This document shows positions 1 to 64,000 of a stretch of DNA of 64,000 nucleotides, piece by piece. The first letter of the stretch is position 1. Every line of letters starts with the position of its first letter. Below the pieces are notes generated by a model that saw nothing but the letters and a program-made list of their open reading frames with translations, was not told the origin of the DNA and did no database searches. The translations under genes and the position numbers were made by a program. Source of the DNA: Actinomycetota bacterium (GTDB taxonomy: Bacteria > Actinomycetota > CADDZG01 > JAHWKV01); contig JAHWKU010000006.1 in assembly GCA_019347715.1 (NCBI GenBank), positions 1 to 64,000 of the forward strand, read 5' to 3'.

Positions 1-395
1 AGGCTCTCGGAATGCTCACGTCCCTTGCTTTGGGGACGGTCCCGTTCGAGCGGGGCGCGTCAGGATCCCGTGAGAGCCTCGACCGGCTGAAGGAGGGACT
101 CCGGCGCGGCTGGTCGGTGTTGATCTTTCCCGAGGGAACCCGTTCGCCGAGCGGTGAGATGGGGAGGTTCAAAGTCGGGGCCGCCTATCTCAGCATCGAT
201 ACCAAGACCGCGGCCTTGCCCATTCATATCGGCGGAGCCCGAGACATCATGCCGAAGGGGGCTTTTCTTCCCAAGCCTGGACGGGTCCGCATCACCTTCG
301 GGCAGCCTGTGGGCCCCAGGCCGAATGAAAGCTACGACGACTTCACCCAGCGGTTGAGAGATGAGGTCTCTTCGCTACCTACAATGGACGGATGA
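1..395 (+). CDS. 1-acyl-sn-glycerol-3-phosphate acyltransferase (PlsC-like), C-terminal part
   Basis: The reading frame is open to the left edge of the window, so the N-terminus and the HX4D catalytic motif are missing. What remains shows two PlsC-family blocks: GTVPFERG, matching the second acceptor-binding block, and FPEGTRS, the third block that binds the phosphate of glycerol-3-phosphate. The family transfers an acyl chain to lysophosphatidic acid at the inner membrane face in phospholipid synthesis. The stop overlaps the uvrC start (ATGA). Assignment to the superfamily is secure; the exact acceptor lipid is not, because related enzymes acylate other lysolipids. Confidence 0.8.
   Translation, partial: ALGMLTSLALGTVPFERGASGSRESLDRLKEGLRRGWSVLIFPEGTRSPSGEMGRFKVGAAYLSIDTKTAALPIHIGGARDIMPKGAFLPKPGRVRITFGQPVGPRPNESYDDFTQRLRDEVSSLPTMDG
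380..385 (+). promoter_or_regulatory. -10 hexamer TACAAT, leaderless promoter of uvrC
   Basis: TACAAT lies inside the 3' end of the acyltransferase gene and ends 6 nt before the uvrC ATG. That spacing puts transcription start at or next to the A of the ATG. No Shine-Dalgarno sequence precedes the start. The same geometry recurs at other genes here. Confidence 0.5.
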
Positions 396-2239
396 ACCAG
401 TGGCGGCCAAAGACCGCTGATATCCCTGATGCGCCGGGCGTCTATATGTTCGAGGACGCCGCCGGGCGCGTGGTTTATGTCGGCAAAGCGAAGAGCCTGA
501 AGCACCGCGTTCCCGCCTATTTCGGTGCAGACCTCACGCTTCGGACCGGAGCCATGGTCGGGGACGCCAAGGCCGTGGAGTGGATAGTCACGGACAACGA
601 GGTCGAAGCCCTCCAGCTGGAATTTACGATGATTCAGCAGCACCGGCCTCGTTACAACGTCCGATACAGGGACGACAAAAGTTATCCATACCTCGCGGTC
701 ACGCTCTCGGAGGAGTTTCCTCGCGTCATGGTGATGCGGGGCCGGAAAAGGAAAGGAAACCGTTACTACGGGCCATATGCCCACGCATACGCGATCAGAG
801 AAACTCTCGATCACCTTCTCAGAGTCTTTCCGATCCGTTCCTGCAGTCAAGGGGTATTCAATCGGGCAAGACGTTCCAAGAGGCCCTGTCTCTTGTACGA
901 CATCGGACGGTGTTCGGCCCCGTGCGTCGGACACGTCGATGCCGAGGAGCACAGACGGCTCATCGAGGACTTCTGTTCCTTCATGGATGGAGATCACGAC
1001 ACAGTCCTCAAGGTTCTCGCGTCCCGAATGACCGAAGCTTCTGAGTCCCTGGAGTTCGAACTGGCGGCGCGAATCAGAGATCAGATCTCTGCGGTGCGAA
1101 AGGTGATCGAACGCCAGCAGATGGTGTGGGAGCGCAAAGAGAATGTAGACGTAGTTGCATGGCACGGGGACGAGCTGGAGGCCGCCATCCAAGTTTTCTT
1201 CGTCAGAGGTGGCCGCATGGTCGGAAGGAAAGGATTCATCGTCGACCGGGTCGAAGATCTTTCGGAAGATGAGCTGCTGGAATCGTTCGTCGAGAACTTC
1301 TACTCAGAGCAGAACGAAGTTCCCAAAGAAGTGCTCGTACCCGTCATTCCGGCATCCAGGGAGGTACTCGAGGACTGGCTTTCGTTGCTGCGTGGATCGC
1401 GAGTTCGCATCAAAGTCCCGGAAAGAGGATCGAAGCGGAAACTGCTGAGGACCGTCGAAGAGAACGCCCGCGATGCCTTCGCGCAGAGCCGGCTCAAACG
1501 CGCCGGAGACTTTGCAGCGCGCTCTAAGGCCTTAAACGATCTGCAGCATCATCTCGACCTTCCGGAGGCGCCACTTCGCATCGAGTGCTTCGACGTGTCG
1601 AATCTTGGTCCTACAGAAGTGGTCGGATCAATGGTGGTGTTCGAGGACGCTCTCCCCAAAAAGTCCGATTATCGGAAGTTCAAGATCAGGACCCTCGAGG
1701 GTCAGGACGATGTTGGTGCCATGGGAGAAATGATCGAACGCAGATTCGCCCGGTTTCTGGAAGAACGGTCGAAGCCCAAAGAGCGGGGCGAGAAGTTCGC
1801 ATACGAGCCGGGATTGGTAGTCATCGATGGAGGGAAGGGCCAGCTGAACCGCGCGGTCGAGGTCTTGAGCTACCTAGGCGTGGTTGGGATCCCGGTGATA
1901 GCTCTGGCAAAACGTTTCGAGGAGGTCTACCTGCCGGGAGAGTCTGAGCCAAGGGTGATCCCGAGGGGGTCTGAGGCGCTGTACCTGCTGCAGCGCATCC
2001 GCAACGAAGCTCACCGCTTCGCAATCACATACCAGCGCGGACGAAGCCAGAAGCGGATGACCCTGAGCGCGCTGGATCATCTCGCCGGAGTCGGCCCTAC
2101 AAGAAGAAGGGCTCTGGTAAAACGGTTTGGTTCATTGAAGAAGCTCGAACAGGCAAGTGCGCAGGAGATCGCGGAGGTTCCCGGGATCGGAGAGCAGCTC
2201 GCCCAAAGCATCTACGAGCAGCTGAAGGTCAAGGGATGA
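392..2239 (+). CDS. uvrC: Excinuclease ABC subunit UvrC
   Basis: UvrC makes the two incisions around a DNA lesion bound by UvrAB in nucleotide excision repair. The 615-residue length is normal. The N-terminal GIY-YIG nuclease is seen at residues 16-36 (GVYMF and YVGKAKSL); a cysteine cluster of the family (CSQG, RPC, RCSAPC) follows at about 150-180; a UVR domain that contacts UvrB lies near 200-240; the RNase H-like 5' nuclease half carries CFDVSNLG and IDGGKGQL; a helix-hairpin-helix pair (AGVGPTRR, VPGIGEQL) closes the protein. It overlaps the preceding stop by 4 nt and is followed by rapZ after 10 nt, the usual actinobacterial and firmicute neighbourhood. Confidence 0.97.
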   Translation: MNQWRPKTADIPDAPGVYMFEDAAGRVVYVGKAKSLKHRVPAYFGADLTLRTGAMVGDAKAVEWIVTDNEVEALQLEFTMIQQHRPRYNVRYRDDKSYPYLAVTLSEEFPRVMVMRGRKRKGNRYYGPYAHAYAIRETLDHLLRVFPIRSCSQGVFNRARRSKRPCLLYDIGRCSAPCVGHVDAEEHRRLIEDFCSFMDGDHDTVLKVLASRMTEASESLEFELAARIRDQISAVRKVIERQQMVWERKENVDVVAWHGDELEAAIQVFFVRGGRMVGRKGFIVDRVEDLSEDELLESFVENFYSEQNEVPKEVLVPVIPASREVLEDWLSLLRGSRVRIKVPERGSKRKLLRTVEENARDAFAQSRLKRAGDFAARSKALNDLQHHLDLPEAPLRIECFDVSNLGPTEVVGSMVVFEDALPKKSDYRKFKIRTLEGQDDVGAMGEMIERRFARFLEERSKPKERGEKFAYEPGLVVIDGGKGQLNRAVEVLSYLGVVGIPVIALAKRFEEVYLPGESEPRVIPRGSEALYLLQRIRNEAHRFAITYQRGRSQKRMTLSALDHLAGVGPTRRRALVKRFGSLKKLEQASAQEIAEVPGIGEQLAQSIYEQLKVKG

Positions 2240-2249
2240 TGGTGGCGTA

Positions 2250-3128
2250 ATGTCTCAGATAGCAGGCAGCGGCCTCGGCTTCACCATAATCACCGGTCTC
2301 TCCGGCGCGGGCCGGTCGGAAGTTGCCAAGTGCTTCGAGGACCTTGGCTACTTCGTGATCGACAACCTTCCACCTGCTCTGATCGAGAAGATGGCAGAGC
2401 TGGTCTCCACTCCAGGAAGCAAGGTGAAGCAGATCGCACTCGTCGTCGATGTTCGCGGTGGAGAGTTTTTCCCCGAGCTCGAAAAGGCCATCGGTGAGTT
2501 GAGAGAACGCGGCATTGACTTCCGGATTCTGTTTCTGGAGGCAAGCGATCGCGCCCTCGTCAGGAGATTCGAAGCCACGAGACGCAGGCATCCGCTCGCT
2601 TCCGAGAGAGTTGTCGACGGGATCTTCCAGGAGAGACAGATCATGCGGACCCTGAGAGAGCAGTCCGACGTCGTTTTGGACACCAGCGACCTGAATCCTC
2701 ACGAGTTGAGGGACAAGGTGAAGTCACTATTCGCCGGCGTTGCCCCAAGATCGGGCATCGCGATCAACGTGATCACCTTCGGCTACAAACACGGCATGCC
2801 GCTCGATGCGGACATGGTCATCGATTGCCGGGTTCTGCCCAACCCGCACTGGGTGGATGAGCTTCGGCCCCTGAATGGGACGAACAGAAAAGTAAGGGGG
2901 TACGTTCTGACCGCAGAAGGTGCAAGCGAGTTCTTGGCCAAGCTTCGGGATCTTCTTGCATACCTTCTTCCTGCCTATGTGAAGGAAGGGATGCATTACC
3001 TGACGATCGCGGTCGGGTGCACCGGCGGGAAACATCGATCTGTGGTTATCGGAGACGAGATTGCCCGCTTCCTCCAAGACAAGGGATTCCCCTCGGCCGT
3101 CGTTCACCGGGATATCGAGCGGGAATGA
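2250..3128 (+). CDS. rapZ: RapZ/YvcJ-type nucleotide-binding protein
   Basis: This is the P-loop protein RapZ (YvcJ in Bacillus), which hydrolyses nucleotides and in enterobacteria acts as an RNase E adaptor. The Walker A is GLSGAGRS at residues 16-23 with Arg in place of the usual Lys; I recall the same substitution in mycobacterial homologues, so it is not a defect. The C-terminal half has the family signatures FGYKHGMP and CTGGKHRSV. The 292-residue length is normal. It overlaps yvcK by 4 nt, so the two are probably translationally coupled. Its target RNA in Actinomycetota is unknown. Confidence 0.93.
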   Translation: MSQIAGSGLGFTIITGLSGAGRSEVAKCFEDLGYFVIDNLPPALIEKMAELVSTPGSKVKQIALVVDVRGGEFFPELEKAIGELRERGIDFRILFLEASDRALVRRFEATRRRHPLASERVVDGIFQERQIMRTLREQSDVVLDTSDLNPHELRDKVKSLFAGVAPRSGIAINVITFGYKHGMPLDADMVIDCRVLPNPHWVDELRPLNGTNRKVRGYVLTAEGASEFLAKLRDLLAYLLPAYVKEGMHYLTIAVGCTGGKHRSVVIGDEIARFLQDKGFPSAVVHRDIERE

Positions 3129-4033
3129 AAGTAGTCGCCGTAGGAGGGGGCCACGGCGCTTCATCGACACTCCGAGCTGCTCTCAATTACTCCTCCGAAG
3201 TAGGGGGAATCATCAACGTATCCGACGACGGCGGCAGCTCGGGAGTTCTCTCCGAACAGCTGGGGGTGCTCCCCATGGGTGACATCCGCAACTGTCTCGC
3301 CGCGGTGGCAGCAAACGATGCAGCCGTAGAGATCTTCCAGCATCGATTCTCATCAGGGCCGCTGAAGGGACATGTGATCGGGAACCTCTGGCTGGCCGAA
3401 GCGGCCGAAAGGCTCGGGAGCTTCATCTCTGCCGTCAACGCTGCTTCCAAGCTTCTCGACTGCCGGGGCGAGATCTTGCCGCCAACGCTCGAGCCGATCC
3501 GCTTGATTTCCGAGGTAGATGACAGATTCGTCGAAGGTCAGGTCAATGTCGCCACGGCAGATGGACTGATCAGCTACGTATCCCTGGATCCTCCCGAACC
3601 GGAAGTGTACGAACCCGCGGTTCGTATGATGACATCTGCAGATCAGATAATCCTTGGTCCAGGAAGTCTTTTCACCAGTGTGCTCCCTCCGCTTCTGGTG
3701 CCGGGGATGACCGAAGCGCTGAAGCGGTCGAAGGGATTGAAGATCTACGTCTGCAACGTCGCTGCGCCTCCTGGGGAGACTGCGAACTTCGACGCAGCGG
3801 CTCATCTGACCGCCTTGTTTGCACACCTCGGAGACTCAGCGGTCGATGTGATGGTGGCTCACTCAGGGAGAACCCCAGCAGGAGACGGTCCTATCGCAAC
3901 CGTAGACATAGCTGCGATCGAGCGCCTTGGAGTGCAAACCGTTCTCGCCGATGTGCTCCCTGACGACAGAGAGCCGCGTCACGACCACAACCGCCTGGGA
4001 GAAGTCCTGCGGACACTCGATAAGATGGGGTGA
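3125..4033 (+). CDS. yvcK: YvcK/MgfK-type gluconeogenesis factor (CofD-like)
   Basis: I place the start at the ATG at 3125, which overlaps the rapZ stop and begins MKVVAVGGGHGAS, the glycine-rich first strand of the CofD-like fold. An upstream in-frame ATG would add 36 residues translated from rapZ sequence and is rejected. Later family motifs are NVSDDGGSSG, MGDIRNCL and LGPGSLFTSV. Length is 302 residues. The family binds UDP-sugars and is needed for growth on gluconeogenic carbon and for cell-wall homeostasis. In most Actinomycetota whiA follows; here gap starts 24 nt later instead. Confidence 0.93.
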   Translation: MKVVAVGGGHGASSTLRAALNYSSEVGGIINVSDDGGSSGVLSEQLGVLPMGDIRNCLAAVAANDAAVEIFQHRFSSGPLKGHVIGNLWLAEAAERLGSFISAVNAASKLLDCRGEILPPTLEPIRLISEVDDRFVEGQVNVATADGLISYVSLDPPEPEVYEPAVRMMTSADQIILGPGSLFTSVLPPLLVPGMTEALKRSKGLKIYVCNVAAPPGETANFDAAAHLTALFAHLGDSAVDVMVAHSGRTPAGDGPIATVDIAAIERLGVQTVLADVLPDDREPRHDHNRLGEVLRTLDKMG

Positions 4034-5080
<1,047 letters not shown>

Positions 5081-5096
5081 CGTTCAGCGAGCGGCA

Positions 5097-6272
5097 TTGA
5101 AACTTCCAGCGCTCGATCGCTTGGATGTTGCATCCAAACGCGTGTTGCTTCGTGCCGATTTCAACGTCCCCCTGGCTGATGGCCTTGTGACGGATGACAT
5201 GAGAATCCGTGCAGCTCTGCCTACTATCGAGACTCTCCTCGAAAGAGGCGCCGCCGTCGTTTGCTGTTCTCACCTGGGGCGTCCGAAAGGCAAAGTCGTA
5301 CCTTCCCTTTCGATGGCGCCCGTTGCGGACAGGCTCGGTCAGCTTCTCGGCCGCAAGGTTCGTTCCACCGATGAACCTGCAGGCCCTCCTGCGAAGCTGG
5401 AGGGCCTGGGCCGAGGAGACGTCGCTCTCCTGGAGAATCTTCGGTTCGACTCGAGGGAGGAATCCAACGACGACGCGTTCGCGGCAGAGCTCGCGCGACT
5501 GTGCGACTGCTATGTCAACGATGCATTTGGCGCCGTCCACCGGGCTCACGCATCGGTAGCCGCGCTTGCCGGGATGCTTCCCCATGCAGCCGGACTTCTC
5601 CTCGAGAAGGAGGTCCGAGTGCTGAGCAAGCTCCTCGAAGGCGCCGATCCGCCGTTTGTCCTCATCCTCGGGGGCGCCAAGGTGTCGGACAAGATCGGCG
5701 TGGTTCGAAACTTCATCGACAGGGCCGACTCGATCCTCATTGGTGGAGCGATGGCGAACACCTTTTTGAAAGCTTCGGGTCAAGATCTTGGGAAGTCCAG
5801 AGTAGAAGACGATCGCTTGGAGGAGGTAAGCGAAACGTTGCGGCTGGCAGAGGCGTCTTCCACCGAGATCATCCTGCCGAGCGATCTCGTGGCCGGCGAT
5901 GACTTCGCCGCCGATACCCACGCGAAGACCGCCGCGGTTTCCGATTTTCCGAAAGACGCGATGGCGTTGGACATCGGGCCTGTCACCTGCGACAGATTCA
6001 CCAAACACATCCGGGGGGCGGGCACGATACTTTGGAACGGCCCGATGGGGGTTTTCGAGTGGGATCAGTTTGGGCAAGGGACTCTGGCCGTCGCCAGAGG
6101 CGTCGCGCAATCCAGGGCCCTTACCGTCGTGGGGGGTGGGGACTCTGCGGCAGCCCTTGCGAAGTACGGTCTCACCGATGAGGTTTCACACCTCTCCACC
6201 GGAGGCGGGGCCTCACTAGAGTTCCTGGAAGGCAAGGAACTCCCAGGACTTGAAGCTCTGAAGGAGGATTGA
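5097..6272 (+). CDS. pgk: Phosphoglycerate kinase
   Basis: It transfers phosphate from 1,3-bisphosphoglycerate to ADP. RADFNVPL near the N-terminus and SHLGRPKGK follow the family substrate-binding blocks, and the C-terminal half has the nucleotide-binding LGGAKVSDKIGV and GGGDSAAAL. Length 391 is normal. The start is TTG at 5097; no ATG or GTG lies nearby in frame and the peptide aligns with the family from this point. It begins 16 nt after gap, and its stop overlaps the tpiA ATG by one base. Confidence 0.96.
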   Translation: MKLPALDRLDVASKRVLLRADFNVPLADGLVTDDMRIRAALPTIETLLERGAAVVCCSHLGRPKGKVVPSLSMAPVADRLGQLLGRKVRSTDEPAGPPAKLEGLGRGDVALLENLRFDSREESNDDAFAAELARLCDCYVNDAFGAVHRAHASVAALAGMLPHAAGLLLEKEVRVLSKLLEGADPPFVLILGGAKVSDKIGVVRNFIDRADSILIGGAMANTFLKASGQDLGKSRVEDDRLEEVSETLRLAEASSTEIILPSDLVAGDDFAADTHAKTAAVSDFPKDAMALDIGPVTCDRFTKHIRGAGTILWNGPMGVFEWDQFGQGTLAVARGVAQSRALTVVGGGDSAAALAKYGLTDEVSHLSTGGGASLEFLEGKELPGLEALKED

Positions 6273-7036
6273 TGAGAAGGCCCGTTATCGCCGCCAACTG
6301 GAAGATGTACAAGACTCACACCGAAGCGCAGCTGTTCATCGAGGGACTTCGCAACCGGCTCCAATCCAAAGATTACGAAAGGGTGGAGATAGTCGTGTGT
6401 CCGCCTTTCACGTCGCTTCGAACCGTTCAAACCACCATCGATGGCGATGACCTCGAGATTGCCTTGGGGGCTCAGGACGTTCATTGGGAAGAGGAGGGTG
6501 CCTTCACGGGGGAGGTCTCCGCGCTCATGCTCGAGAAGCTAAAGGTGCGCTTCGTAATAGTCGGCCACTCCGAGCGACGCCAATTCTTCGGCGAAACCGA
6601 CGAAGCCGTAAACAAGAAAGTGAAATCTGCGCTGGCGCACAACCTGACGCCGATCGTGTGCGTGGGGGAGAGCAAGGAGGAGCGTGAGGCAGAAACTACA
6701 GAGGAAAAGGTGCGCTCACAAGTACAAAAAGCACTTTCCGGACTCAAGCAGGAACAGGTCGCATCGCTGGTTATCGCTTACGAACCGATTTGGGCGATTG
6801 GTACCGGGCTCACTGCCTCAAAGGAAGACGCTCAACAGACCATCGCGTTCATCCGTGAGACCGTCGAAGCGCGGTTTCCCGGTGCCGGCTCCCACGTGCG
6901 TATCCAATACGGGGGCAGCGTCAAGCCCGGGAATATAGCTGAGCTCATGCATCAGCCCGACATAGACGGCGCTCTGGTCGGGGGTGCAAGCCTCGATCCC
7001 GAGGACTTTTCCCTGATCGTCAGGTATGGAGAATAG
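6272..7036 (+). CDS. tpiA: Triosephosphate isomerase
   Basis: It interconverts dihydroxyacetone phosphate and glyceraldehyde 3-phosphate. The substrate lysine is in AANWKMYK, the catalytic histidine in VGHSERR, the catalytic glutamate in AYEPIWAIGTG, and the phosphate-binding YGGSVKP and GGASL loops are present. I choose ATG 6272 over TTG 6269 because AGGAGG (6262-6267) is 4 nt from the ATG but only 1 nt from the TTG. Length 254 residues. Confidence 0.96.
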   Translation: MRRPVIAANWKMYKTHTEAQLFIEGLRNRLQSKDYERVEIVVCPPFTSLRTVQTTIDGDDLEIALGAQDVHWEEEGAFTGEVSALMLEKLKVRFVIVGHSERRQFFGETDEAVNKKVKSALAHNLTPIVCVGESKEEREAETTEEKVRSQVQKALSGLKQEQVASLVIAYEPIWAIGTGLTASKEDAQQTIAFIRETVEARFPGAGSHVRIQYGGSVKPGNIAELMHQPDIDGALVGGASLDPEDFSLIVRYGE

Positions 7037-7103
7037 ACAGGGGGGTAAAAAGTAGGGCCATGCTACACTCCGCGAGCACGGAGCAACACCACAGGAGGAA
7101 CCA

Positions 7104-7340
7104 ATAGCTGTCTTAGATAACGTCGTAGTTGTCATACACGTGATCGCGTCGATCCTGCTGATTCTCTTCGTTCTACTGCACGCCGGACGCGGCGGTGGCC
7201 TTTCCGACATGTTCGGAGGAGGCATGGGTGGAGGCGTGGGGGGTTCCTCGGTGATGGAGAAGAATCTGGATCGAATAACAGTCATCACTGCGACCGTCTT
7301 CTTCTTTACGACGATATTCCTGGTCTTTCGCTTCAGGTGA
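7104..7340 (+). CDS. secG: Preprotein translocase subunit SecG, apparent AUA start
   Basis: SecG is the small two-helix partner of SecYE. The family core GRGGGLSDMFGG between two hydrophobic segments is clear. The first standard start, GTG 7140, would leave a first helix of about 14 residues and has no ribosome-binding site. Translation from AUA at 7104 gives a normal first helix (AVLDNVVVVIHVIAS onward), and AGGAGG at 7093-7098 sits 5 nt before it. The frame is open back to 7056 with no ATG, GTG or TTG. Length from AUA is 78 residues. A sequencing error of one base is the main alternative. Confidence 0.88.
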   Translation: MAVLDNVVVVIHVIASILLILFVLLHAGRGGGLSDMFGGGMGGGVGGSSVMEKNLDRITVITATVFFFTTIFLVFRFR

Positions 7341-7395
7341 GGTATAAATCCACGTCGACCGCGGCCTCGAGCCGCCCGTTAGCAGGAGGTGTGTA

Positions 7396-9081
7396 GTGAG
7401 GGGACGAAAGATGTTCGGCCTCGTCGCATTATTGCTCGTTTTGGCACTGGTTGGATCCGCTTGTCAGCGTGAACCATCTCCGCGTCAGCCCGAGGTCGAG
7501 GGCAAGCCCGGAGGGACTCTCGTCTTTGCCGCCGAGCAATTCCCGAAGTGTTTGAATCCGATCACCTCCTGTACCAACGCCTCGTGGCTGCACTGGACGG
7601 CTCTTCTGACCACTCTTCCGCAACTAGTCGCTCTTGATGCGGATAACAACTACATTCCGAGCCCTTTGATCGAGGAGATCCCCACGCTCGACAATGGTGG
7701 TCTGACGGAGAGCCCATTCACCGTCACCTATCAACTCAACCCAGACGCGGTGTGGAGCGATGGCTCACCTATCACGTTCGAGGACGTGAAGTACACCTGG
7801 CAGGCGATTATGGGGACTCCAGACGCCGCCGACACCACGGGCTACGACAAGATCAAGGACATCACGGGATCTGACGGGGAATTGGTAATCGAGTTCACCG
7901 AACCCTATGCGCCGTGGAGAGATCTATTCGGTGGCGGCATTGACTACGTCTTCAAGAAGGACTCCGACTTGGCAGGCGACACGAACCTGTCCGGCAAGAT
8001 GCAGGAAGATCTCGCCGGTATGTGCGGAGCGGCCTTTTGCCTCGAAAGCTTCACCGCGGACCAGGAGATGGTCCTGGTCCGAAACGAGAACTACTGGGAG
8101 GACAAGGCCTTCCTGGAGAGAATCGTCTACCGGAGCATCAGCGACTCCACGGCAGAGATAAATGCCTTCCGAACCGATGAGATCCAGGCGTTCTACCCTC
8201 AGGAATCCGTGGAACTCGCCCAACAGGTAAGAGCCATCGATACCGCATTCTTCCTCGCCAAGGGCGGGACCCAGTATCAGGGCCTCTGGTTCAACCTCGA
8301 TCAGCCGCCCACGAACGACAAGGCGGTTCGTGAAGCGATGATCTTCGCCCTCGATCGAGAAGCCGCTTTGAACCAGATTCTGGTGCCGATCCAAGAAGAT
8401 GCGGTAGTGAACCACTGCCTGATGAGCGTTCCCGGCCTCGCAGGCGGCAAGTACTGCCCCGAGTTGTTCGAGACCGAACAGGACGTGGCGAAGGCACAGC
8501 AGATCCTTGAAGCCGGAGGATGGGCCAAGGGCACCGACGGCATCTATGCCAAGGGCGGCCAGCGGCTGGTGATCCCGTTCCAGACGACTGCTGGCAACAA
8601 GGGAAGGGAAGACCTGCAGACCATCTTTCAGGCTCAAGCCAAAGAGGTGGGCATCGAACTGAGGATCGACAACTCGGATTCCACCACTTTGTTCCAGACC
8701 AGGATGCCGGCAAGGGACTTCAACATGGCCCTGTTTGCTTTCGTAGCGAGTCCCGACCCGTCGCTGACGGTCAACTGGCACCAGGACCAGATTCCTACCG
8801 CCGCCTCCCCCGGCGGCCAGAACTACTACGGGTGGAGGAACGCCAGAGCGTCAGAGCTAATGGTGGAGTCCGACCAAGAACTCAACGACGAGGCCCGCAC
8901 CGAGGCCATCGTTGAGATCCAGGAGCTTGCTAGGGAAGATGCTGTCGGCGTTCCGCTATGGGCCAAGCCTGCGATCCTCGTGGTCAACGAATCTAGGCTG
9001 GCGACGACCGAAGGCGAGTTCGACTTCAACCCAGGACAGGGAGGTTTCTCTCACCAGCTGAAGTTCTGGTTCTTCAAGTAA
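7396..9081 (+). CDS. Oligopeptide-type ABC transporter substrate-binding lipoprotein (SBP 1)
   Basis: This family-5 solute-binding protein (OppA/DppA-like) captures peptides or similar ligands outside the cell and hands them to the permease. A signal peptide with basic residues at 2-5 ends in the lipobox VGSAC with Cys23 as the lipidated residue. The GTG start at 7396 has AGGAGGTG just upstream. Length 561 is typical. It leads the operon and is separated from the first permease gene by a strong hairpin, which would let the binding protein be made in excess. A TATAAA hexamer at 7343-7348 may be its promoter. The substrate cannot be read from sequence. Confidence 0.9.
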   Translation: MRGRKMFGLVALLLVLALVGSACQREPSPRQPEVEGKPGGTLVFAAEQFPKCLNPITSCTNASWLHWTALLTTLPQLVALDADNNYIPSPLIEEIPTLDNGGLTESPFTVTYQLNPDAVWSDGSPITFEDVKYTWQAIMGTPDAADTTGYDKIKDITGSDGELVIEFTEPYAPWRDLFGGGIDYVFKKDSDLAGDTNLSGKMQEDLAGMCGAAFCLESFTADQEMVLVRNENYWEDKAFLERIVYRSISDSTAEINAFRTDEIQAFYPQESVELAQQVRAIDTAFFLAKGGTQYQGLWFNLDQPPTNDKAVREAMIFALDREAALNQILVPIQEDAVVNHCLMSVPGLAGGKYCPELFETEQDVAKAQQILEAGGWAKGTDGIYAKGGQRLVIPFQTTAGNKGREDLQTIFQAQAKEVGIELRIDNSDSTTLFQTRMPARDFNMALFAFVASPDPSLTVNWHQDQIPTAASPGGQNYYGWRNARASELMVESDQELNDEARTEAIVEIQELAREDAVGVPLWAKPAILVVNESRLATTEGEFDFNPGQGGFSHQLKFWFFK

Positions 9082-9102
9082 TCCATAGGCGTAGCTGGAC
9101 AA

Positions 9103-9132
9103 GAAGAGGGGCCGGAGATCCGGCCCCTCTTC
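9103..9132 (+). terminator. Intergenic hairpin between SBP 1 and permease
   Basis: Arms 9103-9115 and 9120-9132 are perfect 13-bp complements (starting GAAGAGGGGCCGG) around the 4-nt loop AGAT. The following bases TATACTTTGAATTT are T-rich but not a clean U-tract, so it may attenuate or stabilise the 5' mRNA rather than fully terminate. Confidence 0.75.
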
Positions 9133-9138
9133 TATACT
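9133..9138 (+). promoter_or_regulatory. -10 hexamer TATACT upstream of dppB-like gene
   Basis: TATACT directly follows the hairpin and ends 10 nt before the permease ATG at 9149; no ribosome-binding site intervenes. It would restart transcription of the permease and ATPase genes with an almost leaderless message. Confidence 0.4.
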
Positions 9139-9148
9139 TTGAATTTAG

Positions 9149-10123
9149 ATGCTCTATTTCATAACCAGGCGTCTTCTCTTTGCAATCCCTCTGCTCTTCA
9201 TCATCAGCGTCATGATCTTTACCTTCCTCAACCTCTCAACCGACATCGCTCAGTCTCTCCGTAACCCTCGTATGACTGCGGAGCAATTCGCGAAGGTCAA
9301 GGAGGCCTACGGCCTGGATAAAACGGGTCCCGCCCGATATTTCTCCTGGTTGGGCAACTTCGTGAGGGGTGACTGGGGGACATCCTTCATCTACCAGGCC
9401 CCCGTTGCTCCGCTCATCAAGGAACGTCTCAAGAACACGCTGATGCTGATGGCCCTACCCCTTGTTCTTTCGGTGCTGCTCGCCATAGGGATCGGAGTCT
9501 TTTCCGCCGTCAGGCCTTACTCAAAACTCGATTACACCTTCACCGGATTCTCTTTCCTCGGGATATCAGTCCCCATTTTTTGGTTCGGCTTACTTCTCCA
9601 GCTATTCTTAGGTTTTTATCTGAAGGAATGGCTTCGGTTATCGGAACCGGTGTTCTTTACCAGCGGAATGCACAGCCCGGGGCGACCCGAATTCGAACTC
9701 ATGGACTTCCTCCGGCATGCTGCTCTTCCTTCGATGGCCCTGATGGTCCAACTAGTTGCCGGCTGGGGACGCTTCGAGCGCTCGAGCATGCTCGAAGTAG
9801 TCAATGCCGATTACGTGCGGACTGCGAGGGCCAAGGGACTCAAGGAGAGAAAAGTGGTTTTCAAGCATTCCCTGAGAAACGCTCTCATCCCACTCGTCAC
9901 CGTCGTGGCAATCGACATCGGCTTATTGTTCGGAGGACTCATCGTCACCGAGCAGGTGTTTGCCTGGCCGGGGATGGGAACCCTCATTCTCTCCGCTCTG
10001 GTCGCCGGCGATTACCCCCTCGTACTGTCCGCGGGGATGGTAATCGCATTTGCGGTGGCGTTCTTCAATCTCACGGCGGACGTCATGTACGGGATTCTCG
10101 ATCCTAGGATCCGATATGACTGA
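9149..10123 (+). CDS. Peptide ABC transporter permease, DppB/OppB family
   Basis: This is the first of two membrane subunits of the importer. About six hydrophobic segments are visible, beginning with the family N-terminal helix. The conserved cytoplasmic EAA loop, which docks the ATPase, is seen as ADYVRTARAKGL about two thirds along. The 324-residue length is normal. The stop lies 8 nt inside the next permease gene, so the pair is probably coupled. Confidence 0.93.
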   Translation: MLYFITRRLLFAIPLLFIISVMIFTFLNLSTDIAQSLRNPRMTAEQFAKVKEAYGLDKTGPARYFSWLGNFVRGDWGTSFIYQAPVAPLIKERLKNTLMLMALPLVLSVLLAIGIGVFSAVRPYSKLDYTFTGFSFLGISVPIFWFGLLLQLFLGFYLKEWLRLSEPVFFTSGMHSPGRPEFELMDFLRHAALPSMALMVQLVAGWGRFERSSMLEVVNADYVRTARAKGLKERKVVFKHSLRNALIPLVTVVAIDIGLLFGGLIVTEQVFAWPGMGTLILSALVAGDYPLVLSAGMVIAFAVAFFNLTADVMYGILDPRIRYD

Positions 10124-11102
10124 AGTGGGGGGCCGCCAGCAGCAGGAGGAAGCGCTCCTAGCGCCATCTGAAGACGAATTTCATGAATTCGAAGACGCCG
10201 GCCGGACTCAATTCCAGATCGCCTGGCGAAAGTTCAAACGTCATCGAATGGCGATGGTCGGAATGTTCGTATTGATCTTTCTCTATCTCGTAGCACTCCT
10301 CGCTCCATGGATTACTCCATACGACCCCAATTCCGGGTGTCCGCGGTTTGGTGAAAGGAAGGAGACCTGCTCTCCTCTATCCGCGGAGGTACTGGCAGAT
10401 TCGAACCAAGCACCCAGCTTGAAGCACCCCATGGGAACCGACAATCTAGGCCGTGACTGGCTTAGCCGGGTAATGTTCGGAGGGCGTGTGTCGCTGGCTG
10501 TGGGACTCGGCGTTGCTCTTTCCGCCGGCCTGATCGGCACAGCGATGGGGTCCCTGGCCGGCTTCAGGGGTGGCTTGACCGACAACCTTCTCATGCGGGT
10601 CACCGACATCTTCTTGGCTATGCCCGTCCTGCTGGTCCTGCTGATCGCCTCCAAATGGTTGTCAGGAACGACTCGTAACATCGTCATTATCCTCGCGTTC
10701 GTCACATGGATGCCAGCAGCTCGCATCGTGCGCGGTTCATTTCTCTCGATCAAGGAGAAGGAATACATTGAGGCGGCCAGGGCCGTGGGGGTGCCTGGCT
10801 TCCGCACGATCTGGCGTCACATGTTGCCGAACGCACTCGGCCCGATCATTGTTCAAGTAACTCTCACAATTGCCGCGGCGATCCTGGCTGAATCGACCCT
10901 CTCGTTTCTGGGATTCGGCATATCGCCTCCTACCGCGACATGGGGCAACATGATTGCTGTTCAGCGGACAACCATGGTCACACAGCCATGGCTCAGCATT
11001 TTCCCAGGCCTGATGATCCTAATCAGTGTCCTTTCGGTGAACTTCATGGGGGATGGTTTGAGAGACGCCCTGGATCCAACAAGCCTCAAGGTACGCGCTT
11101 GA
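10116..11102 (+). CDS. Peptide ABC transporter permease, DppC/OppC family
   Basis: This is the second membrane subunit, pairing with the DppB-like protein. It has the usual cytoplasmic N-terminal extension (about 45 residues), a first helix near residue 50, a large loop carrying MGTDNLGRDWLSRV, and the EAA loop EYIEAARAVGV. I start it at ATG 10116, overlapping the previous stop; an upstream in-frame ATG inside dppB would add a non-homologous leader. Length 328 residues. The next gene begins at a TTG overlapping its stop. Confidence 0.92.
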   Translation: MTEVGGRQQQEEALLAPSEDEFHEFEDAGRTQFQIAWRKFKRHRMAMVGMFVLIFLYLVALLAPWITPYDPNSGCPRFGERKETCSPLSAEVLADSNQAPSLKHPMGTDNLGRDWLSRVMFGGRVSLAVGLGVALSAGLIGTAMGSLAGFRGGLTDNLLMRVTDIFLAMPVLLVLLIASKWLSGTTRNIVIILAFVTWMPAARIVRGSFLSIKEKEYIEAARAVGVPGFRTIWRHMLPNALGPIIVQVTLTIAAAILAESTLSFLGFGISPPTATWGNMIAVQRTTMVTQPWLSIFPGLMILISVLSVNFMGDGLRDALDPTSLKVRA

Positions 11103-12124
11103 CCAAACCGCTTTTGTCCGTCCGGGATCTTCGTACGCATTTTGACACCGATGAAGGGGTCGTGAAAGCAGTCGATGGAGTCTCCTTCGAGATCATGCCG
11201 ACAGAAGTCTTCGCCATCGTTGGTGAATCTGGTTCGGGAAAGACCGTCACGGCTTTGTCGGTGCTGAACCTGGTTCCGAAGCCGGCCGGCAAGATCGTTT
11301 CGGGAGAGATCATCTTCCAGGACACAAACATCTTGCAGCTGCCCAAAGACGAGCTCCAAAACCTTCGGGGCGACCGGATCGTGATGATTTTCCAAGACCC
11401 CCTCACGGCCCTGAACCCAGTCTTTAGCGTCGGGCATCAGATCGCCGAGGTGTATAGGGCTCACCGAGGCCTCGGCAAGAAGGAGGCGCACAGGAACGCA
11501 GTCGAGCTGCTTGAGCTGGTTGGGATACCACGACCCGATCAGAGGGCAAGGGAATATCCTCATCAGTTCTCGGGAGGTATGCGCCAAAGAGCGATGATCG
11601 CTATGGCGGTCGCCCTCAATCCCGACCTCATCATCGCCGACGAGCCGACCACGGCCCTGGACGTCACGATCCAGGCTCAGATCATGGAAGTACTTCTTCG
11701 AATGAGGGAGGAATTCGATGCTGCCATCATGCTGATCACCCACGACCTTGGGGTAGTGGCCGGCGTGGCCGACAGGGTGATGGTGATGTATGCCGGAAAG
11801 GTCGCAGAGATGGGAACTTGCGAGGAGGTCTACTTTCACCCTCGCCATCCATATACCTGGGGGCTCATGACTTCCATCACTAGAGCCGACCAGAGAAAGA
11901 AAGACCGGCTGATTCCCATCAGGGGCACTCCTCCGTCCCTAGTCAACCTTCCTTCTGGATGTCCCTTCCATCCGAGGTGTGACTTCGCCGAAAAGATCTG
12001 CTCGGAGGACTACCCGGATCTGAGGCCCGTGTCGTCTCATGGCCAGATCGCCTCATGTCACTTTGCTCAGAGACCCGATTGGACACCCCCTGCCGAGCTA
12101 GTGGCGGGAAGAGCACGGCGATGA
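11099..12124 (+). CDS. Peptide ABC transporter ATPase, DppD/OppD family
   Basis: This ATPase powers import together with the DppF-like subunit. Walker A is GESGSGKT at residues 42-49, the signature is [12 protein letters not shown] and Walker B is [11 protein letters not shown]. The C-terminal oligopeptide-specific domain has the cysteine-bearing block [14 protein letters not shown], which in related proteins can hold an Fe-S cluster. The start is a TTG overlapping the stop of the permease gene; an upstream in-frame start would only add out-of-family residues. Length 341. Confidence 0.93.
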
Positions 12125-13182
12125 CGAATGGGGAGGAGATTCTTCGCGTTGAGAATCTCGTCAAGCACTTCCCTGTGACCAGGGGGCTCATACTGAGGAA
12201 GCAGATTGGGACGGTCAAGGCGGTCGACGGCGTCAACCTGTCACTCCGGACCGGGGAAACTCTGGGTCTGGTGGGGGAGTCCGGATGTGGCAAGTCCACT
12301 CTCGCCAGGTGCATACTGCGGCTGATCGAGCCGACCTCAGGAAAAGTTGTTTTCGAGGGCCAAGAGGTCCAGGGTCTCGGTAGGAAAGCACTTAGGACAT
12401 TGCGCCGCGATATCCAAATCGTGTTTCAGGATCCATATGCTTCGCTCAATCCCCGAATGACGGTAAAGGACATAGTCGCCGAGCCCATGAAGGTCCATGG
12501 GCTTTGGAAGTCCGGGGGTACCGGCAAGGTGAGGGACCTGCTCGAGCGGGTTGGGCTCAACCCCGAGCATGCCTCTCGCTACCCCCACGAGTTCTCGGGG
12601 GGGCAGCGACAGCGGATCGGCATTGCTAGAGCTCTGGCTCTGGAGCCAAAACTTGTTGTTTGCGACGAGCCGGTTTCTGCTCTGGACGTTTCGATCCAGG
12701 CGCAGATCATCAATCTCCTGGATGATTTGCAGGACGAGCTAAGGTTGACCTACATATTCATTGCTCACGATCTTTCAGTGGTCCGGCACATCAGCGACCG
12801 CGTATCAGTGATGTATCTCGGCAAAATCGTCGAAACCGCCGATCGTCGCGCGCTGTATGAAGAACCCATCCATCCCTATACGCAGGCTTTGTTATCTGCT
12901 GTTCCCATTCCCGATCCCACCAGAGAGCGGGAGAGGAAGCGAATCATCTTGAGGGGAGATGTTCCCAGTCCCCTCAACCCTCCTGGGGGTTGTCGTTTCC
13001 ATACGAGATGTTTCCGCTCGCAGGAGGTGGCCGAACGTGGTGAGGCAGAATCGACCGAAATTGGCCTGACCGTAAGAAGGAAGATTGCTACGGTTTGCAT
13101 GACCGATGAACCACCCCTTGTTGAGCACCAGCCGCGTCACGCCGCCGCGTGCCACTTTCCGAAACACCAGACCATTCTCTGA
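12121..13182 (+). CDS. Peptide ABC transporter ATPase, DppF/OppF family
   Basis: This is the second nucleotide-binding subunit. Walker A is GESGCGKST (52-60), signature [12 protein letters not shown], Walker [12 protein letters not shown], with the [15 protein letters not shown] block specific to DppF/OppF. A C-terminal CRFHTRC motif matches the oligopeptide domain. ATG 12121 overlaps the preceding stop (ATGA). Length 353 residues. It completes a five-gene importer and is followed by four more SBP genes. Confidence 0.93.
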
Positions 13183-13186
13183 CCGG

Positions 13187-14761
13187 GTGTCTGCCGCACG
13201 ATTCCTGTGGTTCAAGAGCGCGGCATTGGTCGCTCTGGCGTTCTTGAGCTCCTGCTCAGTACAGCGGGATAATCAGTCCCCCGAACCGGTAACCGATGCG
13301 GTTCTATCGGTGGCCTTAACCGGCATCGACTCGCTGGATCCGGCCCGCGGAACTTCGTATTCGTCACTCATGATCCTGCGGACGGCTTGCGACGGGCTAA
13401 CGACTATCGACTCAGACGGAGAGACTCGCCGGGCCTTGGCGTCGGGGTGGCGTGTGTCCAACGCTGGGTCGATGGTCACGTTCGAACTGGAAGACGGTGC
13501 CGAGTTTCTGGACGGTACTCTTGTCACCGCGCAGTCGGTTGTGGAATCACTTTCGAGGATCACTCGCCCCGAAACCTCTTCCCCATGGGCATCCCTGCTT
13601 TCCGATGTGGAGGGATTTGCCGAAGTAGCAGCAGGGGCGGCGACCTCCCTTTCCGGCCTGCGAGCTCCTGATACCAACACGCTCGAGGTGGTGCTCACCA
13701 ACCCATTCGCCGATCTTCCCAGGCTGCTCGCTCACCCGGCATTTGTTCCCGTGAGTGTTGGAGCCGAAGGGACGATCACTTGTTCCGGCCCATACGAGAT
13801 CCAGGAGCCAGCCGGGCCAGCCGGGGCAGAAGTCGTGCTGGAGCGAGCGACTGGAGCAGCCGGGGGGTTGCTGAAGACGATCCATTTCAAAGTAACCGAC
13901 ACTCCGGACGATGCATACCGTCTCTTTCAGGAAGGGCAGGCCGGGGCTTCGGTGGTTCCTGATGCTGCGGTCGGGGAAGCGTCTTCCGTGCGAAAGGGCT
14001 ATCTGAGGGCCGAAACTCCCGAGATCACGTTTCTCGCAATGGATGTCACCAAACCTCCTACCGACAACGAGCGCCTTCGTCAGGCCATTTCGTTGGCCTT
14101 GGATCGTCTGGCGACCATCGATGCAACGTTCGGCGATCAACGGCCTCCGGCTGTGAGATGGATCCCGGGAACCGAAGGAGACGGAGGGTCATGCTCCGAT
14201 CTGATAAGGCGTATATCGGATCCGGAGAGAGCAAAGCAGCTCATGAGCGAATCGGGAGTCGACCCCTCTGGAGTGCAGCTTCCTTTTTACTTCGACCAAA
14301 CCAAGACGGGGCGATTGGTTGTTCAAGCCATCGAAGTTCAGATCGCAGACGGCTTGGGGCTGAGGCTGACACCGTCTCCGCACGACCCGCCCGGGATGGA
14401 TGCCTCGATGACGGCCAGGACCGGGGCGGGGGTGTGGATGCTCTCGTATGGACAGGAACTGCCACTTCCAGGCCTCGTCGTCGATGCGCTCTTTCGAACC
14501 GGATCCCCTGCGAATCGTCTCGGTTTTTCTGATCCTGCCGTGGATGAGGCTCTTGCCGCAGCCAGACGGTCGGCGGACACAGAAGACAGAGAGCGCGCAT
14601 ATCTGGAGGCAGAGAGTCTGATTTGTCAGAGGATGCCCGCGGTTCCTCTTTGGAGAGGAGTTCGTCACTGGGCATACGATCCCGCCAAGCTCGGTTTTGA
14701 AGGCAGTGATGGGGTCGACTCCGCGGGCGGAATGGTCCTCCGGGACGCGCGTGTTCCTTGA
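13187..14761 (+). CDS. Family-5 extracellular solute-binding lipoprotein (SBP 2)
   Basis: This protein resembles SBP 1 in fold family but is clearly diverged. From GTG 13187, 4 nt after the DppF stop, the product has a compact signal peptide with Arg5 and a lipobox LSSC (Cys23); an upstream ATG at 13106 inside dppF is possible but would bury the signal. The body has the SBP_bac_5 pattern SLDPARGTSYSS and a late QAISLALDRLATI block. Length 525. It presumably feeds the same permease or acts as a ligand sensor; the ligand is unknown. Confidence 0.8.
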   Translation: MSAARFLWFKSAALVALAFLSSCSVQRDNQSPEPVTDAVLSVALTGIDSLDPARGTSYSSLMILRTACDGLTTIDSDGETRRALASGWRVSNAGSMVTFELEDGAEFLDGTLVTAQSVVESLSRITRPETSSPWASLLSDVEGFAEVAAGAATSLSGLRAPDTNTLEVVLTNPFADLPRLLAHPAFVPVSVGAEGTITCSGPYEIQEPAGPAGAEVVLERATGAAGGLLKTIHFKVTDTPDDAYRLFQEGQAGASVVPDAAVGEASSVRKGYLRAETPEITFLAMDVTKPPTDNERLRQAISLALDRLATIDATFGDQRPPAVRWIPGTEGDGGSCSDLIRRISDPERAKQLMSESGVDPSGVQLPFYFDQTKTGRLVVQAIEVQIADGLGLRLTPSPHDPPGMDASMTARTGAGVWMLSYGQELPLPGLVVDALFRTGSPANRLGFSDPAVDEALAAARRSADTEDRERAYLEAESLICQRMPAVPLWRGVRHWAYDPAKLGFEGSDGVDSAGGMVLRDARVP

Positions 14762-14777
14762 TAGGCTCATCCGACTC

Positions 14778-16451
14778 ATGACCCGGAGAAGTTTCGTCGC
14801 GTTCGTAACCTTGCTGCTCGCCCTTACTTCCTGTGACCTAACGACCGGGGACCCGAAGCCCGAAAAGCCTGCACCCCGTCGCGGTGGGACGATAACCGTC
14901 GCGATAACCGAGCCATCGACTCTCGATCCCTCCAAGGGAGCAGACCGCAACCCCGAGGCATCCTTTTCGGTCGGCCCTGGACTATTGATAGTCGCTCAGA
15001 TCTGTGATCCCTTGGTTGCCGTCGACCCCGACACCGGGGAGATCGAGGGGTTGGCGGCGGAATCCTGGTCCTATTCCGAGGACGTCAAGAAAGTAACGTT
15101 CAAATTGAGGCAGGGAGTTAAGTTCCACAATGGCAGGGATGTAACTGCCGAGGACTACGTCTTCTCGATCTCACGCTTCGTTCACAAGGATTCTGGTTCC
15201 TCGAGACGCTACTGGTTCCAGAATGTAGTTGGCTACCAGCAGGCAGTGGATGGAACAGCCCCAACGATCTCAGGGGTGAGAGCTCTCGATCCTCTGACTC
15301 TGGAAATAGAGTTGACCGAACCTTTTGCGGAACTGCCCGCAATCCTTTCGCATCCTGCGGCGGGCTCGGCGCTGCCGAAGGAGGAGGTCGACAAGGGAGC
15401 AGAGAGCTTCGCTGCCAATCCCGTATGCACCGGCCCGTATGCTCTTCGCGAACCCAGGACGGCGGGGGCACCGATCACTCTGAAGCGTGCCGAAGGTTAT
15501 TCACTGGAACATCCTTTTCTCGCCGGGGAAGGCGCGGGCTACGCCGATGAAATGGTTTTCACGTTGGCGCCATCTCTGGATGACGGCTACAAGTTGCTTG
15601 ACGACGGCACAGCCGATGTGGCCGAAGTTCCGCTCAACGAGCAATTGAACAATGCCAGGCGCGTCGATGGGCGATTGTCATCCGGACCTAACGGGCATGT
15701 GGCATACGTCGGTTTTCCCGTCACGAAGGAGCCATACACCAAGCCCGACGCGAGAAAGGCTTTTGCCCTGGCCCTCGACAGGAAAGAGATCATCGAGGAC
15801 CTGCTTGCGGGATCGCGACTCATGCCGAAGGGTTTCCTGCCGGCGAGTGCCGGACCGGCTTCGAGTTCGGTATGCGAGGAAACCATGCCGCCAACCAGCC
15901 GTCCGGAAGGAGCCAAGGCTGCCTTTTCCGCGGCCGCATTGGATCCGGCAGCTGTGAAACCGATGATCCACTTCAACAACGGAGCCTCCGGTCACGGCCT
16001 TTGGCTCACAAAGGTGATGGAAAAGTGGGAGGCGCATCTGGGAGTGGACGCGACGCTGGTCCCTCACGAAGAAGAACTGCTCCGATATCTCGACTTCCTC
16101 GCGGAAGGTCGGCAGGACGGTCCCTTCCGCCTGGCCTGGTCAGTCGAATATCCCTCCCCGGAGGCTCTCTTGGGATCGATCTTCCGGGGAGGAAGTCTCG
16201 ATAACTTCAGCGGGTATGCCTCTCCAGAATTCGACGGCATCCTCAATCAGGCTCGCGCGGCTACCGATGCCGAGGAGCGAGTTGGATTTTACGTACAGGC
16301 TGCTGACCTTCTCTGCCGGGATCTGCCTGCCCTAGTCATGTGGTTCGGCGCTAGCCACGTTGCCTTTTCCAGTCGAGTTGTCGCCGCCGGGGAGGACAGG
16401 CTCGATATATTCGGTTACCCACGCCTGCGTGAGCTGGGGGAACGATCCTAG
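14778..16451 (+). CDS. Family-5 extracellular solute-binding lipoprotein (SBP 3)
   Basis: ATG 14778 gives a short signal peptide with two arginines and lipobox LALTSC (Cys19). The mature part begins TITVAITEPSTLDPSKG and continues with VKFHNGRDVTAEDYVFS, the classical SBP_bac_5 signature, and RKAFALALDRKEI. Length 558. It starts 16 nt after SBP 2 and is co-directional. It shares with SBP 2 and SBP 4 a similar layout (PETTL/LDPL-type strand, PFAELPAILSHPA), suggesting tandem duplication followed by divergence. Confidence 0.85.
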   Translation: MTRRSFVAFVTLLLALTSCDLTTGDPKPEKPAPRRGGTITVAITEPSTLDPSKGADRNPEASFSVGPGLLIVAQICDPLVAVDPDTGEIEGLAAESWSYSEDVKKVTFKLRQGVKFHNGRDVTAEDYVFSISRFVHKDSGSSRRYWFQNVVGYQQAVDGTAPTISGVRALDPLTLEIELTEPFAELPAILSHPAAGSALPKEEVDKGAESFAANPVCTGPYALREPRTAGAPITLKRAEGYSLEHPFLAGEGAGYADEMVFTLAPSLDDGYKLLDDGTADVAEVPLNEQLNNARRVDGRLSSGPNGHVAYVGFPVTKEPYTKPDARKAFALALDRKEIIEDLLAGSRLMPKGFLPASAGPASSSVCEETMPPTSRPEGAKAAFSAAALDPAAVKPMIHFNNGASGHGLWLTKVMEKWEAHLGVDATLVPHEEELLRYLDFLAEGRQDGPFRLAWSVEYPSPEALLGSIFRGGSLDNFSGYASPEFDGILNQARAATDAEERVGFYVQAADLLCRDLPALVMWFGASHVAFSSRVVAAGEDRLDIFGYPRLRELGERS

Positions 16452-16474
16452 GTATCCGTCCTCTGGCCTTTGCG

Positions 16475-17995
16475 ATGGCCGGGTTGTTGTTCGCAACTGC
16501 GTGCTTCGATAGAGGGGACGAACGCACCGCTAGCGACATGCGAGTGGCAATACTCCAGCCGGCATCTCTGGACCCGGTTCGGATCCGAGATACCGCTGCC
16601 TCCCTGATTGCGCGTCAGGTGTTCGCCCCGCTGGCATCCTTTGACCCGATCACGAATCGTTTGGTTCCTGGCGCGGCGGATTGGGAGACTCACGACGGGG
16701 GAGGACGTTTCATCTTCCGTTTGAGAGATGGACTCAGGTTTCATAACGGCCGGCCGGTCACGTCAGCCGATGTCGTGTTTTCTCTGAACCGTCTGGCCGC
16801 GAAGGCTACGGGTTCTGATCTTGCCTTTCTTCTCAGTGAGGTATTGGGATTCGAGCATGTCAACCAGAGTGGGACGGCGTCCGAGCTGGAGGGTGTCCGG
16901 GCCATGGACGACTCGACCGTCGAGATCAGGCTAAGAGCCGGCTGGTTTGATTTTCCTTATGTGCTGACCCACCCCGCGACCGCCCCCGTGCCCATGGAGG
17001 AATTTCTTGCCGACCCTGAAGGATTTCGTAAGAAACCGATTGGTGCAGGTCCTTATGCGTTCACCGGCCCCGTCGAGCCAGGTGGAGACGTATTCCTGGA
17101 ATCGACGTCCCATGCGTCAACAGACGTAAAGATAGAGAAGGTCTCGTTCCTGGTTTACTCGAACTCCTTTGCGGCCTTCCGGGACTTCGAACGAGAGGAG
17201 GTGGACGTCGCCGAAGTTCCGGTCGACGGACCGAGATCACTGGCCACCTTCGAAGGGACCGCAGGATTCAAACCGGTGGCGGCGATGCTCCACGCCGGCT
17301 TCAACTTAAAGCACCCGAAATTCGGGAACGTACGGTTTAGGGAAGCCATCAGTCTTGCGATCGACCGCGCCAACCTTGCTCAAGCAGGGTATTTCAATAC
17401 GCTCTCTCCAGCTTCCGGACTGATTCCCAAGGGCCTGCCTCCAGCGGGTGGGGCGTGTGGAGACCGGTGCGAGCAGGATCTGGATCGCGCCCGTGTGCTT
17501 ATCGATGAGGCCTTTGGAGGGACTCCACCCTCTCTGACTTTCGATTTCCCGAAGACCAGCCGTGATGAGGCTGCAGCTGAACTGCTCGCCGACGCTCTGA
17601 AGCAGATCGGTATCTCAGTAGAGCTTCGCTCCCATGAACTGACCGACTATGTGGGGCTCCTCGGTTCCGACAGTATCGAGATGTTCCGCCTCGGTTGGGT
17701 CGCAGAGTACCCACTGGCAGATTGGTTTATTACTCCTCTCTTCCGGTCCGACTCACCGGACAATCGCACCGGCTACGGATCCCAAGAAGTCGACGGCTTG
17801 ATCTCCCAAGCTCGCTTGGAGCCGGATCCGGCCACCAGGAATCGCCTGTACCGTGAGCTGGAAGCGAGGCTCTTGGCGGATATGCCGGTCGTTCCCCTGG
17901 GCCAATTCCAGAGCCGGTACGCTGCCAGAGACGTGGGGGGGTTCTATGTCGACACCCTCGGAACGTTCGAAGTGAGGAGGATGGATGGGAACTGA
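16475..17995 (+). CDS. Family-5 extracellular solute-binding lipoprotein (SBP 4)
   Basis: The body matches SBP_bac_5 (LRFHNGRPVTSADVVFS, FREAISLAIDRANL). From the only canonical start, ATG 16475, the signal peptide is only nine residues and has no basic residue before the lipobox LFATAC. The frame is open back to 16433; starting at AUC 16445, four bases after a GGGGG run, would restore a 20-residue signal with Arg5 and overlap the SBP 3 stop. I report the conservative start. Its stop overlaps SBP 5 by 11 nt. Confidence 0.82.
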   Translation: MAGLLFATACFDRGDERTASDMRVAILQPASLDPVRIRDTAASLIARQVFAPLASFDPITNRLVPGAADWETHDGGGRFIFRLRDGLRFHNGRPVTSADVVFSLNRLAAKATGSDLAFLLSEVLGFEHVNQSGTASELEGVRAMDDSTVEIRLRAGWFDFPYVLTHPATAPVPMEEFLADPEGFRKKPIGAGPYAFTGPVEPGGDVFLESTSHASTDVKIEKVSFLVYSNSFAAFRDFEREEVDVAEVPVDGPRSLATFEGTAGFKPVAAMLHAGFNLKHPKFGNVRFREAISLAIDRANLAQAGYFNTLSPASGLIPKGLPPAGGACGDRCEQDLDRARVLIDEAFGGTPPSLTFDFPKTSRDEAAAELLADALKQIGISVELRSHELTDYVGLLGSDSIEMFRLGWVAEYPLADWFITPLFRSDSPDNRTGYGSQEVDGLISQARLEPDPATRNRLYRELEARLLADMPVVPLGQFQSRYAARDVGGFYVDTLGTFEVRRMDGN

Positions 17996-19586
17996 TTCGG
18001 CAAGACGCTGGCGTACCAGCCTGCTTCCCCTGGCGATCCTTCTTGCAGTATTTGGTGCGTCGGCCTTATTGCTCTTCAGAGCCCAGGGGCCTGGGGGTGA
18101 CGATGGGGAAGCGGAGAGACTGATTCCCGAGGGAACGATCACGGTTGCATACCCAGAGGAGCCCCTATCGCTCAATCCCTATACCTTCGAAGGAGACTCA
18201 AACGCTACGAGAGATCTTCTTCGGCCGGTAATGCCGACCCTGCTTGTGATCGACCCTGAAATGAATTACCGGCCCGGCCTCGCCGTGAGAGTCCCGACTG
18301 ACGAAGACATCGAGCTGGATCCGTTCACGGTGACCTTTCGATTGAGGTCCGATGCACGGTGGTCTGATGGGGCCCCGATCACATCGGCGGACGTTCGGTT
18401 CACCTGGGAGACCATCCGTAACCCTGCGTGGCCAATTGCGAGGAGATATCCGTACGACCGGATCACCGACGTCAGGGAAGTAAGTCCCAGAACGGTAGAG
18501 GTCGTCTTCGATGGTCCCTATCCAGCCTGGCGAGATGTCTTCTCCGCAGGCGATTTCATACTCCCGAAGCATGCTCTCGAGGGCAAGGATTTTGCTGCAG
18601 AATTCCGCGACGGACTCCCGGTTGGAGCGGGACCATATGTCTTGGAGGCGTGGGAGAAGGGACTCCAGGTGGTCTATACGCCCAACCCGAATTGGTGGGG
18701 TGAAGGTCCGGCTATCGAGCGGATTCGGATAGCTTTCGTACCGTCGTTCGAAATCGCGCAGAACCTTCTGGAACGCCGGGAGGTGGATGCCCTCGTCACA
18801 ACGTCAAGGATTTCGACGAAGCGGCGGATAGAGCAGGATCCAGGTTCACTCTCGAAATCGTCTCTCGGATCTTCATGGTGGGAGCTTCTACCAAATGCCG
18901 CCAGTGCCAAGTTGAATGAGATCGATCGAAGACGTTCTGTCTTCTACGCAATCGATAGGGCAGGGATAGCCGAGGCCTTGATCCGCAGTGACGGGAGGGG
19001 CCTCCACCATCTCCGTCCTGGTTCAGAGCAGCAAGATATCTTCGATCGTTACGAGCGCGATCCCGAAGTGAGCAGGCAGGCAAGGGGTACTCGAGACCTG
19101 GGTACCCTTGCCTTGACGACTCCGGCCAGAAACGAAATGGCGCTGGCAGTGCAACGGTCGATCCAGGTAGGGCTGCGAGATGCTGACATCCGCTCGGAGA
19201 TAACCAATCCGGAAGCCGATCGTTTTTATGGAGACTGGTTGAGGGCGGGTACCTGGGATCTTGCCGTGGTTGAGAAGCGGGGGACTCCATCGTCAATTCT
19301 CCGGCGATTCCATTCCAGCCAGGCCGCTCCGAACGGCGTGAACTATTCCAGGCTGGCAGCAGCAAGTGTCGACCAAGCCGTGGATGCCAGCGAGAGAACC
19401 AGAGCCTTAGACCCCGCCCTGCTTGATGCGGTGATGGTCGCTCTTGCCGACGAAGCGGCAGTCCTTCCTATGTTCGAAGCGAGGATGTACGCAGGCTTCA
19501 GGCGTGGGATCGAAGGGATTGAACCGAACGCCACTATCGACGGACCCTTCTGGAACCTGGAACGATACAGAATCATGGCGCCTTAG
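17985..19586 (+). CDS. Family-5 solute-binding protein with N-terminal membrane anchor (SBP 5)
   Basis: This fifth paralogue differs in having an uncleaved-looking hydrophobic helix (about residues 13-31) after a basic N-terminus (ARRWR) and no lipobox cysteine. The body has the SBP_bac_5 features VRLRSDARWSDGAPITSADV-type strand near residue 110-135 and a duplicated-lobe layout, and is closer in style to SBP 1. Length 533. The last gene of the run, it ends 31 nt before tRNA-Leu. It could be anchored near the permease or be a non-transport binding protein. Confidence 0.82.
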   Translation: MGTDSARRWRTSLLPLAILLAVFGASALLLFRAQGPGGDDGEAERLIPEGTITVAYPEEPLSLNPYTFEGDSNATRDLLRPVMPTLLVIDPEMNYRPGLAVRVPTDEDIELDPFTVTFRLRSDARWSDGAPITSADVRFTWETIRNPAWPIARRYPYDRITDVREVSPRTVEVVFDGPYPAWRDVFSAGDFILPKHALEGKDFAAEFRDGLPVGAGPYVLEAWEKGLQVVYTPNPNWWGEGPAIERIRIAFVPSFEIAQNLLERREVDALVTTSRISTKRRIEQDPGSLSKSSLGSSWWELLPNAASAKLNEIDRRRSVFYAIDRAGIAEALIRSDGRGLHHLRPGSEQQDIFDRYERDPEVSRQARGTRDLGTLALTTPARNEMALAVQRSIQVGLRDADIRSEITNPEADRFYGDWLRAGTWDLAVVEKRGTPSSILRRFHSSQAAPNGVNYSRLAAASVDQAVDASERTRALDPALLDAVMVALADEAAVLPMFEARMYAGFRRGIEGIEPNATIDGPFWNLERYRIMAP

Positions 19587-19596
19587 CCTCGCTGAC

Positions 19597-19602
19597 TATA
19601 AT
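19597..19602 (+). promoter_or_regulatory. -10 hexamer TATAAT of tRNA-Leu
   Basis: A perfect TATAAT lies 15 nt before the mature 5' end of the tRNA, placing transcription start about 8-9 nt upstream of it. I see no convincing -35 element. Confidence 0.55.
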
Positions 19603-19617
19603 CAATGGCTGTTCCCT

Positions 19618-19704
19618 GTCGGAGTGGCGGAACATGGTAGACGCGCCAGGTTGAGGGCCTGGTGACCTTAAACGGTCGTCGGGGTTCAAATCCCCGCTCC
19701 GACA
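19618..19704 (+). tRNA. tRNA-Leu (anticodon GAG)
   Basis: The acceptor arms GTCGGAG and CTCCGAC pair over 7 bp, followed by discriminator A. The anticodon stem CCAGG/CCTGG encloses the loop TTGAGGG with anticodon GAG. A long variable arm marks a class II tRNA, and the T arm CGGGG-TTCAAAT-CCCCG is canonical. Length is 87 nt and CCA is not encoded. The 3' 54 bases plus one more are repeated exactly at 20671-20725, so this gene is the attachment site of an integrated element. Confidence 0.95.
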
Positions 19705-19705
19705 C
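19651..19705 (+). repeat. attL-type direct repeat, 3' end of tRNA-Leu
   Basis: These 55 bp, from the anticodon loop to one base past the discriminator, are identical to 20671-20725; the flanking bases differ on both sides (G versus A, G versus T). The repeat lies at the 3' end of a tRNA, the usual crossover site for tyrosine recombinases. Confidence 0.9.
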
Positions 19706-19713
19706 GAACCCTA

Positions 19714-19750
19714 ATACATCGTCACCTTCACTTAGGTGGACGCGATGTAT
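19714..19750. other. Inverted repeat / stem-loop at left end of the element
   Basis: Outer arms ATACATCG (19714-19721) and CGATGTAT (19743-19750) are perfect complements and enclose inner arms CACCT (19723-19727) and AGGTG (19734-19738). The octamer CTTAGGTG at 19731-19738 recurs at 19767-19774, close to the gene start. This could be recombinase arm binding, an operator or an RNA hairpin. Confidence 0.55.
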
Positions 19751-19786
19751 AGGCTGTTCCCCGGACCTTAGGTGAAGGGGGCTCAG

Positions 19787-20593
19787 ATGGCGGATGAGCA
19801 GAAGGCTGCTAAGGCGGAGGCGGCAGCTGACAAGGCCCGAGCTAAGGCCATGAGGCCTTGGTACAAGAAGAAGCGAATCATCATTCCGCTTATCCTTCTC
19901 TCGTTGGTCGTCCTCATAGTCGCGGTGAGCTCCTGGGGTGAGACGGACATCGACGACATTACTTCTCCAACTGAACAAGACACTCCGGCTGAATCTGAGT
20001 CCGCACCGGAGGAGTCTCCAGAACCTTCTCCGCCTCCTAAAGAGATACCGCCGCAGACATTTAGCGGCCGGAATCAGGGGGCAACTCAAAACTTTCACAT
20101 CGAAGGAGGCCTCACGATCTTTCGGATGAAGCACTCAGGGAGCGCCAATTTTGCTCCTAAGCTCATTACGGCAGAAGGCGAAGATACGGAGCTACTCGCT
20201 AACGAGATCGGAGACTTCGAAGGTGCGAAGGCGGTGGGGGTGCCAGCCGGAGAGTACGTCCTCGACGTAACTGCGAGCGGAACTTGGGAGATCGTGATGG
20301 AGCAACCTAGACCAACGACAGCTCCTGGTTTACCGCAGGTGTTCAATGGAGCGCATCAAGCAGTCTCAGGATTGTTCGCTGCCGAACGCGGTTTGGTCCG
20401 TTTCGAGATGGATCACCAGGGAGATGGGAATTGGGCCCCGCTTCTTCTCAATGCTGATGGGGAGCGGATCGAGTTGTTAGCCAATGAAATAGGCAAGTTT
20501 CAGGGGTCGAAGGCTGTTCGAATACCTCAGACGGGAATCTACATAATCGACGTAACCGCGAACGGGAACTGGAGCATCACAGTAGCCACGTAG
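19787..20593 (+). CDS. Membrane-anchored protein with duplicated extracytoplasmic domain, element cargo
   Basis: I do not recognise a named function. ATG 19787 is chosen because AGGGGG lies 6 nt upstream. The 268-residue product has a charged Ala/Lys-rich cytoplasmic N-terminus (1-30), one membrane helix (about 31-47), an acidic Pro/Glu linker (51-90) and two copies of an about 80-residue domain (91-171 and 185-268). The copies share the block ELLANEIG, a following F-G-KAV, and the ending DVTA-G-W, with repeated GL--F-M-H. The pattern suggests beta-rich domains facing outward. It is the sole gene of the tRNA-Leu element, so it is likely accessory and acquired. Confidence 0.8.
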   Translation: MADEQKAAKAEAAADKARAKAMRPWYKKKRIIIPLILLSLVVLIVAVSSWGETDIDDITSPTEQDTPAESESAPEESPEPSPPPKEIPPQTFSGRNQGATQNFHIEGGLTIFRMKHSGSANFAPKLITAEGEDTELLANEIGDFEGAKAVGVPAGEYVLDVTASGTWEIVMEQPRPTTAPGLPQVFNGAHQAVSGLFAAERGLVRFEMDHQGDGNWAPLLLNADGERIELLANEIGKFQGSKAVRIPQTGIYIIDVTANGNWSITVAT

Positions 20594-20670
20594 GAGTGAC
20601 GAAGCGAGTCGGCTCAGTTTCAATTGGAATGCCGTACGTGAACGACTTAGCCCGGAGACTTCGCATTTGA

Positions 20671-20725
20671 TTGAGGGCCTGGTGACCTTAAACGGTCGTC
20701 GGGGTTCAAATCCCCGCTCCGACAC
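20671..20725 (+). repeat. attR-type direct repeat, tRNA-Leu 3' fragment
   Basis: This is the second copy of the 55-bp repeat. No acceptor 5' strand or D arm precedes it, so it is not a functional tRNA. The next three bases, 20726-20728, are the stop codon of the minus-strand gene. Confidence 0.9.
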
Positions 20726-21271
20726 TCAGATGATTCGGCGGCTGCCCCTTTTCCACATCTCCCTCCGCACTTGACGCCGGCTTGCCCCGGCTTCGATCGG
20801 TTCTCCTACGGGAGCATGATGCTGGGTCAGCAAATCATGAAGGCGCGTGGTGTCCTTGAACGAAAGCTCCTCGAGGGTGAAGGAATGCCACAGCTGTTTA
20901 CCCGTCCTCCATGCATCGAGTCTCAGCCCCAAGCCGCGAAGGCCGCCGGCACCGGCGTCGGCGCGTTTGCTTACGATTCCCATGTAGGAGTACTCGCCGA
21001 TGTTGTATGGGTAGATCACATCCACTTCTTCCCATCGGAGCAGTCCCTTGGCAGGCGCCTCGATCCCTTCGGGGCCGATGCCGATAATCGGACTTCTAAG
21101 CACCAATCTCCTTAGGTAAATCATCGCCAGCGGAGCGAAGATGATGACGATCACCAGGAATCCCCACGGGAAACCAGACGTGATCAATCCGAACAGGCCG
21201 ATGGCGGTGCCGCAGGCTGCTGCAGCGAACATGATGAGGCTGCGCCATCTCGCAGGATAGAGGTGGGTCAT
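20726..21271 (-). CDS. Two-helix membrane protein with PH-like C-terminal domain
   Basis: No firm family is recognised. The 181-residue product has two adjacent hydrophobic helices (about 12-32 and 35-53), a short basic turn (RRLVLRS), then a soluble domain starting IIGIGPEGIEAPAKGLLRWEE. A strand then a tryptophan-rich bend following two short helices is reminiscent of bacterial PH-like domains at the membrane. The stop touches the attR repeat, so the gene's end marks the pre-integration border. It is divergent from nadE with only 36 bp between starts, and TATCCT sits 6 nt before its ATG. Confidence 0.7.
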   Translation of the reverse strand: MTHLYPARWRSLIMFAAAACGTAIGLFGLITSGFPWGFLVIVIIFAPLAMIYLRRLVLRSPIIGIGPEGIEAPAKGLLRWEEVDVIYPYNIGEYSYMGIVSKRADAGAGGLRGLGLRLDAWRTGKQLWHSFTLEELSFKDTTRLHDLLTQHHAPVGEPIEAGASRRQVRREMWKRGSRRII

Positions 21272-21277
21272 CTACTG

Positions 21278-21283
21278 AGGATA
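21278..21283 (-). promoter_or_regulatory. -10 hexamer TATCCT, leaderless promoter of the 181-residue membrane protein
   Basis: On the minus strand TATCCT ends 6 nt before the ATG at 21271. Its mirror partner for nadE lies 12 bp away on the plus strand, forming a compact bidirectional promoter. Confidence 0.45.
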
Positions 21284-21295
21284 AGTGTTAGGAAG

Positions 21296-21301
21296 TAATC
21301 T
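21296..21301 (+). promoter_or_regulatory. -10 hexamer TAATCT, leaderless promoter of nadE
   Basis: TAATCT ends 6 nt before the nadE ATG (21308), so transcription should begin at the start codon. No ribosome-binding site could fit. Confidence 0.5.
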
Positions 21302-21307
21302 GGTGGT

Positions 21308-23041
21308 ATGGAAGCGATTCGGATCGCACTGGCGCAGCTAAATCCGACGGTTGGCGATCTCGAGGGAAACCTGTCGAAGATTACAGGCGCTGCCGCCGAG
21401 GCTGAGGCCGCCAGAGCGCACCTCATCGCGTTTCCGGAACTAATGATCACCGGCTATCCGCCCGAGGACCTCCTCCTCAAGTCTTCCTTTGTCCGGGATA
21501 ACCTGGAAACGCTTTCTTCCGCTGCATCTTCGATAGAAGGAATCGCGGCGATCATCGGCTTCGTGGATCGCGATTCGAGCGGCATCTACAACGCCGCAGC
21601 GATCGTAGCCGGCGGTGAGATCCGCGGCATCTATAGAAAACATCACCTTCCAAACTACGGCGTCTTCGACGAGGAGAGGTACTTCGAACCGGGGGATGGG
21701 ATCTTGCTGGCCAGGATGAACGGCTGTCTCATCGGATTGACGGTCTGCGAGGATCTCTGGATCGAAGATGGCCCCCACCGCGGCTGCGCCGCAGCGGGGG
21801 CCACCCTTATGGTGAACATCAACGGCTCTCCGTACCACCGAGGAAAGGGCAAAGCTCGACTTGGTCTTCTTGCATCAAGAGCGAAGTCCACGGGGGCCAC
21901 GTTTGCCTACGTGAACATGGTAGGGGGACAGGATGAGCTGGTATTCGACGGGCAGTCAATGGTGGTCGGCCCCCAAGGGGATCTGATCGCTAGGGGATCC
22001 CAATTCGAAGAGGAGATTCTCTACTTCGATTACCAGGCTCCGGATACATCTTGGCTGCCGGCAGACATCGAATCGGCCGCAGCGAGCGAGGCCATGCGAA
22101 TCGTAGATGTCGGCACCACGCCCCGGCAGCTGGCCGAACTGCCGAACAGGATCGCGGGCGAAATGGAGCCGGCAGAGGAGGTCTATTCCGCAATCGTCCT
22201 CGGGGTAAGGGACTACCTGCATAAGAATGGCTTTCAGCAAGCGGTTATAGGGCTTTCGGGGGGCATCGATTCTTCGCTCACCGCAGCCGTTGCCGCCGAC
22301 GCGATCGGAGCCGAAAACGTTCTTGGGGTCCTGAACCCCAGCCGCTTCACCACCGAAGAGAGCAACGAATATGCCGAGAAACTTGGGAGAAACCTCGGGA
22401 TCGAGTTCGTCATGCTGCCTATCGATTCGATCTTCGAAGAATTCCTTACGACTTTGCAGGATGTCTTCGAGGGTACGGAGTGGAACGTCGCGGAAGAGAA
22501 CATCCAATCTCGCATCCGCGGTGTGATCTGGATGGCGATTTCCAACAAGAGCGAAATCCTCGATCGGAGAAGGATCGTGCTCTCGGCCGGTAACAAGTCG
22601 GAGATGGCGGTTGGGTATGCAACTCTCTATGGAGACATGGCCGGCGGGTTTGCGGTTTTGAAGGACGTTCCGAAGACGCTGGTTTACGAACTTGCCAGGT
22701 GGCGCAACCGAGATGGTGAGGTCATCCCTCAAGCTGTGATCGACAGGCCTCCGACCGCCGAGCTAAAGCCGGACCAGCTCGACACGGATTCTCTTCCGCC
22801 GTATGAAGTATTGGATCCCATCCTCGAGGCATACGTCGAGGACGACCTCGGACCGGAAGAGATCGTGGCGATGGGATTCGACTCAGGGACCGTCGCGAGA
22901 GTCATCGGAATGGTGGACAGGGCGGAATACAAGAGGCGGCAGGCCCCTCCCGGGATAAAGATCACCGAGAGAGCGTTCGGAAGGGACCGGCGACTCCCGA
23001 TCACAAACCGCTACAGGCCGTTTCCGAGGCAACAGGGATGA
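21308..23041 (+). CDS. nadE: Glutamine-dependent NAD+ synthetase
   Basis: It amidates nicotinic acid adenine dinucleotide to NAD+, using ammonia released from glutamine. The N-terminal nitrilase-type glutaminase (about 1-270) has its triad in FPELMITGYPPEDLLL (Glu), YRKHHLPNYG (Lys) and LTVCEDLW (Cys). The synthetase domain has the PP-loop SGGIDSS near residue 317 and LSAGNKSEMAVGY further on. At 577 residues it is the shorter bacterial two-domain form. The last 4 nt overlap a tiny downstream reading frame. Confidence 0.96.
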   Translation: MEAIRIALAQLNPTVGDLEGNLSKITGAAAEAEAARAHLIAFPELMITGYPPEDLLLKSSFVRDNLETLSSAASSIEGIAAIIGFVDRDSSGIYNAAAIVAGGEIRGIYRKHHLPNYGVFDEERYFEPGDGILLARMNGCLIGLTVCEDLWIEDGPHRGCAAAGATLMVNINGSPYHRGKGKARLGLLASRAKSTGATFAYVNMVGGQDELVFDGQSMVVGPQGDLIARGSQFEEEILYFDYQAPDTSWLPADIESAAASEAMRIVDVGTTPRQLAELPNRIAGEMEPAEEVYSAIVLGVRDYLHKNGFQQAVIGLSGGIDSSLTAAVAADAIGAENVLGVLNPSRFTTEESNEYAEKLGRNLGIEFVMLPIDSIFEEFLTTLQDVFEGTEWNVAEENIQSRIRGVIWMAISNKSEILDRRRIVLSAGNKSEMAVGYATLYGDMAGGFAVLKDVPKTLVYELARWRNRDGEVIPQAVIDRPPTAELKPDQLDTDSLPPYEVLDPILEAYVEDDLGPEEIVAMGFDSGTVARVIGMVDRAEYKRRQAPPGIKITERAFGRDRRLPITNRYRPFPRQQG

Positions 23042-23157
23042 GCTGGGTGTTCTATGTGCTGCTTTTTCTAGCGGCAGGTTATCTTGCGCTTGGTATGTAC
23101 GGGAAGTACCGCTCCCTGAAAGATGCCTACCTCGATGAGAGGGAATCCTCCGACTAA
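23038..23157 (+). CDS. Possible 39-residue single-helix membrane peptide
   Basis: ATG 23038 overlaps the nadE stop (ATGA). The product is a hydrophobic helix ([19 protein letters not shown]) followed by a charged tail ending RESSD. The overlap, the membrane-helix composition and a positive-outside-helix boundary (GKYRSLK) support a real gene. The stop overlaps the convergent glnA stop by 3 nt. No function is known. Confidence 0.5.
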
Positions 23158-24587
23158 ATGTCGTAGTACATGTAGAACTCCCAGGGGTGGGGCCGCAAGC
23201 TGACCGCATCCACCTCGTTGTCCCTCTTGTACTTGATCCAGGTCTCGACCACGTCGGGAGTAAAGACCCCGCTTTCGAGAAGGAAATCGTGATCCGCCTC
23301 GAGCGCATCGAGAGCCGCGTCCAGTGATCCCGGAACCGTCGGCACCCCGGCCATCTCATCCTCACCCATCTCGTACAGGTCCCTGTTGACCGGCTCCAGT
23401 GGCTCGATGTTTCTCTTGATGCCGTCGAGGCCGGCAAGAAGAAGGGCCGAGAAAGCGAGGTAAGGGTTGGCTGAGGGATCGGGGCAGCGAAACTCGACTC
23501 TCTTCGATTTCGGTGATGTCGAGTACAGCGGTATCCGCACCGCGGCCGAACGGTTTCGCTGGGAATAAACGAGATTCACGGGGGCCTCGTAACCAGGTAC
23601 CAGCCGTCGATAGGAGTTGGTTGTCGGAGCAACTATGGCCAGAAGCGCTGGGGCGTGCTCGAGCAGGCCCCCGATGTACCAGCGGGCTGTGTCGGACAGT
23701 CCCGCATAGCCGTCGCCGAAGAACAGAGGCTCGTCATCTCGCCACAGGCTCTGGTGGACGTGCATCCCGGACCCGTTGTCCTCGAAGATGGGCTTCGGCA
23801 TGAAGGTTGCCGTCTTCCCGTGGATGAAGGCGGTGTTCTTCACCACGTACTTGTAGAGCATCAGGCTGTCGGCCATCTTGAGAAGGGGGCCAAAGCCCAT
23901 GTCGATCTCAGCCTGGCCCGAGGTTCCAACCTCGTGATGGTGAACCTCTACGTCGATCCCAACCTTTTGCATGTTCAGAACCATCTCGGTGCGAAGGTCC
24001 TGATAGTGATCGACCGGCGAGACCGGGAAGTACCCTTCCTTGTACCTTGGCTTGTAGCCCTTGTTTCCACCTTCCTCGATCGTTCCGGAATTCCACGCAC
24101 CTTCTACCGAATCCAGGAAGTAGTAACCCGAGAACTGGTTCTGGTCGAAGCGAACCGAGTCAAATATGTAGAACTCGGCCTCCGGTCCCCAATAGCTCTG
24201 GCTGGCTATCCCGGTGGAGATGAGGTGCTCTTCGGCCTTTTTGGCTATGAAACGAGGATCGCGGCTGTACGGCTCGCGGGTTACCGGATCGTGGATCCAG
24301 CAGCTAATCACGAGGGTCTTGCGAGTGTGGAAGGGATCGATGAAGGCGGTATTGGGGTCGGGCAGCAGGATCATGTCCGACTCGTGGATCTCCTGGAAGC
24401 CTCGGATCGAGGAGCCATCGAAACCGAACCCGGCCTCGAAACTGTCCTCGGTCAGCTGCCCCGGGGTCATCGAAAAGTGCTGCCACTGGCCCGGCAGGTC
24501 GCAGAAGCGGAGATCTACCATCTCCACGCCTTCTTTGTCGATCAGGGTCAGGACGTCCTTTGGAGAAGACGTTTCGAGCTTTGCCAT
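23154..24587 (-). CDS. glnA: Glutamine synthetase, type I
   Basis: It makes glutamine from glutamate, ammonia and ATP in the cytoplasm. The 477-residue product shows the beta-grasp block [13 protein letters not shown], the metal-site regions ([18 protein letters not shown]), the [11 protein letters not shown]-type ATP loop ([12 protein letters not shown]) and the [11 protein letters not shown] block. NRDLYEM contains the tyrosine used for adenylylation in GSI-beta enzymes. The start has AAGGAGG 8 nt upstream. A GlnR-like four-part box with a TANNNT hexamer lies upstream, so it is probably nitrogen-activated. Confidence 0.97.
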
Positions 24588-24617
24588 GCGTTAACCCTCC
24601 TTATGATGACGGGCAGT

Positions 24618-24671
24618 ACGGTAAGGGGGGTTTGTTTCCGTGAAGTCGCGGCATTGTTACGGCCGTGTAAA
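24618..24671 (-). promoter_or_regulatory. GlnR-type operator and -10 hexamer of glnA
   Basis: On the minus strand four pentamers, TTTAC, GTAAC, GCGAC and GAAAC, are separated by exactly 6 nt each (plus-strand coordinates 24667-24671, 24656-24660, 24645-24649, 24634-24638). This fits the actinobacterial GlnR consensus gTnAC-n6-GaAAC twice with at most one mismatch per element. Ten nt after the last element comes TACCGT (24618-24623), a TANNNT -10. The amt promoter has the same spacing. Confidence 0.65.
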
Positions 24672-27600
24672 TAAGGGCAATCAAGGAGTAGATTGCGCCA
24701 TTCATGGTGAAGCAACTTTTCACAAATAAACTCTTTTGGGGGATATTCGCTCTCATATCCGTCGCGTCCGCTGGGCTCGCCTTTCAATATGCGGACGAGG
24801 CCTTTCCGGTGGTTGCCCTCGACATCCGGATGAGCCGCGAGGCCGCCCTCGATACCGCCGTGGAGCTGGCGAGGACAAACGGCTGGGGACCGCCAAACCC
24901 ATCGACTGCGGCATCGTTCGAACTCGACACTTCGGTGCGCAATTTCGTGGAGCTTGGAGGTGGCGGTCCTGAGGAATTTCGGCGGGTAGTTGCGGGCGAC
25001 CTTTATTCCCCATACACCTGGCGGGTACGTCTCTACCAGGAGGGGACGAAGGAAGAAGTACTCGTGGTGTTCACTCCTGACGGCAAGCCGTACGGGTTCT
25101 CGGAGACCATCCCGGAGGACGAAGCGGGAGCGGGCTTACAGGAATCGGATGCCCTGGCAGTCGCGGAGAGCGCGGCCCGAACCTGGCCTATCGATCTCGC
25201 GGTCTTTGAGCTGATCCAGGTCTCATCCGAGACCAGACCGTCGGGGCGCGTGGATTACTCGTTCGTCTACGAGCGAAAAGCAGCTTCCGTCGGAGAGGAT
25301 GGCAGTTACCGGCTCCGTCTTTCGGTGATAGGAGACCGGCTCGGCGAGATGGTTCACTACGTCGAGATCCCGGAGACTTTCACTCGCTCTTACGAGCAGC
25401 TTCGGTCTGCGAACGACACGATCGCGGCCACGGCATTCTTTGCGATGGCTCTGCTCTTTGGGATCGGAGGCCTCGGTTTCGGCTTCCTCTATCTGCTGCG
25501 AAAGGACCTGTTGGAATGGAAAAAGCCGATCTTCTGGGCCGCGATCGTCGCTGCCGGCATTGCAGGTTCCGAGCTCAACAATCTCCGGCTGGCCGAAATG
25601 ACTTACGACACGGCCATTTCACGAAGTGCGTTTCTCTTTCAGCAGATCGCGTCCGCGCTGGGAACCTTTGTGGCCATGTTCGTATTGATTTCCCTGATCT
25701 TCGTGGCCGCCGAAGGTCTCACTCGTGCCGCATTTCCCCGCCACCTGAGGCTATGGAGGCTTTGGTCGCCTGAGGTCGCAGGTTCGAGGCAGGTTTTCGG
25801 AAGAACGCTCGCCGGTTATCTGGTACTTGGAGTCGATCTCGCACTGGTCGTTGGGTTCTATCTGGTTGCCCGAGAGCGGTTCGGCTGGTATGTGCCCTCA
25901 TCGTTCCCGGTTGACCCCAACGTTCTGGCCACTCATCTTCCGTGGCTGCCTCCGCTCGGCATTTCGCTTTACGCGGCCTTTGTAGAGGAGTCGATCTTCC
26001 GGGCCGTTCCGATCGCTTCGGCCGTGTTGCTCGGGCGGCGCTTCGGAAAGCCGAAGGTTTGGATCGTGGGAGCGTTCTTGCTTCAGGCAGTGGTGTTCGG
26101 GGCTGCGCATGCAAATTATGAGGCTCAGCCGGCGTTCGCCAGGGTCGTGGAGCTGTTCATCCCATCGATCGTCTTCGGACTGCTCTATTTCTTCTTTGGG
26201 CTCCTGCCCGGCATCATTCTGCACTTCGCCGTCGACGTGGTCTTTTTCTCTATCCCTCTGTTCGCCACATCCGTCGAAGGGATTTGGCTGCACCGGGGCG
26301 TCGTGATTGTCATTGCGCTGCTGCCGCTGTGGTTGTCTTTGAGATGGGTCGTCGCGAAACGGAGCCTGAAAGAGGCCCCCGAAACGGCATACAACTACTC
26401 ATGGGAAGCGCCGGTTCGGCCATCGCGAATACGAGCGCCTCAACCCCTCAGAAAGATGGGGGCCCCGCTTGCGTGGGGCCTCGTCGGCTTGGGGCTCGTC
26501 GGTCTCTTGACCTACTCGACATCGGCAGACTTTCGCTCCGACGTACCAAGACTACTGATCGACCGGTCCACAGCTTCGGATATCGCAGCGCGGGCACTGA
26601 TCCAGGAGGGGGTTTCGCTGCCAGATGAGTACCGCAGTCTGGTCACCGTTCACGACGACCCCCAGGCGGGGGATTCCTTCATCTGGAGAACAGAAGGCGA
26701 AGACACTTATCGCAGGCTCTTGGGTTCATACCTCGATCCTCCTCATTATCGGGTGAGGTTCGCGCGATTCACCGGGAGTTCAATCGAGAAGGCGGAGGAA
26801 TGGACGGTCGCGGTTGGGGCGACGGGAGAGGTAAGGCAGATCACCCACACGCTCCCGGAGTCATCTCCTGGACGCCGGCTGAGTGAGGAAGAGGCCGGTG
26901 AGATTGCTATGCGAGCCATCCAGGAACGGTTCGGGATTGAACCGGGGGAGTTGCAAAGCGTGTCTGCCATTCAGGAGAGCAGACCTGCACGAACCGACTG
27001 GACCTTCGTCTTCCGGGATCCTTCCGTTGATCTGAATCGGGGAGAAGCCAGGGTCCGCGTCACCATCTCTGGGGACCAGGTTACCGACTACGCCCGCTTC
27101 GTCCATGTTCCGGATGAATGGCTGAGACAGGAAAGAAGCCCGTCGGCGGTGACGAGCATTTTGGAGTGGTTTTGTTTTTTCGGCCTCATCCTTTTGCTGC
27201 TTGCAGGGGCCGTCGCCTCGGTCTTCGGTATCGTGCGGGGACGATTCGACCAAAGGATGTTCCGGCTGTCGTTTTTGGTGACGATCGTTATTTTCCTCGG
27301 GACGTTCGTGAACACATGGCCTTTGGTCATGGCGTCGCTCTCGACTGCTCAGCCGGTTGCGTCTCAACTGCTCACCCGAGTGGGGGGCTCGGTCCTGGCA
27401 GCCATCGGGGCTGCTGCGGTCCTCGCCGTCATTGCAGCCTCTATTACGTTTTCGCCCCGCGAAAGTGAAACGCGATCTGGACTTCAGTTGTTTTCGGCAG
27501 CAGGGGTTGGGATGGCGACTGCAGGAGTCGTCGCTCTCATTGCCCTTCCGAACTTCTCCCGGTTTCCCACATGGCCGGATCTCTCGGGGGCAGCAACGCT

Positions 27601-28016
27601 GCTCCCCGGGATGGATTTCGGCGGGATCCGCGTCTTCCTTGTTATCGCGGTGACTGTCATCGTCTCCCTGAGCTTCATTCGAGACATCTCCAGGGGGTGG
27701 ACCGAGCGGCGGGTGATCGCAGGATTGGCTGCGGCCGGAATCGGCTTGATCTTGAGCGGGGTGCTCGGAATCACGTCGGTGACGTCATGGTTCCTGGGAG
27801 CGATTGCAATCACGCTGTTGCTTCTTGGTCCTTACCTGGCTCTCTTTCTGCGGCAGCCTTCTTTGGTCCCGGTCGCAGTTGCCGTTTACCTCTCTCTTCC
27901 TGCTCTCAGGCAGGCTTCGTTCAGCGCGTTTCCCTCCTCGCAAGTGGCAAAATCCATCCAGGTCCTGGTCATGCTGGGCCTAGCGTTGTTGTGGGACTCA
28001 TCGTCTAGGCTCGCTT

Positions 28017-30708
<2,692 letters not shown>

Positions 30709-32031
30709 CTAGCCTTCGGCTGTTCTTTGAACCACGGAATGGGAGGCCGAGGTCGAGCCGGCACCGACCGGGGGAGTGGCCACTGTTCCGCGGTCTACGG
30801 TCGTGTAAGCGGTCTCGGCGTGCTGACTCAAGTCGAGTCCAGTGAGCTCTTCTTCGTGTGTGACCCTCACCCCGACCAGCATGTCGGTCACCTTGAGAAT
30901 GAAGAGGGTGGCAAGGAAGGAATAGCCGATCGTCACGCCAACGGCGATCGCCTGCTTGCCGAGCTGTGCTGCGTTGCCGTATAGAAGTCCGTTGGCGCCC
31001 TCGATGCCGCTGATGGCCTCTGTGGCAAAGATTCCCGTGAGGAGGGCACCGACCAGGCCGCCGACCATATGCACGCCAACCACATCGAGGGAATCGTCGA
31101 AACTGATCTTCGCTTTGAGCGAAACCGCCCCGTAGCAGATCATTCCTGCCGCAAGGCCGATGACCACAGCCGCCCACGGCTCAACGAATCCTGCCGCCGG
31201 CGTGACCGCGACGAGTCCTCCAACGGCGCCGGTCGCCGCTCCTATGGTGGTTGGAACCTTATTGCGGATCCACTCGACCGCAAGCCACCCAAGCATGGCT
31301 GCAGCAGTGGCGAGATGGGTATTGATGAATGCGGCTCCTGCGAGACCGTTGGATGCGAGTGCGCTTCCTGCGTTGAAACCAAACCAGCCAAACCAAAGGA
31401 TCGCGGCACCCGTTACGACCATGGGAATGTTGTGAGGGTGAATGGCCTCTTTGCCGAACCCATGACGCTTCCCTATGTAGAAGATGGCAGCGAGAGCAGC
31501 GACGCCTGCGTTGATGTGAACGACGGTTCCTCCTGCGAAATCAAGAGCTCCAACGTTTCCGTCACCCAGCCCGAGGAAGCCGCCTCCCCAAACCCAGTGG
31601 GCTACCGGCGAGTAGACGAGAAGAGACCACATCAAAAGGAACAGCACGTAACCCCTGAACCTCATCCGCTCGGCAACGGCCCCGGTGATGAGTGCCGGAG
31701 TGATGACGGCGAACATCATCTGGAAGGCCATGTAAACCGAGTGTGGGATCGTTGGAGCGAGAGCAAAAGGTTCCGCTCCGACATCGCGAAGGAACAGGAA
31801 ATCGAGCCCGCCTATCAGCGTGTTGCCGCTCGGTCCGAACGCTAGGGTGTACCCGGCGACGAACCAAATGATCGAAACCAGCCCAAGCGCAAAGAGCGAC
31901 TGCATGATGGTTCCGAGCACGTTCTTGCCTCTGACCAGCCCGCCGTAGAAGAGTGCCAAGCCGGGCGTCATGAACATAACCAGAGCCGTACTGACGATCA
32001 TCCACGCGGTATCTCCGCTAGATATCTCCAT
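30709..32031 (-). CDS. amt: Ammonium transporter Amt
   Basis: Amt conducts ammonium into the cell through a trimeric channel gated by PII. About eleven helices are seen, with the family blocks MTPGLALFYGGLVRGKN, VYMAFQMMFAVITPALI, FAGGTVVHINAGVAALA (with the pore histidine) and DVVGVHMVGG (second histidine). I start at ATG 32031, preceded by GGAGG; a TTG 12 nt upstream is also in frame. Length 440, with a C-terminal tail rich in Ser/Thr. It leads the amt-glnB-glnD operon and has a GlnR-like box upstream. Confidence 0.96.
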   Translation of the reverse strand: MEISSGDTAWMIVSTALVMFMTPGLALFYGGLVRGKNVLGTIMQSLFALGLVSIIWFVAGYTLAFGPSGNTLIGGLDFLFLRDVGAEPFALAPTIPHSVYMAFQMMFAVITPALITGAVAERMRFRGYVLFLLMWSLLVYSPVAHWVWGGGFLGLGDGNVGALDFAGGTVVHINAGVAALAAIFYIGKRHGFGKEAIHPHNIPMVVTGAAILWFGWFGFNAGSALASNGLAGAAFINTHLATAAAMLGWLAVEWIRNKVPTTIGAATGAVGGLVAVTPAAGFVEPWAAVVIGLAAGMICYGAVSLKAKISFDDSLDVVGVHMVGGLVGALLTGIFATEAISGIEGANGLLYGNAAQLGKQAIAVGVTIGYSFLATLFILKVTDMLVGVRVTHEEELTGLDLSQHAETAYTTVDRGTVATPPVGAGSTSASHSVVQRTAEG

Positions 32032-32057
32032 TCCCACCTCCAAGTTCGGTCGGGAGC

Positions 32058-32111
32058 AGAGTAAGGGCCTCGTGTTTCCGGGATGATTCGTTCGCGTTAC
32101 GAGACGGTTAC
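32058..32111 (-). promoter_or_regulatory. GlnR-type operator and -10 hexamer of amt-glnB-glnD
   Basis: On the minus strand GTAAC, GTAAC, GAATC and GAAAC are each 6 nt apart (plus-strand 32107-32111, 32096-32100, 32085-32089, 32074-32078), matching gTnAC-n6-GaAAC twice with the third element weakest. TACTCT (32058-32063), a TANNNT hexamer, follows after exactly 10 nt. The distance from last element to start codon is 42 nt. Confidence 0.65.
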
Positions 32112-32120
32112 GAGTGACCT

Positions 32121-32828
32121 ATGCTCCTGGAAGTCATGAACAAGACAGTGCTGGTGGCAACAGACGGTTCCATCAGGGTGATATCGATGAATCGCCCGGC
32201 GCAAAGAAACGCCATGGACACCGCCATGCTGCGCGAACTCATCTTGGCGCTGGAAGCAGCGGCATCGGATTCCGCAGTGTCGGGAATGGTGCTGACGGGA
32301 GAAGCCGGAGTGTTCTCTGCCGGCGCGGACACCTCGGAGGTGCTGGATCGCCCTGAAGCGTTGGCACGGATGAACCTATTCACTGAGCTATACCAGATCG
32401 TCACCGGCTATCCGAAAGTGACGGTGGCGGCCATCGAGGGCCATTGCGTAGGAGGGGGAGCAGAGGTTGCGTCGGGTTGTGATCTCAGAGTTGGATCGTC
32501 CAGCGCACGGATCAGATTCCCGGGGGCCCAGTTTGGGATCCCCGTTGGGGCGGCTCGCCTTCCCTTGTTGATCGGGCTCTCTCACTCCAAGGACCTTCTC
32601 ATGACGACACGTACGGTCGATGGTGAGGAGGCATACCGCATGGGCTTCCTCAACAGGTTGGTCGCAGACGGAGACTGCTTGGATGAGAGCGTTTCCCTGG
32701 CACAGTCGGCAGCCTCGAATCCCGGAGCCGTAAAGCAGAAACGCCAGCTCGACCATCTCTGGTCGGTCTCCACCAAGGTGGACGCAGAAAACCGGGCACT
32801 TCGGCGCTGGCAGCAAGACTCGCTGTGA
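32121..32828 (+). CDS. Enoyl-CoA hydratase/isomerase family protein
   Basis: The crotonase fold is recognised from MNRPAQRNAMD, the oxyanion-hole blocks GVFSAGADTSEV and IEGHCVGGGAEVASGCDLRV, and a short C-terminal helix. The first catalytic Glu (in GGGAEV) is kept, but where hydratases have PE in the FPE-LG block this protein has FPGAQFGI, and the next loop is shorter. The 235-residue length is below the usual 255-260. It may therefore catalyse another crotonase-family reaction. Starts at ATG 32121 or 32136 are both possible. It overlaps trmI by 4 nt. Confidence 0.85.
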   Translation: MLLEVMNKTVLVATDGSIRVISMNRPAQRNAMDTAMLRELILALEAAASDSAVSGMVLTGEAGVFSAGADTSEVLDRPEALARMNLFTELYQIVTGYPKVTVAAIEGHCVGGGAEVASGCDLRVGSSSARIRFPGAQFGIPVGAARLPLLIGLSHSKDLLMTTRTVDGEEAYRMGFLNRLVADGDCLDESVSLAQSAASNPGAVKQKRQLDHLWSVSTKVDAENRALRRWQQDSL

Positions 32829-33604
32829 ACTCGTTCGAAGCCGGGGATAGAGCCATGCTCATCGATTCGCGGGGCAGGCGATATTTGGTCACCCTCGTCT
32901 CCGGAGGCAGCTTCCACTTTCACCGTGGGATCGTCGAGCACGACACAATCATCGGCTCTCAGGAAGGGTTCACTGTTTCTTCCACCGGAGGGGAAAAGAT
33001 CGTGGTCGTTCGGCCCACACTCTCGGAATACGTCCTGAAGATGCCGAGGGGCGCGCAGGTCGTCTATCCCAAGGATGCTGCAATGATCGTCATGTTGGGG
33101 GACATCTATCCCGGAGCTACGGTCGTCGAAGCCGGGGCCGGCTCCGGAGCCCTGACCATCGCATTGCTTAGAGCGGTCGGTCCCGAGGGCCGCGTGATCA
33201 CTTTCGAGATCAGAGAAGACTTTGCTGCAACCGCACGCGCCAACGTCGAACAGTTTCTCGGTAAGGCCGACAACCTGGAGATCCGCGCCGGTGATGTCTA
33301 TGAGGAGATCGACGAGCAGGACTTCGATCGCGCGGTTTTGGATCTGGCCGAGCCGTGGAGAGCATCGAGCTTGATCGCTGATCGAATGCGGCCGGGAGGC
33401 ATTCTGACCGCCTATCTTCCGACTGTGCCCCAGGTTCATCAGCTGCATCGCGAACTGGAAGCTTCAGGCCGGTGGGTACAGACGTCCACCATCGAAACTC
33501 TTGTGAGGTCATGGCATCTCGGGGAGAGGTCGGCCCGTCCAGACCACCGAATGGTAGGCCATACCGGGTTTATCACCACCTCCAGACTTCTGCGTAACCC
33601 GTGA
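32825..33604 (+). CDS. trmI: tRNA (adenine58-N1)-methyltransferase TrmI
   Basis: TrmI methylates A58 in the T loop of tRNA with S-adenosylmethionine. The N-terminal small beta domain precedes a Rossmann methyltransferase with motif I VVEAGAGSGALT and a following FEIREDFAATARANV. GTG 32825 overlaps the upstream stop. Length 259. This gene precedes the proteasome locus in mycobacteria and other Actinomycetota, as here. Confidence 0.92.
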   Translation: MNSFEAGDRAMLIDSRGRRYLVTLVSGGSFHFHRGIVEHDTIIGSQEGFTVSSTGGEKIVVVRPTLSEYVLKMPRGAQVVYPKDAAMIVMLGDIYPGATVVEAGAGSGALTIALLRAVGPEGRVITFEIREDFAATARANVEQFLGKADNLEIRAGDVYEEIDEQDFDRAVLDLAEPWRASSLIADRMRPGGILTAYLPTVPQVHQLHRELEASGRWVQTSTIETLVRSWHLGERSARPDHRMVGHTGFITTSRLLRNP

Positions 33605-33709
33605 GTGGTTTGTGCCTGGAAAAAATCCCCAAAGGACTAGATGAAAAATAGCCCGAATGGTCCATACCTTCGGTGCCGATAATTCCATGGGTAGCCTTGT
33701 GAGCGACCC

Positions 33710-33715
33710 TATACT
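33710..33715 (+). promoter_or_regulatory. -10 hexamer TATACT of the proteasomal ATPase gene
   Basis: TATACT lies 39 nt before the ATG, giving a short leader of about 33 nt. No clear -35 element is seen. The 150-bp gap to trmI holds no other recognisable feature. Confidence 0.4.
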
Positions 33716-33754
33716 TGCAATGGTGGTAGTAGTTATGAGGACGGTGAAGCGCTG

Positions 33755-35509
33755 ATGCCGCGACAGTCAGAGTTCGAACGACGGATCGCGGAGTACGAAC
33801 GTGAGGTCGGCGAACTTCAAATGCAGGTCAAGATGCTGGAGGAAGAGTCCGGTGTCCTCCGCACGAAACTGTCCGAGGCCCCCAGCAAGATCCGCAAACT
33901 CGAGGAGCAACTCCTAGAGGCCCGCCACGAAGTTGCCAAGAACCGCGACCAGGGGGAACGCATGGGCGAGCTTCTACGCCAGGCGCGCGAGCAAATCGTC
34001 TCCTTGCGAGAAGAAGTCGAAAAGCTGTCTGCGCCCCCTTCCGGTTATGGAGTTTTTCTGAACCTCAACGAAGACGGAACGATCAACGTCTTCACTGGGG
34101 GTCGCAAGCTGCGGGTGAACGTTTCTCCCGAGGTCGAGGCCTCATCGCTCGTCAAGGGTCAGGAAGTCATGCTGAACGAAGCTCTTAACGTCGTGGCTTC
34201 AACCGGATGGGAAATCCAGGGAGAGGTAGCGTCGCTAAAGGAAATTCTGGCCGACGGCAGGGCGATAGTGCTGTCACGGGCAGATGAGGAAAGAGTCGTT
34301 CAGCTCTCCCAGCAGGTGCTGACTGAAACTCTTCACGCCGGCGATTCTGTTCTTCTGGATTCGAAGAGCGGATATATCCTCGAGAAGCTTCCAAAGCCCG
34401 AAGTGGAAGAACTCATCCTCGAAGAGGTGCCCGACATCGATTACACCGCGATCGGCGGTCTTGACGCCCAGATCGAGGAGTTGCGCGATGCGGTTGAGCT
34501 GCCCTTCCTCTACGCCGATCTCTTCCTGGAGCATCAACTCTCACCTCCCAAGGGAGTTCTTCTTTACGGACCCCCGGGATGCGGCAAGACCCTGATCGCA
34601 AAGGCGGTTGCAAACTCTCTCGCCAAGAGAACGCAGGAGGTGACCGGCCGCACCGATGTCCGCGCTTACTTCTTGAATGTGAAGGGGCCCGAGCTTCTGA
34701 ACAAGTACGTCGGAGAAACCGAGCGGCAGATCAGGATGATCTTCCAGAGGGCCAAAGAGAAATCCATTGAGGGCGTTCCGGTGATCGTCTTCTTCGACGA
34801 GATGGAGTCGCTATTCAGAACCCGTGGATCGGGAATCTCCAGCGACATCGAGACCACGATCGTCCCGCAGCTGCTCTCCGAGCTGGACGGCGTCGAGCAG
34901 CTCAAAAATGTGATCGTGATCGGTGCTTCGAACCGTGAGGACTTGATCGATCCTGCCATCTTGAGGCCGGGCCGGCTCGACGTGAAGATAAAGGTCGAAC
35001 GCCCAGACAAGGATTCTGCCGGAGCCATCTTCTCGAAGTATCTGGTCCCGGCGGTGCCGATCCATGAGGAAGAAATCGCGAAGCACGAAGGCGACATCAA
35101 CAAAGCAATCCAGCACATGATCGGCATAACAGTCGAGGAGATGTACTCGGTCAATGACGACAATCAATTCCTCGAGGTGACCTACGCGAACGGCGACAAG
35201 GAAGTCCTGTATTTCAAGGACTTTGCCTCTGGGGCCATGATCGAAAACATCGTTCGAAGGGCGAAGAAGATCGCCATCAAGCGCCTGATTCACAACGGCC
35301 AGCGCGGCCTCAAGATGGAAGACCTCATCGAGTCGATCCATCAGGAATACCGTGAGAACGAGGACCTGCCCAACACCACGAACCCAGACGACTGGGCGAA
35401 GATATCCGGCAAGAAGGGCGAGCGGATCGTATACGTGCGTACGCTCGTCGGAGATCGCAAGTCCGAGGCAAGGGCCGTCGAGCGGGTACGCACCGGACAA
35501 TATCTCTAG
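33755..35509 (+). CDS. arc: Proteasome-associated AAA+ ATPase (ARC/Mpa)
   Basis: This hexameric ATPase binds pupylated proteins, unfolds them and feeds the 20S core. Residues 1-95 form the coiled coil that captures Pup, followed by tandem OB folds (about 100-240) and the AAA domain with Walker A GPPGCGKT (272-279) and Walker B VIVFFDEM (Asp348, Glu349). The C-terminus ends GQYL, with the penultimate tyrosine used to dock into and open the proteasome gate. Length 584. It opens the pupylation cluster upstream of dop. Confidence 0.97.
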
Positions 35510-35550
35510 CCGTTTATCATCGATCGGCAATTCAAAGAGAGGACCGACGA

Positions 35551-37038
35551 GTGGCGATTCCTAAAGTGATGGGGATCGAAACTGAATACGGGATCATCAC
35601 CAAGGGCGGGGAGGAATACAACCCGATCCTGGCTTCGTCGGTCCTGATCAACTCATACGCGTCTCCTCGCTTGAAGCGAGTCAGGTGGGATTACGAGGAA
35701 GAGACGCCGCTTCGTGACGCCAGGGGATTTGAAAAGTCGGCTTTGGAGCAGTCCGAAGACGACGGGGGCCTGGTGTCGGTCATCCTCGAGAATGGGGCCC
35801 GCTATTACGTCGATCACGCTCACCCCGAATACTCCACTCCCGAATGCACTAATGCCAGGGATCTCGTCATCCACGACAAGGCCGGCGAGCTCGTCCTAAA
35901 CGACAGCCTCAAGTCTTCGGTTGAGGCCTTGCCTCCGGAGCAGAGAATCGTTGTGTACAAGAACAACTCCGATGGCAAGGGCAATTCATACGGGTGTCAT
36001 GAGAACTACCTGATGTCTCGCGATACGCCGTTTCCGAGCATCGTCAGAGACCTCACGGGCTTTCTCGTCTCGCGGCAGGTGTTTACTGGGGCCGGCAAGG
36101 TCGGCGTTGAGATCGGTTCTGCTGAAGGCGTTAACTATCAGATCTCGCAGAGGGCAGACTTCTTCGAGGTCGAAGTGGGGCTCGAGACTACTTTCAAGAG
36201 ACCCATCATCAATACCAGAGACGAACCTCATGCCGACGCAGAGAAGTATCGGCGTCTCCACGTGATCATCGGGGATGCAAACATGAGCGAGATCTCGACC
36301 TTCCTCAAGGTTGGAACGACTGCGCTTGTCCTGGCGATGATCGAGGACTCGTTTTTTACCGAGGACCTGACTCTTGCGGAACCCATCGCGGCTCTCAGGG
36401 TTATCTCGCGCGACCCGACCTGCAAGGCAGTGATCGCCCTTTCCGACGGAAGAACGATCACTGCCGTCGACCTTCAGTGGGAATACCTGGGATGGGCCCA
36501 GAAGTATTTGTCCGCACAGGAAGTCGACCCGGTTACCCAAGAGGTGATGAATCGGTGGGAGCAGACTCTGGCTGCATTGGAGACCGATCCGATGATCCTC
36601 GACCGCCAGCTGGACTGGGTGGCGAAGCTCTCGGTGCTGGAGGCATATCGGGACCGGCATGAGCTCGGCTGGGAAGACCCCAGGCTGGCGCTGGTCGATC
36701 TTCAGTATCACGACGTTAGAGATCACAAGGGCCTCTACTACAAACTGGTGCAGCAGGGGAGGTTCGAACAGCTGGTTTCTGCCGAGGAGATAAGAAGAGC
36801 CGTCTCCGAGCCTCCCGAAGACACCAGGGCTTGGTTCCGCGGCAACGTCCTGAAGAGATTCTCTTCGGACATCACCACGGCCTCATGGGACGGCATCGTC
36901 TTCGACGTGGGGGCCGAAAGCCTCCAGAAGGTGCCGATGCTCGAACCGCTGTTGGGCACCAGGCAGATCACCGAGGAGTTACTGAGGTCGGTGGCAAATG
37001 CCGGGGAGCTCCTGGAGGCGTTCAACAACCGTCAGTGA
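35551..37038 (+). CDS. dop: Deamidase/depupylase Dop
   Basis: Dop deamidates the C-terminal Gln of Pup to Glu and also removes Pup from substrates. It belongs to the glutamine-synthetase-like carboxylate-amine ligase fold, with the N-terminal GIETEYGI glutamate/metal block and later ENGARYYVD and HPEYSTPEC. The 495-residue length and the long insertion after GIITKGGEEYNP identify Dop rather than PafA. GTG 35551 has AGAGAGGA upstream. The same protein family recurs as pafA 3 kb on. Confidence 0.93.
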   Translation: MAIPKVMGIETEYGIITKGGEEYNPILASSVLINSYASPRLKRVRWDYEEETPLRDARGFEKSALEQSEDDGGLVSVILENGARYYVDHAHPEYSTPECTNARDLVIHDKAGELVLNDSLKSSVEALPPEQRIVVYKNNSDGKGNSYGCHENYLMSRDTPFPSIVRDLTGFLVSRQVFTGAGKVGVEIGSAEGVNYQISQRADFFEVEVGLETTFKRPIINTRDEPHADAEKYRRLHVIIGDANMSEISTFLKVGTTALVLAMIEDSFFTEDLTLAEPIAALRVISRDPTCKAVIALSDGRTITAVDLQWEYLGWAQKYLSAQEVDPVTQEVMNRWEQTLAALETDPMILDRQLDWVAKLSVLEAYRDRHELGWEDPRLALVDLQYHDVRDHKGLYYKLVQQGRFEQLVSAEEIRRAVSEPPEDTRAWFRGNVLKRFSSDITTASWDGIVFDVGAESLQKVPMLEPLLGTRQITEELLRSVANAGELLEAFNNRQ

Positions 37039-37063
37039 GCACGCACTCTGGCTGCCCAGCACC

Positions 37064-37069
37064 TACAAT
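37064..37069 (+). promoter_or_regulatory. -10 hexamer TACAAT before pup
   Basis: TACAAT ends 20 nt before the pup ATG; the sequence GAGGTG (37075-37080) in between can serve as ribosome-binding site. A separate promoter would allow extra Pup synthesis relative to Dop. Confidence 0.4.
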
Positions 37070-37089
37070 GAAACCGAGGTGATGCCCTG

Positions 37090-37281
37090 ATGCCGCCCGG
37101 CGAAGAACAGAAAAGAGCCAAGAAGAAGCCTTCTGAGGATGAGGAGATCGATGAAACCCCTCCGAAGAAGGAAGCCAAGAACACCGAAGACATCGACAAG
37201 CTGATCGACGAAATCGACGAGGTCCTCGAGGAAAACGCCGAGGAATTTGTGCGGTCATACGTGCAAAAAGGCGGCCAATAG
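37090..37281 (+). CDS. pup: Prokaryotic ubiquitin-like protein Pup
   Basis: Pup is the small disordered tag attached to lysines of proteins destined for the proteasome. The 63-residue product is highly charged, has the ARC-binding helical segment DIDKLIDEIDEVLEENAEEF in its second half, and ends in GGQ. The terminal Gln means Dop must deamidate it before PafA can ligate it. Position between dop and prcB is canonical. Confidence 0.96.
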   Translation: MPPGEEQKRAKKKPSEDEEIDETPPKKEAKNTEDIDKLIDEIDEVLEENAEEFVRSYVQKGGQ

Positions 37282-37321
37282 TGACTGAGAGTGGTTACCC
37301 GTCGCTTTGAGTAGCTTCGCT

Positions 37322-37327
37322 TAGACT
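37322..37327 (+). promoter_or_regulatory. -10 hexamer TAGACT before prcB
   Basis: TAGACT ends 9 nt before the prcB ATG (37337) and no ribosome-binding site is present, so the message is nearly leaderless. Confidence 0.42.
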
Positions 37328-37336
37328 GCATCTGTC

Positions 37337-38185
37337 ATGGATTCCAATGTGCCGTTCGATCAGGCCCCTGCCGCGGGGATAGAGCCAACTTCATTCAGCG
37401 ACCTCGTAAGAGAGAATCGTCCTGAGGCGCTGCCTTCGGTTGAGCAGTCCGCCGCCGCCGAGGCCCCCCACGCCACGACGATCCTGGCTCTTCGGTATGA
37501 CGAGGGCGTCGTTATCGCCGGCGACAGGAGGGCAACCGAGGGATATTCGATCGCTCACCGTTCGATCGAGAAGGTCTTTCCCACCGACGAGCACTCCGCC
37601 GTAGCTATCGCTGGAACCGCCGGGCCCGCGATCGACATGACTCGTCTCTTCCAGACCGAGCTGGAACATTACGAGAAGATCGAGGGCGAGCAGCTGACGC
37701 TCGAGGGCAAAGCCAACAAGCTCGCGCAGATGCTCCGGGCGAACCTTCCAATGGCGATGCAAGGCTTAGGGGTGATCCCACTATTTGCCGGTTACGACCT
37801 CGGACGGGGACTGGGGCGCATCTTCAAATACGACATGGTTGGAGGACGTTACGAGCAGGAGGACTTTTGGGCGGTGGGCTCAGGGGGCCGCGACGCGAGG
37901 GCCACGATCAAAAAGCGCTATCGCCCCGACCTGCCGAGAGATGAGGCCGTCAAGATCGCACTCGAGGCGCTTTACGACGCGTCCGAAGAGGACGTTGGGA
38001 CCGGGGGGCCGGATGTTTTGCGAAGCATCTATCCCAACATCGCTTTCATCTCGCGAGAGGGCTACCGGCGAATCGGTGAAGAGGAGATCGCAGCTCTATT
38101 CGACGCTCTCTTAGAAGAGCGGAAAGCCGCGGGCCGAGTCCACTCGAGAGAGAGCGTCCCGGGCAGCCACGAGGTGAATCAGTAG
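37337..38185 (+). CDS. prcB: 20S proteasome beta subunit
   Basis: PrcB is the catalytic subunit of the 20S core. A propeptide of 46 residues precedes the mature N-terminus: processing between Ala46 and Thr47 in HATTILAL would expose catalytic Thr47. AGDRRAT carries the conserved Asp/Arg and GSGGRDA lies later with the catalytic helper residues. Length 282 includes a C-terminal tail. prcA begins directly at the next base. Confidence 0.95.
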   Translation: MDSNVPFDQAPAAGIEPTSFSDLVRENRPEALPSVEQSAAAEAPHATTILALRYDEGVVIAGDRRATEGYSIAHRSIEKVFPTDEHSAVAIAGTAGPAIDMTRLFQTELEHYEKIEGEQLTLEGKANKLAQMLRANLPMAMQGLGVIPLFAGYDLGRGLGRIFKYDMVGGRYEQEDFWAVGSGGRDARATIKKRYRPDLPRDEAVKIALEALYDASEEDVGTGGPDVLRSIYPNIAFISREGYRRIGEEEIAALFDALLEERKAAGRVHSRESVPGSHEVNQ

Positions 38186-38866
38186 ATGTCCCTTCCGTAC
38201 TACATCTCTCCCGAGCAGTTCATGAAGGACAAGCACAAGTACGCGAGAGAGGGAATCTCCAGGGGGAAGTCGGTGCTGGCCATGGAGTTCAGTGACGGTG
38301 TGCTGTTCGTCGCCGAGAACCCATCGGCCACATTGCACAAGGTCTCCGAGATCTACGACAAAGTCGCGTTCGCCGGCGTGGGCAAGTTCAATGAGTTCGA
38401 GACCCTGAGGATGCACGGCATACGGCAGGCAGATGTTAGGGGTTACTCGTACTCGCGGGAAGATGTAACAGCCCGTGGATTGGCGAATTCTTATTCCCAG
38501 GTCCTGGGGCTGATCTTCACGGAGCAGCTCAAGCCATACGAAGTCGAGATCCTGGTGGCCGCGGTTGGAGACGATCCCGAGACCAATGAGCTCTACCACA
38601 TCCTCTACGACGGGTCGGTCGCAGACGAACATGGTTATGTCGCCATGGGTGGAGAGGCCGAAGCTCTCGGCGAGGTCTTGCAGAAGAACTACAAAGACGG
38701 GATGACCATGGCCGCTGCACTCAAAGTTGGGAGCAAAGCTTTGAGCGAAGTCGGGGGAGAGGCGGTACCAGCGGACAACCTGGAAGTGGCCGTCCTGGAT
38801 CGCAAGCGTGAACGTCGCAAGTTCCGAAGGGTTTCCGAGAAAGAGATCGCGGAACTGTCAAGATAG
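38186..38866 (+). CDS. prcA: 20S proteasome alpha subunit
   Basis: PrcA forms the outer rings and gate of the 20S core. The N-terminal stretch ([20 protein letters not shown]) matches the gating and ring region, and the body keeps the alpha-type strand [19 protein letters not shown] and [11 protein letters not shown]. It has no catalytic threonine. Length 226. Its ATG immediately follows the prcB stop and pafA begins 4 nt after its stop. Confidence 0.95.
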
Positions 38867-38870
38867 AGGT

Positions 38871-40223
38871 GTGGAAAGACGCATCTTCGGTCTCGAAAAC
38901 GAATACGGGGTTACCTGCACCTTCCGCGGGCAGCGGCGTCTTTCTCCCGACGAAGTAGCGCGTTACCTCTTCCGTAAGGTAGTTCACTGGGGCAGGTCAT
39001 CCAATGTCTTCTTGGAGAACGGAGCGCGCCTGTATCTCGATGTCGGCTCCCACCCCGAATATGCCACTCCGGAATGCGACGACATCAGGGAACTGGTGGC
39101 CCACGATAAAGCGGGGGAGAGGATCCTCGAAACTCTCGTTATAAACGCCGAGAAGCGGCTTCGGGAGGAGGGCATTGCCGGTCGCGTCTATCTGTTCAAG
39201 AACAATACCGACTCGGCTGGAAATTCCTACGGCTGCCACGAGAACTATCTCGTCAGCCGCTACGGAGAGTTCGGGAAGCTGGCAGAGATTCTTATCCCAT
39301 TTCTAGTTACTCGCCAGATCTTTACCGGCGCGGGAAAGCTTCTCCAGACCGCCCGGGGTCCGATCTATTGCATATCGCAGCGGGCAGAACACATCTGGGA
39401 AGGAGTGTCTTCTGCGACCACTCGTTCCAGGCCGATCATCAATACCCGCGATGAGCCCCACGCGGACGCAGAGAAATACCGCCGCCTGCACGTAATCGTG
39501 GGCGACTCGAACATGAGCGAGTACACGACGTGGATCAAAGTCGCGACCACCGCGGTCTTGCTCAGGATGCTCGAGGAGGGCAACTGGCTCCGGGACCTCT
39601 CACTGGAGAACCCGATCCGTGCGATCCGCGAAATCTCACACGACCTCACTTGCCGTCGCAAGGTCAGGCTCGCGAATGGCAGAGAGGCTTCGGCAATAGA
39701 GCTTCAGTGGGAATATCTCAGCCGGGCCGCCAAATACGTCGATCGCAGAGACGATCCGGAAATGAAGGAAGCCGTTGTGGCCTGGGAAGAGTGCCTCGTG
39801 GCTCTCGAGGACGACTTCACCGCGCTCGGGACCAAAGTGGACTGGGTGATGAAGCACCAGCTCATCGAACAATATCGAGCGAAGTACGACATCGGCCTCG
39901 GCCATCCCAAGCTATCGATGATCGATCTCGTTTACCACGACGTCACCCGCTCGAGGGGTCTGTATGCGCTGTTGGAACGCAGCGGCAAGGCCGAGCGTTA
40001 TGTGACGGACGAGGAGATCGAAACTGCCAAACTGGAACCGCCTCAGACCACGCGCGCCAAACTGAGGGGAGAGTTCATAAGAGCCGCCAAGCGGAGAAGA
40101 CGCGATTACACGGTTGACTGGGTTCACCTAAAGCTGAACGACCAGGCCCAAAGGACGGTCCTGTGCAAGGATCCCTTCAAGCACAAGGACGACCGGGTAG
40201 AGAAACTTATCCAGTCTCTCTGA
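38871..40223 (+). CDS. pafA: Pup ligase PafA
   Basis: PafA joins the Pup C-terminal glutamate to substrate lysines with ATP. The N-terminus [15 protein letters not shown] and the later [12 protein letters not shown] follow mycobacterial PafA closely. GTG 38871 is chosen because it starts at the conserved first residues; the upstream in-frame ATG at 38808 lies within prcA. Length 450. A conserved HPEYATPEC block matches its paralogue Dop. Confidence 0.95.
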
Positions 40224-40230
40224 GGACCGT

Positions 40231-40236
40231 TAGTAT
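40231..40236 (+). promoter_or_regulatory. -10 hexamer TAGTAT, leaderless promoter of the DUF3866 gene
   Basis: TAGTAT ends 6 nt before the ATG at 40243, with no ribosome-binding site; this would start transcription at the start codon of the DUF3866-pafB-pafC set. Confidence 0.5.
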
Positions 40237-40242
40237 CCGGCC

Positions 40243-41319
40243 ATGCCGAGATTTAGAACCGGTGTCGTGTCGCGGATCCTGGATCAAAGATCGGACGTCA
40301 TGCGTGTTCTGGTCATCGTTGACGACGAGCTGCGCAGAGCCACGGTATTCACCCGTGTCACCGGGACCGTTTCCGAAGGAGACTCAGTCGTGGTCAACAC
40401 CACCGGGGTAGATCTCGAGCTTGGTACCGGCGGAGACGACTTCGTGATGTGGAACCTCGCCTCCAACGAGGCAGGAGAGCTCTCCGGCGGGCATATCCTG
40501 AAGCTCAGATACACCCCATGGCAGATCGACACGATGAGCGCGGAGGCGCCAGAGAGTCCTCACCACGACCTACTCGCCGAAGCGAATTCAATCGAAGGAA
40601 TGAGCGTTGTGGCGTGCGGGCTGCATTCCCAGGTCGCTGCGGGGGCCGCCGTCGCGCGGCATCTGAGGACCGACGCCAGGATCGTCTACATCATGACCGA
40701 CGGCGCCGCATTGCCGATCGCGCATAGCAATCTGGTCGCTTCACTGAAGTCCAGTGGTGTGATCGATACGACGATCACCTGCGGGCATGCTTTTGGTGGA
40801 GATCTGGAATGCGTCAACGTTTTTTCCGCTCTGGCCACCGCTAAGTGGGTTTGCAAGGCCGACATAGCCTTCGTTGCGATGGGCCCCGGAATAGTCGGTA
40901 CGAAAACGTACTTCGGTCACACCGAGATGGAACAAGGGCAGGTCCTGAACGCAGTTTGGGCCATGGGGGGAGTCGGAACGGCAGCACTTAGAATCTCGTT
41001 TGCTGAATCAAGAGACCGGCATCGTGTAGTAAGCCATCACTCGATTGCGGCTCTCCGCTTCGCCGCTTCATCGGCACTCGCGGTGCCCCTTTTGGAGCGC
41101 GGAAAGACAGACGAGGTGGTGGCGAAGCTGACCGGGGCTGGATTGGACCGGATCCACGACCTTCGTATGGTCGACTCTCATGGCACATTCGAAGCGCTGA
41201 AGGCATTTGATCTCGCCCCAGAAACTATGGGAAGAACGGTCGACGATGACCCCGATTTCTTCCTTGCCGCCGGTGCGGCAGGTATCGTTGCCGCTCAGCT
41301 GACGGCTCAAGACTCATGA
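40243..41319 (+). CDS. DUF3866 family protein
   Basis: From memory this fits DUF3866, a family of unknown function seen near actinobacterial proteasome genes. The 358-residue product is soluble, with a beta-rich N-terminus, a middle VVACGLHSQVAAGAAVARH and IVYIMTDGAALPIAHSN, and a later AFVAMGPGIVGTKTYFGHTEMEQGQ, all conserved-looking Gly/His-rich blocks that suggest an enzyme. It lies between pafA and pafB and overlaps pafB by 4 nt, so a link to pupylation or to PafBC is plausible but unproven. The family name should be confirmed by a Pfam search. Confidence 0.6.
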   Translation: MPRFRTGVVSRILDQRSDVMRVLVIVDDELRRATVFTRVTGTVSEGDSVVVNTTGVDLELGTGGDDFVMWNLASNEAGELSGGHILKLRYTPWQIDTMSAEAPESPHHDLLAEANSIEGMSVVACGLHSQVAAGAAVARHLRTDARIVYIMTDGAALPIAHSNLVASLKSSGVIDTTITCGHAFGGDLECVNVFSALATAKWVCKADIAFVAMGPGIVGTKTYFGHTEMEQGQVLNAVWAMGGVGTAALRISFAESRDRHRVVSHHSIAALRFAASSALAVPLLERGKTDEVVAKLTGAGLDRIHDLRMVDSHGTFEALKAFDLAPETMGRTVDDDPDFFLAAGAAGIVAAQLTAQDS

Positions 41320-42287
41320 CCGTAAGCAAGGCCGAACGGTTGATGAATCTCACGATCATGCTTCTCGAAACCTCGAGGCCCCTTACGGCACGCGAAATCA
41401 GAGACACCATCCCCGGCTACGGTCAGGAGAGCTTCGACAGCTTCAAGCGGATGTTCGAGAGGGACAAGGAAGCACTCAGGGAGGTGGGGCTTCCGGTCGA
41501 GATGTCCACGGATATCTGGGGCGAAGAGACGGGCTATCGGATTCCCAAAGAGCGTTACTACCTCCCTGAGATCGAGCTCGAACCGGACGAAGTTGCTTCC
41601 CTTTGGCTCGCAGCGAGCCTTCTCAAGCTTCAGGACCCGGGGACGGCCAGGGCCGCGATGCTAAAGCTGTCTGGAGACGTCATTCCTCCTCCCACTCCAG
41701 GACCTGCTCCAACGATCAGGATCGATGTTGGACTCTCCGCTCCTGGCCTGGCGCGAGCTTTCGAGGCAGTTTCCGAGAAAAAGAGGCTCACATTCACCTA
41801 TGCAGGTCGCGACGGCGAGAAGCACAGGGAAGTTGATGCATATGGTCTTTTGCACCGGAGGGGCTTCTGGTACTTGGTTGGCCTCGATCATTCCGCCGGC
41901 GAAAAGCGATCCTTCCGTCTCGACCGCATCAAGGGGCCGCTGAGGCTGTCGAACCCGAATGTCCCCGGTCCAGAGTTCTCGGTGCCGCAGGACTTTCGTC
42001 CCGAGGAGCTCTTGGAGACACCTCCATTTGCCCAATCTAAAGGCAGTCAGGAGGCGGAAACGGCACGGATCCGATTCGATGCCTCGGAAGCCTGGCTTGT
42101 CGAACGAGAAAATCCGTGGGTCCAACTCTCGTGGGACAAACACGGTGCTGCAGAGGCTGCCGTCGGTATCGGGGATCCGGATGGATTGCTTACATGGATC
42201 TTCTGGTACACGACACGGTCCGAGATCCTCGAACCGTCCTGGTTGAGAGATCTCGCATGGCAACGGCTGAGCGAGATCTGTGGCTGA
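41316..42287 (+). CDS. pafB: WYL-domain transcriptional regulator PafB
   Basis: PafB and PafC form a heterodimeric activator; in mycobacteria it runs the LexA-independent DNA damage response. The N-terminal winged helix (SKAERLMNLTIMLLETSRPL) is followed by a WYL domain (about 130-320) with FWYLVGLDHSAGEKRSFRLDRI. Length 323. It overlaps both the DUF3866 gene (ATGA) and pafC (8 nt), so the three are translationally coupled. Confidence 0.93.
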   Translation: MTVSKAERLMNLTIMLLETSRPLTAREIRDTIPGYGQESFDSFKRMFERDKEALREVGLPVEMSTDIWGEETGYRIPKERYYLPEIELEPDEVASLWLAASLLKLQDPGTARAAMLKLSGDVIPPPTPGPAPTIRIDVGLSAPGLARAFEAVSEKKRLTFTYAGRDGEKHREVDAYGLLHRRGFWYLVGLDHSAGEKRSFRLDRIKGPLRLSNPNVPGPEFSVPQDFRPEELLETPPFAQSKGSQEAETARIRFDASEAWLVERENPWVQLSWDKHGAAEAAVGIGDPDGLLTWIFWYTTRSEILEPSWLRDLAWQRLSEICG

Positions 42288-43221
42288 GTCGCTCGACGAA
42301 AGGCTCAGCAGACTTCTCCTGCTCGTTCCATACGTCCTCAGGCATCCAGGCGCGACCGTAGAAGAAATCTGCGAACGGTTCGGAATAACAAAGAAGCAGC
42401 TTGCCTCAGACGTGGGGTTGCTTTTCTTGTGCGGAAGGCCTGGTTATGGGCCAGGCGATTTGATCGAGGCAGAGATTGTCGGAAATCAGGTTTCAATAAG
42501 AACCGCGGAATATTTCGATAAACCACTGCGCCTCACTGCCGCTGAAGGACTAGCTCTTTACTCTGGGGCTCAAGGCCTGCTTGCGGCGGGATCGGGGGAT
42601 GAGTCCCTGCGGCGGGCCATCCAGAGGCTCGAGGACGCGCTGGGCAAAGAAGTTCTGGCGCGAGTAACCGTTGGATTCGATACGCCCCCAGCGCTCCGGT
42701 CGGTCAACGAGGCGTTGGACAAGAAGAGGCGGCTGCAGATCGTCTACCAGTCCACGTCGAAGGAGGAAGTGACCGAGAGAAAAGTGGATCCTTGGGCAGT
42801 CTTCGTCTCTAGCGGGAAGTGGTACCTCACTTGCTGGTGTCACATGGTTTCCCACGAGCGTGTTTTTAGAGTGGATCGAATCAAGACGGCGGAGATCCTC
42901 GACGAAACTGCAGAGGTGCCCATCGGGCTGGACGCCTCGTCGCTGGAGGCCGTTTACACCAGGGGCCCCGAGTCCATCGAGGTGGTGCTGGACTTAGCGC
43001 CTGAGGCCGCCTTCTGGGTTACCCGTTACTACCCGTTGGAAGCTACCGAGGAACAGCCGGATGGGTGGCTCCGCGTGACGCTGTTCGCAGGAGGGATGGC
43101 CTGGCTCGAGCGCCTCCTTTTGAGTCTTGGGAAAGACGTGCGGATCCTGAAGCCGGAAGGACTTCGAGAGCGAATCAGAAATCTGGCTTGCGAGGTGGCC
43201 GAGCGCTATCGCCCGTCCTGA
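42280..43221 (+). CDS. pafC: WYL-domain transcriptional regulator PafC
   Basis: The partner of PafB, 313 residues, has an N-terminal winged helix (RLSRLLLLVPYVLRHPGATV) and a WYL domain containing WYLTCWCHMVSHERVFRVDRI. GTG 42280 starts inside the end of pafB. The 3' end overlaps the convergent histidine kinase gene by 16 nt, so transcription from the two sides collides here. Confidence 0.92.
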   Translation: MAESLDERLSRLLLLVPYVLRHPGATVEEICERFGITKKQLASDVGLLFLCGRPGYGPGDLIEAEIVGNQVSIRTAEYFDKPLRLTAAEGLALYSGAQGLLAAGSGDESLRRAIQRLEDALGKEVLARVTVGFDTPPALRSVNEALDKKRRLQIVYQSTSKEEVTERKVDPWAVFVSSGKWYLTCWCHMVSHERVFRVDRIKTAEILDETAEVPIGLDASSLEAVYTRGPESIEVVLDLAPEAAFWVTRYYPLEATEEQPDGWLRVTLFAGGMAWLERLLLSLGKDVRILKPEGLRERIRNLACEVAERYRPS

Positions 43222-45284
43222 GACAGACTCTTTGGGACCCAGAATCGGAACGTGGACCCCTTTCCCCATGTCGACTCAACGCTGAGTTTGCCTCCATGAG
43301 CCTCAACGAGGTTCTTGCAGATGTAAAGACCGACTCCTGTTCCGCCATGCTCTCTGGTGCTCGTCAGGTCTATTTGATGGAATCGGTCGAAGAGTCGGGG
43401 AACATCCTCTGACAGGATCCCCATACCGCGATCGACGACCGCCACACCGACCCGCTCGGGTTCATCGATCAGCTTGACGGTGACTGGAGCCTTTTCATCT
43501 GAGTACTTGCAGGCATTGTCGAGCAGGTGAAAGAGAACCTGCTCTGTCTTCGATCTATCCAAAGACACCGGCAATTGGGTTGGAGCTTCCAGGGCGAACT
43601 CTCTTCCACCCTCACGTGCACGGAACTCCTCGAGCAATTTCTCCGCCAGCGCAGTCAGATCCACCCGGTCCACTTCGAGGACGGGCCGCGAAGTTTCGAT
43701 CCGGCTGACATAAAGAAGGTCCTCAATCAGCCTTCGCAGTCTCTCGGCTTGAGCGTCAGCGGTCGTCAAAGCATCGATACGCTGCTCTCTAGAAAGCTCA
43801 TCCCCTTTCCGGATAAGAGTTCTTAGAAAACCCTTGATCAGAGTCAATGGGGTACGAAGCTCATGACCTATTACGGCTACAAAATCGGATTTGAGCTTGT
43901 CCATGTCGCGTTCGATGGTGACGTCGTCCATCACGAGCATTCGACCGGGGCGGGCTCCGTCCGGGAGAGAGATAGGGGAGACCTTGGTTTTCCATGCTCG
44001 AAGCTCGCTTGTCCCGGCCACCACATCGAGGGGACCTTGAAGCTCGCCGTGCATCAGGGCTCGCAGGTCCTTGTCGTTCACGAGAGAACCGGCAGGCCTC
44101 CCCTTTTGAAAGTCGGCAGAGAAGCCAAAGAGTTCTTCTGCGGCAGGATTTGCAATGACCAGAAGGCCATCGGGATCGACGACCATAACGGGGTTCTCGA
44201 TGGAATAGACGATCGAAGCCAGCTGCATCTCCTTGTCGCCAACCTGCTGATAGAGCTGGGAGTTTCTTATTGCTAGGCCAGCCTGAGCCGCAAATGTCTG
44301 ACACAGCCGAAGGCGGTCGGGATCGGGCTCGTTTCCTACCAGAAGGAGGAGTGCTTTGGTTCTGCCTTCTGCTCTCATTGGAAGAGCAACGGCGAAGTCT
44401 CCATGCCCTTCCATTCCGTGCAGTACGGGATGATCCTGGATCTTCATGAGAGATTCCGCCTCGGGACGGAATAGGTCGACGAAGCCGGCACGCGACAAGA
44501 CCGTCCGGATGTCATGGCGCGCAATCCCTTGATACACACCAAGAGAAAGTCTGGCCGCATCTTCATCCATAAGGCTTACGAACCCGGCGTTGGCGTTGGC
44601 GAGCCGCATGGCTGAGTCCAGTATCCTGGTCAGTAGTGGCTCCAGCTCGAGAACGCCCATGAGCCCCCGCCCGACTTCAAGAAGAACTTCCAAATCTTCC
44701 CCGCGCTTGTGGGTTTGGTCGAAGAGTCGGGCCTTATAGATCGCCATTGCCGCCTGTTCCCCAAACACTTGAGCCAGGCGAAGATCATTTGTATCGAAGA
44801 CCCGGTCCCCGTGGGTGAGGTTGAGATTGAGCACGCCCACCGGCAACCCAAGCGCCTTGAGCGGCACAGAGACTGCCGATCGAAGAGGACGATCTCTGTG
44901 TACAAAGGACTCGAATTCCCTCTCGGTCGGCCGAGCATCGATGAGCACCGCCTGGCCCGATTGAACCACGCGGCCGGAAACACCTTCTCCGGGCCCGATT
45001 CTGGTCTCCTCAGTGACCTCCCGCGCAATACCCTCGCTCACCACGATTCTCAAGTAGCCATCCGGATCCAGCAACATGACTGATCCCTCATGTGCCTCCA
45101 ACAGATTGCGCGCGCTGTACAGGACCACCCGCAAAGCTTCCTCGAGACCGCCAGCCGAGTTAACGGCCTGAGAGGCGGACAGCAGAGCCGAGAGACTCTT
45201 CGCTGTTAGCTGCCCAGGAGCAGGGGAAGTCTCTTGTGCTATCTCCATATGCTGTGGTGTTACGCGGTCGCGTTTCATTTTCAC
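43206..45284 (-). CDS. Soluble sensor histidine kinase, GAF-GAF-PAS-HisKA-HATPase
   Basis: The 692-residue product has two GAF domains (about 30-185 and 200-345), a PAS domain (about 350-455), the phospho-acceptor helix VIGHELRTPLTLIKG with His474, and a C-terminal ATPase with N, G1 and G2 boxes (LDNACKYSDE, VVDRGMGI, GGTGVGLYICKNLV). No membrane helix, so it senses cytoplasmic signals. Its ATG overlaps the stop of the second kinase (ATGA), so the two are one operon. No response regulator gene is nearby. Confidence 0.93.
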   Translation of the reverse strand: MKMKRDRVTPQHMEIAQETSPAPGQLTAKSLSALLSASQAVNSAGGLEEALRVVLYSARNLLEAHEGSVMLLDPDGYLRIVVSEGIAREVTEETRIGPGEGVSGRVVQSGQAVLIDARPTEREFESFVHRDRPLRSAVSVPLKALGLPVGVLNLNLTHGDRVFDTNDLRLAQVFGEQAAMAIYKARLFDQTHKRGEDLEVLLEVGRGLMGVLELEPLLTRILDSAMRLANANAGFVSLMDEDAARLSLGVYQGIARHDIRTVLSRAGFVDLFRPEAESLMKIQDHPVLHGMEGHGDFAVALPMRAEGRTKALLLLVGNEPDPDRLRLCQTFAAQAGLAIRNSQLYQQVGDKEMQLASIVYSIENPVMVVDPDGLLVIANPAAEELFGFSADFQKGRPAGSLVNDKDLRALMHGELQGPLDVVAGTSELRAWKTKVSPISLPDGARPGRMLVMDDVTIERDMDKLKSDFVAVIGHELRTPLTLIKGFLRTLIRKGDELSREQRIDALTTADAQAERLRRLIEDLLYVSRIETSRPVLEVDRVDLTALAEKLLEEFRAREGGREFALEAPTQLPVSLDRSKTEQVLFHLLDNACKYSDEKAPVTVKLIDEPERVGVAVVDRGMGILSEDVPRLFDRFHQIDLTSTREHGGTGVGLYICKNLVEAHGGKLSVESTWGKGSTFRFWVPKSLSQDGR

Positions 45285-46669
45285 GGCGTCCGGCCCTGAC
45301 CCTCTGCCGGTCCCGCAAGAGGGAGAGTGAAGGTGAAGGTGGAGCCCACACCTGATGCGCTGGTGACGAATATCCTGCCGCCGTGCGCCTCAACCAAACT
45401 CTTCACGATATATAGACCCAATCCTGTTCCGCCGATATCACGCGTTTCTGGGCTTGCAATCCGATGGAACTTCTCGAATAGCCGCGCTGCCTCATCCGGC
45501 GCTATCCCGATGCCGGAGTCTTCAACTGATACCTGTACTGAGTCCTCGTGTGGAACCATGACCACCTTCACGGTGCCACCTTCTGGGGAGTACTTGACAG
45601 CGTTATCGATCAAGTTGACCAGGATCTCGTCGAGTTTCTTTTCATCCGCCTGGACGAGGGGAAGATTCGGATCGACATCGATCTGAATGTCGCGGTGACC
45701 CCACTTGGCGCGGAATTGGTTGATGAGCTTTCGACACAAAGCCTCGACATCGACCTCCGAAATCCTCATGTGCAATCGACGCGACTCGATGCGACTTACG
45801 TTCAGGAGATCTTCGACGAGCTGATTCAGGCGGTCCGCTTGGTCATTGATCGTAGCTAGGAAGTCACGGCGAGCATCCTGTGGGAGCTGCTCGCCCTTCA
45901 GTATCAAGGTTTGCACGAACCCCTTGATCGCCGTCAAAGGACCGCGCAGCTCGTGCGAAACAATGGAGACGAAGTCATTCTGGAGCTGTTCGACCTCCTT
46001 CGACTTCGTGACATCTCGAAGAGATCCGATGCCCGACTTGAATTCGCCATCGATATTCCTCACAGGGGCGTATGAGCCGGAGACCCAGATCGGCTCGGAG
46101 CCAGGACGGTGGATCTGGAACGACACGTCGGTCAGTGAGTCCCCGCTGGCGAATACCCGTTCGAATGGGCACACCTCCCCACAGGCAAGCTTTCCATCAC
46201 GCTTACACCCGAGAAGTTCCCAGCAAGATTGCCCGGCGGTTTGTTGTGGGCTCAGGCCTGTTAGCTCATCCAGAGCAGGATTGGTCCTCTCTACGCGTCT
46301 GTTCCTATCGACGACAAGGATTCCATCGGCGGATGCCACTAGGAGAGCCGACACGGTATCTCTCTCCGTTTGAATCTCCCGCATGAAGTCCAAGCTCGCC
46401 CCCATCCTTGCTGCTTCGACTCGTTGCTCGGTGAGTTCCTGGGTTAGGTGCCGGAAGTGCTTCTCGCGCTCGAACGTGTAGAGGCCGAACACGACCATGA
46501 GCAGAACCAGGCCAACCTGGATGATCCGGAAATCGACCAGAGGAATGAAAGGCAGCAGATCACGGACCGCAGGCAGCATTAGAGAGACCGCTGCCATGAG
46601 GGAAACAGCGATGATGACCAGACTCATTACAGGCCCAAGCCGGCCCTTCCTGGAGTTTCTAGGCTGCAC
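45281..46669 (-). CDS. Membrane sensor histidine kinase with cysteine-rich PAS domain
   Basis: Two membrane helices (about 13-34 and 48-65) are followed by a PAS domain, HisKA with His239 in VSHELRGPLTAIKG, and a HATPase ending LAGPAEGQG. The PAS domain contains Cys149, Cys155, Cys163 and Cys167 (pattern CWELLGCKRDGKLACGEVC), a spacing suited to a metal or Fe-S site. Length 462; the GTG start at 46669 follows a weak ribosome-binding site. It is transcribed first, with the soluble kinase immediately after. Confidence 0.9.
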   Translation of the reverse strand: MQPRNSRKGRLGPVMSLVIIAVSLMAAVSLMLPAVRDLLPFIPLVDFRIIQVGLVLLMVVFGLYTFEREKHFRHLTQELTEQRVEAARMGASLDFMREIQTERDTVSALLVASADGILVVDRNRRVERTNPALDELTGLSPQQTAGQSCWELLGCKRDGKLACGEVCPFERVFASGDSLTDVSFQIHRPGSEPIWVSGSYAPVRNIDGEFKSGIGSLRDVTKSKEVEQLQNDFVSIVSHELRGPLTAIKGFVQTLILKGEQLPQDARRDFLATINDQADRLNQLVEDLLNVSRIESRRLHMRISEVDVEALCRKLINQFRAKWGHRDIQIDVDPNLPLVQADEKKLDEILVNLIDNAVKYSPEGGTVKVVMVPHEDSVQVSVEDSGIGIAPDEAARLFEKFHRIASPETRDIGGTGLGLYIVKSLVEAHGGRIFVTSASGVGSTFTFTLPLAGPAEGQGRTP

Positions 46670-46754
46670 GGTTTCTTATCGGCTGCCAAGCACCCAGGTA
46701 TGAGGACCCCGAGGCGAGGAAACCCCTCGAATCGGCCCAGGCACTGGGATCTTC

Positions 46755-46768
46755 CGAACATAAGTTCG
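46755..46768. promoter_or_regulatory. LexA-type SOS box (CGAAC-N4-GTTCG)
   Basis: CGAACATAAGTTCG is a perfect inverted repeat of 5-bp arms with a 4-bp spacer, matching the actinobacterial/firmicute LexA box CGAAC-N4-GTTCG. It lies 86 bp upstream of the kinase operon and 170 bp upstream of the lysozyme-like gene, and overlaps -10-like hexamers on both strands (TAAGTT plus, TATGTT minus). Confidence 0.55.
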
Positions 46769-46830
46769 AAATTCGGCTCCGTCCTGGTTTGGATATCCCC
46801 CCCGATGGGAAGGGAAGTGGGAGACTTGTA

Positions 46831-46920
46831 GCGGCGGGCACCGATTGAGAGCGCTGAAGTGGAGGCCTCTCATCGGAGATTGGGCCCTTTCGAACTCCCC
46901 AGTGGAGCTAAGCCGCCCTA
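46831..46920 (+). ncRNA. Possible structured 5' leader of the lysozyme-like gene
   Basis: Three helices can form: GCGGC (46831-46835) with GCCGC (46912-46916) as an outer closing pair; CCGAT-T-GAGAG (46841-46851) with CTCTC/ATCGG (46867-46876), 10 bp around a bulged T; and CTCC/GGAG around CCAGT (46896-46905). The arrangement ends just before AGGAGGG and could hide the ribosome-binding site. I do not recognise a known riboswitch class. Confidence 0.35.
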
Positions 46921-46938
46921 AGGAGGGATGAAACTAGG

Positions 46939-47535
46939 ATGGAACGCCGTGGGACGAAAGTATTCGCGCGGCTAGTGCTTCCTTTGCTTGCTCTGACCGG
47001 GATCGCTGCCTCTCCGGCCGAGATGTCGGTTTCAGCCGTCGCAGAGCGGCCGAGGAAAGCCCAGCCCATCAAAGTCGCCATGGGGTTCCATGTGATCGGG
47101 CAACGGTCTCCCGAAGCCATGTCAGTTCGTCCTCATCCAACGTACGTGGGAGATTCCGGGGAAGTCGTTTCCGCCCCCCAGCTAGCCAGGTTTCTGGCAA
47201 GACACCGATCTCCGCTTGCGGGGTATGCCTCTAACCTTGTGCGAGCTGGGGCTACCTACGGGGTCGATCCCCGTTTGGTGGTAGCGATAGCCGGAGTCGA
47301 GAGCAGTTACGGAAAGAGATGCCGAGGTCATAACGCCTGGGGATGGAACAACGGGCGCACTCGCTGGAAGTCGTGGCCCGAGTCGATCGACAATTACACC
47401 CGCTTGATATCCGAGCGCTACCCAAATTGGCGCAACATCCGGCGCATGGCCCCCATCTATAACCCCAACACGCCGGAAGCTTGGGGCCGGAAAGTAAAAG
47501 GTGTGATGGCGAGCATCCCCGTCGCGACGGGCTAG
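46939..47535 (+). CDS. Exported lysozyme-fold protein (lytic transglycosylase/glucosaminidase-like)
   Basis: The 198-residue product has a signal peptide (basic RRGTK, hydrophobic about 8-22, Ala-rich cleavage region) and a C-terminal lysozyme-like domain (about 90-195). The putative acid is Glu121 in GVESSYGKRC, followed by NAWGWNNGRTRWKSW and the aromatic ERYPNW, as in SLT/GH73-type folds. It probably cuts or binds peptidoglycan outside the membrane. AGGAGGG lies 11 nt before the ATG, and a LexA-like box and a structured leader precede it. Confidence 0.78.
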   Translation: MERRGTKVFARLVLPLLALTGIAASPAEMSVSAVAERPRKAQPIKVAMGFHVIGQRSPEAMSVRPHPTYVGDSGEVVSAPQLARFLARHRSPLAGYASNLVRAGATYGVDPRLVVAIAGVESSYGKRCRGHNAWGWNNGRTRWKSWPESIDNYTRLISERYPNWRNIRRMAPIYNPNTPEAWGRKVKGVMASIPVATG

Positions 47536-47630
47536 TCACAACGCGCTAGGCAGATTTCCTGAAGTCTCAATTCCTCAAATCCGCCCAGAGCGGGCCGATA
47601 CTCCGATCAGATACATAGGAGGAATATCGG

Positions 47631-47945
47631 ATGACCACGATCAAGGCAACCTGCCCCACTTGCGGTGAAGTGGACCTGACCGCAGAGGACATCGAATTAC
47701 GCATCTCCTCCACGGAAGCTGGAAGCGAATACGGCTTCGAGTGCCCAATGTGCGTCAGTCTTGTCTGGAAGCCCGCGGACGCACGCATCATCCAACTCCT
47801 GATATCGGGGGGAGTGAAGGCGAGCGTCCGAGATGAAGAACTAAGGCGTTCCGATGCTCCTGCGTTTACGTATGACGATCTTCTCGACTTCCATTTCGCG
47901 CTGGAAAGTGGATCTATCCTCGAGAACTTCCTCAACCCGGCGTAG
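47631..47945 (+). CDS. Small zinc-ribbon protein
   Basis: The 104-residue product has CPTC at Cys8/Cys11 and CPMC at Cys38/Cys41, a classic four-cysteine zinc ribbon, then a short acidic-helical C-terminal part (ADARIIQLLISGG and DDLLDFHFALESG). AGGAGGA lies 8 nt before the ATG. The role is unknown; similar small proteins occur as hypothetical genes near tatA. It could bind RNA polymerase or another protein. Confidence 0.75.
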   Translation: MTTIKATCPTCGEVDLTAEDIELRISSTEAGSEYGFECPMCVSLVWKPADARIIQLLISGGVKASVRDEELRRSDAPAFTYDDLLDFHFALESGSILENFLNPA

Positions 47946-47958
47946 TCGAAGCAAAGTC

Positions 47959-47964
47959 TAGAAT
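47959..47964 (+). promoter_or_regulatory. -10 hexamer TAGAAT before tatA
   Basis: TAGAAT ends 14 nt before the tatA ATG at 47979; the leader would be about 8 nt, too short for a standard ribosome-binding site. Confidence 0.4.
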
Positions 47965-47978
47965 GGGCCAACCGGCCC

Positions 47979-48236
47979 ATGAGACTTAGCGCAATGGAAA
48001 TGGTCACCCTGGCGATATTCGCCCTGCTCATTTTTGGACCTCAAAAACTTCCTGAGATAGCACGGACCGCGGGCAGGGTGCTCCGTGAGATCAGATCGGC
48101 AACCAACGAGCTGAGCGAGGAACTCAAGGCTGGATTTGACGAACCCCCCTCCAAAGGAGCCGGTTCATCGGCAGCCGACCATGAGAGAGGAAACGGGAAA
48201 GCCGATAGCTTCCCGAGGCCAGGACCGCGCTCATGA
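47979..48236 (+). CDS. tatA: Sec-independent translocase subunit TatA
   Basis: TatA forms the pore-forming oligomer of the twin-arginine translocase. The short N-terminal helix (MEMVTLAIFALLIFGPQKLPE) carries the conserved FGPxKLPE, followed by an amphipathic helix (IARTAGRVLREIRSATNELS) and an acidic tail. Length 85. It overlaps tatC by 4 nt. Confidence 0.93.
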   Translation: MRLSAMEMVTLAIFALLIFGPQKLPEIARTAGRVLREIRSATNELSEELKAGFDEPPSKGAGSSAADHERGNGKADSFPRPGPRS

Positions 48237-48979
48237 GGCTAATCTCTCGATCCCAGCGAAGCGAGATGACCATCATCGAGCACCTGGAAGAACTTCGAAC
48301 GCGCTTGTTCAAAATGGTGATTGCATTCGTACTGGGCAGCGGGCTGTCCTGGTTTCTCTATGACGCTTTCCTCGAGATTTTGATTTCTCCACTGCAGGGA
48401 TTGCCGGAGTCCGGTCAAATCATTACCGACGGAAAGCTGATCTTTACCTCACCGACCGAGGCCTTCTTCATTCGGTTGAAAGTGACGGCCTTTGCCGGGT
48501 TCGTGCTGGCTTTGCCGGTCATCCTCTGGCAGATCTGGAGATTTGTAACCCCCGGGCTGCACAAGCATGAGAAGCGGTATGCCGTCCCATTTGTTGCGGC
48601 ATCCATGGGGCTCTTTGTCGGTGGGGTGTATTTCTCGTTTCTCATGCTGCCTCAGGCCCTGGCCATCCTGACCAGTTTTGCGGGGACAGAACTCGTGCTC
48701 CTGCCGCGCGCGGCCGACTACCTTTCCTTCGTCCTACTCCTGATTGGCGCGTTTGGTCTCGCGTTCGAGTTTCCCTTGGTGCTTCTGTCTCTGACCCTGG
48801 TTGGGGTGCTGGACAGCCGCAAGTTGAGTCGAGGTCGGAAATTTGCGTGGCTCGGAATGCTGTTTGCTTCCGCGATCATTACTCCTACGCAAGACCCGAT
48901 CACCATGAGCCTCATGGCAGTACCCCTGATCCTTCTCTTCGAAGCCACCGTGCTAATCGCCCGCCTTATGAAGCGATGA
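48233..48979 (+). CDS. tatC: Sec-independent translocase subunit TatC
   Basis: TatC is the substrate receptor of the Tat system. Six helices are visible, with the conserved cytoplasmic HLEELRTRLFK at the N-terminus and PTEAFFIRLKV in the first periplasmic loop. I keep ATG 48233 overlapping tatA; ATG 48266 (MTIIEHLEELR) is closer to the usual start and may be used. Length 248. No tatB is nearby, as in many actinobacteria. Confidence 0.94.
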   Translation: MRLISRSQRSEMTIIEHLEELRTRLFKMVIAFVLGSGLSWFLYDAFLEILISPLQGLPESGQIITDGKLIFTSPTEAFFIRLKVTAFAGFVLALPVILWQIWRFVTPGLHKHEKRYAVPFVAASMGLFVGGVYFSFLMLPQALAILTSFAGTELVLLPRAADYLSFVLLLIGAFGLAFEFPLVLLSLTLVGVLDSRKLSRGRKFAWLGMLFASAIITPTQDPITMSLMAVPLILLFEATVLIARLMKR

Positions 48980-48987
48980 TCTTCCGC

Positions 48988-48993
48988 TAGACT
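48988..48993 (+). promoter_or_regulatory. -10 hexamer TAGACT before the 257-residue membrane protein
   Basis: TAGACT ends 12 nt before the ATG at 49006 in the 26-bp gap after tatC. No ribosome-binding site is seen. Confidence 0.35.
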
Positions 48994-49005
48994 CAGGCGT
49001 TTCCT

Positions 49006-49779
49006 ATGGCTAAGAGCAAGTCAGCTTCGCAAAAGAGGCCCGTGAAGGCGAGGGGAACGATCCCCGCGCCGAAGACTGCCCCCAAGCGCAACTTCGTCCC
49101 CATCCATCGCAGACGTCCCGTGCAGGCAGCTGCTGCGGTGGTGGTCATCTTGTTGGTCGCACTGATCGTCTGGAGAGTCTTGGATGCCAGGGGAGAGGAC
49201 CGGAAGAAAGAAAGGGCAGTGGAGCGATTCGACAACAGCGTGATAACGCTGTTTACGGGAATCAACGATACCGTCGAGGCCATGTCCTCAGACCCGGCTC
49301 AATATGGAGCGGGAGCGCTGGCCCCCGAGGAATTTCTCCCACGGACTGAAGAATGGGTGGAGAACATCCGGGAGGTCAATGTTTCCCTCAGGGCCAGGGA
49401 GGTTCCAGCGGAGCTCGCCACCGCTAAAGCACTTTCCGTAAATGCCATCCTTATTTATCTCGATGCGGCGAAGTCTTTCCGGCTTGCAGGCAAACTCGGG
49501 GAAGGCGAAGCTCGGATCGAGGCCATTGGGCACGGTGAGAATCTAATGGCCCACGCTCAGTCGCTCGTCGGCCTCTATCAGCGGGAGATAGGTCGCATCA
49601 AGGTCGAGCTCGGCATGATCACTCCGGCGGAGGCAGGGCTCGATCAGGAGATCCAGCTCCCTCCAGAAGAGCACAGCTTCCCGCCCGACATTGGCCAGCA
49701 GCCGGGCGGAGCTCCGATCCCAGTGCCGGGGCAAGGCGGAGATCAGGAGCCAGCTCAGGAGCAGAGCCCCGGATCTTGA
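49006..49779 (+). CDS. Single-pass membrane protein with helical extracytoplasmic domain
   Basis: No family is recognised. The 257-residue product has a very basic N-terminus (KSKSASQKRPVK; RRRRPVQ), one membrane helix (about 41-57), a helical domain (about 65-200) and a Pro/Gln/Gly-rich disordered end ending SPGS. Such layouts fit a protein with a positively charged cytoplasmic tail and an exported body. It lies between tatC and helY, and its stop overlaps the helY start. Confidence 0.7.
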   Translation: MAKSKSASQKRPVKARGTIPAPKTAPKRNFVPIHRRRPVQAAAAVVVILLVALIVWRVLDARGEDRKKERAVERFDNSVITLFTGINDTVEAMSSDPAQYGAGALAPEEFLPRTEEWVENIREVNVSLRAREVPAELATAKALSVNAILIYLDAAKSFRLAGKLGEGEARIEAIGHGENLMAHAQSLVGLYQREIGRIKVELGMITPAEAGLDQEIQLPPEEHSFPPDIGQQPGGAPIPVPGQGGDQEPAQEQSPGS

Positions 49780-52406
49780 GGGCGATCGACAGTTTCGCCG
49801 GCAGATACTCATTTCCGCTCGACGATTTCCAGGCCCGCGCCATCGACGCCCTTGCCCGCGGCGAGTCCGTTCTTGTTGCTGCCCCGACGGGCTCGGGGAA
49901 GACGGTGGTAGGGGAGTTTGCCGTCTGGCTGGCGCTGCAGGAGGGAGGAAAGGCGTTTTATACGACGCCCCTCAAGGCTCTCTCCAACCAAAAGTTTGGC
50001 GACTTCATCAGTCAGCACGGCTCGGGCAATGTGGGGTTGCTGACCGGGGATAACTCGATCAACTCTCATGCTCCGGCAGTCGTGATGACGACCGAAGTGC
50101 TGCGAAACATGATCTATGAGGGCTCGGACCTTCTGAACGATCTCAGGTATGTGGTGCTCGACGAGGTCCACTACCTGCAGGACAAGTACCGTGGCGCTGT
50201 TTGGGAAGAGGTGATCATCCACCTCCCAGTTGACATCAAAATCGTATGTCTTTCCGCAACCGTCTCCAATGCAGAAGAGTTCGCTGACTGGATCCAAACG
50301 GTTCGCGGAGCGACCGCCGTCATCATCGAAGAGTCAAGGCCCGTGGAGCTGCGGCATCACTATCTTGTTGAGGGGGACCTTTATCCGATGTTCGTCAGCC
50401 GGGAAGACGGGGTGGTTCCCAATCCCGATATCGGGCGGGCGGAGCGGCGCTCGAGGTCCAAGGCGGCCCGGTCTCGCAGCAGGCGCCGCCCGACGGTCTA
50501 TCGGTCAGACGTGGTCGATCTTCTCAAAGCCGAAGAACTTCTTCCAGCAATTTACTTCATCTTTTCCAGGAAAGGGTGCGACATGGCGGCGCGGCAGTGC
50601 TTGGCCGACGGGCTAAGGCTGACCGACGCATCCGAACGACGACGAATTCGTGATTTTGTTCAGATGCGCTGTTCTTTTCTGAACGATGACGACCTGCATG
50701 TTCTCGGCTATGAGAGTTGGCTCGAGACTCTCAGTCTTGGCCTAGCCTCCCATCATGCCGGCCTCATCCCCGCGTTCAAAGAAACTGTCGAGGAGCTATT
50801 CCAGGCCGGGCTGATAAAGGTAGTTTTCGCCACCGAGACGCTGTCGCTGGGCATCAACATGCCGGCCCGCAGTGTCTTCATCGAAAGCATCGTCAAGTTC
50901 ACCGGTGAGAGACACGAACCGATGACCCCAGGCGAATTCACTCAACTCACCGGCAGAGCGGGACGGCGTGGGATCGACATACTCGGTCACGCTGTAGTGC
51001 CTCGCCAACGGGATCTCTTGTTCGAGCAAGTCGTCGGTCTTGCACAGACCCGTTCCTTCCCCCTTGTCTCCTCCTTCGAGCCCTCATACAACATGGCTAC
51101 CAATCTGGTGCGCAACTACATCATCGAAGAAGCCGAGCACTTGTTGAATTCATCGTTCGCGCAGTACCACGCAGACAAAGACGTCGTGGTTCTCGAGAGG
51201 CTCATCGAAAGAAACGAAGCCTACTTAGCCTCATACCGCGAGAAAATGAAGTGCGACCTAGGCGACTTCGAAAGCTATCGCCAGCTCTGGGAGGAGGCGA
51301 CGAAGCTGGAGCGGAGTTCGGGCCGGTGGCAGAAATCCAGCAGCATGCGCGAGACACGGCGGACGTTTGCTCACTCCAGGCCGGGTCAAGTGCTCGTGAT
51401 GGATGTGAAAAAAGTCCAGGGTCCCGTCGTCGTGGTTTCAACCGAGCAGACCAAGAGAGGAGAACCCCGCCTCGTTGTTTTGACCGATCGAGATCGGATC
51501 CTTCGATTGTCACCGCGAGAGTTTGCAGAGCCTCCTCGCTCGGTCACCACTATGCCGATTGCCAAAGGGATCCGCGGAGGGAGAGTTCCGCCCCAGATCC
51601 GTAAACAACTCGTGTCGAGACTGAGGCAGCTAGACCTTCCGGCCAAAGAGTCCAAGACATCGAATAACGCACCCGATGAGGAGAGCCGCCGGCTAAGCGA
51701 CCTGCGAGAGGCGCTCCAGTCCCATCCTTGTCACGGCTGCCCGGACGTTAAGAGACACCTCCAGTGGGCGGAGCGGGCCGGAAGGCTGGAACGAGAGATC
51801 GCAGGACTGAGGAAGCGGGTGCGGTCCCGAACCGGGACGCTGGCGCGCAAATTTGAAAAGGTCCTGGGCATCCTTCGGGAGTACGACTGTCTCCAAGGGT
51901 TTGACCTCGCCCCCAAAGGGCTGCTTCTTGCCCGCATCTACAACGAGAACGACCTCCTTCTTACTGATGTCCTGTGGCAGGACTGGCTCGAAGGGCTGGA
52001 TGCTCCTGAGCTTGCGGCCGTCGTCTCATCCTTCGTGTTCGAAAGTCGCGGGCCTGCCGAGGTTCCCGGCTCCATGCCCACTTCGGCTACGCGGGCCATT
52101 TTTGCCAAGATCGAGCGCCTTCATACAAAACTCAAGGCGGCTGAGGACAGAGCCGGGCTCGAGCTCACAAGAGGCGTCGAAAGCGGATTTGCTCAAACTG
52201 CGTTTCGATGGTGTTCAGGGGCCGACCTTGATGAGGTCGTAGAAGAAGAGGCCGCGGCGGGCGACTTCATCCGGTCGATGAAGCAGACACTGGACCTCCT
52301 GAAGCAGATCATGGAGGCAGTTGACAAAGAGAGTCTGAGGGCGACCATCGGAACCGCCATCTCAGGGATAGATCGAGGCGTCATCGCCTATACCGGAGCG
52401 ATCTGA
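49776..52406 (+). CDS. helY: Ski2/Mtr4-like DEAD/DEAH-box RNA helicase (HelY)
   Basis: This helicase of the Ski2-like group probably remodels RNA. Walker A APTGSGKT is at residues 36-43, the DEVH box is DEVHYLQD, motif III is SATVSN, motif V NMPAR and motif VI TGRAGRRG. The C-terminal half carries DSHCT-like helical domain material. TTG 49776 overlaps the preceding stop. Length 876. In mycobacteria helY also follows tatC, supporting the symbol. Confidence 0.92.
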   Translation: MRAIDSFAGRYSFPLDDFQARAIDALARGESVLVAAPTGSGKTVVGEFAVWLALQEGGKAFYTTPLKALSNQKFGDFISQHGSGNVGLLTGDNSINSHAPAVVMTTEVLRNMIYEGSDLLNDLRYVVLDEVHYLQDKYRGAVWEEVIIHLPVDIKIVCLSATVSNAEEFADWIQTVRGATAVIIEESRPVELRHHYLVEGDLYPMFVSREDGVVPNPDIGRAERRSRSKAARSRSRRRPTVYRSDVVDLLKAEELLPAIYFIFSRKGCDMAARQCLADGLRLTDASERRRIRDFVQMRCSFLNDDDLHVLGYESWLETLSLGLASHHAGLIPAFKETVEELFQAGLIKVVFATETLSLGINMPARSVFIESIVKFTGERHEPMTPGEFTQLTGRAGRRGIDILGHAVVPRQRDLLFEQVVGLAQTRSFPLVSSFEPSYNMATNLVRNYIIEEAEHLLNSSFAQYHADKDVVVLERLIERNEAYLASYREKMKCDLGDFESYRQLWEEATKLERSSGRWQKSSSMRETRRTFAHSRPGQVLVMDVKKVQGPVVVVSTEQTKRGEPRLVVLTDRDRILRLSPREFAEPPRSVTTMPIAKGIRGGRVPPQIRKQLVSRLRQLDLPAKESKTSNNAPDEESRRLSDLREALQSHPCHGCPDVKRHLQWAERAGRLEREIAGLRKRVRSRTGTLARKFEKVLGILREYDCLQGFDLAPKGLLLARIYNENDLLLTDVLWQDWLEGLDAPELAAVVSSFVFESRGPAEVPGSMPTSATRAIFAKIERLHTKLKAAEDRAGLELTRGVESGFAQTAFRWCSGADLDEVVEEEAAAGDFIRSMKQTLDLLKQIMEAVDKESLRATIGTAISGIDRGVIAYTGAI

Positions 52407-52427
52407 GGGCCGGTATAGAGGCCTGGA

Positions 52428-52433
52428 TAGAAT
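52428..52433 (+). promoter_or_regulatory. -10 hexamer TAGAAT before the lipid kinase gene
   Basis: TAGAAT ends 9 nt before the ATG at 52443, with no ribosome-binding site between them, giving an almost leaderless message. Confidence 0.42.
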
Positions 52434-52442
52434 CTTCAGCCG

Positions 52443-53366
52443 ATGGGCTCCCCGTTCGGAAAGGCCGTAGTGATCGCCAATGCGCGCGCGGGAAAGGGAT
52501 CTGTTTCCAAGGATCCATCGAGGTATGAAGATCTTCTCGCAGCTGCCGGTCTCGACTTCGAAATTCGTCTCACCGACCGGGCCGGCCATGCAATCGATAT
52601 CGCGGATGCAGCGTTGGACGAGGGAATCCGTTATCTGATCGCGCTCGGGGGAGACGGGACTATTCACGAGGTGGTCAACGGGATGCTCCATGCCGACGGA
52701 ACACCGAAGAACCCAGATGCAGTGCTGGGAGTTCTTCCTGCAGGAAGTGGAAGTGACTTCATTCGAACTTTCGGTTTACCCCAGGCTGCGGAAGATGCAG
52801 CCAAGCATTTAGCCGGAGAGAACCTGTTCCTTATAGATGTCGGCCGCGTCGAATACCAGTCGGGTGCAGAGCGAAGGAGTGTCTTCTTCCCGAACATCGC
52901 CGAGGCAGGGTTGGGAGGGGACATAGTTCGCAGAGCCGAACGCCTTCCGAGATGGCTAGGCAAGTCCAGATACTTGTTCTCCTTCTGGATGACGCTGTCT
53001 CGGTACAAGGCAACTCAAGGCAGGATCACTATGGGCGATCGAGTTTATGAAGGGAAAATCACAAACCTGGTGGTGGCCAATGCGCAATTCTTCGGAGGGG
53101 CGATGAAGATCGCTCCAAGAGCTCATCCTTCCGACGGCATGTTCGACGTACTCGTCCAGATGGGGACGAAGGCGGACTACGTCGCCGGAATCACCAAGGT
53201 GTACAAGGGCGATCACATTCCCTCGCCGGCCATCAAGGTCTATCTGGCCGCAAAGGTGGAGGTCACCACCGACGCGTCCCTTCAGGTTGAGGCCGATGGA
53301 GAGGTACTTGGATACACACCTGCAACCTTCGAGATCATCCCAAGGGTGATAAATCTAAAGATCTAG
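52443..53366 (+). CDS. Diacylglycerol kinase family lipid kinase (YegS/DgkB-like)
   Basis: The 307-residue product phosphorylates a lipid such as diacylglycerol or a sphingoid base. The catalytic-domain motif GGDGTIHEV sits at residues 69-77, GSGSDFIRTFG binds nucleotide, and a C-terminal lipid-binding beta domain follows (LQVEADGEVLGYTPA). It is monocistronic and its stop is 4 nt into the convergent gene. The exact lipid cannot be fixed from sequence. Confidence 0.85.
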   Translation: MGSPFGKAVVIANARAGKGSVSKDPSRYEDLLAAAGLDFEIRLTDRAGHAIDIADAALDEGIRYLIALGGDGTIHEVVNGMLHADGTPKNPDAVLGVLPAGSGSDFIRTFGLPQAAEDAAKHLAGENLFLIDVGRVEYQSGAERRSVFFPNIAEAGLGGDIVRRAERLPRWLGKSRYLFSFWMTLSRYKATQGRITMGDRVYEGKITNLVVANAQFFGGAMKIAPRAHPSDGMFDVLVQMGTKADYVAGITKVYKGDHIPSPAIKVYLAAKVEVTTDASLQVEADGEVLGYTPATFEIIPRVINLKI

Positions 53367-53659
53367 AAGAGCAAGGACACGATCCCTCTAGCGAGGGTAA
53401 AGGCGCCCATCAGCACAAGCAGTATGAGAAAGAGAATCAGTGGCCCAGCCCACCAATCCGTGTGCCGATCCAGCGGTGGGGCCTCCCGCGTTTCAACATA
53501 GATCGCGAGGGTCGTTCCAGACTCATCGCGGATCAGGGCGTGCTCCTTTGTGCCGTCGTCGACCTGAGAGGCTTCCACCAATAAGTTGGTCACCTCCTCT
53601 TTGGACATTCGCAGGACGGCTTCGGGAATCTGCCTCCCCCTGGTATCGCGTATCTCCAT
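53363..53659 (-). CDS. Small protein with a C-terminal membrane helix
   Basis: I start this at ATG 53659 because TACAAT lies 7 nt upstream on the minus strand and the longer frame would overlap the opposite gene. The 98-residue product has a soluble N-terminal part (RGRQIPEAVL and DDGTKEHALIRDESGTTLAI) and one C-terminal helix (about 74-95) preceded by WWAG. No function is recognised. It is divergent from the acyl-CoA dehydrogenase with 39 bp between starts. Confidence 0.65.
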   Translation of the reverse strand: MEIRDTRGRQIPEAVLRMSKEEVTNLLVEASQVDDGTKEHALIRDESGTTLAIYVETREAPPLDRHTDWWAGPLILFLILLVLMGAFTLARGIVSLLF

Positions 53660-53666
53660 GCAGAGC

Positions 53667-53672
53667 ATTGTA
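53667..53672 (-). promoter_or_regulatory. -10 hexamer TACAAT, leaderless promoter of the 98-residue protein
   Basis: The minus-strand TACAAT ends 7 nt before the ATG at 53659. It faces the plus-strand TAGGAT of the dehydrogenase 10 bp away, forming a divergent pair. Confidence 0.45.
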
Positions 53673-53682
53673 GGAGGCGAGG

Positions 53683-53688
53683 TAGGAT
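53683..53688 (+). promoter_or_regulatory. -10 hexamer TAGGAT before the acyl-CoA dehydrogenase
   Basis: TAGGAT ends 10 nt before the ATG at 53699. No ribosome-binding site is seen. Confidence 0.42.
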
Positions 53689-53698
53689 TTTCGTCTCG

Positions 53699-54853
53699 AT
53701 GGCTAGCCCGGAGCGCCTGATGCACCTTCTTTCCGAAGACGAACGTGCCCTTAGAAAGATGGTGCGCGAACTTGTCGACGGAGAGCTGCGTAAGCTGTCT
53801 ACCGAATACGAAGAGCGCGCAGAAGACCCAAAGCAGAGCTACCAGAAACTGGCCGAGCTCGGACTGGCCGGTATTCCGTTCGATCCCGAGTATGGCGGGG
53901 GAGGGGAGCGCTACCTCACATACCTGATGGTCATCGAAGAGCTGGCCCGTGGGTGGCTGGCGCTGGCCATTGGGCTAGGGGTGCACACCCTGGCCTGTGA
54001 TGGTTTGCAACGCTTTGGAGACAGCAGTCTCAAGGAGCGCTACCTCGCAGACATGGTGTCGGGCAGGCGCTTCGGAGCCTATGCGCTATCAGAGCCGGCA
54101 TCTGGATCAGATGCCTCGAGTCTTTCTACGAAGGCGACTAGATCGAATGGATCCTACCTCGTAAGCGGACAGAAGCAGTTCTGCACAAGAGGGGGTGAGG
54201 CCGATCTTCTGCTGCTCATGGCGAGAACTTCGGGCGAAGGTCCCCGCGGGATAAGCGCCTTTATCGTTGAGCAGGGCACTGAGGGCTTCACTCCGACGAA
54301 AGTCGAAAACAAGATGGGATGGAGATCTTCTCCAACTTGGGAGCTGGTGTTCGAAGAATGCCCGGTACCAGAGGAAAACCGCATCGGCAACGAGGGGGAG
54401 GGATTCAAGGTAGCCCTATCGGCTCTGGATGCGGGAAGGCTCGGAATAGCGGCGTGCTCCATTGGATTGGCTCAGGCCGCTCTCGAGGCGTCTCTCCGAT
54501 TCGCATCCGAAAGAGAGCAATTCGGAAGCAGGATCATCGACTTCCAGGGCATCCAATTCATGCTTGCCGACATGGCGACCCAGGTCGAGGCAGGAAGGGC
54601 GCTCTATCGTCATGCGGCATCGCTGAAGGATGCCGGCGTGGATTACTCGACGGAAGCATCGATGGCGAAACTATTTTGCTCCGACGTCGCCATGAAAGTT
54701 ACGACGGACGCGGTTCAGATCCATGGAGGCTACGGCTACATCGAGGAGTATCCGGTTGAGAGATACATGCGCGAGGCCAAAGCGCTTCAGATCGTCGAAG
54801 GAACGAATCAGATCCAGCGAATGGTTATTGGGCGCCGGTTAGCTCCGAGATGA
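53699..54853 (+). CDS. Acyl-CoA dehydrogenase
   Basis: It introduces a trans-2 double bond in acyl-CoA using FAD, the first step of beta-oxidation or a related catabolic path. The 384-residue product has the FAD-binding block YALSEPASGSDASS, a middle GGEADLLLLMART, and the C-terminal IHGGYGYIEEYPVERYMREAK, whose first Glu is the usual catalytic base. The next gene overlaps its stop (ATGA). Confidence 0.92.
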   Translation: MASPERLMHLLSEDERALRKMVRELVDGELRKLSTEYEERAEDPKQSYQKLAELGLAGIPFDPEYGGGGERYLTYLMVIEELARGWLALAIGLGVHTLACDGLQRFGDSSLKERYLADMVSGRRFGAYALSEPASGSDASSLSTKATRSNGSYLVSGQKQFCTRGGEADLLLLMARTSGEGPRGISAFIVEQGTEGFTPTKVENKMGWRSSPTWELVFEECPVPEENRIGNEGEGFKVALSALDAGRLGIAACSIGLAQAALEASLRFASEREQFGSRIIDFQGIQFMLADMATQVEAGRALYRHAASLKDAGVDYSTEASMAKLFCSDVAMKVTTDAVQIHGGYGYIEEYPVERYMREAKALQIVEGTNQIQRMVIGRRLAPR

Positions 54854-56439
54854 GCTATTCCGAGTCCGCATTTGTCCTTACCGCGGCCAAGATCCACACA
54901 ATGGAGCCTTCGGGAGTTTCTGTGGACTGGATACTCGTCGAAGGGGAGCGCATAGGGGCGTTGGGCCCAGGCGATCCGCCCGGGGGGATGAAGAGGATCC
55001 ACTTGGATGGAGTTCTCGTGCCTGGGTTCATCGACTCTCACGTTCATCTCACCACCACAGGTCTGTATCACAATGGGTTGGACTTGAGGGAGAGTCGATC
55101 GGTTGAGGAGCTTCTCTCTAACCTTGCCACTTATCTCTCAGGCAACGCGGACGACTGGGTAATCGGAGGCAACTTCGATCCGGGACGCAATGAGGACGCA
55201 AGGATGCCGGATCGAAATGAGATCGATCGCGTGGTTGGACGGAAGAAGGCTCTTCTTTCCAGAGCCGACGGCCACTCCTGCACCGTTAGCTCTGCCGGAT
55301 TTGACGCGATTGCCCTTCAACCAGATCTCCCCGGGATTGATCTCGACGGTGAGGGAAGCCCGACCGGAGTGCTGAGAAACCAAGCGAACTATGAAGCCAG
55401 GCGACGGTTCTTCGGGATGCTCCCCGAGAGCAAGATTCTTTCTGCCCAGTCAGAAGCTTGCCGGCTGGCCTTGACCAAGGGTGTGACCAGCGTGCATGAG
55501 ATGGCGGGTGGCAGCTACATGGGTGACAAGGATTTTGAGGTGATGCTGTCATCTTTGGAGGATTTCCCCATTCACATTGTCTGCTATTTGGCGACCCTCG
55601 ATATCCAGCAGGTACTCGGCTCCGGGCTCAAGTGCGTCGGCGGAGACCTTTTCCTGGACGGCAGTATCGGGTCACGAACCGCCGCCATGACCGAGCCGTA
55701 TCTCGACTTCGAAACGCGGGGCCACCTTTATCACGAAGATGAGGAGATGATCGACTGGTACGTCGAAGCGTCGCGCGCCGGCTTGCAGACTGGCGTCCAT
55801 GCCATAGGAGACGCAGCCATCGAGCAGGCCCTCAGATGTATGGAGGAGGCGATGATCCGCGTCGGCCCCGAAGGAGCGCTCGGTTTCACCAGACTGCGTC
55901 ACCGCATCGAGCACTTCGAATGCGCCAGCCGCGAGCACATGTTCAGGGCGAAAGAGATGGGGGTCGTAGGAAGCGTTCAGCCTGCGTTCGATGCCTATTG
56001 GGGAGGCGAGTCGGGAATGTACGCCGCTCGTCTGGGCGAGCGCTGGCGCTCGATGAATGACTTCTCTTTGATGCATACAGAAGGGATGGTCCTGGCGGGA
56101 GGGTCCGACTCGACGGTTACTCCTCTCGATCCTCTTATGGGCATCTCCGCTGCCGTCAACCACCTCTCGGGGTCTTCGGCAGTCACGCCGGCGGAGGCGC
56201 TGGCAATGTTCACCTCATCGGGGGCGTGGGCCGCCAGGCAGGAGAGCGAGCGAGGATCCCTTGCGGTGGGAAAAAGAGCCGATTTGACCGTTCTGTCGGG
56301 AGATCCACTTCAGACGGACCCCTCGGAGATCCAGCGCCTGGCGCCTATGGAGACCTGGGTCGGCGGGAAACGAAGGTGGAGGGGCGAGGAAGGCTTTTTC
56401 CCAACAGATCTCGAGAATGGCTTGCACAAGGACGGGTAA
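54850..56439 (+). CDS. Amidohydrolase, YtcJ family
   Basis: This metal-dependent hydrolase of the TIM-barrel amidohydrolase superfamily has metal ligands in VPGFIDSHVHLTTTG, a later HAIGDAAIEQALR, HRIEHFE and SDSTVTPLDPL. Length 529 and N-terminal beta segment plus C-terminal beta return (KRADLTVLSGDPL) match the YtcJ group. The substrate is unknown. It is co-transcribed with the acyl-CoA dehydrogenase. Confidence 0.88.
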   Translation: MSYSESAFVLTAAKIHTMEPSGVSVDWILVEGERIGALGPGDPPGGMKRIHLDGVLVPGFIDSHVHLTTTGLYHNGLDLRESRSVEELLSNLATYLSGNADDWVIGGNFDPGRNEDARMPDRNEIDRVVGRKKALLSRADGHSCTVSSAGFDAIALQPDLPGIDLDGEGSPTGVLRNQANYEARRRFFGMLPESKILSAQSEACRLALTKGVTSVHEMAGGSYMGDKDFEVMLSSLEDFPIHIVCYLATLDIQQVLGSGLKCVGGDLFLDGSIGSRTAAMTEPYLDFETRGHLYHEDEEMIDWYVEASRAGLQTGVHAIGDAAIEQALRCMEEAMIRVGPEGALGFTRLRHRIEHFECASREHMFRAKEMGVVGSVQPAFDAYWGGESGMYAARLGERWRSMNDFSLMHTEGMVLAGGSDSTVTPLDPLMGISAAVNHLSGSSAVTPAEALAMFTSSGAWAARQESERGSLAVGKRADLTVLSGDPLQTDPSEIQRLAPMETWVGGKRRWRGEEGFFPTDLENGLHKDG

Positions 56440-56481
56440 GGGTCATAATCGCTTCTCGCTTGATGGAGATGAGACAGAAAA

Positions 56482-56793
56482 ATGGCGATTGAGGACCCAG
56501 AAGTAGCAGAAGAAGTGGAGGAAACCGCCTCCGACGACTCTGAGGAGGAGACCGATGTCGACCCCTCCCAGATCGAGGCGAGTTACGAGGAAGTCTTTAC
56601 CAAGCGCGCTGAGGGAGAGGACGACGAGGAAGAGTCGCTGCTCGAGATGACCCGCGAGGAGAGGCTCGAGTCCCTTTCGGTAAGAGCGGTTCCAAGACAA
56701 TCCAACGAGTTCGTCTGCTCCAACTGTCATCTCGTCAAACACAACAGTCAGCTAGCGGACCGTAGACGGAAACTCTGCCGAGACTGCGTCTGA
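56482..56793 (+). CDS. DUF4193 family protein, C-terminal zinc finger
   Basis: The 103-residue product has a very acidic N-terminal half and the C-terminal cysteines 79, 82, 99 and 102 (FVCSNCHLVKHNS and LCRDCV), which match what I recall of the actinobacterial DUF4193 family, including the preceding SVR-VP-Q strand. The family function is unknown; the acidic tail plus finger suggests a small protein-binding role. It lies one base from the Lnt-Ppm gene. Confidence 0.82.
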   Translation: MAIEDPEVAEEVEETASDDSEEETDVDPSQIEASYEEVFTKRAEGEDDEEESLLEMTREERLESLSVRAVPRQSNEFVCSNCHLVKHNSQLADRRRKLCRDCV

Positions 56794-56794
56794 C

Positions 56795-59059
56795 GTGTTC
56801 CATGAGCTGTCCGCCCCGAAGGCGGCGGCCGCGGGAGCATTGTCTGGAATACTCCTGTTCCTCGCATTTCCTCCGGTCGATCTCGGCCCTGTTGCATTCA
56901 TCGCACTCGTACCTCTAGCGCTGGTATTTCGCGGGGCAACTCCGCGAGTAACGATTGTCGCAGCCTGGTCCTTCGGGATCGTTTTCTTTGGATCGCTGCT
57001 CTACTGGATCCAGCTCTTCGGCCCCGAGGCCTATACCGGCTTGGTGATACTTCAGGCCGGTTGGGTGACGGTCATCCTCGGAGTGGCTCGCCGCTGGCTG
57101 CCCGCTGGAGACCGTGGAGGCCTCCTTACCTTCTGTGGAGCTTTTTTGGCAGCGGAGTTCATCAGGGCTCAAATCCCTTTCGGGGGTTTCACCTGGGGTG
57201 GCCTGGCATATTCCCAACACGACTACCCGGCGTTCTTGCGCCTCACGGCTATAACCGGTGCATGGGGTCTGACGCTTGCGATCCTTGTCGTTAACTGCGC
57301 GATCGCAAAGGTGATAGAGAACCGGCGCCAACCTCTATCATCCTTGCCATTCCTCGCAGGAGCCGCGGCCATGCTTCTTCTCCCATTTGCTGTGCCTCTT
57401 CCGATGCCGGCTGGAGGGGAGGCGCGGCTGGCGCTGGTCCAGGGAAACCTGCCGGAAGCGCTGCGATTAGAGGGAGGAGGGGCTCAGGGTGATGATGTGG
57501 TCGTCTTCGAGAACCATGTGGAGGTGACTCGCCGGGTAGGGGAGCGGGTTGATCTTGTCGTCTGGCCGGAAAGCTCCCTCGACACGGATCCGAGATCAGA
57601 CCCGTACTTCGGTCCCAGACTCGAGGAGATCATCAGCGAAGTCGGTGCTCCATTCCTCGTCGGCGTCCCCATCGACCAGCCCGATGAAACGTTTAGAAAT
57701 ACCAGCCTCTTCTTTGGTCCCGACGGAGCGCTGATCGACAGATACGACAAGCGACACCTAGTTCCGTTTGGCGAGTACATCCCGGCCCGGCGCTTTCTTG
57801 TGGGAGCCATGGGCAGTTTTGTGGAAGAGCTCCAGCGAGTACCAAGAGACGGGATCCCCGGCAGGGAAATCACGGTGTTCGATCTTCCCGAAGGAAGGTT
57901 CGCGTCGGTAATTTGCTTCGAATCAACCTTCCCCTCTTTGGTGCGCTCCTTTGTGCAGGAGGGGGCGCGGCTGCTGGTTGTCTCGACGAACAATGTCTCG
58001 TTCGAGCGTACAGCAGCGAGCCGCCAGCATCTCGCTTTCAGTCAGGTCCGGGCTGCCGAACACCGGATGTGGGTCGCGCATGCGGCACTGACCGGGATCT
58101 CGGCAATGGTCGACCCGGAAGGCCGGGTCTTGGAAAGGACCGAGCTATTCGAGCAGGCCCTCATCGAAGCAAACGTCAGATTCTCAACCGCTATTACGCC
58201 TTATGGGCGCTTCGGGGATTGGCTTCCCTGGATGACGTTCATTCTCATGGTCGGTTCTGGCTTGGCTCGCAGAAATGTGAGGAATAGACCTGACTCCAAG
58301 GCGTCGCTCTCCGATGACCCCCCAAAACCTCTGGTGGTCCTTCCCACTTTCAACGAAGCAGAAAACATCGACGCGATCCTTTCGCGAGTTCTGGCGGCGG
58401 TACCGGCGGCACAGATCCTCGTCGTTGACGATGGGTCGCCGGACGGAACGGCAGAAATCGTTCGCGGGCGCATGAGCGATCATGAGCGAATCCATTTGCT
58501 CGAGCGCGACAAAAAGATGGGACTAGGGCGTGCATACATCGCTGGGTTCCAATGGGGACTGGAAAGAGGTTTCAATCGCTTCGTAGAGATGGACTCAGAC
58601 TTCTCGCACGATCCTGACGTCCTTCCCGAGCTGATCGAACAGAGTGAGCTTGGTCTATCGATAGGTTCGAGATACACGCCGGGCGGGGGAGTGGAGGGAT
58701 GGTCTCGTTTCCGGCATCTGCTATCCAGGGCCGGCAACCTCTATGCGAGGGAGCTCCTTCAAATCAGCACTAGGGATTCAACCAGCGGCTTTCGATGTTA
58801 CCGGGTCGAGGTCCTTCGGAACATTGGATTGGATGCTGTGCGTTCCGAGGGCTATGCCTTCCAGATAGACATGGCATATCGGAGCGAGAAACTCGGGTTT
58901 CCGCCAAAGGAGGTCCCCATAGTGTTCACCGAGAGACGTGCCGGAAAGTCAAAGATGTCCCACACCATCGCCGCCGAGGCCCTGGTAATGGTCACGCTCT
59001 GGGGTCTTCGAGACCTGATTCGAGGCGTGAGGCCCTCCAGGACCTCGAGAGTGGGATAG
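56795..59059 (+). CDS. ppm1: Fused apolipoprotein N-acyltransferase and polyprenol-phosphate mannosyltransferase
   Basis: The 754-residue product joins an Lnt-type N-terminal domain, about residues 1-490 with six to seven helices and the nitrilase triad (WPESSLD Glu, KRHLVPFGEYI Lys, VICFESTF Cys), to a GT2 domain from about 505 (VVLPTFNEAENI, VVDDGSPDGT, EMDSDFSHDPD). The first domain N-acylates lipoprotein cysteines; the second makes polyprenyl-phosphate mannose for glycolipids. A similar fusion is found in mycobacterial Ppm1. GTG start at 56795. Confidence 0.93.
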   Translation: MFHELSAPKAAAAGALSGILLFLAFPPVDLGPVAFIALVPLALVFRGATPRVTIVAAWSFGIVFFGSLLYWIQLFGPEAYTGLVILQAGWVTVILGVARRWLPAGDRGGLLTFCGAFLAAEFIRAQIPFGGFTWGGLAYSQHDYPAFLRLTAITGAWGLTLAILVVNCAIAKVIENRRQPLSSLPFLAGAAAMLLLPFAVPLPMPAGGEARLALVQGNLPEALRLEGGGAQGDDVVVFENHVEVTRRVGERVDLVVWPESSLDTDPRSDPYFGPRLEEIISEVGAPFLVGVPIDQPDETFRNTSLFFGPDGALIDRYDKRHLVPFGEYIPARRFLVGAMGSFVEELQRVPRDGIPGREITVFDLPEGRFASVICFESTFPSLVRSFVQEGARLLVVSTNNVSFERTAASRQHLAFSQVRAAEHRMWVAHAALTGISAMVDPEGRVLERTELFEQALIEANVRFSTAITPYGRFGDWLPWMTFILMVGSGLARRNVRNRPDSKASLSDDPPKPLVVLPTFNEAENIDAILSRVLAAVPAAQILVVDDGSPDGTAEIVRGRMSDHERIHLLERDKKMGLGRAYIAGFQWGLERGFNRFVEMDSDFSHDPDVLPELIEQSELGLSIGSRYTPGGGVEGWSRFRHLLSRAGNLYARELLQISTRDSTSGFRCYRVEVLRNIGLDAVRSEGYAFQIDMAYRSEKLGFPPKEVPIVFTERRAGKSKMSHTIAAEALVMVTLWGLRDLIRGVRPSRTSRVG

Positions 59060-59134
59060 GCAGCAAGAGGTATAACTGCTTACAGAACAACTATTTAGTT
59101 ATTACATCCCCACGACGCAGGGCTCTTCCTCGGA

Positions 59135-59803
59135 TTAGTCCCGGGTCATCGCGGTAGCGATGTCGGCCTCGTTGCCCGCCGAGTCCGCAAGGGTCCACCA
59201 TGCGGGTGCGAACTGGTCGCGCACCATGCGACCGCCGGCGGCGAGCGCCGCCGCGACCCGGGCTTCGGCCTGTTCGTAAGGCACCCATATGGCGACATGG
59301 ATCGCGCCCCCGCCGTCCGCACGAGGCTCGTCCATCGGCTCAAACCAGAACGCCGGCCCCCTGGCTCGCGGATCGACGAGGTCCTCCTCGGGGCTGTCCC
59401 CGCGAGGCTCGTATCCGAGCACGGCCTTCCAGAACGGCATGACCTCCGCCGTAACGGGGGCCCCGGGGATAACCAGCACGGTCTGAACCGACGACGGATC
59501 GGCCGCCACGCCTTGTTCTCGAGCCACTGCCGAGATCTCCCGGGCCAGCTGAACATCACGTTGGCTCATCCCGTAGTAGTCATCAGTGATCGTGGTGAGC
59601 CGTACGGTTACGCCGTCATGCCGCACATCGACGTCGGGGTGGTGATCGTCGAGGTCGGGCAGCTCGGCAATAGCGCTAACGAGCCTAGCCCCCGCAGCAA
59701 ATGATCCGGTTCGGAAGAAGGTGCAGGCCCCCTCACCCAGTACACGCCAGTCCCCCACGCCTTCGGACTCCTGGAACTGCCGCGGCGTAATCCCATCCCT
59801 CAT
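59135..59803 (-). CDS. Pterin-4a-carbinolamine dehydratase-like and VOC domain fusion
   Basis: The N-terminal half resembles pterin-4a-carbinolamine dehydratase (HHPDVDVRHDGVTVRL) and the C-terminal half a glyoxalase/VOC fold (AVLGYEPRGD, AIHVAIWVPYEQAEARV). The product is 222 residues. The DNA is markedly more GC-rich than its neighbours (counted lines at 59161-59280 are about 70-77% G+C), whereas its flanks are AT-rich. It is inverted relative to the adjacent genes. No pathway context is seen. Confidence 0.7.
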   Translation of the reverse strand: MRDGITPRQFQESEGVGDWRVLGEGACTFFRTGSFAAGARLVSAIAELPDLDDHHPDVDVRHDGVTVRLTTITDDYYGMSQRDVQLAREISAVAREQGVAADPSSVQTVLVIPGAPVTAEVMPFWKAVLGYEPRGDSPEEDLVDPRARGPAFWFEPMDEPRADGGGAIHVAIWVPYEQAEARVAAALAAGGRMVRDQFAPAWWTLADSAGNEADIATAMTRD

Positions 59804-59913
59804 GCACTCAACCTAGCGCCCTCCATATCGGGGTGCAACCAACTGGAGCACTGAGATCAGTAATCTCGCTTGGAAATACCCCTTTGGGCAGGAAATTGAG
59901 GCAACATCGACCC

Positions 59914-60936
59914 ATGGCAGATCTAGCTCTCGACGCGATGCACAAATGGCTGATGGAATTAGGCAATGAAGGACGGTCAGGCCGGACGCTGGAAGCCTAC
60001 GAGGCAGACGTGTCCGACACCCTGGGCTTCATCTCTGATCAGATCGGTGTGTCCCTCGACAAGCTTTCTTTGGACCAGGTGGATCGCGACGTCCTTGTAG
60101 CTGCCATCGCAGAATTCAGGACCAGGCCCGATCCCCGCTTCAAACGTCATCCCGAGCACTCCCCCAGACAGCGCTCCCCTGCCCGGGTAGCCCGGAGGCT
60201 GGCTGCAATCAAGGTGTTTTTCAAATGGGCCTACGGGACCGGTCGCATCGCGTCCGACCCAGCGGCTTTGCTCAAGTCACCCAAGCGAACGAAGCGTCTT
60301 CCCAAAGCCCTAGAACCGGGCGCGGCTCGTTCGGTGATGAAGGCGGCTCAGGAGAGCCGATGGCCGGAGAGAGATCAGCTGATCGTTATCCTGGCTCTCA
60401 CCACCGGTCTCAGACTGGAAGAGATGGCCACCCTCAAAGTCAGCGATCTTTCTGGAGATCCTCTCGAAGCCCTAAACGTCGTCGGTAAAGGCAACAAGGA
60501 GCGCCGCCTCCCGATCCCAGAAGTAACTCAGCAGGCCCTGGCCGCATACCTTCCAACAAGAGCCAAGCGTTTGCGAGAGATGGGCCTCGACGCCAAGACC
60601 CTCTTCGTCTCCACCCGACCGAGGCGGATCGGTGGCACTGCGGATCAGCCGGTGATGGGAGTCGATGCAACGCGTGCCGGCATTGCATATGTGGTGGATC
60701 GAGTCCTGCGACAGGTGGGAGCACGCGTTCATGGGAGCCGAGTCCACGTTCTGCGCCACACCTTCGCAACACTCGGCCTGCGTCCGGATCCAGAAACCGG
60801 AATGCCGGCGTATTCGCTTAGACAGTTGCAGGCCGCCCTCGGACATTCCAATCTGTCTACGATTCAGGTCTACACGGAGGTATCGGACGCAGAGTTGGTA
60901 AAGGCCGCTTCTTCGCACCCTCTGGCTCAAAGCTGA
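59914..60936 (+). CDS. Tyrosine recombinase (XerC/XerD-like)
   Basis: The 340-residue product is a site-specific recombinase of the Xer type. Core-binding domain about 1-115; catalytic residues Arg167 (TTGLRLEE), Lys192 (GKGNKERR), His278 and Arg281 (HVLRHTF), His311 (LGHSN) and nucleophile Tyr320 (VYTEV) are all present. ATG 59914 is chosen, since the longer frame from 59833 begins inside AT-rich spacer. It could serve chromosome dimer resolution or act on an element such as the one at tRNA-Leu 39 kb away. Confidence 0.88.
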   Translation: MADLALDAMHKWLMELGNEGRSGRTLEAYEADVSDTLGFISDQIGVSLDKLSLDQVDRDVLVAAIAEFRTRPDPRFKRHPEHSPRQRSPARVARRLAAIKVFFKWAYGTGRIASDPAALLKSPKRTKRLPKALEPGAARSVMKAAQESRWPERDQLIVILALTTGLRLEEMATLKVSDLSGDPLEALNVVGKGNKERRLPIPEVTQQALAAYLPTRAKRLREMGLDAKTLFVSTRPRRIGGTADQPVMGVDATRAGIAYVVDRVLRQVGARVHGSRVHVLRHTFATLGLRPDPETGMPAYSLRQLQAALGHSNLSTIQVYTEVSDAELVKAASSHPLAQS

Positions 60937-60940
60937 GCGG

Positions 60941-62443
60941 ATGACCGAGGAGCTCAGTTTCAAGAAAAAGCTCTTGCGTGTCTGGAGTCGCGCCCGCACA
61001 CGGCTTCCGTCTTGGACCCTCCCCGTCATTGCCGGAGCCATATCCGGTTTGGTGGCATGGGGTTTGCTGGGGACATTCATCATTGACCTTGATCCGCTTG
61101 AAGCAGAAGTCCGGGTCATGCCTTCCCTTCAAAGCAAGACGGTGGTGGAGCTCCCCCCTCTCGGATCAGTTGAGGCCGAGACCCATTGGGTCCCCCTTCG
61201 CTTTTCCGTAAGACCGGTGGGTGTCGCCTTCACCCAACTGGAGCAATACATCTCCAGCCGCCCCACCGCCGAGGAGGTGACGCAAAGGCTGAGCGAGGCG
61301 ATACGAGCTTGGATACCTGAGTTTTTTCTCTGGACGGCTCTGCTCGGAGCATTGGGCGGCCTTGTAGCAGCTGCGTTCTTGAGAAGCAAGATGAGGGAAG
61401 CGGCACTGGCGGTATTGGCCGGCGCTCTTCTACCCGTCCTGCTCCTGGCAGGCACCGTCTTCACCTATAGAGCCCAGGCCTTCAGGGAACCCGTCATAAC
61501 AGGAAGCCTTACGGCCGCTCCTCAATTCGCCGGATCGCTGGAGAAGGCCTCGCGTCAGTTCGACATGTTCAGACGCCAGCTCGAGGTAATGGGAGCGACG
61601 GCATTCCGGTTGTACCGTTTCCTCGAAGACCAATCTGAGATTCCATCAGATGCGGTGAGAGTTCTTCATCTTGCCGACATCCATCTCAATCCTGTCGGTT
61701 ACGACTTGGCAACATCCATCGCAGATGCCTTTCAGGTGAACCTGGTTATGGACAGCGGTGACACCACTCTCGAGGGTAGTGAGATCGAGTTGCCCTTCGT
61801 GCGAAACGCAGAGAGGTTCAGCGTTCCATACGTCTGGGTGCGAGGGAACCATGACTCCGACGCGGTGGGGGCGGAGCTGGCGACGGTTTCGAATGTAACG
61901 GTGCTGGCCGGAGAAACCATCACCATCGCCGGTCTGACCATATTCGGAATAGGAGATCCGGTTACCCCCGAGATGACCCGCACCCTCCCGATGCCAGAAC
62001 AAACGGAGATCCGGCAACGATTTGCGTCGAAGGTAGAAGAGGTCTTCGAAGGGCTCACGGAAACTCCTGATATCGCGCTCGTGCACGATCGCTCGATCGC
62101 TTCCGGCCTGACCGGCCGTGTACCGTTCGTTCTTTCCGGACATGCGCATTGCACGAGGTGGATCTCTAGGGATGGGACTCTTCTGCTTACGGTTGGTAGC
62201 GGTGGAGGCGGTTCATATTTAAGGGGCATCGCTCCGGACCTCAGTGCACCCGGCGGTGATCAGCCGTACGAGTTTCAAGTCCTGTATCTCCTGACCGATC
62301 CCACACGTTTGGTGGCGATCGATCGGATTCGGGCCGAGGATGGCGGTACTCGCCTGACACTCAATCGCCGGCAGTTCGAAGAGGGCGAAAACGTCGAGGA
62401 AAGCTCCGAACTGCTCTTCTCTTCTTGCCCTAGGGGCGTCTAG
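60941..62443 (+). CDS. Membrane metallophosphoesterase
   Basis: The 500-residue product has N-terminal helices (about 23-45 and 130-180) and a C-terminal calcineurin-like phosphoesterase domain with DIHLN, DSGDTT, RGNHDS, LVHDRS and SGHAHC metal-binding motifs from about residue 240. It is likely a membrane-tied hydrolase of phosphate esters, possibly nucleotides or lipids. It begins 4 nt after the recombinase stop and its end overlaps the convergent gene by 4 nt. Confidence 0.82.
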   Translation: MTEELSFKKKLLRVWSRARTRLPSWTLPVIAGAISGLVAWGLLGTFIIDLDPLEAEVRVMPSLQSKTVVELPPLGSVEAETHWVPLRFSVRPVGVAFTQLEQYISSRPTAEEVTQRLSEAIRAWIPEFFLWTALLGALGGLVAAAFLRSKMREAALAVLAGALLPVLLLAGTVFTYRAQAFREPVITGSLTAAPQFAGSLEKASRQFDMFRRQLEVMGATAFRLYRFLEDQSEIPSDAVRVLHLADIHLNPVGYDLATSIADAFQVNLVMDSGDTTLEGSEIELPFVRNAERFSVPYVWVRGNHDSDAVGAELATVSNVTVLAGETITIAGLTIFGIGDPVTPEMTRTLPMPEQTEIRQRFASKVEEVFEGLTETPDIALVHDRSIASGLTGRVPFVLSGHAHCTRWISRDGTLLLTVGSGGGGSYLRGIAPDLSAPGGDQPYEFQVLYLLTDPTRLVAIDRIRAEDGGTRLTLNRRQFEEGENVEESSELLFSSCPRGV

Positions 62444-62901
62444 GGGCCTATTAGTAACGAGCCCTGGATCTCCTGGGTCGTACCCCGTTGCAGTGAAAAC
62501 TCGACCTGATCACTCCTGGATTCTTTAGCCGGGATACGACCGATGGATACCGGGATCTTTGACTGATTCTGCAGGGCCAGCTGAACGGTCCCCTGCCATA
62601 ACAGGTCCGTGTCGTTTTGGATCTCTACGACCATCCTTATCGTCTCAGCCCCGCTTGCCCCTGCCCGAAGGTTCACTTTGAGTCCTCCGCAGAGGCCCTC
62701 TTCCTGACCTCGGGTGATTATCTGGGAACTGATCACCTGCGGCGGCCCCGTCTCGGGGACGATCATCGTGAAGGGGGCGGGGGTGGGCTCCTCGCAAGTC
62801 AGCACATGAGTCAGCCCCCTCAGTGAAGAGGACAGGATCGGAATAAGAAAGGCCCCGAGCATCGCAACAAGGGCGATCAGGGAGCGTTGTGAGAGCAGCA
62901 T
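62440..62901 (-). CDS. Exported or membrane-anchored small protein
   Basis: No family is recognised. I start it at ATG 62901 because TAGACT lies 7 nt upstream. The 153-residue product has a hydrophobic N-terminus (about 7-27), then a stretch with CEEPTPAPF and LCGGLKVNLRAG that fits a beta-rich extracellular domain. Two cysteines could form a disulfide. It is divergent in direction from nothing close and ends within the metallophosphoesterase stop. Confidence 0.65.
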   Translation of the reverse strand: MLLSQRSLIALVAMLGAFLIPILSSSLRGLTHVLTCEEPTPAPFTMIVPETGPPQVISSQIITRGQEEGLCGGLKVNLRAGASGAETIRMVVEIQNDTDLLWQGTVQLALQNQSKIPVSIGRIPAKESRSDQVEFSLQRGTTQEIQGSLLIGP

Positions 62902-62908
62902 CACGTCT

Positions 62909-62914
62909 AGTCTA
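62909..62914 (-). promoter_or_regulatory. -10 hexamer TAGACT, leaderless promoter of the 153-residue protein
   Basis: The minus-strand TAGACT ends 7 nt before the ATG at 62901, with no ribosome-binding site. Confidence 0.45.
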
Positions 62915-62928
62915 CGACGGCCGCGGGC

Positions 62929-64000
62929 TCAGCCTGTGAGTTCTTTGGCCAGCTCCGGAGTCCATCGAAGTCGTAGCTGGCGGGCAGCTCGCGCTTCGTC
63001 CAAACGTCCGACCGGGGTCGTGGTCGGAGCAGAATGCAGGAGGTCTGGCTCTGATTCGGCCTCATCGCTGATCTGAAGGAGAGCCTTTCCGAGAGCATCG
63101 AGGGTCTGCTTTGATTCCGTTTCGGTCGGCTCGATCATGAGGGACTCTTCTACCACCAGCGGAAAGTAAACCGTTGGAGGGTGAAATCCGAGATCGATCA
63201 GCCTCTTGGCGACATCCATCCCGCGTACCCCGAGCTTCTTGAAGCGTCTGGCGGTAGAGACAAACTCGTGCATGCACAATCCCGGATGCGCCAGTGGATA
63301 TTTCGATTCGATGATCGTTCGAAGATAATTCGCGTTCAAGACCGCTCGCTCGGAGACTTTCTTGAGACCCTCTCCTCCGAGGGCCCGGTAATACGCGTAG
63401 GCGCGGGCAACTATTCCGAAGTTCCCGTGAAATCCGTGAATGCGCCCAATGGAGTCGGGACGGTCTGGGTCCCAGAAGTAGTTGCAGGAGGACTCGTCAA
63501 ACTCGACCATCGGCGCCGGAAGAAATCTCTCGAGTCTCTCGGTGACCGCAACGGGCCCGGCTCCGGGCCCTCCCCCACCGTGGGGAGTCGAGAAGGTCTT
63601 GTGCAGGTTCATGTGAACGATGTCGAACCCCATGTCACCAGGCCGGACCTTGCCCATGATCGCATTGAGGTTGGCGCCGTCGAAGTAGAGCAGGCCTCCC
63701 ACCGAGTGCATCGCCTTGGCGATCTTCTCGATGTCTTTTTCGAAAAGACCAAGGGTGTTGGGGTTCGTGAGCATGATGCCGACGATGGTTTCGTCCAGCG
63801 CATCCTCGAGGGCCGCGAGATCCACCAGACCCCTGTCGTCCGACGGTACCTGACGCACCTGATACCCCGCGAGCCGGACGCTCGCAGGGTTGGTGCCGTG
63901 GGCGGAATCCGGGATGAGAACGGTTTTGCGGGGATCGCCGTTTGACTGGTGAAACGCGCGCATGATGAGCAGTCCGGTCAGTTCGCCATGGGCTCCAGCC
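62929..64000 (-). CDS. gcvPB: Glycine dehydrogenase (decarboxylating) subunit 2, N-terminus cut
   Basis: GcvPB carries the PLP site of the glycine cleavage P-protein and decarboxylates glycine. The PLP lysine is in NLHKTFSTPHGGGGPG and the cofactor-contacting NPNTLGLF and YFDGANLNAI blocks precede it. The frame runs past the right edge (the last codons in the window include AHGELTG, typical of the family), so the upstream half is missing. The C-terminus ends ELTG. Confidence 0.94.
   Translation of the reverse strand, partial: AGAHGELTGLLIMRAFHQSNGDPRKTVLIPDSAHGTNPASVRLAGYQVRQVPSDDRGLVDLAALEDALDETIVGIMLTNPNTLGLFEKDIEKIAKAMHSVGGLLYFDGANLNAIMGKVRPGDMGFDIVHMNLHKTFSTPHGGGGPGAGPVAVTERLERFLPAPMVEFDESSCNYFWDPDRPDSIGRIHGFHGNFGIVARAYAYYRALGGEGLKKVSERAVLNANYLRTIIESKYPLAHPGLCMHEFVSTARRFKKLGVRGMDVAKRLIDLGFHPPTVYFPLVVEESLMIEPTETESKQTLDALGKALLQISDEAESEPDLLHSAPTTTPVGRLDEARAARQLRLRWTPELAKELTG

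Follow-up and report, generated by a model that had tools for sequence, protein, structure and literature searches.

The analysed stretch (the window, G000:C52:1-64000) comprises 64,000 nucleotides of one contig of an actinobacterial assembly with 55 contigs, 2.43 Mb in total and 90% complete. ARAGORN detected a single tRNA gene in the window, tRNA-Leu(GAG), with its anticodon at tRNA position 36. On the same strand it is followed by a short leader, one gene, a second spacer and a displaced copy of the tRNA 3' part (Table 1). Four consecutive genes of solute-binding-protein size occupy positions 13106-19586 on the 5' side of the tRNA; the last two were assigned to SBP_bac_5 by Pfam, and the first two were recognised by mutual similarity to a pair in G004, a genome of the same family. 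The stop codon of the minus-strand gene on the far side directly abuts the repeat, as the first-pass annotation had described for the outer edge of the unit.

Table 1. Features of the tRNA-Leu(GAG) unit, its neighbours and the recombinase genes of the assembly (positions in the window unless a contig is given)
Feature	Position	Strand	Evidence or remark
Solute-binding protein (SBP_bac_5), upstream	17985..19586	+	Pfam PF00496
Intact tRNA-Leu(GAG), target gene	19618..19705	+	ARAGORN; Rfam RF00005, 50.7 bits
attL-like 55-bp copy, anticodon loop to tRNA 3' end	19651..19705	+	100% identity to 20671-20725
Leader between tRNA and gene, 81 bp	19706..19786	+	hairpin arms 19714-19721 / 19743-19750
Cargo gene, 268 aa	19787..20593	+	ORF; upstream GTG start at 19772 possible
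Spacer between gene and attR, 77 bp	20594..20670	+	six-frame reading; no stable fold
attR-like displaced tRNA 3' fragment	20671..20725	+	repeat match; no tRNA 5' half before it
Chromosomal neighbour, weakly STM3941-like	20726..21271	-	NCBIfam NF041635, 22 bits (cut-off 40)
XerC-like tyrosine recombinase, nearest one found	59833-60936		
Excisionase-like gene, then phage/ICE-type tyrosine integrase	G000:C15:21879-23470 (L066:1879-3470)		
Integron integrase	C20, about 17249-18100 (G000:C20:1-18594, L067)		TIGR02249, 354 bits (cut-off 265)

The two 55-nt direct repeats are identical in every position and lie 1,020 bp apart, exactly at the coordinates where a perfect recurrence had been claimed. 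Each copy extends from 2 nt 5' of the anticodon to 1 base beyond the discriminator. No other exact repeat of at least 30 nt exists in the 64-kb window, and a search of the whole assembly that allowed up to 3 mismatches gave these two copies only; the expectation for an exact repeat of 55 nt by chance is ∼1e-23. When the flanks were joined in silico, one intact tRNA-Leu was obtained, and the removed part would form a circle of 1,020 bp that contains a single copy of the repeat. No tRNA 5' half was detected ahead of the second copy: alignment of the preceding 40 nt to the tRNA 5' half gave no higher score than shuffled controls, and for this lack of similarity we rejected the view that the second copy is a whole tRNA gene in degenerate form. 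We surveyed 30 loci and further stretches of the assembly, which yielded 40 distinct tRNA sequences with their flanks, and none besides tRNA-Leu(GAG) had a 3' fragment nearby. The arrangement had been taken in the first-pass annotation for the signature of site-specific integration, and the tRNA, the repeat and the lone fragment among the surveyed tRNAs bear this out. We concluded that there is good support for site-specific integration at this tRNA gene.

The unit between the repeats is simple. Open reading frames and Pfam searches gave a single convincing gene and no integrase, in agreement with the earlier description, and neither a recombinase nor an attC site was found within the unit. 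Reading of the two spacers in all six frames revealed no visible integrase remnant. The hairpin in the leader folds with a z value of -2.69 relative to shuffles, and the octamer CTTAGGTG occurs twice in the leader, at 19731 and 19767. The leader may represent a tRNA terminator, a leader in the proper sense or a recombinase arm site.

The cargo protein reached the cut-off of no Pfam family, and a profile search of solved structures gave nothing convincing. An AlphaFold2 model computed from five sequences (mean pLDDT 82.6) predicts a long N-terminal helix, which includes a hydrophobic stretch, followed by two beta-sandwich repeats encoded at about 20045-20305 and 20336-20587. The top Foldseek match was to the tandem collagen-binding domains of clostridial ColG (E 3.9e-9, TM-score 0.27), a TM-score so low that the match is informative on the general fold type only. 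The modelled architecture would be consistent with a membrane-anchored surface protein. The GC content of the cargo gene is 55.1% compared to 58.3% for the window (∼2 sd low), whereas the copies in relatives are closer to their own surroundings.

We examined the distribution of cargo homologues in related genomes. Each of the five same-family genomes has a single homologue (41-45% identity), and where the contig covers the neighborhood the homologue stands between a DUF59 (MIP18-like) gene and dinB, near mraZ-mraW. The cargo gene is absent from the sister family (G006 and G007). In G006 dnaE2 stands near DUF59; in G007 it is also near DUF59, with a short ORF between the two that resembles an ORF beside dnaE2 in the window's genome (G000). 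In the latter genome dnaE2 is located beside dinB, and ∼7 kb of extra sequence precede DUF59, with no cargo homologue there. The loci compared for this gene order were L016, L018, L021, L022 and L023 vs. L029/L087 and L088/L089. Because the sister family is without the gene and has dnaE2 near DUF59, and G000 keeps dnaE2 beside dinB, DUF59-gene-dinB is probably a derived order in the relatives. A scenario in which G000 lost the gene from an original position between DUF59 and dinB was ruled out by the absence of the gene from the sister family, and a profile search detected no second cargo homologue in G000. In a search of contigs the single protein matched nothing, and with an alignment as query four of these relatives were matched. 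Within one family the gene is thus present at two different sites, and it has moved at least once.

At the level of the phylum the cargo family is patchy, with homologues in 37 of 397 sampled genomes. Relatives also occur on haloarchaeal plasmids and in the virus HJTV-4; the identity to the double beta-sandwich protein is 31% for HJTV-4 (L092) and 38% for Halorubrum plasmid pCBA1232-01 (L093), and the haloarchaeal relatives are annotated as hypothetical or as polysaccharide deacetylase. No cargo relatives were found in the viral contigs. The nearest relative by BLAST belongs to a genome of another class (G178; 51% over 176 aa), in which a large serine recombinase lies ∼4 kb from the homologue. 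The maximum-likelihood tree placed the window protein with its own family (support 85/92), and the alternative tree that joins it to the G178 homologue was not rejected (p = 0.216). Either transfer into the lineage or relocation within the family may account for this tree, which does not separate the two. Vertical descent of the cargo gene, named in the first-pass annotation as a second refuting observation, would agree with the family grouping but not with the link to G178 that the test retains as an alternative. In a further genome, G176, a distant homologue (L107:1495-2454) starts ∼90 bp 3' of a tRNA-Ala(CGC) on the same strand; no displaced tRNA fragment was found near it.

The first-pass annotation had proposed a comparison of the tRNA site in related genomes for empty sites. 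Three genomes of the same family, G003, G004 and G005, all of one genus that is not the genus of the window, carry tRNA-Leu(GAG) without a displaced fragment and thus represent empty sites of a related genus rather than the exact pre-insertion site. Upstream of this tRNA, G004 and G005 have a solute-binding-protein gene as the window does, checked where the contig allowed. A fixed arrangement shared by all relatives, named beforehand as evidence against integration, did not occur, and the relatives carry the gene elsewhere. Since the downstream flanks differ in all three relatives (L017, L019 and L020), the sequence 3' of tRNA-Leu(GAG) may be variable also where tRNA fragments are lacking, as judged from these flanking sequences.

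Searches of the assembly recovered three tyrosine recombinases (Table 1), and no sequence that ties any of them to tRNA-Leu(GAG) was detected. The integrase on contig C15 was rejected as a helper on the ground that none of the surveyed tRNAs, tRNA-Leu(GAG) among them, has a fragment on the C15 sequence examined. The integron integrase on contig C20 lacks the first part of the TIGR02249 profile, and the contig contains 28 attC matches over 16 kb. This integrase and most cassette genes are on the same strand, which is an unusual orientation. An integron on a contig of an actinobacterial assembly was also observed here, and C20 is possibly contamination. An origin from a phage with an identical attachment site was discarded, with no exact att match in the viral contigs.

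Several described systems resemble the unit in part. A cis-mobilizable element (CIME) has lost its integration and transfer genes and has kept attL and attR (PMC5704250). The unit likewise retains attL and attR as perfect 55-bp repeats and has no integration or transfer genes, but it holds only one gene in 1 kb, and ICE/IME ancestry and excisability are putative here. With islands of the type detected by Islander it shares the intact tRNA plus a displaced 3' fragment that is anticodon-centred, on the 3' side and in the same orientation. Islander demands an integrase in the interval and a length of 2 to 200 kb (PMC4383910), whereas the unit is without an integrase and, at 1,020 bp, below 2 kb; the claim that it is far smaller than described islands thus holds against this minimum. 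The Streptomyces islets are similar in being actinobacterial, near tRNA genes and flanked by repeats; among the tabulated islets considered here, those with both a tRNA and repeats measure about 5 to 21 kb and contain plasmid-, phage- or transposon-related genes (PMC1934918). Tycheposons also have cargo adjoining a tRNA gene, but they are described as 4 to 200 kb long with a XerD tyrosine recombinase (PMC10872708), and the unit has neither. An integron cassette is comparable in size (about 1 kb), in its one gene and in a recombinase located elsewhere; the unit differs in that it has no attC, lies outside an array and is bounded by tRNA-derived repeats. A MITE-like non-autonomous family would require several copies or sister units, whereas one unit and two repeat copies are present here. 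In the literature searched, with partial coverage, no described 1-kb case was found.

We consider it fairly probable that the unit is a decayed tRNA-gene element of the CIME-like type in which a single gene has been retained. A mobile element would have used the part of tRNA-Leu(GAG) from the anticodon loop to the 3' end as its attachment site. A tyrosine recombinase would have integrated the element, whose own 3' part would restore the tRNA, and the old 3' part would have been displaced to become attR. Later deletions would have removed the recombinase and all other genes of this presumably larger ancestor, and one gene for a predicted membrane-anchored double beta-sandwich protein would have been kept. 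The present state would be a fixed CIME-like stump that is unable to move itself; as both att sites are kept, excision by a related recombinase from outside would be possible in principle. The displaced fragment is consistent with such an origin in that it lies on the 3' side and on the same strand, is perfect and starts in the anticodon loop, and anticodon-centred sites are one main class of tRNA attachment site (PMC4383910). There is one copy and no family of similar units, which is more in keeping with decay than with an active cassette. The empty sites in relatives, the intact tRNA obtained on joining the flanks, the patchy cargo family with members on haloarchaeal plasmids and a virus, the serine recombinase near the G178 homologue and the low GC content of the cargo gene point in the same direction as the preferred reading. 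Several observations count against decay. No integrase or other mobility-gene remnant is left, and the gene is framed on both sides by neat margins of ∼80 bp, which would not necessarily result from random deletion. Since the two repeats have not diverged, integration may be too recent to have allowed a long decay. The placement of the protein with its own family (85/92) would fit a long-resident gene as well as an import.

The same anatomy could be read as a non-autonomous cassette of minimal size, in which a circle of 1,020 bp, comprising one gene and one tRNA-derived att, depends for integration and excision on a recombinase encoded elsewhere in the cell. In favor of this reading, a single gene lies neatly between perfect att-like repeats, and the genome encodes candidate enzymes in the C15 integrase, the C20 integron integrase and the XerC-like recombinase. 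We find it unlikely, given that the same ends bound neither another unit nor different cargo in the assembly, that no other 3' fragment lies near the 40 surveyed tRNAs and none matches the C15 sequence examined, that the viral contigs lack the att sequence, and that the window has no attC. That such a 1,020-bp one-gene cassette is functional, with the tRNA-Leu 3' end as att and thus a tRNA-targeting counterpart of integron cassettes, is still less likely. Of the two origins offered in the first-pass annotation, we favor the scar of a larger deletion, and the single-gene cassette moved in trans is left with the anatomy of the unit to speak for it. An actual integron gene cassette, put at a secondary site by the integron integrase of this genome, would have a similar size and a single gene, and the assembly has an integron with 28 attC matches on C20. 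A covariance model of the C20 attC sites finds none in the window, by which this candidate was ruled out, and cassette insertion yields no 55-bp tRNA repeat; we give this origin practically no credence.

The gene may also have changed place without a dedicated element, either as a circle or fragment that contained the gene together with a segment matching the tRNA 3' end exactly and recombined homologously over ∼55 bp, or through a local duplication of the repeat. Homologues in all five same-family genomes suggest that the gene may be a family resident, their position at another locus indicates that it changes place, and the family clade has a support of 85/92. The borders of the repeat, at the anticodon loop and the tRNA 3' end, are integrase-like, and random recombination would have no reason to respect them; a remnant of the tRNA 5' half is also missing ahead of the second copy. 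Such a relocation has a low probability in our estimate. An assembly artefact, in which a loop was closed through a 55-mer, e.g., by fusion with an unrelated molecule carrying the same tRNA 3' end, has to be weighed as well, because the repeat length of 55 nt is a common assembler k-mer size and the assembly is incomplete and in many contigs. No 55-mer was shared among 40 contig starts, 20 contig ends and both ends of C52, C15 and C20, and there is thus no sign of a k-mer artefact among the contig ends examined. A wrong join would still require a real molecule in which the gene is followed by the tRNA fragment, and the repeat borders agree with the biology. We regard an artefact as quite improbable.

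The decayed tRNA-gene element remains our preferred reading, and the unit is most likely a stump of a larger element rather than a new kind of cassette. It falls below the integrase and 2-kb filters of Islander, and since such filters drop units of this kind, their apparent rarity may partly reflect search design. If decay to one kept gene between tRNA repeats is true, single genes would be left in new places and surveys would miss them. Should units of this type instead remain mobile in trans, very small mobile genes would constitute an overlooked class.
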